From Streptococcus troglodytae (GTDB lineage Bacteria > Bacillota > Bacilli > Lactobacillales > Streptococcaceae), in contig NZ_AP014612.1 in NCBI RefSeq assembly GCF_002355215.1, forward strand, positions 1,860,001 through 1,924,000: a stretch of 64,000 nt of DNA, in the 5' to 3' direction. Numbering within the stretch: the first letter of the stretch is position 1; every line of letters begins with the position of its first letter. Shown here in pieces: positions 1-64,000 of the stretch. The notes below the pieces were generated by a model, which ran no database searches, was not told where the DNA came from, and was given only the letters and a program-made list of their open reading frames with translations. Made by a program: the position numbers and the translations under genes.

Positions 1-43
1 GTTATTTCAAAAATGAGATTTTGTCATTAGTTCAGTTAAAATA

Positions 44-56
44 GAGCTTTCAGCTC
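44..56 (-). terminator. Possible weak terminator after oppF
   Basis: A short GAGCT-GAA-AGCTC hairpin (minus-strand reading) lies just after the oppF stop codon and is followed by TATTTT. The stem is only 5 bp, so this is a tentative end for the opp operon. Confidence 0.35.
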
Positions 57-60
57 AGCT

Positions 61-990
61 TTATTTTTCTTTATAGGCTTTTGCCTCTTCTTCTGTTGCT
101 AAGACAAAATGTTCCGGTGTAATTTCTCTCATTTCCCGTTCCTGCCCGTCTAACTCATCAACTGGGTCATAAACTTTATGAATACGTTGGCGTTCTAAAA
201 CTGGATCGGGCTCAGGAACAGCTGATAAGAGACTTTGAGTATAAGGATGAATGGGGTGATGGTAAACCTCATCAGATGGTCCAATTTCCACGATTTTTCC
301 CCAATGCATCACACCAATGCGATCCGAAATATACTTAACCATTGATAAATCATGAGCAATGAACAGGTACGTTAGTCCCTGTTCATGCTGCAGTTTTTGC
401 ATGAGATTAACGACCTGAGCTTGGATAGAGACATCCAAAGCAGAGATGGGCTCATCAGCAATAATGAATTTAGGCTCAACCGCCAAAGCACGAGCAATCC
501 CAATCCGTTGACGCTGACCGCCTGAAAATTCATGCGGATAACGTGTTAAATGATCCTTATTTAACCCAACCAGATCCAGTAAATCCTGAACTTTTGCGTC
601 ACGGTCTGCCTTATTTTTGACCAATTTATGAACATCAAGTCCTTCAGCAATAATATCCCTAACTTTCATGCGACTATTCAAGCTGGCTTGAGGATCTTGG
701 AAAATCATTTGCGCTTTCTTACGAAAATGAAATAATGATTTCCCCTTTAGTTTTGAAATCGTTTCGCCTTCGAAATCAATTTCTCCTTTATCAATATTGT
801 AAAGTTTTAAAATAGCACGGCCAATTGTCGTCTTACCTGAACCAGATTCCCCAACAAGTCCAAAAACTTCTCCTTCATAGATATCAAAGCTGACATTATC
901 TATTGCTTTTACTTGGTTGGCTTTTCCTTTATTGAATGTCAAAGAAACATTTTTGACTTCGACTAGCTTTTTTCGATTTTCAGTCATCAT
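61..990 (-). CDS. oppF: Oligopeptide ABC transporter ATP-binding protein OppF
   Basis: One of two ATPases that drive peptide import by the Opp complex on the cytoplasmic face. Visible motifs are Walker A GESGSGKT, signature FSGGQRQR and Walker B IIADEPISALD. The C-terminal oligopeptide-transporter extension with HPYTQSLLSAVPEPDP is typical of OppD/OppF. The open frame extends to 1071, but the start at 990 (MMTENRKK) follows a GGGAG ribosome site and gives 309 aa, the usual OppF length. It overlaps the end of oppD by 11 bp, indicating translational coupling. Last gene of the opp operon. Confidence 0.95.
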   Translation of the reverse strand: MMTENRKKLVEVKNVSLTFNKGKANQVKAIDNVSFDIYEGEVFGLVGESGSGKTTIGRAILKLYNIDKGEIDFEGETISKLKGKSLFHFRKKAQMIFQDPQASLNSRMKVRDIIAEGLDVHKLVKNKADRDAKVQDLLDLVGLNKDHLTRYPHEFSGGQRQRIGIARALAVEPKFIIADEPISALDVSIQAQVVNLMQKLQHEQGLTYLFIAHDLSMVKYISDRIGVMHWGKIVEIGPSDEVYHHPIHPYTQSLLSAVPEPDPVLERQRIHKVYDPVDELDGQEREMREITPEHFVLATEEEAKAYKEK

Positions 991-2032
991 GCTTTTCTCC
1001 CTGTAAATTCTTCCATTTTTTCCAACGCTGTAAAATTCTTTCCGGCGGAGTAATCTTAGGAGCGCGATCATCTAACAGCCAAGTGGCAGCATAATGTGAA
1101 TCACTGACTTTAAAAAATGGCGGCTCCTCCTCAAGATCAATATCAAGAGCGAATTCATTTCTTGGAGCAAAAGCATCCCCTTGAGGGGGCTGCAACAAGT
1201 CAGGCGGTGTTCCGGGAATTGAATGCAAACTGCCTGAAGCCGTATGAGTTGTAGGCATCGAATTGAGCAGCCCCCAAGTATAGGGATGCTGTGGGTTGTA
1301 AAAAACTTCATCTACTGTACCATATTCCACAATCTTGCCTGCATACATAACAGCAACACGGTCCGCCATACCTGCAACGACACCCAAATCATGAGTAATA
1401 AAGATAATGGAAGAGTCAGTATTCTTTTGAATTTCTTCCATTAAATGAAGAATTTGTGCTTGAATGGTAACATCAAGAGCCGTCGTTGGTTCATCTGCAA
1501 TAAGAATTTCAGGATTAGTCGCCAAAGCAATGGCTATAACAGCGCGTTGGCGCATGCCGCCTGACCACTGATGAGGATAATCGTTGATGTGCTCTTGCGC
1601 ATTAGGAATACCAACCTTTTCCATCATATCAAGAGCCCGCTTAAGAGCCTCATTTTTAGTAACTTTTTCATGTTTGATAATGGGTTCAGCAATTTGAAGG
1701 CCAATACGCATGGTTGGATCCAAACTTGTCATAGGATCTTGGAAAATCATGGAAATATCATTTCCGCGAATATGAACCCAATCTTCTTCCTTCAAATCAT
1801 TTAGATTACGTCCTTTAAACTCAATATCTCCGAAAATCTCAGCATTCTTTGCTGACAGGCCCATTAAAGTTCGTGTGGTCACCGACTTCCCAGAACCAGA
1901 TTCGCCAACAATAGCCAGCGTTTCTCCTTTTTCTAAATAAAAACTAACATCGCGAATAGCTTTTACTTCACCTGCATAGGTATGAAAATTGACATGGAGG
2001 TTATTGACTTGTAAAATTTTTTCCTTACTCAT
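980..2032 (-). CDS. oppD: Oligopeptide ABC transporter ATP-binding protein OppD
   Basis: Second ATPase of the Opp peptide importer, partner of OppF. It has Walker A GESGSGKS, signature WSGGMRQR, Walker [13 protein letters not shown] and a C-terminal [12 protein letters not shown] block, the peptide-transporter ATPase extension. At 350 aa it is of normal length. The start follows a strong AGGAGG site. It lies 9 bp after oppC and overlaps oppF, so all five opp genes appear to be co-transcribed. Confidence 0.95.
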
Positions 2033-2041
2033 ATTTTCCTC

Positions 2042-3073
2042 CTAGTCTTGTCCTGATTTTGGATCAAATGCATCACGTAAACCATCTCCAAGTAAAATAA
2101 ACGCTAAGGAAATAAAGACCAAAGCAAGAGCCGGCAAGATGATTTGATAAGGGTAATATTGTAAATTTTCTTGAGCATCAGAAATAAGAGAGCCCAAAGA
2201 AGACGTTGGTGGTTTCACTCCTAAATTGATAGCCGAAAGAATAGCTTCATACATAATGGCAGAAGGAATTGTCATCATAATTTGCACAATAATAACACCA
2301 GAAATATTGGGTAAAATATGTTTGAAAGCAATTTTAGGACTGCTTTCACCTAAAGTTCTGGCAGCTAAAACAAAATCCCTTTCCTTATATGATAAGGTCA
2401 TGTTTCGAACCTGCCTTGCCATTGAAGTCCAACCCGTTAAAGCAATGGACAAGATAATGGCAACAATCCCATTCCCTAATAAAAGCCCTAACATGGTTAC
2501 GATAATTAGATTTGGAACAGAAGAAATAATCTCAATAATCCGCTGCATAATGGTATCAACAGCACCGCCAACATAACCAGAGGTCAGACCATAAACAACT
2601 CCGATAAGTAAGTCAATGCAGGTAGCAGCGACTGCTACTAAAAGCGAAATACGAACACCAACAATAATCCGTTTGCCTAGACTACGTCCTAAACTATCTG
2701 TTCCCAAAAGGAATGTTTTCCCCTTTGGAACGGCTTGATCTTCATAGACATTGGATGCCTTGCTAGAGCCCGGCATCTGAAAAACACCATTCCAACCCGG
2801 AATACCAAGACCGCTATTAGGCGGTAAATTACTATAAGTTGATACCTTGTCCGAATCAAAACTATTAGCATCTTTTTGTGATACAAACAAAGGAGAGACC
2901 AAAGAAAAAGCGATTAATACGGTTAAAAACCAAAGTGAAACAACTGCTAACTTATTTTTCTTTAACCGTCGCCAAGCATCTTGTAAGAAAGATAGAGCCG
3001 GCTTTTCAATTTTTTCTTGCGCTTTGGTGCTTCCTGCTCCAATGAGCACAAACTTTCTATTTTTATCTGCCAT
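2042..3073 (-). CDS. oppC: Oligopeptide ABC transporter permease OppC
   Basis: Integral-membrane half of the Opp peptide channel, pairing with OppB. There is an N-terminal membrane segment (about residues 35-60), then a large extracytoplasmic region and five further helices. The EAA coupling loop around DFVLAARTLGESSPKIAFKH contacts the ATPases. The frame is open to 3112, but MADKNRKF at 3073 follows AAGGAG and gives 343 aa. The gap to oppB is about 10 bp. Confidence 0.94.
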   Translation of the reverse strand: MADKNRKFVLIGAGSTKAQEKIEKPALSFLQDAWRRLKKNKLAVVSLWFLTVLIAFSLVSPLFVSQKDANSFDSDKVSTYSNLPPNSGLGIPGWNGVFQMPGSSKASNVYEDQAVPKGKTFLLGTDSLGRSLGKRIIVGVRISLLVAVAATCIDLLIGVVYGLTSGYVGGAVDTIMQRIIEIISSVPNLIIVTMLGLLLGNGIVAIILSIALTGWTSMARQVRNMTLSYKERDFVLAARTLGESSPKIAFKHILPNISGVIIVQIMMTIPSAIMYEAILSAINLGVKPPTSSLGSLISDAQENLQYYPYQIILPALALVFISLAFILLGDGLRDAFDPKSGQD

Positions 3074-3083
3074 GTCACTCTCC

Positions 3084-3998
3084 TTACTGCAAACGAACGC
3101 GCGGATCAACAATGCTGGTAATGATATCTGTCAATAAGATCATACTCATCAACATAACAGCATAAACAATTGTCGTTCCCATAATAACAGGATAGTCATT
3201 GGAAGGGATGGAATTCACAAATTGTTCCCCGATACCCGGAATAGAAAAAATTCTCTCAATCAACACAGAACCTGTTAAAAGATTAGCAGCCATAGGACCC
3301 ACTAAGGTCAAAACAGGAATCATTGAATTGCGATAGGCATGGTGATTGGCAACCTGACGTTCTGTCAAACCTTTAGCACGCGCCAGTTGAATGTAATCCG
3401 AGTTCAAAGCTTCAATCATCTCACTTCTAACAAAACGCGTTGTTACAGCAAAAGGATTAAATGACAGTGCCAGAGTTGGCAGAATAGTCTGAGCGAAAGA
3501 GCCCCAACCAGATACAGGTAAGAATTGCAGACGATAGCCAAATGTATTGAGCAAGAAAACGGCCAAAATGAAAGAAGGAACAGAATAACCAAGTGTTGAA
3601 ATGACACTTAGGAGGCCATCTATTTTATCATTTTGATGGCGCGCAGAAAGAGCACCTACAATCAAACCCATTCCAACACCTAAGACAAGTGCTTGTAAAC
3701 CAAGCTGGGCAGAAATACCTAGCCTTTGAACAATAAGTGTCGTTACAGATTGATTGGTATATTGAAAACTAGTTCCTAAGTCACCTGTGAAGACATTTTT
3801 CAGATAGAGCAAATATTGTTGCCATTGAGGTTTATCTAGACCATATTGAACGTTCAAAGCGGCAATAGCATCCGGACTTAATTTGGGATTGTTAAAGGGA
3901 GTTCCTTTCATCGCTTTCATGAGAAAGAAAGTAATAGTGACAACTATAAATAAGGTCAGCAAAAGAATTCCCAAACGTTTAAGAATATATTTGAGCAT
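3084..3998 (-). CDS. oppB: Oligopeptide ABC transporter permease OppB
   Basis: Membrane permease partner of OppC. It starts with a hydrophobic helix (MLKYILKRLGILLLTLF) and has an EAA-type loop (DYIQLARAKGLTERQVANHH) about two thirds along. Its 304 aa match the family. An AAAGGAA ribosome site precedes the ATG. A 105-bp gap separates it from oppA, which commonly allows higher expression of the binding protein. Confidence 0.94.
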   Translation of the reverse strand: MLKYILKRLGILLLTLFIVVTITFFLMKAMKGTPFNNPKLSPDAIAALNVQYGLDKPQWQQYLLYLKNVFTGDLGTSFQYTNQSVTTLIVQRLGISAQLGLQALVLGVGMGLIVGALSARHQNDKIDGLLSVISTLGYSVPSFILAVFLLNTFGYRLQFLPVSGWGSFAQTILPTLALSFNPFAVTTRFVRSEMIEALNSDYIQLARAKGLTERQVANHHAYRNSMIPVLTLVGPMAANLLTGSVLIERIFSIPGIGEQFVNSIPSNDYPVIMGTTIVYAVMLMSMILLTDIITSIVDPRVRLQ

Positions 3999-4103
3999 AA
4001 TGATTCCTTTTCTTTGTTTTTATCGGCGAAAGCTCTCCAATAAAAACAAGAACTGGCATCAAGCCAATCCTTGCCATGTGTAAAAGTGTTGTTATCTTAA
4101 AAG

Positions 4104-5753
4104 TTATTTCTTATAAGTATAGGTGAAGTCCACATTCAAACCTGTAGAACTGCGAATCAGACCCTTGATACTTGGATTTTGCAATGACTTCGTGCTGCGG
4201 AAGTAAATTGGATTAACGTTTGCTTCATCAAATAAAGCTTTTTCTGCTGCTTTATAATCTTCAACTGCCTTTGTAGGATTTAAGGCATCTGTTGTAATTG
4301 CTTTTTCATAAGCCTGATCATAAGTAGAATTTACGAATTTTCCACCATTATAAGGTGAACTTGTCGTGAAATTACTGTAGAAGGTCGAACCTTCTGGATA
4401 GTCGCCACCCCAAAGAGACATGACAATCTCAAAGTTTTGATTTTGTGTATCTTGAATACGCTGTTTGAACGGCACGAATTTTTCTTCAATTGTCAAACCT
4501 GGAAGTGCTTTTTCCCAAGCTCCCTTGAGAAAGTCAAGACTGGCTTTAGATACAGGCGTATCAGCATCAGAAGTCACTGTAAATTTCACTGATGTTTCGC
4601 CAATCTCTTGCAAACCTTCCTTAAAGAGTTGTTTTGCCTTGGCGGCATTATAACTATAGCCCGGTGCTACATACTTGGAAAGATCCTTGCCATCCACTTT
4701 AGCTAATCTATAAGGAGCTACTCCAGTTGCTGCACGTGAACCTGTCGGTATTGCACTTTCGACAAGAGCTTTACGATTTGTGGCATAATTAAGGGCTTGG
4801 CGAATTTTCTTATTAGCAAGAGCTTTATTAGTTCCTGTTTGATTATATTGCAGATAAGCAGTTGTTGCTTCAAAGACATCGACGACATCTTTATTGCCCT
4901 TGTTAGCTTTGAAAAGAGCTGGTGTATTTGAAATATTAGCTGTATCTAATTCACCACGTTTATACATTTGAACAGCTGTCTCAGGTTTTTTAACGGTTTG
5001 GAAATTAATGGTATCAATTTTAACCTTGTCAGCATTCCAGTAATATTTATTCTTTTTCAGTTTAAAACTGCCGTTAGTGCCATTCCAGCCACTTAAAGTG
5101 TAAGGTCCTGAATAAATTTGACTCTTGGCATTGGTGCCATATTTACTACCAACTTTATCAACAAAGGATTGTTTTTGTGGCATAAAGCTTGTGAAAGCAA
5201 GCAGATATTTCATCTGAGGAGTCGGTGATTCTAAGGTGAAGATAACTTTATTGCCATCAGACTTGACTCCAAGTTCATTGAGGTCAGTGATTTTACCACT
5301 ATTAATGGCTTTGGCATTCTTAACATGGGATTCAACAGCAAGACCTGAATATTCTGAAGCTGTTTTCGGATTAACAATACGCTGCCATGAATAAACAAAA
5401 TCTTTAGCTGTAATGGCACTACCATCAGACCATTTGATGCCCTTGCGCAATGTTGCTGTGTAAGTTAAGCCATCTTTTGACACTTCCACTTTTTTAGCAA
5501 GGTCAGGAACTGGTTTACCTTGGTCATCAACACGCAATAGATTACTTCCTGAATTTCCAATAGCGATACCAGAATAGGTATCTGTACTTTTTGAGATATC
5601 CAGCGAATTGATTTCCGTTGGTGTATACCAGTTAATTTCATTTTTGGAAGATTGCTGGTTCCCATTTCCACAGGCTGCTAAAATAGCTACTGAAGTAGCA
5701 GTTACCAACCCTAAACTAACACGTTTCCATGGACTTTTCTTTATTGCTGTCAT
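4104..5753 (-). CDS. oppA: Oligopeptide-binding lipoprotein OppA
   Basis: Substrate-binding lipoprotein of the Opp importer (SBP_bac_5 family, 549 aa), anchored outside the membrane and delivering peptides to OppBC. The N-terminus has positively charged residues, a hydrophobic stretch and lipobox LAAC with Cys at about residue 28. The central domain carries the family's WSDGSAITAKDFVYSW motif. First gene of the operon, after an AGAGGAGA ribosome site and a predicted promoter at 5808-5836. Confidence 0.96.
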   Translation of the reverse strand: MTAIKKSPWKRVSLGLVTATSVAILAACGNGNQQSSKNEINWYTPTEINSLDISKSTDTYSGIAIGNSGSNLLRVDDQGKPVPDLAKKVEVSKDGLTYTATLRKGIKWSDGSAITAKDFVYSWQRIVNPKTASEYSGLAVESHVKNAKAINSGKITDLNELGVKSDGNKVIFTLESPTPQMKYLLAFTSFMPQKQSFVDKVGSKYGTNAKSQIYSGPYTLSGWNGTNGSFKLKKNKYYWNADKVKIDTINFQTVKKPETAVQMYKRGELDTANISNTPALFKANKGNKDVVDVFEATTAYLQYNQTGTNKALANKKIRQALNYATNRKALVESAIPTGSRAATGVAPYRLAKVDGKDLSKYVAPGYSYNAAKAKQLFKEGLQEIGETSVKFTVTSDADTPVSKASLDFLKGAWEKALPGLTIEEKFVPFKQRIQDTQNQNFEIVMSLWGGDYPEGSTFYSNFTTSSPYNGGKFVNSTYDQAYEKAITTDALNPTKAVEDYKAAEKALFDEANVNPIYFRSTKSLQNPSIKGLIRSSTGLNVDFTYTYKK

Positions 5754-5807
5754 AATGTCTCCTCTTTACTTTTCAATAATTTGAAAATTGAAACTAATAT
5801 CATTCTT

Positions 5808-5836
5808 ATTTTAGCGCATTTCCTCCCTTTTAGCAA
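5808..5836 (-). promoter_or_regulatory. Predicted oppA operon promoter
   Basis: On the minus strand TTGCTA (5831-5836) and TAAAAT (5808-5813) are separated by 17 bp, about 55 bp before the oppA start. A CodY-like 15-mer at 5775-5789 has three mismatches to AATTTTCWGAAAATT, which is too weak to call. Confidence 0.55.
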
Positions 5837-6027
5837 GTTTCTGTCAAGGAAAAAATTGGTTTTAAATCTCCCATTTTATGGACGAAGCATAAATAAATTT
5901 AGAACACAATCGCACTTTTTTAGAAATGACTTTTATCGTCTTACTCCTAAAAGATAGTCTAATTTCTCTTTTTTATTTAAAGGCATTAAGTTTTTTAGGA
6001 AAAGCGTATGCGCTCTTAAAATTATGC

Positions 6028-6033
6028 TATAAT
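6028..6033 (+). promoter_or_regulatory. Extended -10 box abutting the dacA start
   Basis: TGCTATAAT is an extended -10 element whose last base is 7 nt before the dacA ATG at 6041. Initiation at the usual distance would start the mRNA on or within a base or two of that ATG. There is no good -35 hexamer and no Shine-Dalgarno between the box and the ATG. Confidence 0.6.
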
Positions 6034-6040
6034 TAAGTTT

Positions 6041-7285
6041 ATGATGAAAAAGATTGTATGCTTGCTATTCATTTTAATATCCCTAATCGGCTTTGGGGTA
6101 AAGGCTGAAGAGAACTTTGATGTCTCTGCTAAGCATGCCATTGCTGTTGAAGCTAACACAGGAAAGATTCTCTATGAAAAGGATGCCGATACCACTGCAG
6201 GTATTGCTTCTATTACCAAAATGCTGACTGTTTATTTGGTTTATAAAGAAATCAAATCTGGTGATCTCACCTGGTCTAGCAAGGTTAAGATTTCTGACTA
6301 TCCTTATGGTTTGACAAGGGATTACAGCGCCAGCAATGTCCCCATGGATGCTAGAGAATATACAGTAAAAGAATTAGTCGAAGCTTCTATGATTGCTAGT
6401 GCCAATAGTGCTGCTATCGCTTTGGCTGAAAAAATTGGCGGTACTGAGCCTAAATTTGTTGATATGATGAAAAAGCAACTACAAGAATGGGGAATTACAG
6501 ATGCCAAGTTAGTTAACGCTTCTGGTCTTAACAATAAAACTTTGGGCGATCATATCTATCCCGACTCCAGCTCTGAAGATGAAAACATGATGAGTGCCAG
6601 AGATGTTGCTATCGTCGCTCATCACTTAATCAAAGAATTTCCACAAGTTCTAAAAATCACGGAAAAAACAAACAGTGATTTTTCAGGAAATAAAATGGAA
6701 ACCTATAATTATATGCTGCCAAATATGCCTTATGCGCGTGAAGGTGTTGATGGTCTAAAAACAGGGACAACCGAATTAGCAGGTGCTTGCTTTGTAGCGA
6801 CTTCAAAGGAAAATGGTATGCGTCTGATTTCTGTCATTTTAAATGCCGACAAGTCTGATAGTGATGATGATGCCGCACGTTTTCAAGCTACTAATAATTT
6901 GTTAAACTATGTCAATAATACCTATGAACCCATCACACTTATTCACAAAGGTCAGACTTATCAGGGAAGCAAGGTCAAGGTGATTGATGGTAAAAGAGCA
7001 ACTGTTCCTGCTGTCGCTAAAAAGAATTTTACCGTCATTCAAAATAAACTATCTCATAAAAAAAATACTGTCTCCATCACTTCTAAAAAAAATGGTTATA
7101 CAGCAGTTATTAAAAAAGGACAACTAGTCGGAAAGGCTACTTTTAAAGATGACAATCCCGTTGGTCAAGGCTATCTAGAGACACCACCGAGTATCCCATT
7201 AGTTGCTAAAAAAGAAGTGAAGCGCAGCTTCTTTCTTAAAGTATGGTGGAATCATTTTGTCAGATACGTCAATGAGAAGTTATAG
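6041..7285 (+). CDS. dacA: D-alanyl-D-alanine carboxypeptidase (low-MW PBP, DacA/PBP3)
   Basis: Penicillin-binding protein that trims the terminal D-Ala from peptidoglycan stem peptides outside the membrane. Signal peptide at residues 1-22 (ending VKAEE). Catalytic motifs are S57-I-T-K60, S120-A-N122 and K240-T-G242, in the expected order of the peptidase S11 family. After about residue 300 comes a PBP5-type C-terminal domain and an amphipathic tail (FFLKVWWNHFVRYV) for membrane association. The 414 aa are normal. The start has no Shine-Dalgarno and sits directly after a -10 box, suggesting a leaderless message. Confidence 0.93.
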   Translation: MMKKIVCLLFILISLIGFGVKAEENFDVSAKHAIAVEANTGKILYEKDADTTAGIASITKMLTVYLVYKEIKSGDLTWSSKVKISDYPYGLTRDYSASNVPMDAREYTVKELVEASMIASANSAAIALAEKIGGTEPKFVDMMKKQLQEWGITDAKLVNASGLNNKTLGDHIYPDSSSEDENMMSARDVAIVAHHLIKEFPQVLKITEKTNSDFSGNKMETYNYMLPNMPYAREGVDGLKTGTTELAGACFVATSKENGMRLISVILNADKSDSDDDAARFQATNNLLNYVNNTYEPITLIHKGQTYQGSKVKVIDGKRATVPAVAKKNFTVIQNKLSHKKNTVSITSKKNGYTAVIKKGQLVGKATFKDDNPVGQGYLETPPSIPLVAKKEVKRSFFLKVWWNHFVRYVNEKL

Positions 7286-7334
7286 TGAAAAAGAGTCCGG
7301 TGATAAATCAAAAGCAGTGAGACTTAAACAAGTA

Positions 7335-7360
7335 AAGCCAGCGTCTAAAAACGCTGGCTT
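7335..7360. terminator. Hairpin between convergent dacA and lipoprotein gene
   Basis: A perfect 10-bp stem, AAGCCAGCGT/ACGCTGGCTT with a 6-nt loop, lies between two convergent genes. Neither flank has a long T tract, so it may act as a weak bidirectional terminator. Confidence 0.5.
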
Positions 7361-7468
7361 ATGTGTGGATTATAGTTCTTCTGTTCTATTCTCTGATTTC
7401 TGCTAAAATAAGCTGAGAAGTTTTATTTTACAAAACCTAAAGCTCAATCAGTAAGACGAACAAATTAT

Positions 7469-8242
7469 CTAAGCATCCGAATCGGATACAGAAAATTGAG
7501 AATCTGAAAGCTTATTCCATTTCGAAAATTCACCCTTGACCATCATATCAAGCTGTCCCCTGCTACCAGTATAAGATAAGCTCAATTTAAATGTTTTCAA
7601 ATGAAAAGTTTTCTTATCAAAGGTAACTTCAAATCTCTTCTTCAACTCTGACTGACTAACTCCCCTCAAATAGAGATTCAACTCTTCCTGAAACAAAGAA
7701 ACGATATCTACATTCTGACTGCGTAAGCTAAGCCTATAGACATTGCCGCTTTGCTTAAGAACCAAATCGTCTTTCATGGTATATAGTACTTTTAAAAAAT
7801 TAAAATAACTAGGATAAACCCGATAACTACCTGCAGAGTTTGACTTAGTCCAATTGCCGTCTTTAGAAGTCCGTGATTGAGAACTATTTTGGTTACCAAC
7901 TAACTCTTGATAACTATCCACACCATTAGTTGTTTCTTCAATAATAATGTTAGCTCTATTAATACTAGCAGCATAAGAATCATAACCAATATCAGCTGTC
8001 ATGGTCTGATGTTTTCGCGTACGTGACTCTACGTCAGTCGTCATATCGAAATGCACCGTTTCTACAGAACGATTGGCTCTTTTGACCTTCTTAAAGAAAT
8101 CGCTGACAGTCATCTTATCATCACGTTTGTTCACTGCTTGTTGCGCTTTTTTAACGGACTGATTAACATTTTGAAGATCACAAGCTGTCACTATCAAAAG
8201 ACTAACAAAGAGGCCTATAAGAATGATAAACTTTCTTTTCAT
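7469..8242 (-). CDS. Uncharacterised lipoprotein
   Basis: I do not recognise the family. The 257-aa product has a lipoprotein signal peptide (MKRKFIILIGLFVSLLIVTAC, lipobox VTAC, Cys about residue 21). It continues as a polar, Ser/Asp/Lys-rich extracellular domain with regular beta-type stretches, for example TVHFDMTTDVESRTRKHQ. The open frame reaches 8257, but AAAGGAG places the start at 8242. It is monocistronic with its own promoter (8285-8313) and converges on dacA. A role at the cell surface is inference only. Confidence 0.8.
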   Translation of the reverse strand: MKRKFIILIGLFVSLLIVTACDLQNVNQSVKKAQQAVNKRDDKMTVSDFFKKVKRANRSVETVHFDMTTDVESRTRKHQTMTADIGYDSYAASINRANIIIEETTNGVDSYQELVGNQNSSQSRTSKDGNWTKSNSAGSYRVYPSYFNFLKVLYTMKDDLVLKQSGNVYRLSLRSQNVDIVSLFQEELNLYLRGVSQSELKKRFEVTFDKKTFHLKTFKLSLSYTGSRGQLDMMVKGEFSKWNKLSDSQFSVSDSDA

Positions 8243-8284
8243 CTCTTCTCCTTTCACAACTAAACATAAATTCTTATTTCAGTT

Positions 8285-8313
8285 ATTCTAACATTTTTTG
8301 AAACCCCTTTCAA
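8285..8313 (-). promoter_or_regulatory. Promoter of the lipoprotein gene with overlapping inverted repeat
   Basis: TTGAAA (8308-8313), 17-bp spacer, TAGAAT (8285-8290) on the minus strand. The -35 box forms one arm of TTGAAA-GGGG-TTTCAA, a possible operator. Confidence 0.65.
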
Positions 8314-8467
8314 ATCCACTGTCTCTCCTTTTTGAGTTTAATGAGACAATAGATTGATTCGTTAATGATTGCAGAACAAAATTTTGAAGCTACCATTCAT
8401 CTGCCTCTTTAGTTATTTTACCAGTCTGCTGGCTTCCTACTTGATTTAAAGTTTATTTTAATATAAA

Positions 8468-8509
8468 TAAAAAAGCTTTAGAAACAATAATAGCTCCTTG
8501 TTTCTAAAA
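8468..8509 (-). terminator. Terminator of the suf operon
   Basis: On the minus strand an 11-bp stem, TTTAGAAACAA/TTGTTTCTAAA, followed by CTTTTTT, lies about 20 bp after the sufB stop. This is a good Rho-independent terminator. Confidence 0.8.
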
Positions 8510-8528
8510 CTTAATTATAACGTGTTAA

Positions 8529-9944
8529 TTAACCGACTGAACCCTCCATTTCATAGGAAATCAAACGATTAAGCTCAATCGCATATTCCATAGGAAGTTC
8601 TTTGGTAAAAGGCTCAACAAAGCCCATAACAATCATTTCAGTAGCCTCTGACTCCGTTAAACCACGACTCATGAGATAATAAAGCTGCTCTTCTGAAATT
8701 TTTGACACCTTAGCTTCATGTTCCAGAGCAACTTGTGAATTGTGGATTTCATTAAAAGGAATAGTATCAGATGCTGAAATATCGTCCATAATAATAGTGT
8801 CACATTCAATATGACTAACAGATTTTTGAGATGACTTATTGAAAGACACTTGCCCACGATAGTCTACCTTTCCTCCACCTTTAGCAATAGATTTGGAGAC
8901 AATAGAAGAACTGGTATGGGGAGCATTATGAATCATCTTAGCTCCTGTATCCTGATGCTGACCACGATTGGCAAAAGCAATGGATAGCATAGTACCACGC
9001 GCGCCTTCTCCGTCAAGATAAACAGATGGGTATTTCATGGTTGTATGGGCACCCAGATTACCATCAATCCATTCTACCGTTGCGTTTGTCATAGCTTTGG
9101 CTCGTTTAGTGACCAAATTGTAAACATTATCTGACCAGTTTTGAATGGTTGAATAACGCATATAAGCACCATCAAGGGCAAAAATTTCAACAATAGCAGC
9201 ATGCAGACTAGCTGTTGAATAAGTCGGTGCTGTACATCCCTCCACATAATGCACGCTGGCACCCTCATCAACAATAATCAAGGTTCGTTCAAATTGTCCC
9301 GTTCCTTCATTATTGATACGGAAGTAAGTCTGCAATGGAATATCTACTTTAACACCTTTTGGCACATAGATAAAGGTTCCACCCGACCAAAACGCTGAAT
9401 TTAAGGCTGCTAATTTATTATCAGTTGGCGGCACCAATTTTGCAAAATATTTTTTGAAAAGTTCGGGATATTCTTTAAGAGCTGAATCAGTATCCGTAAA
9501 GACAATACCAAGTTTATCATATTCTTCTTTCATATTATGATAAACCACTTCTGATTCATATTGAGCTGAAGCTCCGGCTAAATAAGCACGTTCCGCTTCA
9601 GGAATACCAATCTTTTCAAAAGTATCTTTGATTTTTTCTGGAACTTCCTCCCATGAACGTGCTGGTTTATCAGTTGGTTTTTGATAGTAAATAATATCAT
9701 CAAAATCAATACCTGTTAAGTCAGGACCCCATTCTTGCATAGGCATTTTATGAAATATCTCCAGCGATTTAAGACGGAAGTCCAACATCCATTCTGGTTC
9801 ACCTTTGATACGGGATATTTCTCGAACAGCCTCTTTCGTCGGACCTTTTCCAGTCGATGCAATCGGCTTAACATCATCATGAAAGCCAAATTGATAGTCT
9901 CCTATGTCAATTGGCTTTGGTTCTACTCTTTCGTTTTCCGGCAT
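8529..9944 (-). CDS. sufB: Fe-S cluster assembly scaffold SufB
   Basis: Core scaffold subunit of the SufBCD complex on which Fe-S clusters are built. Its 471 aa match the family. The conserved GCTAP segment (Cys region about residue 245) and the C-terminal [20 protein letters not shown] block are present. Last gene of sufCDSUB, 11 bp after sufU, with an AAGGG ribosome site. The operon lacks sufA and sufE; sufU takes the place of SufE, as is usual in Firmicutes. Confidence 0.96.
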
Positions 9945-9955
9945 AATACCCTTTC

Positions 9956-12882
<2,927 letters not shown>

Positions 12883-12919
12883 TTGTTACTCCCTTTCTTT
12901 CTTGTTAAGAAGTTACAAA

Positions 12920-13690
12920 TTAGACTTCTTCGCTGTATTCAAGACCGAGTTCTTCAGCGATTTGGGCATAACCTTCTTTTTCGAGTCGAGCTGCCAGCTC
13001 TGGTCCGCCAGATAATACAACACGACCATCCATCATAACATGAACAATATCTGGTGTGATGTAATTAAGCAGACGTTGGTAGTGGGTAATAATCATAGCA
13101 CCAAAGCCTTCACCACGCATGGCATTAACTCCCTTAGAAACGACCTTAAGGGCATCAATATCAAGACCAGAGTCAATTTCATCGAGAAGGGCAAATTTAG
13201 GCTCTAACATGAGAAGCTGGAGAATTTCATTACGTTTTTTCTCACCACCAGAAAAGCCTTCGTTAAGGTAGCGCTCTGCCATTTCTTCTTTCATACCCAG
13301 CAATTCCATTTTTTCATCCAGTTTCATGATGAAATCACGAACAGAAATCTTCTCATCATCTTTCTTACCAGCATTCATCGCTGCGCGAATAAATTCTGCA
13401 TTGGTGATGCCAGGAATTTCAGATGGGTATTGCATGGCAAGAAAAAGTCCTAAACGGGCTCGTTCATCCACTTCCATTTCCAAAATATTTTCACCATCAA
13501 GTAAAACCTCTCCTTGTGTGACTTCAAAGACAGGATTACCCATAATAGCTGCTGAAAGCGTTGATTTCCCAGTCCCATTTGGACCCATAATAGCTGCAAT
13601 TTCACCTGTTTTTAAGGTCAAATTGACACCCTTCAAAATTTCTTTATCTTCAATGGAGACATGAAGATCTTTTATTTCTAGTACAGACAT
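12920..13690 (-). CDS. sufC: Fe-S assembly ATPase SufC
   Basis: ABC-type ATPase that powers conformational changes of the SufBD scaffold in the cytosol; it is not a transporter. It has Walker A GPNGTGKS, signature FSGGEKKR, and a Walker B whose ALLDEIDSGLDIDALK sequence is diagnostic of SufC. At 256 aa it is full length. First gene of the operon, after AAAGGAG. Confidence 0.96.
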   Translation of the reverse strand: MSVLEIKDLHVSIEDKEILKGVNLTLKTGEIAAIMGPNGTGKSTLSAAIMGNPVFEVTQGEVLLDGENILEMEVDERARLGLFLAMQYPSEIPGITNAEFIRAAMNAGKKDDEKISVRDFIMKLDEKMELLGMKEEMAERYLNEGFSGGEKKRNEILQLLMLEPKFALLDEIDSGLDIDALKVVSKGVNAMRGEGFGAMIITHYQRLLNYITPDIVHVMMDGRVVLSGGPELAARLEKEGYAQIAEELGLEYSEEV

Positions 13691-13719
13691 TGTACACTCC
13701 TTTCATCTTATCATTATTC

Positions 13720-13725
13720 ATTATA
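13720..13725 (-). promoter_or_regulatory. Extended -10 box for the suf operon
   Basis: TGCTATAAT on the minus strand, about 30 bp before sufC. No clear -35 box is present at 17 bp. It directly abuts the terminator of the upstream rgpG gene. Confidence 0.5.
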
Positions 13726-13749
13726 GCAAAAAAAGTCCAATTGGACTTT
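13726..13749 (-). terminator. Terminator of mecA-rgpG
   Basis: Palindrome AAAGTCCAATTGGACTTT (13732-13749) followed on the minus strand by a T7 run. The T tract runs directly into the suf -10 box. Confidence 0.75.
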
Positions 13750-13764
13750 CTTCTTGTCTAAAAA

Positions 13765-14925
13765 TTATTTTTTCTTCTTGCGGCGATATTTAGCTACTAC
13801 TTCTTGACGATAATCACTATTGCCAATAAAAGCCAAAAGTTTGAAGAGCGGTGTTCTTTTAGGTCCCCAAAATTCTAAACCTTCGATGAAAATTTCCAAG
13901 GCAAAGGCAACACCAATCATAAGAAGGATACCTCCCAGACGACTGGATACATTTAAAAGCAGAGATACTAAAGAGAAGAACATGGCAATGCCATAGACGA
14001 CTAAAACAGCTCCACGATGAGTGAATCCCATAGCAAGCAATCTATGATGTAAGTGCATATTATCAGCTTCATAAAATTTCTGACCTGATAAGGTTCGTCT
14101 GATAATGGCAACTGTCGTATCGACAATAGGGACACCCAAAACAATAATAGGAGTAACAACAGCGACCGCAGTTGCATTTTTTAAACCCTGGAGAGACAGA
14201 ACCGAAATCATAAAACCAATAAACAAGGCTCCTGTATCACCAAGATAAATAATGGCAGGATGATAATTATAAGGGAAAAAACCAGCGATAGCAAAGATTA
14301 AAACAAAGATGGTAAAGGTTAAAAAGATATCCGTATCATAAAGAAAAAAATAAGATACTAAACCCATAGTGGTGAGACTAATGATTGAAACACCACTAAC
14401 CAAACCATCCAAACCATCAATCAGATTAACAGCATTGGTAATCGCTACAACCCACAAAATTGTTAAAAAGAAACTTAACAAAGGACTAAAATGGAGCATG
14501 GGACCACCAAAAGGAATCTTAAAACTATCAAATCGAAAGTCTGTAAAAATCCAAATAATAACAGCACCAAGCAAAGTCCCTAAGAATTTTAGTTTAGCTG
14601 ACAGTTCATAAACATCATCAATAAAACCTGTCAAGGCAATCACTAAGGCACCAAGAACAACTGGTAAGATATATTCAAAATAAGATTTTCCCCCGATTTG
14701 TGTTTTTAAAATCATGGGCATGAGAACTAGTGTTGCAATCACAAATGAAATAACAATGGCTAATCCTCCTGCACTGGGCATAGGGACTTTATTAATCCGT
14801 CTCGCATTAGGATTATCGACTGCACCCACTCTAAAAGCGAAAAATCTAACTAAAGGAGTTAAAACAAGTGAAATCAAAAGTGTCCCAATGAGTACAAGAA
14901 CAAATTTTAAGGTAATTGGCATCAT
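13765..14925 (-). CDS. rgpG: UDP-GlcNAc:undecaprenyl-phosphate GlcNAc-1-phosphate transferase RgpG
   Basis: Polytopic membrane enzyme of the MraY/WecA/TagO family that starts rhamnose-glucose polysaccharide synthesis by loading GlcNAc-1-P onto undecaprenyl phosphate. About ten hydrophobic segments are visible. Family motifs include PSAGGLAI, VNLIDGLDGL, YLGDTGALFIGF and DNMHLHHRLL. The C-terminus is strongly basic. It starts 5 bp after the mecA stop, so the two are probably co-transcribed and end at the 13732 hairpin. Confidence 0.92.
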   Translation of the reverse strand: MMPITLKFVLVLIGTLLISLVLTPLVRFFAFRVGAVDNPNARRINKVPMPSAGGLAIVISFVIATLVLMPMILKTQIGGKSYFEYILPVVLGALVIALTGFIDDVYELSAKLKFLGTLLGAVIIWIFTDFRFDSFKIPFGGPMLHFSPLLSFFLTILWVVAITNAVNLIDGLDGLVSGVSIISLTTMGLVSYFFLYDTDIFLTFTIFVLIFAIAGFFPYNYHPAIIYLGDTGALFIGFMISVLSLQGLKNATAVAVVTPIIVLGVPIVDTTVAIIRRTLSGQKFYEADNMHLHHRLLAMGFTHRGAVLVVYGIAMFFSLVSLLLNVSSRLGGILLMIGVAFALEIFIEGLEFWGPKRTPLFKLLAFIGNSDYRQEVVAKYRRKKKK

Positions 14926-14930
14926 CTAAC

Positions 14931-15653
14931 TCATCCAATCATCTGTAATTCTTGCAGAGCATCTGCCCTAATAAGCTGAATGCCATGTTCTAATAGATAA
15001 GCACGTGTCTTTGTTCCTCTACCAGCATGCTCCAACATTCTTGCAAACATAAGATCAGCATAATAATCAGGTTTATCTTTGAGATTAAGCAGAACAGTCA
15101 TGTGATAAGCGTCAGACTCCTTAAAAAGTTCTGAAGCCTCTACATCATAGTCAACTGTCTTGGCAAAACTTATGGCTTGCTGAATATTAGGAAAGTCCAG
15201 CACAAAGTGAACGTAGTCCCTCTTTTCCTTAGTTTCACCTTGTTCTTGCTGAGTCTTCTCTTCTTCTCTTTTCTCAATTTCAGCCAATTTATCCAGAGCT
15301 GCAGCATCCCCCTTTTCACGCATGGTTTCCTCCAAGGTCTTAAAGAAATCCTCTGGGGACATTTTTGAAATATCATCAAAATCAGACAAATCCTCTAAAT
15401 TAAGATTTTTATTGATTTCTGATTTAGTGACAAAAACATCAATGCGATCATTCCTTGGTGTTACGCGAAAGCTCAGCATTCCACTGTCCTTGAAATTTTC
15501 AGGCAGGTCCAGCTCATCCATAACAGTATAGAAAAATTCTTCCGTTTTTTCCTGCGGAATCAAGAAATCTTTTAATTCCATACCTCTTTCTTCTAAATCT
15601 TCCATACTGATGGTAATTTTTAGCGTTGTTTCGCTGATTTGTTTCATTTCCAT
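14931..15653 (-). CDS. mecA: Adaptor protein MecA
   Basis: Adaptor that delivers substrates (in streptococci including the competence sigma factor ComX) to the ClpC ATPase. The 240-aa protein begins with the typical [20 protein letters not shown] and has a Lys/Glu-rich linker at about residues 100-140. The C-terminal MecA domain holds [14 protein letters not shown]. clpC is also in this window, at 61.5 kb. It has its own promoter at 15683-15711. Confidence 0.93.
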
Positions 15654-15682
15654 AGTCTTTACCTCATACGAGTAGTCATTTC

Positions 15683-15711
15683 ATTATACAAGAAAAGCCC
15701 ATTTTTTTCAA
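15683..15711 (-). promoter_or_regulatory. mecA promoter
   Basis: TTGAAA (15706-15711), 17-bp spacer and TATAAT (15683-15688) on the minus strand, about 30 bp before the start codon. This is close to the sigma-A consensus. Confidence 0.8.
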
Positions 15712-15743
15712 TTTTAGAGCAGGGAAAAATGACAAGCAAATTT

Positions 15744-16586
15744 TCAACCAAATAAGACCTTCATTAAGCCGTAAAATAAAAGAAGTATCCCTAAACCGAT
15801 ACGGTATTTCCCAAAGAAAGTAAAATCATGGTTTTTAACGTAATCTGTTAAGAAGCGAATAACGTAAAGGCTGACTGCAAAGGCAACTAACATAGCCACC
15901 AGTAAAATGAAAAGTTGACTGCCAGTTAGAATTGTTCCCGATACAATAAATTTAAGCACCTTTACAAGGCTAGCACCAAACATAATCGGTATTCCGAGAA
16001 AGAAAGTGAATTCCGTTGCGACTTGCCGACTGGTTCCCAGCAAAATACCACCTAAAATAGTTGCACCTGATCGGCTTGTTCCCGGAATTAATGACAGCAC
16101 CTGAAACAGACCAATGAAAAAGGCTGTTTTATAAGGCAAACTTACCAAATGAGTTACCTGCGGTTCAACACCTTGATGGCGTCTTTCAACGTAGATAAAG
16201 GCAATACCATAAAGAATCAGCATCAAAGCAACGCTAAAGAAATTTTGGAAATGTGCATCCAGCCAGTCATCAAATATGAGGCCAATCACAGCTGCTGGCA
16301 AAGCTGATAAAATAACCTTTGCCCAAAGCTGCCAAGTAATCTGCACTTCACGCGCTGTTTTACCGCTTTTAAAAGGATTTAAACGATCAAAATAAATAAC
16401 AACAACCGCTAAAATAGCACCGAGCTGTATCACCACATTAAACATATTGGTAAAAGCTGCATTGGCATTATTAAAGTGAATAAATTCTTCCACTAAAATC
16501 AAATGCCCAGTACTTGAGATAGGAAGCCACTCGGTAATCCCCTCCACAATCCCAAAAATAATAGCCTTAATGATTTCAAAAAACAA
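15744..16586 (-). CDS. uppP: Undecaprenyl-diphosphatase UppP (BacA)
   Basis: Membrane phosphatase that recycles undecaprenyl pyrophosphate for cell-wall synthesis; overexpression gives bacitracin tolerance in many species. The two family motifs are present: [14 protein letters not shown] near the N-terminus and PGTSRSGAT centrally. About eight membrane helices, 280 aa. The start codon is TTG, 7 nt after GGGAG; no ATG is available at a plausible place. Downstream of the DUF2207 gene by 66 bp. Confidence 0.93.
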
Positions 16587-16652
16587 TATCTTTTCTCCCT
16601 TTTATTTACTTCATATGAGTCATAACTGACTCTATTTGACTTGTTTACTAAA

Positions 16653-18554
16653 TTAGAAGGCTCCGCCGCCTCCACCGCCTCCGCCTCCGGAGAAACCACC
16701 GCCACCTGAGCTGCCAGATGATACCGAAAAGTTTGAAGCACTCGTAGCAGTTGAGGTATAGGTTGATAAATCTGCGGTTGACCGTCCCACATAGTAACTC
16801 GGGTTGATCTCAAGATAAGCATTCATTTGTGAGTTCTGCAAATGAATATTGTTAACTTTCAAATAATTTTGAACACGTTCAGCATATCCGTAAAGGGTGG
16901 CATAGACCAAAATGCGATTCCAGATAATAACCCCTTCAAGTTCGACATCATCAAATTTCTTAATGTCACGAATCATATTCTCAAAAGAATCCCAACCCTG
17001 TTTGATAGTAAGACCTTCTTGCGTAAGAAGACTTGAAACACTATAATAATCATCTTTTCGACGATAAAAAATCAAAAAAAGACTGGCTACAATAAGCAAT
17101 AGCAGATTGGTCCCAAGCCCCAGCCAATAACCCTTGATAAGAGCAAAAGCTCCTACAAAAAAGGCAAACAGCAAGGCAGCTGAAGCAAAGAAATAAACCA
17201 AAATAAGCTGAGTCTTTTCTTCGTCCGTTCTCTCGCGATGAATATCACTCAAACTCAAAGCCCTTATTTTATTTTTAACAGCCTTATCTAACTTCTCCAT
17301 GCGATTTTCAAACAAATGGAGAATCTCACCACCCCGTCTGCGAATTTCTGTCTCATTGCTGCCCTTGAAAATGCTTTTGTCAATTTTATAATCAGCAAAA
17401 GCACCATCAATAGGCATGGTCTTTTTATTATCACCATAAACAAAAATAAGAAAATTTTTTTCATAATTTTCTACTCTATTCCAATCAGGAACAAAAAAAG
17501 ATTTATGATCATCTGCAATGACTAATTTCCCTTGATCAATCAAGTCTAAGAGGCTAGCTTGAATCAGCTCTTTAAAACCTAAATCATATCGCTTCCGTTT
17601 AGTTTTCAAAGGAGATAACTCTTGAATTTCTAAATCATAAACATAACGAGAAAGAATCAAAGGGGATAAGTCAGCCGGCGGACTGAATAAATGCATATGT
17701 CTTGCTGCTTTTCTCTGTCCCAATACCACTTTCCAAGTCGCATAAAGAACAGTAGAAATAAGGATAAGGATGGCGCTAACCATTGGAAACAGCCAGCCGA
17801 CTAAAAGAGGATAAAATTTCTGACGTATGGCAATTTTAGATTCAAGAGCTTGAAACTTTGATAATCTCTTGCTTGACTTGTCGGTGGCAACAGCAAAATC
17901 CGAACGATCCCAATAAGCATGTAGTTCCAACTTTTTATTCTTGCCAAGACCCTCAATATTAACTTCATAGTTTCCATTTTTTTGAGTGACTTTAGGCTGC
18001 TTTTTAAAGTAGCCTGTATGAGCATGGAACCTGCTTACAGCCAGCAAATTTGAAGGTCCCTTAACCGTCAGGACGACCTTATCTAAAGGAGCATCCCAAT
18101 CACTGATTGGTGTCCAATTAAGTTCAGCAATATCAGAATAAATAGTTGTGACATGGTGAAGTTTCCACTTTAAAGAAAGGACAACACGATCACCGCTATG
18201 TCCACCATTATAGACTTTAGCGCGATAACCGTCTGATAGCTGTTCTATTTTGGTCTTTATCGGGCGTTTTATCAATTTTCCCTGCTTATTAACCTCATAG
18301 GCTTTCACTTCAGGATGGCTATTAATTTTAAATCCCTTAGGTACATTCCCTGCTGAACCCAAGGTAACGTATTGGCCATTATAGGATGAAGCAAAATCAT
18401 AAACAAGATCCTGTTGAAAAGTCGCTGTATTATCTTTATTAAGTGTCAGCTTTCCCCAATAAAGTCTGATATTATAATCAACATCCTTAGCTGAAACAAG
18501 GCTAGTCGTTATCAAAGATAAACAGGTTGCTAAAAAAAGCAGTAATTTCTTCAT
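16653..18554 (-). CDS. DUF2207 family membrane protein with glycine-rich tail
   Basis: A 633-aa protein of unknown function. It has a signal peptide (residues 1-22, ending VSAKD), then an extracellular DUF2207-type beta domain (about 25-225). A membrane helix follows (about 245-270), then a cytoplasmic region, two membrane helices (about 450-500) and a second cytoplasmic domain. The C-terminus is almost entirely Ser and Gly and ends GGGGGAF. The family assignment comes from this architecture; no enzymatic motif is evident. Confidence 0.85.
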   Translation of the reverse strand: MKKLLLFLATCLSLITTSLVSAKDVDYNIRLYWGKLTLNKDNTATFQQDLVYDFASSYNGQYVTLGSAGNVPKGFKINSHPEVKAYEVNKQGKLIKRPIKTKIEQLSDGYRAKVYNGGHSGDRVVLSLKWKLHHVTTIYSDIAELNWTPISDWDAPLDKVVLTVKGPSNLLAVSRFHAHTGYFKKQPKVTQKNGNYEVNIEGLGKNKKLELHAYWDRSDFAVATDKSSKRLSKFQALESKIAIRQKFYPLLVGWLFPMVSAILILISTVLYATWKVVLGQRKAARHMHLFSPPADLSPLILSRYVYDLEIQELSPLKTKRKRYDLGFKELIQASLLDLIDQGKLVIADDHKSFFVPDWNRVENYEKNFLIFVYGDNKKTMPIDGAFADYKIDKSIFKGSNETEIRRRGGEILHLFENRMEKLDKAVKNKIRALSLSDIHRERTDEEKTQLILVYFFASAALLFAFFVGAFALIKGYWLGLGTNLLLLIVASLFLIFYRRKDDYYSVSSLLTQEGLTIKQGWDSFENMIRDIKKFDDVELEGVIIWNRILVYATLYGYAERVQNYLKVNNIHLQNSQMNAYLEINPSYYVGRSTADLSTYTSTATSASNFSVSSGSSGGGGFSGGGGGGGGGAF

Positions 18555-18643
18555 TTATAAACCTCAGTAATATCAAGAATTCTTTTTCTTATTTTATCAT
18601 AAAACCCAGTCAAAGATAAACCTTCTATTTTCAGATAGTGATA

Positions 18644-18672
18644 TTGAAATACGCTACTTTTTGCTGTAAAAT
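18644..18672 (+). promoter_or_regulatory. Promoter of the glutamine-type ABC transporter
   Basis: TTGAAA (18644-18649), 17-bp spacer, TAAAAT (18667-18672), with an AGGAG ribosome site and ATG about 35 bp further on. Confidence 0.75.
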
Positions 18673-18707
18673 GATAAAGTAAAAAATTTTATACAGGAGT
18701 CTTCTGA

Positions 18708-20261
18708 ATGAAAAAGACAATTTTGAGCTGTCTGGCTGCCTTTTTCATGCTGTTTATTGGTGTGACAAATGCTCAGGCAGACAACTACCTACGTGTTGGA
18801 ATGGAAGCAGCCTATGCGCCTTTCAACTGGACCCAAGACAATAGCAACAATGGGGCTGTCCCTATTGAAGGAACAAAGCAATACGCAAACGGCTACGATG
18901 TTCAAACAGCTAAAAAAATTGCTAAAGCTCTGGGCAAAAAACCACTCATTGTTAAAACAAAATGGGAAGGACTTGTACCAGCCCTAACATCCGGCAAAAT
19001 TGACCTGATTATTGCTGGAATGAGTCCAACCAAAGAACGAAAAAAAGAAATTGCCTTTTCTAACAGCTACTATACTAGCGAGCCTGTTCTTGTTGTACGC
19101 AAAGACAGTAAATATGCTAAAGCCAAAAATCTCAATGACTTCTCAGGCGCAAAGGTGACCTCCCAACAAGGTGTTTATCTCTATAATTTGATTAATCAGA
19201 TTCCTAAAGTATCTCGGGAAACAGCTATGGGAGATTTTTCACAAATGCGGCAAGCCTTAGCTTCCAATGTTATTGATGCCTATGTTTCAGAACGCCCTGA
19301 AGCCCTGTCATCTACTAAGGCAAATGCTAACTTTAAAATGGTCTCTTTAAAAAACGGCTTCAAAGTTAGTGAATCCGATGTGGCTATTGCTGTTGGCATG
19401 CGCAAAGGCGACCCTCGGATAGAACAAGTCAATGCTGCTTTGGCTCACTTTCCCTTAAAAGATCAAATTGCTCTAATGGATAAGATTATTCCTTTGCAAC
19501 CTAGCCAAAATGAAACTGATAAGACTAAAACTAAAACGAGCTTTTTCAATCAAGTCAGCAAAATTATCCAAAATAACTGGAAAGCTCTCCTCCGCGGGAC
19601 AGGTGTTACTTTACTCATTTCAATTATTGGTACGATTGCTGGATTGATTATCGGCCTTCTTATTGGTGTTTATCGTACTGCTCCAAAAGCGTCCAATCTC
19701 ATCTTAGCTTGGTTACAAAAAATTTTTGGATGGTTACTCACAGTTTATATTGAAGTCTTCCGAGGAACACCTATGATTGTACAAGCCATGGTGATATACT
19801 ACGGAACGGCTCAAGCTTTTGGAGTCTCTCTTGATCGTACACTGGCTGCTATCTTTATTGTTTCTATTAATACAGGTGCTTATATGAGTGAAATCGTTCG
19901 TGGCGGTATCTTCGCCGTTGACAAAGGACAGTTTGAAGCAGCAACAGCACTTGGCTTCACTCACAGACAAACCATGAGAAAGATTGTTCTTCCACAAGTT
20001 GTCCGCAATATTCTCCCTGCGACAGGTAATGAATTTGTCATTAATATCAAGGATACCTCTGTTTTGAATGTCATTTCTGTTGTGGAACTCTATTTCTCAG
20101 GTAATACCGTTGCAACCCAAACTTATCAATATTTCCAAACCTTCTTTATTATCGCTGTTATCTACTTTATTTTAACCTTTACAGTGACACGTATTCTCCG
20201 TTTGATTGAAAGAAAAATGGACCAAGACAATTACACTAAAATTGAAGGAGAAACACACTAA
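18708..20261 (+). CDS. Amino-acid ABC transporter, fused substrate-binding and permease protein (GlnP-type)
   Basis: Single polypeptide that both binds and translocates a polar amino acid, probably glutamine or glutamate. Signal peptide at residues 1-24. A SBP_bac_3 binding domain follows (about 27-262; [29 protein letters not shown]). The permease domain (about 290-510) has five helices and the EAA loop [20 protein letters not shown]. This fusion is typical of streptococcal and lactococcal GlnPQ. The TAA stop overlaps the next gene's ATG (TAATG). Confidence 0.92.
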
Positions 20262-21001
20262 TGACTGATACTATTTTAGAAATTAACCATTTAAAAAAAT
20301 CCTTCGGAAAAAATGAAGTTCTCAAAGACATTTCTCTAACAGTCAAAAAGGGAGAAGTCATTTCCATTATTGGTTCCTCAGGTTCTGGTAAATCAACATT
20401 TTTACGCTCTATTAACCTCCTTGAAAAACCTACTGGCGGTAAGATTCTCTATCGCGGACAAAATGTGCTTGAAAAAAATTATGACTTAACCAAATATCGT
20501 GAGAATTTAGGGATGGTGTTCCAATCTTTCAATCTCTTCAACAATCTTAATGTTCTTGAAAATGCCATAGTTGCCCAAACAACCGTCCTCAAGCGCAATC
20601 GTACAGAAGCAGAAAAAATCGCTAAAGACAACCTCAACAAAGTTGGTATGACTGAACAGTATTGGAAGGCAAAACCCAGTCAGCTTTCAGGCGGGCAAAA
20701 ACAGCGGGTTGCTATCGCGCGTGCCCTGTCCGTAAATCCAGAGGCCATTCTCTTTGACGAACCGACATCTGCTCTTGATCCTGAAATGGTCGGTGAAGTT
20801 TTAAAAACAATCAAAGATCTAGCCAAATCAGGCCTGACTATGCTGATTGTTACTCACGAAATGGACTTCGCCCGCGATGTATCAGACCGCGTTATCTTTA
20901 TGGATCAAGGTGTCATTGCAGAAAGCGGAAAACCTAAACAAATCTTTGAAAATCCTCAAGAAGAACGCACTAAAGTTTTCTTACAGCGTTTTTTGAAGTA
21001 A
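20261..21001 (+). CDS. Amino-acid ABC transporter ATP-binding protein (GlnQ-type)
   Basis: Cytoplasmic ATPase partner of the fused permease encoded immediately before it. Walker A GSSGSGKS, signature LSGGQKQR, Walker [13 protein letters not shown] and switch His in TVTHEMDF-like IVTHEMDF. Its 246 aa are typical of polar amino-acid transporter ATPases. One-base overlap with the upstream gene implies coupling. Confidence 0.94.
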
Positions 21002-21011
21002 ACTTATCTAA

Positions 21012-21041
21012 AATCTGCTAGGCAAACTTAGCAGGTTTTTT
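21012..21041 (+). terminator. Terminator after the GlnPQ-type operon
   Basis: An 11-bp stem with two G-T pairs (ATCTGCTA/TAGCAGGT core), a CAAA loop and a T6 run, about 10 bp after the stop codon. Confidence 0.8.
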
Positions 21042-21301
21042 AGTTTTACAACTTTCGCCGTAATAATTAAGAAACTGCCTTATTAAATAGACATCATCAA
21101 CCAGCTGTTGAAACACATAATAACCCACTTAAAGAAAGATTAAGATTATATCTTTATAATCATAGTCAAGCAAATTCAAACGAAATATACCAAAGTCAAA
21201 AGAAAAGACTTAATGGGTTTCATTTGAATTGATACTCTTTAAGATAGGAACAAACTTTTCTTTAGTGAGTATTAACGGAGAATCAAAAAGGAGGTCTAAC
21301 T

Positions 21302-21891
21302 ATGATAACTTCACAAAAAAATGGATTGCAAAATTTACCTCTTTTCTTTTTTCCTTTGTGATATCAAAATGGATTTACGATCACTTTCTCATTTCTTATG
21401 CTCACTACATTTCTAACTATGGTATGAGTTTTGCTTTGAGACTTAATATCATCATTACTCTTATCTTAACTTATTTTACTTTTGTTTTTCTAAAGTTTTG
21501 CCAGACACAGCAAATCCGAAACACAAGCATCATGATCTGTTACTTAATTTACATTTTGATGCTCATTTATGTTATCTTTCTAAAAGACATTGGTGCTCAA
21601 GGACTCTCGCTTAATCCTCTTTCCTTTATTACCGACATAGCTAATGGCAGTAAATTTGTCCCCGTCATGAATCTACTTATGTTCATCCCCTTAGGTCTTC
21701 TGTTTCCTCTGTCAAAAACCAATTTATCTTTCTCTTTGTTGGGACTTTTATTAATAGAAAGTTGTCAATATATGTTTCATTTGGGAACACTTGATTTGGG
21801 TGATGTCACCTTAAACCTTCTTAGCATTGCTATTGGTAATACCTTTCATTTCCAGTTACAAAAATGGATAAAAAATTATAGAAGCAATTAA
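21302..21891 (+). CDS. VanZ-like family membrane protein, frameshifted as read
   Basis: Membrane protein with four or five hydrophobic segments and the VanZ-like motif NPLSFITDIANGSKFVPVMNLLMFIP-type core, plus GDVTLNLLSIAIG near the end. Function unknown; VanZ itself affects teicoplanin resistance. The only good start, ATG at 21302 after AAAGGAGG, is in a different frame and stops after 19 codons. One extra A in the A7 run at 21315-21321 would join it to the long frame and give about 196 aa. The uninterrupted frame otherwise begins at a TTG (21229) without a ribosome site. Probably a sequencing contraction. Confidence 0.75.
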
Positions 21892-22002
21892 ATTTAAGAA
21901 AATTCTGTTTTTAAAATACTACAAGAGTAAGAAGAGCTATTATCGCCTTACTCTTGTATTTTTGTTTCGTTTAAAAATTTTTGTAAAATGAGTTAATTTT
22001 TC

Positions 22003-22031
22003 TTGACAAGTGAGTGAACACTTACTATAAT
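22003..22031 (+). promoter_or_regulatory. Promoter of the ABC exporter-TetR operon
   Basis: Consensus TTGACA (22003-22008), exactly 17 bp, consensus TATAAT (22026-22031). The spacer is occupied by an operator-like 16-mer. Confidence 0.85.
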
Positions 22032-22062
22032 GAGTTAAGTGCATAAGTAAGCACTCACTCAC
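22010..22062 (+). promoter_or_regulatory. Pair of candidate TetR operators
   Basis: Two related 16-mers in inverted orientation: GTGAGTGAACACTTAC at 22010-22025 inside the promoter spacer, and GTGAGTGAGTGCTTAC (minus-strand reading) at 22047-22062 just after the expected transcription start. They match at 13 of 16 positions. The TetR gene at the end of the operon is the obvious candidate ligand-responsive repressor. Confidence 0.65.
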
Positions 22063-22086
22063 TTTATTTTTTAGAAAGAAGTCTTT

Positions 22087-22809
22087 ATGGAAAAATTGCT
22101 AGATTTACAAGCTATTCGAAAAAATTTTGGTCATCAAGTTGTCCTTAACAATATTAATTTCAGTTTAGCTGCTGGTGAAATTGTTGGTTTGATTGGTCCG
22201 TCAGGTGCCGGAAAATCAACCATGATAAAAACCATGCTTGGTATGGAAAAGGCAGATGAAGGGGATGCACTCGTTTTCAACCATCATATGCCAAATCGAC
22301 ATATTTTGGGAGAAATCGGCTATATGGCACAATCCGATGCGCTTTACGAAACACTTTCTGGTTTGGAAAATATGGCATTTTTTGCCCAAATGAAGGGCTT
22401 AACTAGAATAGAGATTCCCCAAGCCATTGACCATGCTGCCCAAGTTGTTGATTTGTCTGAGCACCTTAATAAGTCAGTTGCAGGTTATTCTGGAGGAATG
22501 AAGCGCCGTCTATCTTTAGCCATTGCCCTTCTAGGAAATCCCAGACTCCTTATCCTTGACGAACCAACTGTTGGGATTGATCCCGCATTGCGCCGCAAGG
22601 TCTGGAAAGAGCTACGCCAATTAAAAAAAGATGGTGTTGGTATTTTAGTTACAACACACGTTATGGATGAAGCCGAATTAACGGATAAGGTTGGTTTATT
22701 ATTGGATGGCAAAATTATGGCCTTTGATAGTCCTGCCAATTTAAAATCTACTTATGCTGTTGATACTATTGAAGATGTTTTCTTGAAGGCAGAAGGAGAA
22801 TTACGATGA
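22087..22809 (+). CDS. ABC-2 type exporter ATP-binding protein
   Basis: Cytoplasmic ATPase of a drug- or lipid-type exporter. Walker A GPSGAGKS, signature YSGGMKRR, Walker B LLILDEPTVGID, switch TTHVMDEA. The VMDEAE form and 240-aa length place it with multidrug/daunorubicin-type ATPases. It is the first gene of a three-gene operon, and its stop overlaps the permease start by 4 bp (ATGA). Confidence 0.92.
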   Translation: MEKLLDLQAIRKNFGHQVVLNNINFSLAAGEIVGLIGPSGAGKSTMIKTMLGMEKADEGDALVFNHHMPNRHILGEIGYMAQSDALYETLSGLENMAFFAQMKGLTRIEIPQAIDHAAQVVDLSEHLNKSVAGYSGGMKRRLSLAIALLGNPRLLILDEPTVGIDPALRRKVWKELRQLKKDGVGILVTTHVMDEAELTDKVGLLLDGKIMAFDSPANLKSTYAVDTIEDVFLKAEGELR

Positions 22810-23993
22810 GAATTTTAGCCATTTCAAAAAAAGTACTCATAGAATTATTACGTGATAAACGATCTCTGGCACTCTTGTTTTTAGCACCCATTTTCATCAT
22901 GTGGCTGATGAATGCCGCCTTTTCTGCCAGTACAGATACCCATGTTAAGATAGCTTCTGTTAATGTCTCTGATACTGTCACAAAAGCATTAGATGATATC
23001 AAACATATTAGTAGCAAGGATTATAAGACAGAAAAAGCTGCTAAAAAGGCTTTAAAAGATGAAAAAGTCGATGCCATACTTGTTTACAAAGACAAGGAAA
23101 ATTATGAGATGACCTATGCCAACACTGACCCTAGCAAAACTAGTTTAACGCGACAAGCTATTAAAAATACTCTAAAACAGACACAGGTCCAAAAATTGGT
23201 TCAAAATCTCAAAAAAGCGCAGGAAGCACAGGCCAAAGCTGCTCAAGCTCAAGGTAATTCTGTACAGTCCGAAATTAATAACGGAACGCAAGCACAAGCT
23301 GCAAATAACACTGGAGATAAGCAAACTAAAGTCAATACCAAACAAACCAAATTTGATTTGTCTGAAAACTACATTTATGGGGATAAGGACACTACTTTCT
23401 TTACTAAAATGACACCAATTCTTATGGGCTTCTTTGTCTTCTTCTTCGTGTTCCTCATCTCAGGTATGGCTCTTCTTAAAGAACGCACGACAGGTACACT
23501 TGACCGTCTTTTAGCTACACCAGTTAAACGCTCTGATATCGTCTTTGGTTATATGCTGTCTTATAGTCTCATTGCAGCATTGCAAACAACGGTTATTGTT
23601 TTGTCAACTATCTGGCTTCTAGACTTAGAAGTTCTTGGTAATATAGGAGATGTTATTGTTGTTAATATTCTCTTTGCTCTCGTTGCCCTATCCTTTGGTC
23701 TTTTGCTATCCACCTTAGCCCAATCAGAATTCCAAATGATGCAATTTATTCCTATTGTTATTGTTCCACAAATCTTTTTTTCAGGCATTATTTCACTAGA
23801 TTCCATGGCAGACTGGGTACAATCTCTCGGTAAAATTTTACCTCTCTATTACACTGGACATGCTCTATCAAAAATTATTTTAAATGGTACTAGTATTTTT
23901 GATCTTGAACCTGACTTGTTTGCCCTTCTTATCTTCTTAACTATTTTAACGGCGCTTAATGTTATTGGACTAAAACGCTACCGCAAGGTATAA
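22806..23993 (+). CDS. ABC-2 type exporter permease
   Basis: Membrane subunit partner of the ATPase before it. One N-terminal helix (about residues 20-40) is followed by a long extracytoplasmic region. Part of that region (about 130-190) is rich in Ala, Gln and Lys and likely coiled. Five C-terminal helices carry the ABC-2 signature region KERTTGTLDRLLATPVKRSD. Its 395 aa are normal. The substrate cannot be told from sequence. Confidence 0.9.
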   Translation: MRILAISKKVLIELLRDKRSLALLFLAPIFIMWLMNAAFSASTDTHVKIASVNVSDTVTKALDDIKHISSKDYKTEKAAKKALKDEKVDAILVYKDKENYEMTYANTDPSKTSLTRQAIKNTLKQTQVQKLVQNLKKAQEAQAKAAQAQGNSVQSEINNGTQAQAANNTGDKQTKVNTKQTKFDLSENYIYGDKDTTFFTKMTPILMGFFVFFFVFLISGMALLKERTTGTLDRLLATPVKRSDIVFGYMLSYSLIAALQTTVIVLSTIWLLDLEVLGNIGDVIVVNILFALVALSFGLLLSTLAQSEFQMMQFIPIVIVPQIFFSGIISLDSMADWVQSLGKILPLYYTGHALSKIILNGTSIFDLEPDLFALLIFLTILTALNVIGLKRYRKV

Positions 23994-24018
23994 TAAAAGA
24001 AATAAGAGTGAGGTAATT

Positions 24019-24654
24019 ATGGAAAACAACACGATTTTACACAACTATCAGGATTGGCTAGAGCATCACAAAATGCCTGCGGGGAAAAAGAAAACACTAG
24101 TCGCTGCTATTGAGCTCTTTTCTCAGCAAGGCTATAATGGGACTTCAACTGCCCAAATTGCAGAAAAGGCTGGAATTAGCCAAGCAACGATTTTTAAATA
24201 TTTTAAAACCAAAAGTGACCTCCTATCAGAAATTATGCAGCCTATGATTCCTGAACTAAAAAGAGATTTTTTCCCAAAATTACAAGCTTATACTAAACTT
24301 GAAGAAGTTGTTCACTTTATTGTTCAGGATCGTTTTCAATTTTTGACTCAGAATGCTGACCTTATCAAAATTCTTATCCAAGAAGCTCTTGTCAATATAA
24401 AATTACGAAAAACACTGTTAACCAATATTCAACTTACAATTTCAAAAGATTTTATGGCTTATTGGCAAACGTTAAAACAGATTAATCCTCAAATTAATCC
24501 TAACCTCAGTGGTATTGAGGTTATCAGAACCAACGTTGGCTTACTCTTTGCTTACTTCACACAGCGTTTTATTTTAAATATACCAACACTCTCAGAAGCA
24601 GATGATTTGGACTTAATTGAAAAACAAATTTTATCTCTTTTAACACTAAAATAA
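24019..24654 (+). CDS. TetR family transcriptional regulator
   Basis: A 211-aa regulator with an N-terminal TetR helix-turn-helix (about residues 24-70; ELFSQQGYNGTSTAQIAEKAG then SQATIFKYFKTKSDLL) and a variable ligand-binding C-terminal domain. It lies 25 bp after the exporter permease, in the same operon. Autoregulation through the paired operators at 22010-22062 is inferred. Confidence 0.9.
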   Translation: MENNTILHNYQDWLEHHKMPAGKKKTLVAAIELFSQQGYNGTSTAQIAEKAGISQATIFKYFKTKSDLLSEIMQPMIPELKRDFFPKLQAYTKLEEVVHFIVQDRFQFLTQNADLIKILIQEALVNIKLRKTLLTNIQLTISKDFMAYWQTLKQINPQINPNLSGIEVIRTNVGLLFAYFTQRFILNIPTLSEADDLDLIEKQILSLLTLK

Positions 24655-24724
24655 AAGCTCAAAATCTTGACTAATCGCTATTGTACCGCACTTACAAAAC
24701 GTAGTGAACTAAAGTCATAAAAGC

Positions 24725-24764
24725 AAAAATTCTAGCTCATCATTATGATGAGCTAGAATTTTTA
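24725..24764. terminator. Bidirectional terminator
   Basis: Perfect stem TTCTAGCTCATCA/TGATGAGCTAGAA with a TTA loop. It is flanked by A5 on the left and T5 on the right, so it serves both the tetR gene (plus) and the SPFH gene (minus). Confidence 0.88.
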
Positions 24765-24770
24765 TAATTA

Positions 24771-25661
24771 TTACAATCTTGCTTTCAAAGCAGACATGAC
24801 TTGTGTCCGAATGTCTTCTGCTCCTTCAGGATTAGCAGGTAAAAAAATGGAGCTATTGCCATGTTGCGCAAAGGTATTAAGAGAATCAAGGTATTGATTG
24901 GTCAAAAGAATAGACATGATTTGCTCTTCTGTCAATGATACATTAGTACCTTTTAATTCCATGATAGACTCAGCTAAACCATCAACAATCGCCTTACGCT
25001 GTTGGGCAATACCAACACCATGGAGACGGTCTTTTTCAGCCTCAGCTTCTGCAGCAGTGACAATTTTAATTTTATCAGCATTTGCCAATTCTTGCGCAGC
25101 AACGCGCTTACGCTGTGCAGCGTTAATCTCATTCATGGATTGTTTAACTTCGGCATCAGGTTCAACCTTAGTAATCAGGGTTTTAACAATGATATAACCG
25201 TAAGTTGACATTTCTTCGGCAACTTGATGCTGTACTTCAAGAGCAATTTCATCTTTTTTCTCAAATAATTCATCTAAAGTTAATTTAGGAACAGACGAAC
25301 GCAGCGCATCTTCAATATAAGATTGTATTTGCGCTTCTGGTCTCATGAGTTTGTAATAAGCGTCAATAACATTTTGCTCATTAACCCTATATTGCGTAGC
25401 AACATTAAGCGTCACAAAAACGTTGTCCTTTGTCTTAGTTTCGACAATAATTTCCGATTGAAGCAGACGTAATTGGATACGCGCAGCAATTTTATCAATT
25501 CCAAAAGGTAAACGTAAATGAATCCCACTAGCGGAAGTCAATTGATATTTACCAAAGCGTTCAATAATAGCAACTGTTTGTTGGCGAACAACATAAAGTC
25601 CACTGGCAATCAAAAGGATGACCAAAAACAGTATGAAACATAAAAAAATAAAAACTCCCAT
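24771..25661 (-). CDS. SPFH/band-7 (stomatin-prohibitin) membrane protein
   Basis: A 296-aa protein with one N-terminal membrane helix (about residues 3-25), an SPFH domain (about 28-200; VVRQQTVAIIERFGKYQ) and an Ala/Glu-rich coiled coil (about 175-235). This resembles QmcA/stomatin-type scaffold proteins of membrane microdomains. The exact role is unknown. A -10 box (25681-25686) precedes it, so it is probably monocistronic. Confidence 0.88.
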   Translation of the reverse strand: MGVFIFLCFILFLVILLIASGLYVVRQQTVAIIERFGKYQLTSASGIHLRLPFGIDKIAARIQLRLLQSEIIVETKTKDNVFVTLNVATQYRVNEQNVIDAYYKLMRPEAQIQSYIEDALRSSVPKLTLDELFEKKDEIALEVQHQVAEEMSTYGYIIVKTLITKVEPDAEVKQSMNEINAAQRKRVAAQELANADKIKIVTAAEAEAEKDRLHGVGIAQQRKAIVDGLAESIMELKGTNVSLTEEQIMSILLTNQYLDSLNTFAQHGNSSIFLPANPEGAEDIRTQVMSALKARL

Positions 25662-25680
25662 GATAATCTCCTTTTTTCAT

Positions 25681-25686
25681 ATTATA
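25681..25686 (-). promoter_or_regulatory. -10 box for the SPFH gene
   Basis: TATAAT on the minus strand, about 20 bp before the start codon and AAAGGAG site. No convincing -35 was found. Confidence 0.4.
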
Positions 25687-25715
25687 GACTATTTCAAATT
25701 TTTTGATAAGAATAG

Positions 25716-26966
25716 TCAGACGAGCATATTATACAGACTTTCATTCCCATGAAGATTGATATAACCCGGGTCAAAAGCACTCAAACGATCAATTAGAGCC
25801 TGATAATCATTTTTATCCGCTAAAGTAATGCCGATTAGGACTGGACCTGTCCCTTTATTGGCACGTTTAATATATTCAAAACGGGTGATATCATCATTTG
25901 GTCCTAAAATATCATTAACAAATTCACGTAGAGCTCCTGGGCGCTGCGGGAAATTAACAACAAAGTAATGCTTGACGCCATCATAGATGAGTGCCCTCTC
26001 TTCCATTTCCTGCATACGGTTAATATCGTTATTCCCACCGGAAATAATACAGACAATGGTTTTGCCCTTAATATCATCTTTCATTTCTTCTAGAGCTGCA
26101 ATAGAAGCTGCTCCAGCTGGTTCTGCAATAATACCTTGTTTAGAATACATATCAATCAAGGCTTCAGAAATGAGGCCTTCATCCACACCAATCAAACGAT
26201 CAACATACTTCCTAGCAACATCATAGGTAGAACGTCCAACCTTTTGAACAGCTATACCATCTGCGAACTTATCAATATGCTCTAATTTAACAGGATGTCC
26301 CTTATCAAAAGCTGCCCGCATGCTGCGAGCTCCCATTGCCTCAACGCCAATAACCTCAATTTCAGGAGCTACATCTTTAATATAGGCTGATACACCTGAA
26401 ATAAGACCGCCGCCGCCAACAGGTACTAAAATAGCATCAAAGCTTAAGCCATCTTCTTGAGCCTGATCATAAATTTCATAAGCAATTGTTCCTTGACCCG
26501 CTTGTACCATGTCATTATCAAAGGGATCGATAAAGGTCATACCTTCAGCTTTCGTATAATCTTGGGCTGCCTGAGCAGAAGCATCAAAAGTATCACCTAC
26601 CAATTTGATCGTTACAAAGGTGCCTCCAAAAAATTGTACCTGACCAATTTTTTGATGAGGGGTTGTTACAGGCATAAAAATAGTTGCAGGTATTTTCATT
26701 TCATTACAGGTATAAGCAACTCCTTGAGCGTGATTTCCGGCAGAAGCACAAACAACTCCCCTAGCCTTTTCTTCATCTGATAATTGTGAAATAGCATAAT
26801 AAGCGCCACGAATTTTAAAAGAACGCACCTTTTGCATATTTTCACGTTTTAAATAAATTGTCGCTCCATATTTTTCTGACAAATAGCGATCAAAATCAAG
26901 TGGTGTTCGAACAACAACATCTTTTAAGATTTTGTTAGCAGCAACCACATCTTTAGCTGAAATCAT
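25716..26966 (-). CDS. ilvA: Threonine dehydratase, biosynthetic
   Basis: PLP enzyme that makes 2-oxobutanoate from threonine, the first step of isoleucine synthesis. The PLP-lysine motif KVRSFKIRGAYYAI, the Gly loop VPVGGGGLISG and a C-terminal ACT-like regulatory domain (about 330-416) are visible. The frame is open to 27062, but MISAKDVV after AGAGGA gives the family start and 416 aa. It lies after ilvC but has its own -10 box and follows a terminator, so it may be a separate unit. Confidence 0.94.
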   Translation of the reverse strand: MISAKDVVAANKILKDVVVRTPLDFDRYLSEKYGATIYLKRENMQKVRSFKIRGAYYAISQLSDEEKARGVVCASAGNHAQGVAYTCNEMKIPATIFMPVTTPHQKIGQVQFFGGTFVTIKLVGDTFDASAQAAQDYTKAEGMTFIDPFDNDMVQAGQGTIAYEIYDQAQEDGLSFDAILVPVGGGGLISGVSAYIKDVAPEIEVIGVEAMGARSMRAAFDKGHPVKLEHIDKFADGIAVQKVGRSTYDVARKYVDRLIGVDEGLISEALIDMYSKQGIIAEPAGAASIAALEEMKDDIKGKTIVCIISGGNNDINRMQEMEERALIYDGVKHYFVVNFPQRPGALREFVNDILGPNDDITRFEYIKRANKGTGPVLIGITLADKNDYQALIDRLSAFDPGYINLHGNESLYNMLV

Positions 26967-27000
26967 AATAGTCCTCTTTTTCAAAATATTCAGTCTATTT

Positions 27001-27006
27001 ATTATA
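27001..27006 (-). promoter_or_regulatory. -10 box for ilvA
   Basis: TATAAT in a TTGTTATAAT context on the minus strand, 34 bp before the ilvA start. The -35 region is poor. Confidence 0.4.
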
Positions 27007-27165
27007 ACAAAAAAATCGCTAAAATGATATATCGGAATCTGTCCGTTTGACAACAAAAACACTTAACAAGCAATATTAAGTATTTTATACGAAACAGGAA
27101 CAAACTGCAAACCCAAAAATTGATAAGGAGACTTCAAATGCCATTGCTGGCATTCTTTAAAAACA

Positions 27166-27191
27166 TAAAAAAGCTGGAAAACATCCAACTT
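27166..27191 (-). terminator. Terminator after ilvC
   Basis: Minus-strand stem AAGTTGGA/TCCAGCTT (one G-T pair) with a short loop and a T6 tract, 15 bp after the ilvC stop codon. Confidence 0.75.
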
Positions 27192-27206
27192 TTCATGTCA
27201 TTTATT

Positions 27207-28295
<1,089 letters not shown>

Positions 28296-28778
28296 TTAGG
28301 ATAAATCTCTAGTAAAGCCTGTCGCTCCCGTACGAGCGATATTTTTCACCCCGTAAGGCTGAATGACTCGAATAAGAGCTTCAATCTTATCTGCATCACC
28401 AGTCATTTGAATAGTAATAGACTTTGGTGCGACATCAATAACACTGGCACGAAAAGGCTGAATAATCGCCAAAATCTCCGCACGCTTACTAGTTGGGGCA
28501 GCAACCTTAATCAAGATGACTTCGCGTTCCAAGTGAGGTTTATCTGTAATATCTCGAACACGAACAACATCAATTAGACGATTAAGCTGCTTCATAATCT
28601 GTTCAACTTCCTCCAAGGAGTCAACATCAATAATAATGGTAATTCTTGAAATATTGGGGATTTCAGTATGACCTACTGAGATAGACTCAATATTAACTTG
28701 ACGACGAGAAAGAACTCCTGTAAAACGATTCAGGACTCCTGTGGAATTTTGAAGTTTGGCTGTTAACATTCTACGCAT
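28296..28778 (-). CDS. ilvN: Acetolactate synthase small (regulatory) subunit
   Basis: Regulatory subunit with an N-terminal ACT domain (about residues 4-75; GVLNRFTGVLSRRQVNIESISVG) and a C-terminal ALS_ss_C domain, 160 aa. It gives the large subunit valine sensitivity. Start codons at residues 1 and 4 are both possible; the first overlaps the ilvB end by 8 bp. Also called ilvH in some annotations. Confidence 0.94.
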   Translation of the reverse strand: MRRMLTAKLQNSTGVLNRFTGVLSRRQVNIESISVGHTEIPNISRITIIIDVDSLEEVEQIMKQLNRLIDVVRVRDITDKPHLEREVILIKVAAPTSKRAEILAIIQPFRASVIDVAPKSITIQMTGDADKIEALIRVIQPYGVKNIARTGATGFTRDLS

Positions 28779-30474
28779 TAAAAGTCACCCCCAACATTTC
28801 CGCATTGCTCTTTCCTGATGGTACCATTGGATAAACATGCTCACGATTAGAAATATCAACTTCTATCAACATAGGCTTGTTTTCCAAAATAACTTCCAAA
28901 TCTTTTTCTAAAGTCAAAGGATTGTCCAATTTATAATGGCTGATCCCATAAGATTCAGCTAAAAGTTGGAAATTAGGTTCATCATCAAAGGTTGACTCAC
29001 TGCGACGCTCATCATAAAAAGATTCCTGCCACTGACGAACCATTCCTAAAGAATGATTATTAATTAAGACAAGCTTAATTGGAACGCCGTAACCATTTAA
29101 AATAGCCAACTCTTGATTAGTCATTTGAAAACCGCCATCACCAACAAAAAGAACAACCTCTTTATCAGGATTAGCTAATTTGGCTCCCACAGCTGCAGGA
29201 ATACCAAATCCCATTGTTCCTAGGCCGCCTGATGTGATAATCTGACGCTCATTTTTATAAGGATAAAATTGAGCTGCCCACATTTGATGCTGACCAACAT
29301 CCGTAATAATAACGGCATCACCTTTTGTTAATTTACCAATTGTTTCAATAACGTGCTGTGGTTTGATAACTTCTTGGTCAAACTTATAACTAAATGGAGC
29401 CTTAGCCTTATTTTGCAAGACCTTATCCGTCCATTCTCTGTGTCTTGTGGATACTTTATCAGACTCTAAGAGCTGTTTTAAGGTTTTCTTGGCATCTCCA
29501 ACAACTGGAATAGCCGTCTTAACGACCTTACCAATTTCAGCAGGATCTATATCAACATGAGCCACAACAGCCTTTTGGGCAAAAGTCTTAGGGTTTCCTG
29601 TCAAACGATCCGCAAATCGCGAACCAAAATTAATGAGAAAATCGCATTCCGTCAAAGCCATATTGGAAGCATAAGAACCATGCATCCCTCCCATCCCTAA
29701 TGATAACGGATGGTCAATTGGCATAACTCCCAAACTCAAAAGCGTTGAGACAACAGGAATCTGATAACGTTCTGCAAAAGCAATAAGTTCTGCAGAAGCT
29801 CCTGAATAATTGACACCGCCACCTGCTAGAATCAAAGGTTTTTTTGCCTTTTTTAATTGGCTCAAGATTTTCTTGATTTGTAAATTATTTGGCTCAATGG
29901 TTGGTTGATAACCCGGAATTTTAATTGTCGTTTCATTAAAAGAACTTACTTTTTTCTCAGAAACATCTTTAGGTAAATCAATAACGACTGGCCCAGGACG
30001 TCCTGTTGTCGCAATATGAACAGCCTCTGTTACAATTCTTGGGATATCGGCTGTTTCGCGAACCTGATAATTATATTTAGTAATTGGCATCGTAACACCA
30101 ATAATATCAGCTTCTTGAAAGGCATCTTTACCAATACCCGGAGTTGCAACCTGCCCAGTAAAAACCAACATTGGGACACTATCACTCATAGCATCGGCAA
30201 TCCCGGTAATGGCATTAGTCGCTCCAGGACCACTGGTAACAATAGCTACACCAAGTTTCCCTGTTGACTTTGCAAATCCTTCCGCTTCATGCACTGCTCC
30301 TTGTTCATGACGCGCTAAAATATGACGAATGTTGTCTTGTTTATAAATAGCATCATAAAGTGGTAAGACAGCGCCACCAGGATAGCCAAAAATAGTTTCT
30401 ACTCCTAAATTTGCCAAAGTATCAAGAAGAAGTTCTGAGCCTGATTTAGGATTTTCAAGAGATATTTTTTCCAC
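28771..30474 (-). CDS. ilvB: Acetolactate synthase large (catalytic) subunit
   Basis: Thiamine-diphosphate enzyme that condenses pyruvate with pyruvate or 2-oxobutanoate. The ThDP-activating Glu lies in the LARHEQGAVHEAEGFA segment. The ThDP/Mg motif GDGGFQMTNQELAILNGYGVPIK-type region is at about residue 445. 567 aa. The start codon is GTG, 5 nt after GGAGG. First gene of ilvBNC, preceded by a promoter and a CodY-type box. Confidence 0.95.
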   Translation of the reverse strand: MEKISLENPKSGSELLLDTLANLGVETIFGYPGGAVLPLYDAIYKQDNIRHILARHEQGAVHEAEGFAKSTGKLGVAIVTSGPGATNAITGIADAMSDSVPMLVFTGQVATPGIGKDAFQEADIIGVTMPITKYNYQVRETADIPRIVTEAVHIATTGRPGPVVIDLPKDVSEKKVSSFNETTIKIPGYQPTIEPNNLQIKKILSQLKKAKKPLILAGGGVNYSGASAELIAFAERYQIPVVSTLLSLGVMPIDHPLSLGMGGMHGSYASNMALTECDFLINFGSRFADRLTGNPKTFAQKAVVAHVDIDPAEIGKVVKTAIPVVGDAKKTLKQLLESDKVSTRHREWTDKVLQNKAKAPFSYKFDQEVIKPQHVIETIGKLTKGDAVIITDVGQHQMWAAQFYPYKNERQIITSGGLGTMGFGIPAAVGAKLANPDKEVVLFVGDGGFQMTNQELAILNGYGVPIKLVLINNHSLGMVRQWQESFYDERRSESTFDDEPNFQLLAESYGISHYKLDNPLTLEKDLEVILENKPMLIEVDISNREHVYPMVPSGKSNAEMLGVTFNA

Positions 30475-30501
30475 AGAAACCTCCTTTTCAATTATTGTTC
30501 A

Positions 30502-30516
30502 AATTTTCAAAAAATT
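30502..30516 (-). promoter_or_regulatory. CodY-type box upstream of ilvB
   Basis: AATTTTTTGAAAATT on the minus strand differs from the Gram-positive CodY consensus AATTTTCWGAAAATT at one position. It lies between the promoter and ilvB, where binding would block transcription. CodY control of ilv genes is well established in low-GC Gram-positives. Confidence 0.65.
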
Positions 30517-30533
30517 CAAATCACTTAGTTTAT

Positions 30534-30561
30534 ATCATAACACTTTTGAAAAATTTTGCAA
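30534..30561 (-). promoter_or_regulatory. Predicted ilvBNC promoter
   Basis: TTGCAA (30556-30561), 16-bp spacer and TATGAT (30534-30539) on the minus strand, about 60 bp before ilvB. Confidence 0.5.
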
Positions 30562-30606
30562 GTCAATTTGGCAATTATCCCCCTAATTTTCATTACTTTT
30601 TCCAAA

Positions 30607-30633
30607 AGAAAAAAAGCCGCCAGCAAACGACTT
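30607..30633 (-). terminator. Terminator of the Gls24-FakA operon
   Basis: Minus-strand stem AAGTCG/CGGCTT (one G-T pair) with T7 following, just after the FakA-like stop codon. The stem is short. Confidence 0.55.
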
Positions 30634-30639
30634 GATTTC

Positions 30640-32307
30640 TTATTCTACACTCATCAAATAAGGATAGACGGGTTGATCTCCTTGATGAATTTCGACTTCC
30701 ATTTCTTCATGCTGATTTTCAAAATCTTCAGCTAATTTTTGAGCTTGTTCTTGACTACCTTCTTCGCCAACATAAATGGTGACAATTTCACTGTCTTCAG
30801 CAATCATTTTTTCAAGCAGTTGATGTAAGGCCTGATCCATATCTGGATTTGATACGAGGATTTTTCCATTGACCATACCTAAAATATCATCTTTATGAAT
30901 ATCAAGACCATCAATCGTCGTATCACGAACAGCCCTAGTAACACTACCACTGACAACATCAGTCAAACTTTCTGTCATAGCCACAAGATTATCTTCAAGA
31001 GAATTTGCGGCATTAAAGGCCAAGAGACTTGTTAATCCTTGTGGAATGGTTCGGGTCTCAACAACTGCTGCAGGAACATCAACAACATCTGCTGCACTCT
31101 GCGCAGCCATAAAAATATTTTTATTATTCGGTAAAATAATGATATTTTCAGCCTTAACAGATTCAATCGCTTTAACAACATCTTCTGTAGAAGGGTTCAT
31201 TGTCTGACCACCTGAGATGATATAATCAACACCTTGTGCCTTAAAGATTTTTGCCAAACCTTCACCGGCGACAACTGCAATAATACCAAATTTCTTCGTT
31301 TCTCGCGGTAAATCAGCAGTGGTATTTTCCTTTTGCACCTGAGCATCGTGTTGATTTCGCATGTTATCCACTTTAACTTTGACCAAGGCACCATACTTAA
31401 GTCCTTCTTGCATGACAAGTCCGGGATCTTCGGTATGAACATGAACCTTAACAATTTCATCATCATTGACAACTAAAAGAGAATCTCCTAAATTATTTAA
31501 ATAATTTCGAAAATCTTCGTAATTAAAATCTTTAACATAGGTAGGACCCTGTTTTAGCGCTACCATAATTTCTGTACAGTAACCAAAAGTAATATCTTCT
31601 GTTGCAACATGGCTGGCAACAGATTTATGATGTTCGGCATTAATCATTTCTGTCATATTAGCAGGTGTCGCTTGAAAATCTTCTGAGATAATATAATCAC
31701 CTGTCAAGGCTGATAGGAAGCCTTCATAAATGAATACGAGACCTTGACCTCCTGAATCAACAACACCAACTTCCCTTAAAACCGGAAGCAAATCCGGTGT
31801 CTTAGCCAGTGCTGCTTTAGCTCCATCCAATGCCGCCTGCATCACTTCAATCGCATCATCTGTATTTTCAGATTTTTTAATAGCTGCCGTCGCAGCACCA
31901 CGCGATACAGTTAAGATGGTCCCTTCAACCGGCTTCATGACTGCTTTATAAGCTACTTCAACACCGACTTGTAGAGCCTGCGCTAAATCTTTACCCGTTA
32001 ATTCTTCCTTATTTTTTATGCTTTGACCAAAACCGCGGAAAAGCTGAGAAGTGATAACACCTGAATTTCCCCGTGCCCCCATTAAAAGACCTTTGGAAAG
32101 AATTTGTCCAACTTCACCCACCGTAGAAGCTGGCTTATCTGAAACTTCCTTAGCACCGTTATCCATGGTCATGCCCATATTAGTACCTGTATCACCATCT
32201 GGGACAGGAAAGACATTCAGTGAATTGACATACTCTGCTTGTTTACCAAGACGGGTTGCAGCTGCCTGAACCATTCCTTGGAATAAACTTGTTGTAATAT
32301 TAGCCAC
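30640..32307 (-). CDS. fakA: DAK-domain fatty acid kinase subunit FakA-like
   Basis: ATP-binding subunit expected to phosphorylate fatty acids held by a FakB partner, for incorporation into phospholipid. N-terminal DhaL domain (about residues 1-200) has the Mg-ATP motif NVFPVPDGDTGTNMGMTM. The C-terminal DegV-like region (about 310-555) is the YloV/FakA arrangement. The start is GTG, sharing its G with the stop TAG of the preceding gene, so the two are coupled. Confidence 0.88.
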   Translation of the reverse strand: MANITTSLFQGMVQAAATRLGKQAEYVNSLNVFPVPDGDTGTNMGMTMDNGAKEVSDKPASTVGEVGQILSKGLLMGARGNSGVITSQLFRGFGQSIKNKEELTGKDLAQALQVGVEVAYKAVMKPVEGTILTVSRGAATAAIKKSENTDDAIEVMQAALDGAKAALAKTPDLLPVLREVGVVDSGGQGLVFIYEGFLSALTGDYIISEDFQATPANMTEMINAEHHKSVASHVATEDITFGYCTEIMVALKQGPTYVKDFNYEDFRNYLNNLGDSLLVVNDDEIVKVHVHTEDPGLVMQEGLKYGALVKVKVDNMRNQHDAQVQKENTTADLPRETKKFGIIAVVAGEGLAKIFKAQGVDYIISGGQTMNPSTEDVVKAIESVKAENIIILPNNKNIFMAAQSAADVVDVPAAVVETRTIPQGLTSLLAFNAANSLEDNLVAMTESLTDVVSGSVTRAVRDTTIDGLDIHKDDILGMVNGKILVSNPDMDQALHQLLEKMIAEDSEIVTIYVGEEGSQEQAQKLAEDFENQHEEMEVEIHQGDQPVYPYLMSVE

Positions 32308-32672
32308 TAATCTTCTCCCACAACTTTAATATTTTGTACATAAACATTAACCATATCAGCCGTAATGCCTAACTGATTTTCAAGGTTAAACTTAACACGT
32401 TCTTGAATATTCTTTGACACTTCGCTAATTTTGACACCATAACTCATCACAGTATAAACATCAACTGAAATACCGGCATCTGTCGACTTTATGACAACAC
32501 CTTTAGAATAGTTTTCCTTACGCAGAAGTGCTTGAAAATTATCCTTGAGGGCACTTTTACTTGCCATGCCAACAACTCCAAAGATTTCATTAGCTGAACC
32601 GCCAACGACTGTCGCGATCACATCATCAGACAATTCAATTTGACCATCTTTTGTATTAATTTTTACCGTCAT
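32307..32672 (-). CDS. Asp23/Gls24 family protein (YloU-like)
   Basis: Small 121-aa protein of the Asp23/Gls24 family, which often accompanies fakA in Firmicutes. Family features include the N-terminal DGQIELSDDVIATVVGGSANEIFGVVGM and a central DVYTVMSYGVKISEVSKNIQ. No membrane segment. Its role in FakA function is unsettled. It has its own promoter (32703-32731) and a GAGG ribosome site. Confidence 0.9.
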   Translation of the reverse strand: MTVKINTKDGQIELSDDVIATVVGGSANEIFGVVGMASKSALKDNFQALLRKENYSKGVVIKSTDAGISVDVYTVMSYGVKISEVSKNIQERVKFNLENQLGITADMVNVYVQNIKVVGED

Positions 32673-33016
32673 TTTGCTACCTCAAAAAGTTTTTATCAGT
32701 TTATTTTACCATAATATAGAAACCTTGTAAAAATATAGGTATATAGATTATCTTTCCTAAATATCAAGAGATAGCTTGTTTATCTTGTGTAACAAGTCAT
32801 TTGACCCACTATTGTCAAATCAGTTTTCTTCACATTGAAATAAGGTGTCTACAACTTACTTAACAAGAAATATTTTAACCGATCTAGGTGGACTGTTAAA
32901 AGTTAAAGACTAAAAGACAAAAATTCCAATCAGAAATGGTTAATGACATTAAAACATAATGAAACTGATGTAGACGTACAATTTAAATTTTATTTACACC
33001 TACTTTCAAAACAGAG
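32673..33016. other. Intergenic region between divergent genes
   Basis: About 390 bp separate the Gls24 gene (minus) from the ICMT-family gene (plus). Apart from the two promoters at its edges, I see no gene, hairpin or repeat in it. Confidence 0.6.
32703..32731 (-). promoter_or_regulatory. Promoter of the Gls24-FakA operon
   Basis: TTTACA (32726-32731), 17-bp spacer, TAAAAT (32703-32708) on the minus strand, about 30 bp before the start codon. Confidence 0.7.
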
Positions 33017-33046
33017 TTGGATTTTTACCTTAAATTCTTGTAAAAT
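33017..33046 (+). promoter_or_regulatory. Promoter of the ICMT-family gene
   Basis: TTGGAT (33017-33022), 18-bp spacer, TAAAAT (33041-33046), then AGGAGG and ATG at 33068. Confidence 0.55.
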
Positions 33047-33067
33047 GATAAAAGTAGGAGGTTTAGA

Positions 33068-33631
33068 ATGATCCATCATCAAAGTATCATCATCTACTGT
33101 TTATTAGTTCTTTGGGGATTAACAGAATGGTTTATTAAAAGCAGGACCAAAAAGAATGTCTCTAACAATTCTCAAGATAAAGGAACAAGATATGTTATTA
33201 TTGCCAGTGTTGTGCTTTCCATAGCTATGTTAAATAACCCTTTTAACATTAATATACTTCTGCCAGAATGGGGAATTTATCTAGGCGTTTTGTTAATGAG
33301 CCTTGGTATTATTTTTAGGGCATATGCTATCAATTATCTTGGTAAGGCATTTACACTAACTGTTCAAGCTACCAACAATCAGAAATTAATCAGCAGCGGA
33401 CCTTATAGTATTGTCCGCAACCCTGCTTATACTGGTACTATTATTTCGATTCTTGGTTTAGCCTTTATAACCTTAAATATTTTTAATATTCTAATAGTTT
33501 TTATCATTTTAAGTAGTGGTTATGCTATTCGCATCCGAACAGAAGAAGAGGTTCTCGAGCAACATTTCGGTAAGGTATATCAAGACTATTGTCAAAAGGT
33601 TAAATATCGCCTTTTCCCATTTATTTGGTAA
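33068..33631 (+). CDS. Isoprenylcysteine carboxyl methyltransferase (ICMT)-family membrane protein
   Basis: A 187-aa protein with four or five membrane helices. The C-terminal ICMT/phospholipid-methyltransferase signature is YSIVRNPAYTGTI then RIRTEEEVLEQHFGKVYQDY, expected to bind S-adenosylmethionine. Bacterial members have no known universal substrate. Monocistronic, after AGGAGG. It is the last intact gene before the tRNA cluster. Confidence 0.82.
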   Translation: MIHHQSIIIYCLLVLWGLTEWFIKSRTKKNVSNNSQDKGTRYVIIASVVLSIAMLNNPFNINILLPEWGIYLGVLLMSLGIIFRAYAINYLGKAFTLTVQATNNQKLISSGPYSIVRNPAYTGTIISILGLAFITLNIFNILIVFIILSSGYAIRIRTEEEVLEQHFGKVYQDYCQKVKYRLFPFIW

Positions 33632-33929
33632 TATTATTATAATATATATAGAATTGTCCAAAATTTCAGCTACAAACACAGCAAAAGAATTTGATTCAAC
33701 TGAATCAAAGGGTGAGTTTAACACTAAATTGTAGGTTAAAAATGATAAGAGAAGTCACCAAAAAGAGCTTTATGAGTTATTAAATTTGTACTTATCTTTA
33801 CAAAAGTAGTCATTCCAGATAATAACCAACATCATATTATCATAAATATCATTGCTATAAGATAATGCTCTTAACAAGTTTTAAAAATAAAAGCACAGGG
33901 AGCTTTTATCTAAGTATTGGACACAATAG
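33632..33929. other. AT-rich intergenic region
   Basis: About 300 bp downstream of the ICMT-family gene. I see no gene, terminator with a clear T tract, or repeat here. Confidence 0.5.
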
Positions 33930-34290
33930 TTAATCCTGACCACCCATCTAACGGGTGTTTTGGACAAGGACTATAAGCCCATATCACCAGCCAGCACCTA
34001 TGCTGCTCTTGACTCGTCACATACCTCTTAAAAAGGAGATTACCAAATGTGTATTTGAGATTGGCGTGTTTATTAAACATCATAAGAACACTCTTCTTTT
34101 AAATAACCCATGAAACTTGATACGCCAATTCTAGGTGGAATACTGACTAGCATACGAACATGGTCAGACCTCAAATGTCCCTTGATAATCTCAATACCAA
34201 CACTTTTATTGTATCACTTTTGGACTTTCGCTGAGCACCCGCATAGCGGGTAATTTATTCATCTCGCTCCTAACGGAGCGAGATGAACTG
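33930..34290 (-). mobile_element. Decayed IS200-type element
   Basis: Minus-strand reading gives GIEIIKGH-like residues followed by LRSDHVRMLVSIPPRIGVSS and FMGYLK, the His-x-His-type core of IS200 TnpA with HVH changed to HVR. After a frameshift it continues MMFNKHANLKYTFGN. The N-terminal third and much of the C-terminus are missing. Hairpins characteristic of IS200 ends flank it: CACCC/GGGTG at 33941-33957, ACCCGC/GCGGGT at 34237-34251 and the perfect 11-bp CATCTCGCTCC/GGAGCGAGATG at 34260-34285. Not functional. Confidence 0.8.
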
Positions 34291-34310
34291 AAGAACTGAA
34301 AGTCACATAA

Positions 34311-34368
34311 AACAAGCTCTATAATCTCTGTAGTGAGCAATGACTCTTTAGAGATTATGGAGCTTGTT
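34311..34368. repeat. Long imperfect hairpin of unknown origin
   Basis: AACAAGCTCTATAATCTCT (34311-34329) is the inverted complement of 34350-34368 at 18 of 19 positions, with a 20-nt loop. No T tract follows. It sits in degenerate DNA between the IS200 remnant and the tRNA genes and may be the end of another lost element. Confidence 0.65.
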
Positions 34369-34654
34369 ACATTTAGAAAAAGAAGCGTTAACTGAACTAG
34401 CTCTTATTCCTTATCGTTATAACGATCCCCACTCATATTACTCCATCTTTCATAAAAATTCAATTAAAACATTGATCCAACTCTTACAGAAGAACTGATA
34501 AGATATTTAATACTCTTTGAAATTCAAAACCTTATGTCGTTAACTTCTCCTCGTCGTATTCCAATACTGTCCGCCGCTCTCTATCTAGTCCGTTTTTGAC
34601 TATAAAGAAGCAGACTTGCAAACAATCATTTGGGAAAAAATTAAGATAGAACCC
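34369..34654. other. Degenerate intergenic DNA before the tRNA cluster
   Basis: No open gene. A stretch near 34507-34603 (TACTCTTTGAAATTCAAAA, then GC-richer sequence) resembles degenerate intergenic repeats that begin with such a motif in streptococci. This is recollection and not verified. Confidence 0.35.
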
Positions 34655-34690
34655 TAAAAAAGCTCAATAGAATAAGCATTCTACTGAGCT
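34655..34690 (-). terminator. Terminator of the rRNA-tRNA operon
   Basis: Minus-strand stem AGCTCAGTAGAAT/ATTCTATTGAGCT (one G-T pair), 4-nt loop, then T6. It lies 8 bp after tRNA-Leu, the last tRNA. Confidence 0.9.
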
Positions 34691-34697
34691 CGTACGA

Positions 34698-34781
34698 TAC
34701 CGGCGGCCGGGGTCGAACCGGCACGTCCTCGCGGACACTGGATTTTGAGTCCAGCGCGTCTGCCAATTCCGCCACGCCGGC
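34698..34781 (-). tRNA. tRNA-Leu(CAA)
   Basis: Cloverleaf on the minus strand with a long variable arm; anticodon loop CTCAAAA gives CAA. The first acceptor pair is G-T. Last gene of the rrn-linked tRNA cluster. Confidence 0.95.
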
Positions 34782-34795
34782 TAATATAATAACAA

Positions 34796-34867
34796 CTGGG
34801 GTAGCTGGATTCGAACCAACGCATGAGGGAGTCAAAGTCCCTTGCCTTACCGCTTGGCTATACCCCA
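34796..34867 (-). tRNA. tRNA-Gln(TTG)
   Basis: Cloverleaf with acceptor TGGGGTA/TACCCCA and anticodon loop CTTTGAC, anticodon TTG. Confidence 0.95.
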
Positions 34868-34878
34868 ATAATATAATA

Positions 34879-34952
34879 GGCGAGTGATGGGGATCGAACC
34901 CACGCATGCCAGAGCCACAATCTGGTGTGTTAACCACTTCACCACACCCGCC
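34879..34952 (-). tRNA. tRNA-His(GTG)
   Basis: Anticodon loop TTGTGGC gives GTG. The acceptor has an eighth pair with the extra 5' G opposite C73, the histidine identity feature. Confidence 0.95.
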
Positions 34953-34964
34953 AAAATATATTAA

Positions 34965-35035
34965 CACGGGCAGTAGGAATTGAACCCACACTGAAGGTTT
35001 TGGAGACCTTAGTTCTACCTTTAAACTATGCCCGT
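34965..35035 (-). tRNA. tRNA-Trp(CCA)
   Basis: Acceptor ACGGGCA/TGCCCGT with discriminator G; anticodon loop CTCCAAA gives CCA. Confidence 0.95.
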
Positions 35036-35041
35036 AAGGTA

Positions 35042-35122
35042 TGGAAGGGGAGGGATTCGAACCCCCGAACCCGAAGGAGCGGATTTACAGTCCGCCGCGT
35101 TTAGCCTCTTCGCTACCCTTCC
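35042..35122 (-). tRNA. tRNA-Tyr(GTA)
   Basis: Class II tRNA with a long variable arm; acceptor GGAAGGG/CCCTTCC; anticodon loop CTGTAAA gives GTA. Confidence 0.95.
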
Positions 35123-35135
35123 AATGTATATATGA

Positions 35136-35208
35136 TGGCGCGAGACGGAATCGAACCGCCGACACATGGAGCTTCAATCCATTGCTCTACCAACTGAGCT
35201 ACCGAGCC
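35136..35208 (-). tRNA. tRNA-Phe(GAA)
   Basis: Anticodon loop TTGAAGC gives GAA. Acceptor strands GGCTCGG and TCGCGCC leave a T-C mismatch at the fourth pair and a G-T at the seventh, an unusually imperfect stem; all other stems are sound. Confidence 0.93.
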
Positions 35209-35219
35209 TTCCTCTTATA

Positions 35220-35293
<74 letters not shown>

Positions 35294-35305
35294 ATATGTC
35301 TATAA

Positions 35306-35395
35306 AGGAGGATGTGGGATTCGAACCCACGCACGCTTTTACACGCCTGACGGTTTTCAAGACCGTTCCCTTCAGCCGGACTTGGGTAATCCTCC
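35306..35395 (-). tRNA. tRNA-Ser(TGA)
   Basis: Long variable arm, acceptor GGAGGAT/ATCCTCC, anticodon loop CTTGAAA gives TGA. Confidence 0.95.
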
Positions 35396-35406
35396 AATAA
35401 ATATAA

Positions 35407-35478
35407 TAGTCCGTACGGGATTCGAACCCGTGTTACCGCCGTGAAAAGGCGGTGTCTTAACCCCTTGACCAACGGACC
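35407..35478 (-). tRNA. tRNA-Glu(TTC)
   Basis: Anticodon loop CTTTTCA gives TTC; acceptor GGTCCGT/ACGGACT with a G-T first pair. Confidence 0.95.
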
Positions 35479-35489
35479 AATATATTATA

Positions 35490-35563
<74 letters not shown>

Positions 35564-35597
35564 AAGCCTATGCTTGGTTTATCTTTTATAAAAGAAA

Positions 35598-35668
35598 AGC
35601 GGGTGACGAGAATCGAACTCGCGACAACAGCTTGGAAGGCTGTAGTTTTACCACTAAACTACACCCGC
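35598..35668 (-). tRNA. tRNA-Gly(TCC)
   Basis: Acceptor GCGGGTG/CACCCGC; anticodon loop CTTCCAA gives TCC. Confidence 0.95.
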
Positions 35669-35673
35669 TTAGA

Positions 35674-35746
35674 TGGGAGTTAACGGGCTCGAACCGCTGA
35701 CCCTCTGCTTGTAAGGCAGATGCTCTCCCAACTGAGCTAAACTCCC
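35674..35746 (-). tRNA. tRNA-Val(TAC)
   Basis: Acceptor GGGAGTT/AACTCCC; anticodon loop TTACAAG gives TAC. First tRNA after the 5S gene. Confidence 0.95.
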
Positions 35747-35751
35747 TCTTG

Positions 35752-35866
35752 CTAAGCGACGACCCTATCTCACAGGGGGCAACCCCCAACTACTTCAGGC
35801 GTGCTAGGGCTTAACTGCTGTGTTCGGCATGGATACAGGTGTCTCCCCTAGGCTATCATCACTTAA
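35752..35866 (-). rRNA. rrf: 5S ribosomal RNA
   Basis: Minus-strand gene of about 115 nt beginning TTAAGTGATGATAGCCTAGG, with the conserved CCGAACACAG loop region and a complementary 3' end. Exact ends are estimated. It lies about 190 bp after 23S. Confidence 0.93.
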
Positions 35867-36052
35867 CAAGCGTGATCGCTCACTCACGATTGAATAGCTA
35901 GCCACTAAAACCAACGCTGCGCCTGCTTCCTTTACTTAAGGAATTGTACTCGGGCTAAATCCTTGGAAAAAAGAGAAATGGTCTGGTGTTCATCGAACAC
36001 TGCACCCATTTCCTATTTTTCAGGCGGATTTTACGCCTTTAGTAACTTATTT

Positions 36053-38954
<2,902 letters not shown>

Positions 38955-39137
38955 TTATTTTCTCGTTTCTTTGGCTTTGCAGCGTCTCGGTTTCTTTCGT
39001 GTTGTCCCTATAGCTGCGCTATAGGGCTCTTTCTAGCTATTCAATTGTCAATGAACCATCGTATTTTATAGACTTCCTTGTCTTAAACAAGATATTAAGT
39101 TGAACTCTAGACTTACTTCTTTAGTATCCTGTTTTAA

Positions 39138-39210
39138 TGGAGCCTAGCGGGATCGAACCGCTGACCTCCTGCGTGCAAAGCAGGCGCTCTCCCAGCTGAG
39201 CTAAGGCCCC
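39138..39210 (-). tRNA. tRNA-Ala(TGC) in the 16S-23S spacer
   Basis: Anticodon loop TTTGCAC gives TGC. The acceptor GGGGCCT/AGGCTCC contains G3-T70, the alanine identity pair. Single spacer tRNA, as usual in streptococci. Confidence 0.96.
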
Positions 39211-39262
39211 ACTTACCCTCTCAAAACTAAACAAGAAGCTCCCCTATCGTGCTTTCCTTTTT

Positions 39263-40821
<1,559 letters not shown>

Positions 40822-40962
40822 ATTAGTTCGTCTCTTCACTCATCTCTGCACTCTGACAGTTTTTTTCTTATTGACAGGTTACTTTCGTAACCCTGCACTT
40901 GTTTGGTTCGTCTTCTTGTTCAGTTTTCAAAGGGCTCTGCCTCTTTCTGAGACAACTTCTTT

Positions 40963-40991
40963 ATTCTATCAGCTCTTCGCCCCTTTGTCAA
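40963..40991 (-). promoter_or_regulatory. rRNA operon promoter
   Basis: TTGACA (40986-40991), 17-bp spacer, TAGAAT (40963-40968) on the minus strand, about 140 bp before 16S. It begins 17 bp after the stop codon of the upstream gene. No second promoter was found. Confidence 0.85.
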
Positions 40992-41008
40992 TAGCTTTTT
41001 CCTTTTTT

Positions 41009-42271
41009 CTATTTTAATTCCTTTATATACCTCTCTTCCCCAAAACCTCGCCGTTTTAAACCGCTTTCGCAACAGTCCAGAACTGCCTTCGAAAATACAC
41101 TGATGAGCCTCTTGGCTTCTTGAGTGATAACTTTTTGCGAGAATTGCCGCCTGATGAATTTATAATCATGATTATAGAATTGCAGAAAATCACTTTTTTC
41201 AAGAAGCTTCTCTAATTCATCTAAGTTCTCCAAAAGTCCAACATGAAAGGCAATAGGAGCAAATGTTTTCTCTAATGGTTGCGTACAGACGCTTCTAAAC
41301 TCAACAGTCCCTCGTTTTGTTAAATCTTGATATTGGTAGCTTCTATGATTAGCAAAATCTGCCTCATCTGGAAGAATATAATGCTGTTGACCACTTAAAT
41401 CCCAAGCTGAGATTTCTTCCTGCCCCAAATAATCTTTTACACGAATAGGTTCAAAATAGAGGATTTCTGTTTCTCTTTCGGCTGTAAAAAGAGCTGAATT
41501 GGCAAGATAATTAAAAAAATCTTCTTCTGTTTCAAAAGATACCTTATTAACACCAACATTCTCTTCAAAAACCCCATGCATAGAATTTTCCCAAAAAATA
41601 TCTCGTGAAATTTTAGTTGACCAATTTTGTCCCCAAAATTCTGAGTTAGCAAAAAGGTAAGCTTTCACAGCTTCAATCTTATTAAAAGCGTTGATAACTC
41701 TTAAATAATTGCTCTTGCTGACATCTAATTGTACCTGATTGCTACAAATAAAAGAACCATATTGAGGAAAACCATGAAAAAAAGAATCTTTTTTATTTTC
41801 CGACAAAGCCAAGAAATTTAGAAGCATTTGATAACGAGGTAATTTAACAGCTCTATTATCATTTAAATACCAATAAGGATGCACTCCAAATCCCTGTATA
41901 GCATGGTTGTAAGGCTTGAGAAAGGCTTGTATGGCTTTCATATATTGATTAAAGCGTTCTTCAATATCCTGAATCTTTTTTGCCTTCCCAAAAGCAAATT
42001 CTATTGTATTATAAGAAACTTCAAAAAGAATTCTATCCTCTGATTTTCTATCAATCAATTGCACAGGGCAACCATCCTGATCACATCTTTCCACTTCAAA
42101 AAACAAGGATTCCTTAAGATGAGACATTACAGATTTTGTGACTGTTATATCAGTTGCCTGACGGTTCAAATTAACTATTGGAAACTCTAATTCAACTCCT
42201 ATATAAGACTCTGGTTTATCTTGAATACTATCAAGATAACGCCTTTTTAATAAGTCTATTGCTTTAGTCAT
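41009..42271 (-). CDS. Glutamate-cysteine ligase-like protein
   Basis: A 420-aa protein resembling the gamma-glutamylcysteine synthetase (GCS2/EgtA) superfamily. The N-terminal GVELEFPIVN holds the metal-binding acidic pair. QVQLDVS and KRGTVEFRSVCTQPLEKTFAP match the conserved core and C-terminal Arg region. True substrates are uncertain; streptococcal glutathione synthesis usually uses a separate bifunctional GshAB. It ends just before the rrn promoter, and no terminator is visible between them. Confidence 0.78.
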   Translation of the reverse strand: MTKAIDLLKRRYLDSIQDKPESYIGVELEFPIVNLNRQATDITVTKSVMSHLKESLFFEVERCDQDGCPVQLIDRKSEDRILFEVSYNTIEFAFGKAKKIQDIEERFNQYMKAIQAFLKPYNHAIQGFGVHPYWYLNDNRAVKLPRYQMLLNFLALSENKKDSFFHGFPQYGSFICSNQVQLDVSKSNYLRVINAFNKIEAVKAYLFANSEFWGQNWSTKISRDIFWENSMHGVFEENVGVNKVSFETEEDFFNYLANSALFTAERETEILYFEPIRVKDYLGQEEISAWDLSGQQHYILPDEADFANHRSYQYQDLTKRGTVEFRSVCTQPLEKTFAPIAFHVGLLENLDELEKLLEKSDFLQFYNHDYKFIRRQFSQKVITQEAKRLISVFSKAVLDCCESGLKRRGFGEERYIKELK

Positions 42272-42299
42272 ACCCTTTTCTCCTAAAATATTTGAAACA

Positions 42300-42327
42300 A
42301 TTATAGCAAATTTTGTAAAAAAATCAA
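42300..42327 (-). promoter_or_regulatory. Promoter of the glutamate-cysteine ligase-like gene
   Basis: TTGATT (42322-42327), 16-bp spacer, extended TGCTATAAT (42300-42305 for the hexamer) on the minus strand. The -35 overlaps the T tract of the preceding terminator. Confidence 0.6.
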
Positions 42328-42329
42328 AA

Positions 42330-42383
42330 AGCGTTTATTTAGGAAATGCTTCTACTGCTAAAAGTATTTCCTAAATAAACGCT
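42330..42383 (-). terminator. Large terminator of the ribosomal protein superoperon
   Basis: A 22-bp stem, AGCGTTTATTTAGGAAAT paired with its complement, with one mispair and a 10-nt loop, followed on the minus strand by TTTTTGATTTTTTT. Confidence 0.85.
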
Positions 42384-42407
42384 GTCTTTTTCAACATGAT
42401 GAGTGTT

Positions 42408-42430
42408 CCACTAGGAGAGACTCCTAGTGG
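42408..42430 (-). terminator. Second hairpin after rplQ
   Basis: Perfect CCACTAGGAG/CTCCTAGTGG stem with a 3-nt loop, between rplQ and the main terminator. It lacks a T tract and may be a processing or mRNA 3'-end stabilising stem. Confidence 0.6.
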
Positions 42431-42496
42431 TAGACCAGAGCTAGACTAAGAATTATTATAATTCCAACATCATAACACTCAACAAAATTGATGATC

Positions 42497-42883
42497 TTAT
42501 ACTAATTCAATAATTGCCATTGGAGCAGCATCACCACGACGCGGTTCAGTTTTAAGAATACGTGTATAACCACCATTACGTTCTGCATAACGCGGTGCAA
42601 TTTCTGAAAAAAGCTTTTGAAGAGCAGTTGTTGATGTATATTCATCTTTAGCTTCATCATAACTTTCAGATGCAATTTCGTTACGAACAAATGCTGCTGC
42701 TTGACGACGAGCATGAAGATCGCCACGTTTACCAAGAGTAATCATTTTTTCAACTGTTTTACGGATTTCCTTTGCACGAGCTTCTGTTGTCACAATAGAT
42801 TCGTTGATAATAAGATCAGTCGTTAGATCACGAAACATTGCTTTACGCTGCGAGCTAGTACGTCCTAGTTTACGGTAAGCCAT
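42497..42883 (-). CDS. rplQ: 50S ribosomal protein L17
   Basis: Large-subunit protein L17, 128 aa, beginning [20 protein letters not shown] and ending [11 protein letters not shown], both family-typical. Last gene of the superoperon, 18 bp after rpoA, and followed by two hairpins. Confidence 0.97.
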
Positions 42884-42901
42884 TATTTCCTCCCTATATC
42901 A

Positions 42902-43839
42902 TTATTTATCATTTTTCAAGCCTAAACCAAGATCTGCAAGCTTTACTTTAACTTCTTCAAGACTCTTACGTCCAAGATTTCTAACTTTCATCATTTCAGA
43001 TTCAGTCTTTTCAGTCAAATCATAGACTGTATTAATACCAGCACGTTTAAGACAGTTATAAGAACGCACTGATAAATCAAGTTCCTCAATCGTACGATCA
43101 AGTACTTTCTCATCAGAAACTTGTTCTGTTTCTTTCATAACATCAGTCGCCTTGGCTACCTCGGTTAAATCAGTAAAAAGATTTAAATGCTCAATCAAAA
43201 CACGAGCAGATAATCCAAGAGCATCCTCAGGAATAATTGTGCCATTGGTCATAATTTCAATTGTTAATTTATCAAAGTTATCATTGCTGCCCACACGAGC
43301 TGGCTCAACTTGATAATTAACTTTTTAACTGGCGTATAGATAGAATCTATCGCGAGCGTCCCAACTGGTGCATCATCTCTTTTATTTTTTTCTGCTGGAA
43401 CATAACCACGATTAGTTGCAACAGTCATGGTTGCTTTTAAATTAGCACCTTCAGCAATAGTAAAGAGATAATGATCAGAATTAACTATTTCAATATCACT
43501 GTCTGTTAAAATATCTCCAGCAGTAATTTCTGCAGGTCCTTCAACATCCAATTCAACAATCTTTTCTTCTTCAACATAAGATTTTACAGCAAGTCCTTTT
43601 ATATTAAGGATGATTTGCATAACATCCTCGCGTACACCTGGGATAGTATCAAATTCGTGTAGTACTCCATCAATCTTAATTGATGTAACAGCTGCACCCG
43701 GAAGTGAAGACAACAGCACACGACGAAGGGAATTCCCTAGAGTTGTACCATAGCCACGTTCAAGTGGTTCGATGACAAATCTGCCGTAATCTTTATTTTC
43801 ATCAATTTTTGTTATTATTGGTTTTTCAAACTCAATCAT
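42902..43839 (-). CDS. rpoA: RNA polymerase alpha subunit, frameshifted as read
   Basis: Alpha subunit that assembles core RNA polymerase. The N-terminal dimer domain ([20 protein letters not shown]) and the DNA-binding C-terminal domain ([19 protein letters not shown]) are both present but in different frames. After YTPVKK the frame breaks at the A5 run at 43322-43326. One more A restores [19 protein letters not shown] and the expected 312 aa. As read, the product would be 191 aa and lack the C-terminal domain. The gene is essential, so a base-calling contraction is the best explanation. Confidence 0.93.
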
Positions 43840-43884
43840 CTATTTTACCCCTCTAAAACAATCCTGTGTACTATTAACTTATGA

Positions 43885-44268
43885 TTATACACGACGACGT
43901 TTTGGAGGACGAGCACCATTATGCGGTACAGGAGTCACATCACGAATTGACGTTACTTCAAGACCAGCAGCGGCAAGCGCACGAATAGCAGACTCACGAC
44001 CTGAACCTGGACCTTTTACAGTAACTTCAACTGTTTTAAGACCGTGTTCTTGTGCAGATTTAGCAGCGGCTTCTGCAGCCATTTGAGCAGCAAATGGAGT
44101 AGATTTACGTGAACCTTTGAATCCAAGAGCGCCAGCTGATGACCATGCAAGAGCGTTACCATGCACATCTGTAATCATAACAATAGTGTTATTAAATGTT
44201 GCGTGAATATGGGCAATACCAGATTCAATATTTTTCTTGACACGACGTTTACGTGTTGGTTTAGCCAA
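43885..44268 (-). CDS. rpsK: 30S ribosomal protein S11
   Basis: Platform protein of the small subunit, 127 aa, beginning [20 protein letters not shown] and ending with the conserved [21 protein letters not shown] tail. Between rpsM and rpoA as in most Firmicutes. Confidence 0.97.
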
Positions 44269-44280
44269 TTTTTTTACCTC

Positions 44281-44649
44281 CTATTTATTTTTCTTACCTG
44301 CAATCGCTACAGCCTTACCCTTGCGAGTGCGAGCATTGTTTTTGGTATTTTGTCCACGGACAGGAAGTCCACGACGATGACGGATTCCGCGATATGAACC
44401 AATTTCCATCAACCGTTTAATATTCAAGTTAACTTCACGGCGAAGGTCACCTTCAACCTTGATTGCATCAACTTCACGACGAATAGCATCTTCTTGATCA
44501 GATGTTAAATCTTTGACACGGATATCCTCAGAAACACCTGCTGCTGCAAGAATTTTTTTAGAAGTTGGCAAACCGATACCATATACATAAGTAAGTGATA
44601 CGACTACACGTTTGTCATTTGGAATATCAACTCCAGCAATACGAGCCAT
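44281..44649 (-). CDS. rpsM: 30S ribosomal protein S13
   Basis: Head protein of the small subunit contacting tRNA and S19. The frame is open to 44706, but [16 protein letters not shown] at 44649, after AAAGGAGAA, is the family start and gives 122 residues including the basic C-terminal tail [16 protein letters not shown]. Confidence 0.96.
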
Positions 44650-44666
44650 TTTTCTCCTTTCTACTT

Positions 44667-44783
44667 TTATCCTTGACGTTGTTTGTGTTTTGGATTTGTA
44701 GGACAAATTACCATAACACGACCGTTACGACGAATAACTTTGCAATATTCGCAAATTGGTTTAACAGATGGTCTTACCTTCAT
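44667..44783 (-). CDS. rpmJ: 50S ribosomal protein L36
   Basis: A 38-aa zinc-ribbon protein starting [20 protein letters not shown]. It keeps the zinc ligands C11, C14, C27 and H32 (C+ form). It lies between infA and rpsM, 18 bp before rpsM, after a GGAGGG ribosome site. Confidence 0.96.
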
Positions 44784-44808
44784 GTTTTAATCCCTCCATT
44801 TATTTCGA

Positions 44809-45027
44809 TTATTTAAAGCGGTATGTGATACGTCCACGTGTTAAATCATACGGACTCATTTCGACAGTAACCTTATCTCCTACTAAAATACGAATATAGT
44901 TTTTCCGAATTTTTCCAGATACGGTTGCCAAAATTTGGTGCCCATTTTCCAATTCAACTGTAAACATTGCATTTGGCATTGTTTCGACAACTTTACCTTC
45001 AATTTCAATCACATCTTCTTTTGCCAC
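44809..45027 (-). CDS. infA: Translation initiation factor IF-1
   Basis: 72-aa OB-fold initiation factor ([20 protein letters not shown]). The start codon is GTG at 45027 after AGGGGG; the frame is open further upstream but without family sequence. Its 5' region holds a CCTCTG/CAGAGG hairpin near 45057-45072. Confidence 0.95.
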
Positions 45028-45145
45028 GCAAAAGTACCCCCTAAATTTCGATTTGATGTCCTCTGAGCACAGAGGTAACAATTATAAGCCAGACTAGCTT
45101 ATTCTATCACTCTTTGCAATAAAAATCAAGCACGATGACAGGAAT

Positions 45146-45784
45146 TTATGACAAATTTGCTAAAACTTTAGCAATTGTCTCAAAAACTAAATTGATATCT
45201 TGATTTCCTTCAATATCATAAACAAGGCCTTTATTACGATAGTGTTCAATGATTGGCTGTCCTTGAGCAATGTTGACATCTAAGCGACGTTTTACTGTTT
45301 CTGGTTTATCATCTTCACGTTGATAATAATCATCTTCATTATAATCTGCTGGTGGGTTAAAGACTTTATGATAAGTTTCACCTGTTTTACGGTTGATAAT
45401 ACGACCACTTAAACGCTCCACCAAACAAGCTGGATCAACATCAATATTGATAACGCCATCTAGCTTAAGATTAAGTTTTGATAAAATCTCATCCAAAGCA
45501 TGAGCTTGTTCAATAGTACGTGGATAACCATCCAGCAAGAAACCTTTTTCAGTAATATCTGATTCTGAAAGACGCTCTTTAACAATACCATTGGTTACTT
45601 CATTAGGAACAAGCTCTCCCTTATCAATAAAACTCTTTGCCAAGGTTCCCATTTCTGTTTGGTTAGCTATAGCTGCACGAAACATATCTCCTGTTGAAAT
45701 ATGAGCAAGACCAAACTTTTCAACAATCTTAGCCGCCTGAGTTCCTTTGCCAGCACCTGGCAACCCCATGATTAAAAGATTCAT
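45146..45784 (-). CDS. adk: Adenylate kinase
   Basis: Converts ATP and AMP to two ADP. P-loop [11 protein letters not shown] at the N-terminus, [10 protein letters not shown] and the LID segment [13 protein letters not shown]; the LID lacks the four zinc Cys, as in streptococci. Start set at MNLLIMG after AAGGAG, 212 aa. 229 bp after secY, where TTGTTT-17-TATAAA could be an internal promoter. Confidence 0.95.
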
Positions 45785-46013
45785 GATATTCTCCTTAATT
45801 TTATTTTTAAATAAATCTACCAGATTGGCAAACTTATCAAAAAACAAAATAGAAGGGAGTAAGACCAAAATCCAAAGAAATCAAATCATTGAATTTACTG
45901 TCCTACCCCCGCATAGCCATTACTTTTATAGAAATTCCTTCTTATCAAAACAATGACTTCTGCGCTTGATAACGCCTTGCTACAAAGTTTAAGAAATTCT
46001 ATCGCTTTATATT

Positions 46014-47317
46014 CTATTCTGTAACATTCATAAAACCAACATATTTTCTCTTCAACAGATAACCTTCCAATTGCTTCATTCCTTCAATGCCTGTAGAAAT
46101 AACAATCAAAAGACTGGTACCTCCTAAAGCAACACTTGATGACAAATCAAATTGTTGTTGAGCTACAATTGGACTCAAAGCAACAAAAGCCAAGAAAATG
46201 GAACCAATCGTTGCCAATTTTTTCAGAAGTGATGAAAGGTATTCCTCTGTTTCACGACCGGGTCGAACACTAGGAATATACGAAGCATTTTTTTGTAAAT
46301 TCTCTGCTGTCTTTTCAGGGTTGACTTGCACAAAAGTATAAAAGAATGAGAAAAGTACAATGAGAACAGCATAGACTGCCATTCCTGTTGGATTGGTATA
46401 AGAAAGCCATTCTTGCAAGGTTGTCATCCAAGGAATATCACGACCATGTTGGAAAAATGGCAAAATAGTACTTGGAATAGTTGTAATAGAACTTGCAAAA
46501 ATAACAGGAATAACTCCAGCTGGATTTATCTTCAAAGGAAGATAAGAATTCGTCGGAGCACCTTGCGCCAACTTAGTATATTGGATTGGAATCTTATATT
46601 CTGCTTGTTGGACAAAAGTTGTAAAGAAAATAATGATGAGACTAGCTAAAATCAAAAGTCCCACAAAATAAAGGAATTTTTCATTTCGCTTGAACGGATA
46701 TTGACAAAATAATCTTCATAAACGGATTTGATGGTCCCTGGTATAGATGAAATAATTCCTGCAAAGATAATCATTGAAACACCATTACCAAAACCTTTAT
46801 CCGAAATCTGATCTCCTAGCCAAGTCACAATCACACTTCCTGCGGTTAAAATAGCACCAATTAAAAGAAATGTCTGGACATTTGGTGTCTTCACAAGAGA
46901 AACACTTGATAGAGCACTAAATCCTGCTGTAATACCAATAGATTGAAAAAAGGCAAGGACCAGTGAAATATAGCGTGTTGCTTGATTCAGCTTACGACGC
47001 CCGACTTCCCCTTGTTTTCCCCATTCAACAAACTTAGGTAATATATCCATTTGTAAAAGTTGAACAACAATGGAAGCGGTAATATAAGGACTAACCCCCA
47101 TGGAAAAAACGGAAAAGTTACTCATAGCATTACCACTAACAAGGTTAAGCATATTTAAAAATGGTAGATCACTTAGTTGTTCAAGACTTTTAGCATTGAT
47201 GCCTGGTACGGTAATGTGTGTACCAACACGAAATACAAAGATGATAAAAATAGTAAAGAAAATCTTTTTTCTAACACTTTTCACCTTTAGGGCGTCTTTT
47301 AAAAGTCTAAAAAACAT
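46014..47317 (-). CDS. secY: Protein translocase subunit SecY, frameshifted as read
   Basis: Ten-helix channel of the general secretion pathway. The N-terminal half (220 codons) and C-terminal half are in different frames. The break is at the A4 run 46665-46668 (coding-strand TTTT before GTGGGAC). One more T restores NSFIFVGLLILASLIIIFFT and the expected 434 aa. Essential gene, so probably a base-calling error. Start overlaps the rplO stop (TAATG). Confidence 0.93.
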
Positions 47318-47757
47318 TAGATCACCTCGATTGAACCACCTTTAGCAATGATGGCTGCTTCAGCAGATTTTGAGAACTTAGCTGCCTTAACAGTTAATTT
47401 TTTAGTTAATTCGCCATTACCAAGAATTTTAACTCCTGATTTTTCAGCTTTTACGATACCAGCTTCAACAAGAACAACTGGCGTTACTTCTGCACCATCT
47501 TCAAAGACATTTAACTGATCAAGATTAACCAATGCATACTCTTTAGCATTGATATTAGTAAAACCACGTTTTGGAAGACGACGGAAGAGTGGCGTTTGTC
47601 CACCTTCAAAGCCCGGACGGATATTACCTCCACTACGAGCTTTTTGCCCTTTTTGTCCACGACCTGCAGTCTTACCATTACCAGAAGATGAGCCACGACC
47701 CACACGGTTACGAGCTTTACGAGAACCTTGAGCAGGTTTAAGTTCATGAAGTTTCAT
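47317..47757 (-). CDS. rplO: 50S ribosomal protein L15
   Basis: 146-aa large-subunit protein with the Gly/Arg-rich N-terminus ([20 protein letters not shown]) that threads into 23S rRNA. Followed directly by secY with a one-base overlap and preceded by an unusually long 292-bp gap after rpmD. Confidence 0.97.
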
Positions 47758-48049
47758 TTTATAGTTTCTCCTTATTTGTAAAATGCTAGCGCCTTTATAG
47801 GGGAGAAGGTGTTCCCTATAAAAACTCGCCTATACGAATGTTTATTGCTTTTAAGCCGCCAAGTGTCAGACACAAAGCGACTTAAACCTATAAGATACAA
47901 GTCACTGATTATCTACTGATTAAATCAGACTTGCCTACCTTTCAAGAAAGCAACTGTGTCAAAAATCAAGCTTTCAGGATTTGCAAAGAGCTTATTCGCT
48001 CAAGCTCCTATCAACCTATCTTACTTGCAAGACTCAATTAACTTTCTGC
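47758..48049 (-). other. Long intergenic region rpmD-rplO
   Basis: About 290 bp with no gene, in an operon where spacings are mostly under 20 bp. It contains a perfect 9-bp TTTATAGGG/CCCTATAAA hairpin (47794-47822) and other AT-rich inverted segments (for example around 47913-47930). Role unknown. Confidence 0.6.
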
Positions 48050-48232
48050 TTACTTGACATCTTCTACAGTTACCAAATGTGAAACTGCATTAACCATACC
48101 ACGAATGGCAGCGTTATCTTCTTTGATAACTGAGCTATTTAATTTACCAAGTCCAAGGGCAACAACTGTTTTACGTTGTGCAGGAATGCGACCGATTGGA
48201 GACTTAGTCAAAGTAATTTTAATCTGTGCCAT
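48050..48232 (-). CDS. rpmD: 50S ribosomal protein L30
   Basis: 60-aa protein, [20 protein letters not shown], typical of bacterial L30. 13 bp after rpsE. Confidence 0.96.
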
Positions 48233-48245
48233 GACTTCTCCTTTC

Positions 48246-48740
48246 TTATGCTAAATCAGAGACTGAAACACCGCGAAGTGAAGCAACTTCTTCAGCACGT
48301 TTAAGCTGTTTCAATCCTTCAACAGTTGCACGAACAATGTTGATTGGAGTATTTGAACCTAGTGATTTTGATGTAATATCTGCTACACCGGCTAATTCAA
48401 CAACAGCACGAACAGCACCGCCAGCAGCAACACCAGCACCTTCTACTGCTGGCTTCAACAAGACACGAGCACCACCAAATTCTGAACGAACTTCGTGAGG
48501 AATCGTTGTGCCAACCATTGGTACCTCAATCATGTTTTTCTTAGCAGCTTCTACCGCTTTACGAATAGCTTCTGGTACTTCTTGAGCTTTACCAGTACCA
48601 AAACCAACACGGCCATTACGATCACCAACAACTACAAGAGCAGCAAAGCGAAGACGACGTCCACCCTTAACAACTTTTGTAACACGGTTAATCGCAACAA
48701 CGCGTTCTTCAAGTTCTACTGCATTATCTTTAAATGCCAT
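48246..48740 (-). CDS. rpsE: 30S ribosomal protein S5
   Basis: 164-aa decoding-fidelity protein with the N-terminal dsRBD-like domain ([18 protein letters not shown]) and C-terminal domain. AGGAGG ribosome site. Between rplR and rpmD. Confidence 0.97.
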
Positions 48741-48758
48741 TATTAAGTGTCCTCCCTA

Positions 48759-49115
48759 TTAGAATTTCAATCCGTTTTCACGAGCTGCATCAGCCAAGGC
48801 CTTAACACGTCCGTGATAGAGATATCCACCGCGGTCAAACACCACTTCAGAAATACCTTTAGCTACTGCGCGTTCAGCAACGAGTTTACCAACAACAACG
48901 GCTTGTTCAGTTTTAGTCCCTTTTGAAACTTCTTTGTCAAGAGTTGAAGCACTTGCGAGCGTTACACCCGCTACGTCATCAATCACTTGAGCGTAGATGC
49001 CTGTATTAGAACGGAAAATGTTCAAACGTGGGCGATCAGCAGTTCCAGAGAGTTTTCCGCGAACACGACGATGGCGTTTTTGGCGGATTTTATTTTTATC
49101 TGGTTTCGAAATCAC
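48759..49115 (-). CDS. rplR: 50S ribosomal protein L18
   Basis: 118-aa protein that binds 5S rRNA ([19 protein letters not shown]). Two GTG codons are possible; the second, at 49115, sits 6 nt after GAGGTG and gives the family length, so it is preferred over 49124. Confidence 0.94.
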
Positions 49116-49204
49116 AATTTTCACCTCTTAAATTTTATAATTGTCAAATTGACAAGGATGATCTAATAGTGTTTGTAAAATAGACAAACACTATTAGATC
49201 AATC

Positions 49205-49741
49205 TTATTTACCTGTTTTACCTTCTTTACGGCGTACATACTCACCAGCGTAACGAATTCCTTTACCTTTATAAGGTTCTGGAACACGAAGACCACGAAT
49301 ATAAGCTGCTGTCTGACCAACAACCTCTTTATTAATTCCATTAACAACGATGGCTGTAGCAGTTGGTACTTCAAACGTAATACCTTCTGGAGCCTCAACT
49401 TCATCTGGATGAGATTTACCGACTGAAAGAACAAGCTTCTTCCCTTGAAGTTGAGCACGGTAACCAACCCCGCGCATTTCAAGTTCCTTTTTGAACCCTT
49501 CAGAAACGCCAACAACCATGTTGTTTAAGTTAGCACGAGCTGTACCATGGATTGTTTTCATTTCTTTGGAATCATTTGGACGATGAAGTGTTACTTCTGT
49601 TCCTTCAATTTTAATTTCAATAACTTTCGGGAACTCACGTGTAAGCTCTCCTTTAGGGCCTTTTACAGTAACAACATTATCTTTATTAGTGACTTCTACA
49701 CCAGCAGGCAACGTAATTACTTTATTACCAATACGTGACAT
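49205..49741 (-). CDS. rplF: 50S ribosomal protein L6
   Basis: 178-aa protein with two L6 repeats; [15 protein letters not shown] at the start and the C-terminal signature [27 protein letters not shown] tail. It follows a 296-bp gap after rpsH that holds a structured repeat. Confidence 0.97.
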
Positions 49742-49804
49742 ATTTATTTTTCTCCTGTTAAATTATCAAGCCGCCTGAGCGACTAGTTTTCACGGGGTAC
49801 TCAT

Positions 49805-50031
49805 GATACAAAGGGCGTCAAAAGCTAAGGTGAAAATAGGTAACTTAACAAAGAAACACAGGTTCCTAGGAAAGTTTGTCTTTTTCACACAGGCTTTAGC
49901 CTATGTTCAAATGAGTATAGTTGTTTATCCATTACGTTTTCAAGATACTGTGCAAAATAGATAAGTTGGCTTTTTTGTAAACAAACTGCTCCAACTTACT
50001 AATTTGCTTTGTCCTTTACAAGCTTTGTATC
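49805..50031 (-). repeat. GATAC-bounded structured element, long copy
   Basis: A 227-bp element between rpsH and rplF, with perfect 9-bp ends GATACAAAG (49805-49813) and CTTTGTATC (50023-50031). Inside, AAAGC...GTGAAAA (49821-49836) pairs with TTTTCAC...GCTTT (about 49882-49897), and AACTT (49842-49846) with AAGTT (49872-49876). It shares GGGCGTCAAA, ATAGG and TTTAGCC-TGTTCAA with the copy at 57139-57267. Confidence 0.7.
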
Positions 50032-50037
50032 TTAATA

Positions 50038-50435
50038 TTACCAAACGTAAGCAATAACTTCTCCGCCAATATTTTTTGTCGGGCTTCTCTATCAGTCAAA
50101 AGACCTTCAGAAGTTGAAATAATTGCAATTCCAAGTCCATTGAGAACTTTTGGAACATCTTCGCGTTTTGTATAGACACGAAGACCTGGTTTTGAAATAC
50201 GTTTTAAGCCAGTGATAACTTTTTCACCATTTTGACCATATTTAAGAAAGATACGGATGATACCCTGTTTGTCATCTTCAATAACTTCAACATTTTTTAC
50301 AAAACCTTCATGCTTAAGGATTTCAGCAATTCCTTTTTTGATATTTGATGCAGGAGCTTCAACTACGCTGTGATTTGCTTGATTAGCATTACGAATACGA
50401 GTTAAGAAGTCTGCAATCGGATCAGTCATAACCAT
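50038..50435 (-). CDS. rpsH: 30S ribosomal protein S8, frameshifted near the end
   Basis: Small-subunit assembly protein. The N-terminus ([20 protein letters not shown]) is family-typical. At the T6 run 50072-50077 (coding A6) the frame slips, replacing the conserved end with a foreign 17-residue tail stopping at 50016. With seven A's the tail is [12 protein letters not shown], stop at 50038, 132 aa. Probably a base-calling contraction. Confidence 0.93.
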
Positions 50436-50493
50436 TAATTTTTCTCCTTTTACTAGTAGTTTGAATCATTCACTTGCTAGTTATTTTTCTTTT

Positions 50494-50633
50494 GATACTT
50501 TTTTAGAATGATAAAAGATATCAGCAACCGCCTACAGCGTTTCATGACTAGGTTTTGAACCTATAACCTCAAAACTTTCTTTGATTGATAAGCTAACCAC
50601 TTATCAATCTTTTCACCCTAACGAAAAGTATCA
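50494..50633 (-). repeat. Structured intergenic region rpsN-rpsH
   Basis: A perfect 10-bp long-range stem TGATACTTTT (50494-50503) with AAAAGTATCA (50624-50633) encloses a perfect GATTGATAAG/CTTATCAATC hairpin (50583-50609) and a weaker GGTTTTGA/TCAAAACT stem near 50552-50576. It resembles a multi-branch RNA. It shares GATAC-type ends, but not internal sequence, with the elements at 49805 and 57139. Confidence 0.55.
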
Positions 50634-50661
50634 GTCTTGGCTCGCTAATGTTCGCCGATAA

Positions 50662-50692
50662 GTTTGAAAAAAGCTGAAAGCTCTTTTCAAAC
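50662..50692 (-). other. Stable hairpin at the rpsN stop codon
   Basis: A 14-position stem (13 paired) GTTTGAAAAAAGCT/AGCTCTTTTCAAAC with a GAA loop begins on the last base of the rpsN stop codon. There is no T tract, so mRNA processing or stabilisation is more likely than termination. Confidence 0.6.
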
Positions 50693-50877
50693 TACCAAGA
50701 AGCTTTTGTTACGCCCGGAATTTGTCCTTTGTATGCTAATTCACGGAAGCAAACACGACAAAGTTTAAATTTGCGGTAAACAGAGTGTGGTCGACCACAT
50801 TTTTCACAACGAGTGTAAGCTTGCGTAGAAAATTTTGCAGGGCGTTTGCTCTTAGCAACCATAGATTTTTTAGCCAA
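50692..50877 (-). CDS. rpsN: 30S ribosomal protein S14, type Z
   Basis: 61-aa zinc-binding form of S14 (C-x2-[21 protein letters not shown]). The Cys-containing paralogue is the operon copy, as usual in Firmicutes. 15 bp after rplE. Confidence 0.96.
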
Positions 50878-50892
50878 TTTAAACCTCCTTAA

Positions 50893-51435
50893 TTATTTTG
50901 CGAAAGGCATTCCAAGGCCTGTAAGCAATTCACGCGATTCTTCATCAGTATTAGCAGTTGTAACGATAACAATATCAAGACCACGAACTTTATCAACATT
51001 ATCAAAGTTAATTTCTGGGAAAATCAATTGTTCTTTCACACCAAGTGTGTAATTACCGCGTCCATCAAACGATTTTGTCGGAACTCCGTGGAAGTCACGG
51101 ACACGTGGAAGTGAAACTGTCACCAATTTATCTAAGAATTCATACATGCGTTGACCGCGAAGAGTAACTTTCGCACCGATAGCAACACCTTCACGAAGAC
51201 GGAAGCCGGCGATTGATTTCTTAGCTTTAGTAATAAGTGGTTTTTGACCTGAAATAAGCGCCAATTCAGCAGCTGCTTTTTCAAGATTTTTTGCATTTGA
51301 CACAGCATCACCAACACCCATGTTAAGGACGATTTTATCAACCTTAGGAACGGCCATTACAGATGTGTAATTAAATTTTTCTGTCAATGCAGGAACTACT
51401 TCATTAAGATATTTTTCTTTTAAGCGATTTGCCAT
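50893..51435 (-). CDS. rplE: 50S ribosomal protein L5
   Basis: 180-aa 5S-rRNA-binding protein with the family blocks [19 protein letters not shown] and [20 protein letters not shown]. Follows rplX by about 23 bp. Confidence 0.97.
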
Positions 51436-51458
51436 TATACTTCTCCTTTCCTTCGTGA

Positions 51459-51763
51459 TTAATCAAGTACTTCGCCTGATTTTTTGTTGTAACGAATTTT
51501 TTACCATCAACAAATTTATAGCCAACACGACCCGCAACTCCATTTTTATCAAGAACTTGTACGTTTGATACATGGATAGGCGCTTCCTTTTCCACGATAG
51601 CACCTTGAGGGTTCTCATTGTTAGGTTTTTGGTGTTTTTTAACAATGGCTACACCTTCAACAACAACTTTATTAATTTTTGGAAAAGCTTTAAGAACTAC
51701 AGCTTCAACACCTTTGTCCTTTCCAGCAATAACGCGAACTTTATCGCCTTTTTTTACAAACAT
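51459..51763 (-). CDS. rplX: 50S ribosomal protein L24, frameshifted near the end
   Basis: Assembly initiator of the large subunit with a KOW motif ([14 protein letters not shown]). At the T6 run 51497-51502 (coding A6) the frame slips and runs on to 51404, inside rplE. One extra A gives [14 protein letters not shown] and a stop at 51459, exactly 101 aa. Probably a base-calling contraction. Confidence 0.92.
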
Positions 51764-51899
51764 TAAGATTTTCTCCTATTCTTTCTTACGCCCTGAGGCA
51801 CCCTGACAAAATCAGGGGACTATACTCATTATCTATCGTTAGAGCTTCTTATTGTCTAACTTTGATTTTTTTGAGTACTATTTGTTTGTGAGTTTTAAA

Positions 51900-52268
51900 T
51901 TAAAGTACTTCTGGCGCCAATGACACGATCTTCATGAAGTTACCTTCACGCAATTCACGAGCAACAGGACCAAAGATACGAGTTCCGCGAGGTGTTTTAT
52001 CATCACGGATAATAACAGCTGCATTCTCATCAAATTTGATGTATGAACCATCAGCACGACGAGCACCTGATTTAGTACGAACAATAACGGCTTTCACCAC
52101 ATCACCTTTTTTAACCGCACCACCAGGAGTAGCTTGTTTTACTGAAGCAACGATGACATCACCGATGTTCGCGAACTTACGACCTGAACCGCCAAGAACT
52201 TTGATAGTCAGGATTTCGCGGGCACCACTGTTGTCAGCGACTTTTAAACGACTTTCTGATTGAATCAT
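51900..52268 (-). CDS. rplN: 50S ribosomal protein L14
   Basis: 122-aa protein starting [20 protein letters not shown], one of the most conserved ribosomal proteins. A 136-bp gap before rplX holds a small CCCTGA/TCAGGG hairpin near 51811-51830. Confidence 0.97.
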
Positions 52269-52294
52269 TTAAGTTTTTCTCCTTTCAGGCTTAA

Positions 52295-52555
52295 TTAAAT
52301 AATGACAGCTTCTTCAACCACTTCAACAAGACGAAAACGTTTTGTTGCTGAAAGCGGACGAGTTTCCATGATACGAACAATATCGCCTGCTTTTGCAGTA
52401 TTGTTTTCATCATGAGCCTTATATTTCTTAGAGTAGTTAATACGTTTACCATAGACTGGGTGGTTACGTTTGGTTTCAACTACAACTGTGATTGTTTTGT
52501 CCATTTTATCAGACACAACACGACCAACTAGCGTTCTACGTTGTTTACGTTCCAT
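52295..52555 (-). CDS. rpsQ: 30S ribosomal protein S17
   Basis: 86-aa OB-fold protein, [20 protein letters not shown] then [20 protein letters not shown]. Between rpmC and rplN. Confidence 0.97.
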
Positions 52556-52575
52556 TAGATTTCTCCTTTCCCAAT

Positions 52576-52785
52576 CTATTCTTTCATTTCTGCTTGCACG
52601 GTTTTAACACGGGCAATTTGCTTTTTCACTTCGTTCAAACGGGCAGTTTGATCAAGTTGACCTGCTGCAGCTTGGAAACGAAGATCGAAAAGTTCTTTCT
52701 TAAGTTCGTTTTCTTTCTTAGCAAGTTCTTCTTGAGAAAGACCACGAAGCTCTTTAACAAAATCTTTAATTTCTTGAAGTTTCAT
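52576..52785 (-). CDS. rpmC: 50S ribosomal protein L29
   Basis: 69-aa helical protein ([20 protein letters not shown]) located near the peptide exit tunnel. 9 bp after rplP. Confidence 0.97.
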
Positions 52786-52794
52786 GTTTTCTCC

Positions 52795-53208
52795 TTATTC
52801 TGCTTCACGTTTTACGAATTTAGTTTTAACTGGTAATTTGTGGCTTGCAAGGCGAAGAGCTTCACGGGCAACTTCTTCTGGAACATCAGCAATTTCAAAC
52901 ATGATTTTTCCACGTTTAACTGGTGCAACCCAGCCTTCTGGAGCACCTTTCCCAGATCCCATACGTACACCGATAGCCTTAGCAGTGTAGGACTTATGAG
53001 GAAAGATTTTAATCCAAACTTTACCACCACGTTTCATGTAACGCGTCATAGCGATACGAGCAGCCTCAATTTGACGATTAGTAATCCAGTGGCTAGTTGT
53101 AGCTTGCAGACCATATTCTCCAAAAGCTACTTTCTTACCACCTTTAGCTTCACCACGCATTTTTCCACGGAATTCACGACGGTGCTTAACACGTTTAGGT
53201 ACTAACAT
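52795..53208 (-). CDS. rplP: 50S ribosomal protein L16
   Basis: 137-aa protein beginning [20 protein letters not shown], needed for tRNA accommodation. 3 bp after rpsC. Confidence 0.97.
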
Positions 53209-53211
53209 TTG

Positions 53212-53865
53212 TTATTTCCCTCCTTTAGTGTTTTTACGAGCTGGAAGAATTTCGCCACGGTAAATCCAAACTTTAACACCAAGCTTACCATAAGTCGTAT
53301 CAGCTTCTTCCCAAGCATAATCGATATCCGCACGAAGTGTGTGAAGTGGAACAGTTCCTTCTGAATATCCTTCGCTACGTGCGATGTCCGCACCATTTAA
53401 ACGACCCGATACTTGAGTTTTAATTCCTTTAGCTCCTGCACGCATAGTGCGTTGGATTGCTTGTTTTTGAGCACGACGGAAAGCAACACGTTGCTCAAGC
53501 TGACGAGCAATATTTTCACCAACAAGGTGAGCATCAAGATCTGGAGATTTGATCTCAACAATATTAATGTGAACTTGTTTTCCAGTCAATTTGTTAAGTT
53601 GAGTACGAAGAGCATCAACATTTGCTCCGCCTTTACCGATAACCATACCAGGTTTTGCAGTATGAAGGGAAACATTTACCTTATTGACTGCACGTTCAAT
53701 TTCAATAGTTGAAACTGCAGCGTCAGCCAACTCTTTTTGAATGAATTTACGGATTGCGAGATCTTCATGAAGGTAATCCGCGTATTCTTTTTCAGCATAC
53801 CATTTTGCATCCCAATCACGAATGATACCGACACGCATACCAATTGGATGTACTTTTTGACCCAC
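53212..53865 (-). CDS. rpsC: 30S ribosomal protein S3
   Basis: 217-aa protein with a KH domain ([18 protein letters not shown]) and C-terminal S3 domain ending [13 protein letters not shown]. At the mRNA entry site of the ribosome. 12 bp after rplV. Confidence 0.97.
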
Positions 53866-53877
53866 GATTTTACCTCC

Positions 53878-54222
53878 TTATTTTTCTTCTACAACTACAG
53901 TAACGTGAGTTGTACGTTTATTGATTGGTGAAGCTGAACCCTTCGCACGCGGACGGAAACGTTTCATCGTTGGTCCTTCGTTTGCGAATGTTTCAGATAC
54001 GACCAAATTAGCTTTTTCCAAACCAAAGTTATTTTCTGCATTTGCGACAGCAGAGTTAAGAGTTTTCTCAACAATACGAGCAGCTTTGTTTGGAGTGAAT
54101 TTCAAGATTGCGATTGCGTCAGCAACGTTCTTACCACGAATAAGATCAAGCACAAGACGTGTTTTACGAGGTGAAACACGGACTGTACGAGCCATTGCTT
54201 TAGCTGAAGTAATTTCTGCCAT
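53878..54222 (-). CDS. rplV: 50S ribosomal protein L22
   Basis: 114-aa protein lining the exit tunnel; the hairpin loop region ([20 protein letters not shown]) where macrolide-resistance changes occur is intact. 16 bp after rpsS. Confidence 0.97.
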
Positions 54223-54238
54223 TGTGTCCTCCTCCTAA

Positions 54239-54517
54239 TTAACGACGTGTTTTCTTATCATCAGTTGCGTGACCTTTGTAAGTACGAGTCGGTGCAAATT
54301 CACCAAGCTTGTGACCTACCATGTCCTCTTGAATGTAAACAGGAACATGTTTACGTCCGTCATAAACTGCGATTGTGTATCCAATGAAACTTGGGAAAAT
54401 CGTTGAACGACGTGACCAAGTTTTAATTACTTTTTTCTTTTCGTCATTAGCTTGAGCCTCGATTTTTTTCATCAAATGCTCATCGACGAAAGGGCCTTTT
54501 TTAAGACTACGTCCCAT
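54239..54517 (-). CDS. rpsS: 30S ribosomal protein S19
   Basis: 92-aa head protein, [20 protein letters not shown] and ending with [20 protein letters not shown]. The 100-bp gap to rplB contains the perfect ATCTGTATT/AATACAGAT hairpin (54558-54578). Confidence 0.97.
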
Positions 54518-54557
54518 TTTGTAATTTTCTCCTTTAAATATAGTACCACAGCGACCT

Positions 54558-54578
54558 ATCTGTATTAAAAATACAGAT
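54558..54578 (-). other. Intra-operon hairpin between rplB and rpsS
   Basis: Perfect 9-bp stem ATCTGTATT/AATACAGAT with an AAA loop and no T tract; probably an mRNA structure within the S10 operon. Confidence 0.55.
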
Positions 54579-54617
54579 TACCGAGCTGGCGGATGTTTAA
54601 GTTTTTAAGTGATTAAT

Positions 54618-55451
54618 CTATTTTTCGTTACGACGACGAATAATAAGTTTGTTAGATTTAGCTTTCTTGTTACGTGTTTTAAGACCAAGCGCAGGTTTAC
54701 CCCAAGGAGTAGATGGCGCTTTACGTCCAACCGGTGCCTTGCCTTCACCACCACCGTGTGGGTGATCGTTAGGGTTCATTACAGAACCACGGACTGTTGG
54801 ACGAATACCCTTCCAACGGCTGCGTCCTGCTTTCCCAAGATTAACGAGTCCATGTTGTTCATTTCCAACAACACCAACTGTAGCACGACAAGTACCAAGA
54901 ACCATACGAACTTCACCTGATTGCAGACGAACAAGAATGTACTTTCCTTCTTGTCCAAGCACTTGAGCAGAAGCTCCAGCTGCGCGGATAAGTTCAGCAC
55001 CTTTACCTGGTTTCAATTCGATATTATGTATAAATGTACCAACTGGAATATTAGCAAGCGGAAGAGCATTCCCCACTTTGATATCAGCTTCAGGGCCCGA
55101 AATGATACGTTGGCCTACTTCAAGACCTTTTGGAGCAACAATATAAGATTTGACACCATCAGTATAGTGAATAAGCGCAATGTTAGCTGAGCGATTTGGA
55201 TCGTATTCAATAGTCTTAACGACTGCTTCAACGCCATCTTTATTACGCTTGAAATCAATCAGACGGTAATGACGCTTGTGTCCGCCGCCTTGATGACGAA
55301 CAGTAATGCGACCGTTATTGTTACGACCAGCCTTGTTTTTCAATGAAACAAGCAACGATTTCTCAGGTGTGCTTGTAGTAATTTCAGCGAAATCCAAAGA
55401 AGTCATATTACGACGGCCATTTGTCGTTGGTTTGTAAACTTTAATACCCAC
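54618..55451 (-). CDS. rplB: 50S ribosomal protein L2
   Basis: 277-aa protein of the peptidyl-transferase neighbourhood. Family signature [19 protein letters not shown], including the invariant His, is at about residues 223-241. Basic C-terminus. 17 bp after rplW. Confidence 0.97.
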
Positions 55452-55468
55452 GTTATTTCCTCCTTAGA

Positions 55469-55768
55469 TTATTCTGCCTCAGCAGCTGCAAACAAGTCAA
55501 TTGTCTTAGAATCAGCTGTAAGAGTGATGATAGCTTTTTTCGTTTTACTTGTGAAACCTGTATAACGACCAACACGCTTTTGCTTTGGTTTTACGTTTAC
55601 TGTACGGACACTCGCCACTTTGACACCATCAAAAGCTGCTTCAACAGCTTGTTTAATTAAAAGTTTATGAGCACGAGTGTCAACCTCAAATGTATACTTA
55701 CCTTCTTCAAGAGCATGCATTGATTTTTCAGTAACAACAGGTTTTTTGATTACATCGTACAAATTCAT
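55469..55768 (-). CDS. rplW: 50S ribosomal protein L23
   Basis: 99-aa exit-tunnel protein that docks SRP and trigger factor ([20 protein letters not shown]). One-base overlap with rplD. Confidence 0.97.
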
Positions 55769-56391
55769 TATGCAAGAACCTCCTCGATATTAGAGATTGC
55801 TTCTTTAGTAACAAGAAGTTTGTCGCTGTTTACGATATCAAGAACACTTGCAGTTGCTGCGGTAGCAACTTTTACATTTGGAAGATTACGAGCTGACAAC
55901 TCAGCAGCTTGATTGCCTTCTTCAAGAATAACAAGTACTTTTGAATCAACATTAAGTGCAGCAAGTACTGTAGCAAATTCTTTGGTTTTTGGAGCTTCAA
56001 AAGAAAGAGCATCTACAGCTACAAATTTTTCATCAGCAACTTTTGCTGAATAAACTGACTTTAAGGCGAGGCGGCGAACTTTTTGTGGAAGTTTATAGCC
56101 ATATGAACGTGGAGTTGGTCCAAAAACAACACCACCACCACGCCATTGCGGTGCGCGGATAGAACCTTGACGTGCACGTCCAGTTCCTTTTTGACGCCAT
56201 GGTTTACGTCCACCACCTGATACTGCTGAACGATTTTTAACCGCGTGAGTACCTTGGCGAAGATTAGCACGTTGACTAATAATAACATCAAATACTACTG
56301 ATTCATTTGGTTCGATACCGAAGATAGCGTCGTTAAGTGTTACTTCACCAGCTTCTTTACCAGTTTGGTCAAATAGTTTTACGTTTGCCAT
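55768..56391 (-). CDS. rplD: 50S ribosomal protein L4
   Basis: 207-aa protein whose extended loop ([19 protein letters not shown]) reaches the exit tunnel. In enterobacteria L4 also represses its operon; that mechanism is not established here. 24 bp after the restored rplC stop. Confidence 0.97.
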
Positions 56392-56415
56392 GTTAACTGA
56401 TTTCCCCTTTCTTTA

Positions 56416-57040
56416 TTATTTAGCAGCTTTAACTGCTGATTTGATGATGATAAGAGACTTCTTAGCACCTGGCACATTACCCTTGATAAGGATAACATTT
56501 TTTCTGGAACAACTTGAACGACTTCAAGGTTTTGAATCGTCACGCGGTTACCCCCCATACGTCCAGCAAGGTTTTACCTTTGAATACACGGTTAGGTGCT
56601 ACAGGTCCCATTGAACCTGGACGGCGATGATAACGAGAACCGTGAGCCATAGGACCACGTGATTGACCATGGCGTTTAATAGCACCTTGGAAACCTTTAC
56701 CTTTAGTTGTACCAGTAACATCAACAACATCACCAGCCTCGAATTGTTCGACTGTAATTTCTTGTCCAACTTCTAAACCTTCAATGTTTTTAAATTCACG
56801 AATGAAGCGCTTAGGAGCTGTGTCGGCTTTTGCCACATGGCCTTTGGCAGGTTTGTTGCTCAGCACTTCACGTTTATCATCAAAACCAACTTGAACTGCT
56901 TCGTAACCGTCTGTTTCAAGAGTCTTAACTTGAAGCACAACATTTGGAGTTGCTTCGATGACAGTAACAGGGATAAATTCACCAGATTCAGTGAAGATTT
57001 GAGTCATTCCCACTTTTTTCCCTAAGATTCCTTTTGTCAT
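56416..57040 (-). CDS. rplC: 50S ribosomal protein L3, two frameshifts as read
   Basis: Early-assembly protein of the large subunit. The start [20 protein letters not shown] and the [16 protein letters not shown] loop are intact. The frame then breaks at the T4 run 56572-56575 and again at the T6 run 56498-56503. Adding one base at each restores [25 protein letters not shown] and the end AVKAAK, giving exactly 208 aa with a stop at 56416. As read, the protein is truncated at 166 aa. Probably base-calling contractions. Confidence 0.92.
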
Positions 57041-57069
57041 GAGAAAATATTTCCTTTACTTAATTATTT

Positions 57070-57130
57070 AAAAAGTTTTTTATGAGCGTTTTTTAGGCTC
57101 AAAAAGTTTTTAACGAGCGTTTTTGTGCTC
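57070..57130 (-). repeat. Two tandem ~30-bp repeats upstream of rplC
   Basis: Adjacent units 57070-57100 (31 bp) and 57101-57130 (30 bp) both read AAAAAGTTTTT, two or three bases, GAGCGTTTTT, then GCTC. Each can form a small GAGC/GCTC hairpin. They lie between the rplC start and the structured element that follows rpsJ. Confidence 0.7.
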
Positions 57131-57138
57131 AAAATTAA

Positions 57139-57267
57139 GATACTAAGGGCGTCAAACTCAATGTAAACATAGGAAAATCGATGACGACTCGACGAGCCTA
57201 AGCGATTTTATCTTTTTACGTAGAGTTTAGCCCGTGTTCAATTCCGCTTGAACTGGTTCTTAATATC
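57139..57267 (-). repeat. GATAC-bounded structured element, short copy
   Basis: A 129-bp element starting 3 bp after the rpsJ stop. Ends GATACTAAG (57139-57147) and CTTAATATC (57259-57267) are complementary at 8 of 9 positions. A 14-position stem with one mismatch pairs 57154-57167 (AAACTC...TGTAAA) with 57215-57228 (TTTACG...GAGTTT). AAAATCG (57174-57180) pairs perfectly with CGATTTT (57203-57209). Related to 49805-50031. Confidence 0.7.
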
Positions 57268-57270
57268 TGA

Positions 57271-57579
57271 TTAAAGTTTAATCTCTACGTTTACACCACT
57301 TGGAAGATCAAGCTTCATAAGCGCATCAACTGTTTTTTGCGTTGGATTCACAATATCAATCAGACGTTTGTGAGTACGCATCTCAAATTGTTCGCGAGAA
57401 TCTTTGTATTTATGAGTCGCACGAATAACTGTGTAAAGACTGCGTTCAGTTGGAAGTGGCACAGGACCAGCAACGCTTGCACCTGTACGAGTCGCTGTTT
57501 CCACGATTTTTTCTGCCGCTGTGTCAAGTGTACGGTGTTCGTAAGCTTTCAAACGGATACGGATTTTTTTGTTTGCCAT
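57271..57579 (-). CDS. rpsJ: 30S ribosomal protein S10
   Basis: 102-aa small-subunit protein, also the NusE antitermination factor ([20 protein letters not shown]). First gene of the superoperon, with a GGAGAA ribosome site and a leader of about 130 nt. Confidence 0.97.
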
Positions 57580-57708
57580 CTTTTCTCCTCTCGTCTATTT
57601 AAAATAATAGGCTAGCTCCACAAGAAAACCGACAAGCTTTTGCGTGGCAATGCAACCGAGCGTGTCGCAACCTCTTGTATCAAAGCTAAAAGCTGATTTT
57701 TACAGCAC
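57580..57708 (-). other. 5' leader of the S10 superoperon
   Basis: About 130 nt from the expected transcription start to rpsJ. It contains GCTG/CAGC around a short A/T loop and the GC-rich stretch ACACGCTCGGTTGCATTGCC, unlike the AT-rich surroundings. No known riboswitch or r-protein leader was recognised. Confidence 0.5.
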
Positions 57709-57714
57709 CAAATC

Positions 57715-57743
57715 AGTATAACAAATAAACCTTTTTATTGCAA
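57715..57743 (-). promoter_or_regulatory. S10 superoperon promoter
   Basis: TTGCAA (57738-57743), 17-bp spacer, TATACT (57715-57720) on the minus strand, about 135 bp before rpsJ. Confidence 0.8.
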
Positions 57744-57894
57744 GGTTATTTCGAAGTTTTTTATAAAAAAGCTCTGAATTTCAATTTAAAGTGTTAATTA
57801 GGCAAAACAATGATACAAATGAAACTCATACTTGCTTTTACTAGTTAAAAATGATAAACTCATAATTAGTTTATAAACTAATTAAGGAGAGTAT

Positions 57895-58580
57895 ATGTTT
57901 TCAAGTCAAAAATTAAAAGAACGACGAAAAAAACTTGGTCTTTCGCAAGCACAAACAGCTGACAAATTAGGAATTAGCCGACCTTCTTATTTTAACTGGG
58001 AAATTGGCAAAACAAAACCAAATCAAAAAACTTAAATAAATTAGCTCAATTATTAGAGGTGGATTCTGCTTACTTTTTATCACAGCACGATATTGTCGAA
58101 GTTTATACCCGCTTAAATGAAAACAATAAAACAAAAACCTTAAAATACTCACAGCATTTACTCGAACAACAAGATAAGGAAAGGAATCTAATGAAAAATA
58201 AACGTTATCCCTACAGAGTTTACGAAAAATTATCAGCAGGTACAGGCTATTCCTATTTTGGTGACGGCAATTTTGATACCGTTTTTTATGATGAAGAAAT
58301 CGATCACGATTTTGCGTCTTGGATCTTTGGAGATTCAATGGAACCTATTTTTCTCAATGGTGAAGTTGCCCTTATCAAACAAACAGGATTTGATTATGAT
58401 GGCGCCATTTATGCGATTGATTGGGATGGGCAAACCTATATAAAAAAAGTCTACCGTGAAGAAAAAGGGCTTCGCCTTGTTTCCCTCAACAAGAAATACG
58501 CCGATAAATTTGCCCCTTATGATGAAAATCCTCGAATCATTGGATTAATTGTAGGAAATTTTATGCCCCTTGAAGGTTAG
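57895..58580 (+). CDS. XRE/S24 (CI-LexA-like) repressor, frameshifted as read
   Basis: Transcription factor with an N-terminal Cro/CI helix-turn-helix (residues about 5-60; LGLSQAQTADKLGISRPSYF) and a C-terminal S24 peptidase-like domain. A LexA-type Ala-Gly cleavage site (LSAGTGYS), the nucleophile Ser in FGDSMEP and the Lys in TYIKKVYR are visible. The ATG at 57895 after AAGGAG reads 46 codons and stops at the A6 run 58025-58030. One more A links NQKNLNKLAQLLEVDS to the rest, 228 aa. Self-cleavage under stress is inferred. Confidence 0.85.
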
Positions 58581-58634
58581 CGACTCTGCGTAAACTTGAA
58601 TAATTAAAAGTACAAAAGAATTTACTGAGCTGCA

Positions 58635-58675
58635 CCTCACAAGTTAGATAAAAGGTCTAACCTATGAGGGTTTTT
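58635..58675 (+). terminator. Terminator after the XRE/S24 gene
   Basis: Stem CCTCA...GTTAGA/TCTAAC...TGAGG (11 pairs with a 3x3 internal loop) followed by GTTTTT. Confidence 0.7.
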
Positions 58676-58684
58676 GCATGCAAT

Positions 58685-58743
58685 CAAAAAGACCCTATAA
58701 ATCCTCAGAGGGAATTCACCCACTATAGATATTATAAAGTCTT
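58685..58743 (-). terminator. Possible ftf terminator
   Basis: On the minus strand AGACTTTATAA and TTATAGGGTCT can pair with an internal bulge around a TCC/GGA-type inner hairpin, followed by T5. About 40 bp after the ftf stop. Confidence 0.45.
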
Positions 58744-58779
58744 TTGTTATATGTATTAGAGAGAAAGAAGAGAAGTGCT

Positions 58780-61194
58780 TTATTTAAAACCAATGCTTAC
58801 GCAGAAAGCACTGAAAAGAGCTAATAAAGCTGTAAAGAAAGAATTTCCTTTTTTCTGTTTCTTTTTTGTTGAAACATGATGAGCTTTCTTTGTTTCTTTC
58901 GTTTTATTAATTGATTTTTGAGTAGATTTGACAGAAATATTTCCGCCCGCAGAGACATTAAAGGAAACATTAAGAGACCCGTTTGAATTTCCTGATTGAC
59001 CATTTTGACCGGCGGAGTCGTTATTATTTACTTTGACAGATTTAATAACGAGATGGCCGTCAAAAGAGACTTCAAAAGAAATAACATCATCTACATGATT
59101 TGGTGTTGATGGAACGGTTGGTTGATATTGCCCCGGTGTATGTGGTTTCAAGCCGTAGCCGCCAATAACATTCCAATCAATATAACCATCATTTTCACCT
59201 GGAAGATAGGCTGTATCCAGCGTGCCAACAGTGTCTGTCGTGCGACTCGATTCATCCCAAATCCAATCTCCTTGTTGCGTCATTTCTGCTAAAACTTTTG
59301 TCGTTCCATCTGGCAAGACCTGAATGAGGAAACTAGGTGCCCAGGTTGAATTCTTACCTTTACCTGCGACTTCATTACGATTGGTCATATAAGCCGTCAT
59401 TAACAGGGTATCAGATGATCCAGTTACTGGAACAGCATAATAAGAGTAAGTCGCCGTTCGCCAATCTGCTGGAACTGAAGCTGTTAAAACCACACCACTA
59501 TTATTTAAGGGTTTGTAGCCGTTAGTCAATTGATCAGAAACATAACCTAGCATAACGACATTATCACCAACAACTTCATTTGCTTTATTCCAAGCATCGT
59601 TGTTACTTCCGTGATTAAGACGTGAAGCTGTAAAAAGATAGTACTTATCTCCTAATTTAACCACATTTGGTCGTTCGAGTTCATCCGAAACCATTGTTGA
59701 ACTTAGTAAAGGCGTGTAAAATTGATCTACCTCAGGTGTTTTTTTATCACCCTTAAGTTTTAAAATGCCAATAGCTGCATTGGCCCAACTTGCACGGTTA
59801 TACATATCTTGATCATCTAAAAATCTAAAAAGACTTTTAACATTATAAGCAGAGCTGCCGCCATAGTTAGTAAAGTTGTAAATCTGATCTTCACCTTGAT
59901 AGTTCTCTGTACCTGTGCTTGCCTCAAAGACAAGATAGCGATCTCCCTTCTCATCTTCAATGACATGTGGATCACGCATAGCAATGTTATCAGCCCCTGT
60001 AAAGGTTGAACGCCATTGTTGATAACTTTGATAATGATAGCCATCTCCACCTTCAGGCGTCAAAACTTTATCATTTTCAACAGACAGAATTCTAACATCT
60101 TGGTCATCAAAGCCAAGGTTTACAGTCGCTGTTGCTAAACGTTGATTATTACTATTTTGATCACTAGTATCAACCTTGGTGTAGAATAGCTGCAAACTTC
60201 CATCTTCATTTACGGTAGCTGAACCTGACCATTCTTGAGTTAGGGGTGTTTCATTATAACCAAAGATAGAACCTGCATTTTTCCAATGATCAAAGTTATT
60301 ATCCCCATATTTATTGTAAAGAAGATAAATGTGATTATCATTAGTATTTGGAATCCCCATCATAGCGACAACAAGCTGATAACCATTCCAATTAATGACC
60401 TCACCAGTCTTAGCATCCTGAACTGGCCAAGAATCCCAAACATCCAAATCAGCTATTTGACCCGTTTGGGCATCACGTGTTGTAGCTGCTTTCATGTTTT
60501 TTATCGCTTTTGCATTAAAATAAGGGATAGCATAGCGTTCATCTTGAGCTATCAACGTTTGAGCTATCTTGTCAAACTCTTGGTAAGTCATTTGATGACC
60601 GGTTTGAGCATCACTCGTTAATTTAACTTTATTGAGGGCTTCAATTTGCCGTTGCGTCAAACTACTTAAATCAACACCAGCTTCAGTCGCAATTTTATGG
60701 GCTTGTTCTGTCAGACCGTATTCATCTACTGTGTTCTCTGGTGTAGTCGCAGTGATTTCTTTACTTGCTTTGGCTTTGTCATTTGTTTGACCTACTTCCG
60801 ATGTACTAGCCGATGTCTTATCAGAGGCAGCGGCTGTAGACACCTGTCCTTGAGATTTACCTTCTTCTGCTTTGTCAGCATTGTTAGCTGTTACAACTGC
60901 AGCCGTTTGAGTGCTATCTTCAATTGCTGCAACTGTATCTGTTGCTGATGTCTCCTGAACAGAATGACTTGCTTGGACGTCACTCTGAACCTGGTTTTCT
61001 GCTGCCGATGAAGTAGTGATTTTACTTTCTTGAGTTTGATTGCCCTCAATCAATTCAGAAGAAGATTGCGTCGAACTGACTTCATCCGCATGAACTGAAG
61101 AAAGACTAATTCCAGTCAGCATAACTGTTGTGACAGTAGCAACAACCCAAAACTTCCCTTTCTTATACATCTTTTTTCTAACTTTATTTTCCAT
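58780..61194 (-). CDS. ftf: Fructosyltransferase (levansucrase/inulosucrase, GH68)
   Basis: Secreted enzyme that polymerises the fructose of sucrose into fructan, an extracellular biofilm and reserve polymer. Signal peptide at residues 1-36 (ending VHADE), then a Ser/Thr/Ala-rich region to about 150. The GH68 catalytic domain spans about 240-700: nucleophile in VWDSW (D254), transition-state stabiliser in RDP (D408), acid/base in ELERPN (E507). The end has a basic KKKQKKG stretch and a hydrophobic tail; no clear LPxTG was seen. 804 aa; ATG after GGAGG. Confidence 0.95.
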
Positions 61195-61316
61195 TAGTAC
61201 AACCTCCTTTGTTATTATTACATTATAATTCTAATTTATAACAAACACTGTATCATTTTTGTTAATTTTTAGAAACTTTATTTAAATAAAAAACACTTTT
61301 TCATAAATTTCATCTC

Positions 61317-61335
61317 ATTTTCATGACATGAAAAT
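61317..61335. promoter_or_regulatory. Palindrome upstream of ftf
   Basis: ATTTTCATGACATGAAAAT is a perfect palindrome of 9-bp arms around one base, about 120 bp before the ftf start. A transcription factor site is likely; the protein is unknown. Several weak -10-like boxes follow, and no single promoter stands out. Confidence 0.55.
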
Positions 61336-61364
61336 ATATTCACATATTAAATTAAGCTGAAATT

Positions 61365-61404
61365 AAAAATATCTCTTGAATCAAAAGAAACAAGAGATAT
61401 TTTT
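61365..61404 (-). terminator. Terminator of ctsR-clpC
   Basis: Perfect 14-bp stem AAAAATATCTCTTG/CAAGAGATATTTTT with a 12-nt loop, about 95 bp after the clpC stop. Confidence 0.8.
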
Positions 61405-61498
61405 CTATAATCTTTTAATATTGGGGATACTAAAGTAGAATAAAGCGAGCTAACAAATTTATGAAAAACTGCACTAGATGATTATACAATATCAAATT

Positions 61499-63918
<2,420 letters not shown>

Positions 63919-63922
<4 letters not shown>

Positions 63923-64000
63923 AGATGGTATCCTTTTCTATCTAAACGTTGTAATATTTTGTGAAGCATACGGGCACGAATTTTAGGACTTTCATCCCCA
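63919..64000 (-). CDS. ctsR: CtsR C-terminal end (gene continues past the window)
   Basis: The last 26 codons of an open frame read DESPKIRARMLHKILQRLDR and end KGYHL. This fits the C-terminus of CtsR, the repressor of clp and other heat-shock genes that precedes clpC in Firmicutes. The TGA stop overlaps the clpC start. The rest lies beyond position 64000. Confidence 0.8.

Follow-up and report, generated by a model that had tools for sequence, protein, structure and literature searches.

A dispersed hairpin repeat of Streptococcus with a conserved fold and a class of copies lying between Shine–Dalgarno sequence and start codon

A repeat unit of about 115 nt, predicted to form a hairpin, is dispersed through the genus Streptococcus, keeps its pairing while its sequence changes and, in one class of copies, lies between a Shine–Dalgarno (SD) sequence and a start codon. 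We consider it probable that the unit is a hairpin module, ancient and probably mobile in the past, whose folding allows host mRNAs to go on functioning, and that the start-codon class forms split ribosome-binding sites. In this proposal, the module would have spread through the genus, with selection on the fold keeping copies at fixed sites. Within mRNA it would serve as a structured spacer that closes on itself and would let a transcript carry > 100 extra nucleotides without functional loss. In the start-codon class, an SD-like AAAGGA stands at the 5′ foot of the module and the module ends at the start codon, so that folding would place SD and AUG at a working distance, thereby making a split ribosome-binding site. 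A more far-reaching version, in which a dispersed ancient RNA module splits the ribosome-binding sites of many housekeeping genes, ribosomes initiate at an AUG > 100 nt away from its SD through the covarying hairpin that links the two, the AGAU/CCUA loop docks a trans-acting factor able to tune these genes together, and the module predates the genus, is offered tentatively, as somewhat doubtful.

A repeat family within and beyond the window

The window is the whole 64,000-nucleotide stretch of the Streptococcus troglodytae genome analysed here (NZ_AP014612.1, positions 1,860,001 to 1,924,000). An earlier note had described two elements within its ribosomal-protein operon, at 49805–50031 and 57139–57267, with matching inverted ends, common motifs and stems that pair despite different sequences. 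The stems are present, and both elements contain GGGCGTCAAA, ATAGG and TTTAGCC-NN-TGTTCAA. Read in the sequence, the first has GATAC at 49805–49809 and its complement at 50027–50031, whereas the ends of the second, GATAC at 57139–57143 and ATATC at 57263–57267, pair imperfectly. The predicted fold energies have z-scores of −3.1 (49805–50031) and −3.9 (57139–57267), values equalled by 0 of 200 shuffles.

A covariance model, R1, resolves these elements into units that start with GAACAC and end with GTATCTT. The GATAC-type ends occur in both window elements and not at each unit; because the recurring unit is about 115 nt long, they are only partly the ends of one unit. The rpsJ–rplC gap holds a unit at 57133–57248 (minus strand, sense to the operon; R1 96.2 bits, E 2.9e-18; fold z −3.9), upstream of the normal rplC SD. 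The minimum-energy fold adds a small 5′ hairpin, GTTCAA...TTGAAC, at 57236–57253 (minus strand), and the 3′ arm of this hairpin overlaps with the beginning of the unit; by eye, other copies have the same kind of arm. In the rpsH–rplF gap, what had been taken as one element is indeed repeat sequence but consists of two units in opposite orientation, one sense to the operon at 49799–49917 (minus strand; R1 104.6 bits, E 3.2e-20) and a second, degenerate one inverted relative to it at 49921–50037 (plus strand; R1 43.2 bits, E 6.7e-6). A further unit, at 35937–36052 (plus strand; R1 64.2 bits), takes up most of the 23S–5S rRNA spacer, antisense to the rRNA, and has four equal-scoring R1 copies elsewhere.

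With 57139–57267 as query, BLAST returned 33 pieces of the same genome at E ≤ 10, 20 of them at E < 0.05, the query itself counted. The pattern TTTGACGCCCTTNGTATC, with up to two mismatches, was found at 26 sites and its reverse at none, and R1 identified 66 units at 40 places. R1 matches (E ≤ 0.01) were present in 193 of 197 Streptococcus genomes when at most 18 candidates were scored per genome. The suspicion of a repeat family was therefore borne out, and chance likeness of the two window elements is ruled out by its genome- and genus-wide distribution. Among six loci scanned from named species and metagenome-assembled genomes (MAGs), strong matches were obtained in S. mitis, S. oralis and S. 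sanguinis, and none in the scanned stretches of S. equinus, S. sciuri and one MAG. In other Lactobacillales there are tandem relatives that are weaker but share this core, the basis for the suggestion that the module predates the genus. At the 40 places of the S. troglodytae genome, a crude open reading frame finder called 20 co-directional sense, six antisense, 10 convergent, two divergent, one mixed and one undetermined arrangement; four of the six antisense calls are rRNA-spacer copies with spurious reading frames, and no conclusion rests on these counts.

The fold is preserved by compensatory change

The earlier note had taken the differing stems as a sign of selection on the hairpin, and the wider family bears this out with very strong covariation. 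In structural alignments fitted to the model, 97.0% of cells pair across 133 distinct operon copies, as against 35–49% when the partners are slid, and two-sided changes number 846 cells against 54–101 with slid partners (alignment A2, the best 150 of 175 matches). The hairpins of the start-codon class behave similarly, with 92.6% paired and 30–54% after sliding. The letters of the AGAU/CCUA internal loop are conserved while the stems around them vary. Judged from these alignments, selection on the hairpin fold is supported.

The two classes differ in the molecule to which the mispairs point. In the operon set, the ratio of G-U to A-C mispairs is 15:8 in sense copies and 23:39 in antisense copies (Fisher p 0.028, for cells that are not independent); here the kind of mispair depends on which strand is transcribed. 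Selection acting on RNA should give an excess of G-U; in the start-codon class the two are equal (79 G-U and 76 A-C), and the strand test gives it no support there.

This equality would fit units that are parasitic repeats, MITE- or BOX-like and without a host role, whose mobilising enzyme needs the hairpin, perhaps as single-stranded DNA; the copies at start codons would then reflect insertion preference and tolerance. Dispersed copies, arrays in which the whole unit is repeated head to tail, partly inverted ends and the nesting of some copies in another repeat are all in keeping with such an origin, and published repeats of this style have been interpreted as parasitic (PMC3049150). Nevertheless, old copies at fixed sites change sequence yet keep pairing, when unconstrained fossils should lose it; the matches avoid three of six wide gaps in ribosomal operons; and the nearby SD has gone from filled dnaK starts (see below), a change that would disable a gene of essential type if nothing made up for it. 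We therefore regard a purely parasitic origin as unlikely. Past mobility as part of the history of a host-serving module is plausible. A blastn search of phage and plasmid collections with one unit gave no match, leaving spread by phage or plasmid without support, and comparison by eye of filled and empty rpsJ–rplC and dnaK sites revealed no clearly readable target-site duplication.

Copies between the Shine–Dalgarno sequence and the start codon

In a survey that covered 36 of the 40 places in the S. troglodytae genome (leaving aside three rRNA-spacer copies and the rpsH–rplF pair of the window), 14 of the 40 were seen to end within 2 nt of the start codon of a housekeeping gene, and at these the hairpin is preceded by AAAGGA or a sequence close to it. 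Orthologous starts with and without the element were compared at 30 dnaK loci; the start of dnaK could be read in 29 of them and that of dnaJ in 16. A nearby SD is present in none of six filled and all 23 empty dnaK starts, and in none of nine filled and five of seven empty dnaJ starts, the filled starts having been recognised by the tail motif.

The same order recurs at 90 further places in other genomes, drawn from 103 listed pattern matches of which 13 were left out, six of these in the S. troglodytae genome. Because the selection pattern ends in ATG, the ATG is there by construction at these places, as is the lack of any SD within the final 14 nt; an R1 match ends at the ATG in 86 of them, and an open reading frame of at least 80 codons begins at 89. 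An SD-like hexamer lies at −155 to −105 in 76 of the 90; in two stretches of the same length taken further upstream, 19 and 18 of the 90 places have one. Subject to these selection effects, the features of a split site are present together: an SD shifted upstream, a structured segment separating it from the AUG, and no nearby SD.

The many copies in this position suggest that folded RNA joins SD and start codon, and ribosomes would then use the distant SD. Predicted folds separate real from shuffled sequences modestly, leaving SD and AUG both open in only 20 of 77 real and in 22 of 308 shuffled cases. The exterior SD–AUG distance in them has a median of 4 nt in real and shuffled sequences alike, and some predicted folds pair the SD with the tail of the element.

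Another explanation is that the unit is an RNA processing or stability element, whose hairpin (for example, its AGAU/CCUA loop) is recognised by an endoribonuclease or RNA-binding protein that cuts or protects the mRNA, genes with an abutting AUG being translated from processed, nearly leaderless messages. Internal-loop letters conserved amid varying stems, mispairs that track the transcript strand in the operon set, and copies between cistrons and in the 23S–5S spacer would all fit. Such an element leaves unexplained why 76 of the 90 places have an SD-like hexamer at the foot of the 5′ side, however, and antisense copies would give a different RNA. We judge it to be less probable still than the parasitic origin, and prefer the split-site reading for the start-codon class.

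Structural spacing of this kind has experimental precedent. Genes 38 and 25 of phage T4 have split ribosome-binding sites, shown experimentally, in which SD and AUG are brought effectively closer by the structure that separates them (PMC3014915). The T4 cases are single genes with 22 and 27 nt, whereas the streptococcal class, known from sequence, involves about 104–145 nt, a dispersed repeat and many genes. If the split-site reading is correct, many core genes of a major bacterial genus depend for their translation on a large RNA hairpin that sits between the SD and the start codon, a layout outside what gene finders and expression models allow; a mobile-type repeat would have been retained, in a clear case, for its fold; and the maximal distance from SD to start codon would become directly testable in natural genes.

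Fixed sites in ribosomal-protein operons

The note's expectation that relatives carry the element at the same sites held. In 96 ribosomal operons, a set that excludes the S. troglodytae genome, all 175 R1 matches are confined to three gaps, with at least one match in 81 operons and none in 15, one of which was cut to 613 bases. Three other gaps, with medians of 75–101 nt in 95 genomes, have no R1 match. Copies at the same site in different genomes (identity 0.735) are more alike than copies at different sites within one genome (0.637), which argues that they are mostly old, inherited insertions. When relatives of > 80% identity are excluded, the nearest neighbour agrees in site for 47 of 150 copies against 38.9 expected, and the signal fades.

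In the S10/spc operon, the copies of the window, in the rpsJ–rplC and rpsH–rplF gaps, stand ahead of a normal SD. Their likeliest role is that of a structure in the mRNA between cistrons, with a possible effect on stability, processing or coupling. Attenuation or processing in the operon, both suggested in the earlier note, is possible. The three fixed gaps might suggest a regulator of ribosomal-protein synthesis, such as a site in the S10/spc operon that binds a ribosomal protein, but this is very improbable given that most places in the S. troglodytae genome adjoin genes unrelated to ribosomal proteins and that 15 of the 96 operons lack a match. An element special to ribosomal operons is ruled out by the copies at unrelated genes; these, together with the antisense orientation of most copies in two of the three occupied gaps, leave the proposed device for adjusting ribosomal-protein ratios unsupported.

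Comparison with known repeats

The earlier note had allowed that the element might be a known streptococcal repeat. A known Rfam RNA is rejected: Rfam 15, searched at the gathering threshold in the window and at E ≤ 10 at eight loci, gave nothing credible at the units. Pneumococcal BOX (boxA-boxB-boxC) resembles the family as a dispersed folded repeat with inverted ends and, by eye, in a stretch of the 3′ arm. Identity with BOX is nevertheless rejected, since the boxA core, searched with the core of the BOXA1R primer, has no match with up to two mismatches in the S. troglodytae genome (it is present in 93 of the 197 genus genomes), and R1 matches BOX at none of 20 BOX-core loci, its two matches both falling outside or beside BOX in one locus. 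For the EFAR repeats of Enterococcus, a literature search gave no useful match.

The BOX-type/RepSU1 repeats of S. suis (Croucher et al. 2011) are by description dispersed repeats of about 100 nt with arrayed modules, some nested between two larger modules; the accessible part of that account describes neither fixed genus-wide orthologous sites nor an SD–hairpin–AUG class (PMC3049150). Compared by description, they could be members of the R1 family. RUP and SPRITE of S. pneumoniae are likewise short dispersed streptococcal hairpin repeats; they are reported to occur hardly anywhere outside S. pneumoniae and S. mitis (PMC3049150). The published near-confinement of such repeats to pneumococcus, S. 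mitis and S. suis seems too narrow for the wider class. We found no description of the R1 family or of the SD–hairpin–AUG class in Streptococcus in the open-licence literature, supplements aside, which is weak evidence of absence.

Other features of the window

The rpsH frame ends oddly, apparently through a one-base frameshift, several of which seem to be present in the assembly, to judge from the list of open reading frames. A different inverted-ended element, noticed by eye, occupies the rpsN–rpsH gap at 50494–50632, reading TGATACTTTT...AAAAAGTATCA on the minus strand. The R1 scan has no match there. It resembles elements seen at dnaK loci, and apparently belongs to a second repeat family.

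A genus-wide repeat family with a conserved fold

The earlier note had described two elements in the S10/spc ribosomal-protein operon, one in the rpsH–rplF gap (49805–50031) and one in the rpsJ–rplC gap (57139–57267), and reading the sequence located both at these positions. When the rpsJ–rplC element was used as a query against the genome that contains the window (one contig of 2,097,874 bases, the window being 1860001–1924000), 33 pieces scored E ≤ 10, and 20 of these, counting the element itself, had E < 0.05. A conserved 18-base pattern occurred at 26 sites in this genome, as against none for the reversed pattern. We then built a covariance model, R1 (120 positions, 28 pairs), from A1, an alignment of 19 units of the repeat, each about 115 nt long. 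An R1 search of the same genome, along the lines that the earlier note had proposed, gave 68 matches at E ≤ 0.1, 66 of them below 1e-5. They occupy 40 places, of which 27 hold a single unit and 13 a group of two to six.

Within the window, R1 matched a unit in the rpsJ–rplC gap (57133–57248, minus strand), an inverted pair in the rpsH–rplF gap (49799–49917, minus strand, and a degenerate second unit, 49921–50037, plus strand) and a unit in the 23S–5S rRNA spacer, antisense to the rRNA (35937–36052, plus strand), which has four copies of equal score elsewhere in this genome. Both operon elements folded better than dinucleotide shuffles (z of −3.1 and −3.9).

Further copies in streptococcal genomes had been set beforehand as a test. 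With up to 18 candidates scored per genome, R1 matched at E ≤ 0.01 in 193 of 197 Streptococcus genomes, the best E being 1e-15 or lower in most of them, and gave no such match in the other four. Carriers in the stretch scanned include S. mitis SK579, S. oralis and S. sanguinis; no strong match was found in the scanned stretch of S. equinus, S. sciuri or one MAG. Other Streptococcaceae gave weaker matches (E ≤ 0.01 in 17 of 51, best 2e-9), and among 69 genomes from other families 7 reached E ≤ 1e-5, all seven from one family and again weaker than within Streptococcus. Several of 13 weak matches read outside the genus lay in tandem arrays of ~122-nt units sharing a AAAAAGATAA / TTTCCTATTTTT core, and are therefore likely to be distant relatives. 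Loci L486–L509, fetched from other Lactobacillales, carry tandem ~122-nt hairpin units that share the core AAAAAGATAA/TTTCCTATTTT and differ in their ends (TTGAGCTG ... CGCATCTT); these are apparently a sister family. An Rfam search yielded no family that fits the units, and a search with one unit yielded no match in phage or plasmid collections.

The unit folds as a single long interrupted hairpin, and 16 of 23 predicted pairs showed two-sided compensation among the 19 units. The compensatory stem differences noticed between the two operon elements were confirmed in 133 distinct operon copies, where 97.0% of cells were paired, compared with 35–49% when the partners were slid, and two-sided changes affected 846 cells, compared with 54–101; none of 500 shuffles reached the real paired fraction or two-sided count. 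Structural alignments are fitted to R1 and so are biased towards the model, and the persuasive part is the gap between real and slid values. AAAAAGATAAA, CCTAG and TTTCCTATTTT are kept while the stems vary, which points to an AGAU/CCUA internal loop. We have very little doubt that the family is real, old, genus-wide and strongly selected for its fold.

Fixed sites in the ribosomal-protein operon

The rpsJ–rpsE stretch was searched in 96 genomes at E ≤ 0.001. All 175 matches fell within three gaps: rpsJ–rplC (27, all sense relative to the operon transcript), rpsN–rpsH (64 antisense, 26 sense) and rpsH–rplF (44 antisense, 14 sense). At least one match was present in 81 of the 96 operons, so that the occupancy of the same sites in relatives, raised in the earlier note, holds; filled and empty versions of the rpsJ–rplC gap both occur among the genomes compared. 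The rplB–rpsS, rplN–rplX and rplF–rplR gaps had no match in 95 genomes even though they are wide (medians of 101, 78 and 75 nt, some > 300), and length tolerance alone is therefore insufficient to explain the pattern of sites.

Mean identity was 0.735 between copies at the same site across genomes and 0.637 with other sites within the own genome, and for 141 of 150 copies the nearest neighbour came from the same site in the same orientation (37.5 expected), which argues that copies are mostly inherited in place. With neighbours restricted to at most 95, 90, 85 and 80% identity, the number of copies with such a neighbour fell to 132, 93, 68 and 47 (38.9 expected at 80%); over long times the signal of site is either lost or renewed.

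Mispairs in the operon set tracked the transcript strand: G-U and A-C numbered 15 and 8 in sense copies, 23 and 39 in antisense ones (Fisher p 0.028, the cells not being independent), which favours RNA. The two operon elements of the window lie upstream of normal Shine–Dalgarno (SD) sequences, found at 13 of the 15 ribosomal-protein genes there; our guess is that they may act as intercistronic structure affecting stability, processing or coupling.

Units between the Shine–Dalgarno sequence and the start codon

Fourteen of the 40 places end ≤ 2 nt from a housekeeping start codon, with AAAGGA or a close variant 5′ of the hairpin and too little space 3′ of it for an SD. The genes, named by eye from their N-termini, are purH, purD, dnaK, dnaJ, serS, uvrA, accC, thrS, rmlB, hisA, purine nucleoside phosphorylase, parC, galE and carB. 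Ten proteins from these and the wider set described below (PrmA, dihydrolipoamide acetyltransferase, DnaJ, PurB, GlyS, ParC, RmlB, PurH, HisA and DnaK) all fitted their assigned names in an NCBIfam check. At other places the unit either precedes a normal SD or sits between the two halves of a second repeat.

Among 29 loci retrieved with DnaK, none of six filled dnaK starts had an SD at −20..−4 and all 23 empty ones did; at dnaJ, a nearby SD was present at none of nine filled and five of seven empty sites, part of the region checked for an SD being fixed by definition in both comparisons since filled starts were recognised by the tail motif. In L393, a filled locus from another genome, an older AAGAGGA stands immediately 5′ of the element's own GAAAGGA.

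TTGGTATCTTAATTATG, with ≤ 1 mismatch, was found in 67 of 98 genomes (103 matches among those listed; two control hits in total), and 90 of the 103 places were examined as a wider set. An R1 match ended at the ATG in 86 of the 90, and 89 open a reading frame of 80 codons or more. By gene, the 90 places represent 23 families (recognised by eye) plus one short ORF; prmA accounts for 28, with AAAGGA 130–132 nt away in every case. An SD-like hexamer lay at −155..−105 in 76 of the 90, compared with 19 and 18 in two equal windows further upstream. The pattern dictates the ATG and the missing SD in the last 14 nt; it fixes neither the long ORFs nor where the distant SD lies. These hairpins covary too (92.6% paired, 30–54% slid).

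On the best reading, the module would close on itself within the mRNA and, lying between SD and AUG, would create a split ribosome-binding site; we consider it likely that one class of the repeat works in this way. T4 genes 38 and 25 provide a demonstrated case: according to PMC3014915, structure there shortens the spacing from 22 to 5 and from 27 to 11 nt. Real folds were far more stable than shuffled ones (means of −38.8 and −26.2 kcal/mol). Several results count against the simple version of the split site: G-U and A-C mispairs are equal in this class (79 and 76), SD and AUG are both open in 20 of 77 predicted folds (22 of 308 shuffles), and the exterior SD–AUG distance in predicted folds did not separate real from shuffled sequences. 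In some predicted folds the SD pairs with the element's tail, which also counts against the simple version and would favour a switch.

Known repeats and neighbouring elements

Pneumococcal BOX is a repeat of similar style, with some likeness by eye in a stretch of the 3′ arm; identity with it was rejected, the BOX core being absent from the own genome and R1 having no match to BOX. In L126, a locus from another genome, a partial copy of the repeat has a BOX element immediately next to it or within it (~1399–1740). The BOX-type/RepSU1 repeats of S. suis, in which units lie nested inside a pair of larger modules, sound similar in the description given in PMC3049150, and may be members of the family. 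In that paper, Croucher et al. interpret their repeats as parasites that other streptococci almost entirely lack.

A second family, of larger repeats whose inverted ends are of GATA(C/T) type (TTTTCCGCCGTGGTGA ... CCACCACTTAAGGAAAATATC), is apparently represented at 50494–50632 and in loci of other genomes such as L367, L371 and L375. It adjoins dnaK and dnaJ in relatives, and arrays of the ~115-nt unit sit nested between halves of its elements. At 57061–57130, and in loci L136–L165 from other genomes, the rpsJ–rplC gap contains either a single GAGC-NN-AAAAAACGCTC hairpin or a pair of them, with AAAAACTTTTT coming next; these hairpins, possibly a separate attenuator or leader, occur also in genomes without the repeat. 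Rfam places an S10-Clostridia leader upstream of rpsJ (57591–57691) and an L17 downstream element at 42408–42481. In the ORF list, the ORFs of rpsH (50016–50435), rplC (56540–57040) and secY (46014–47317, two frames) appear disrupted or out of frame close to their ends, which gives the impression of one-base indel errors in the assembly.
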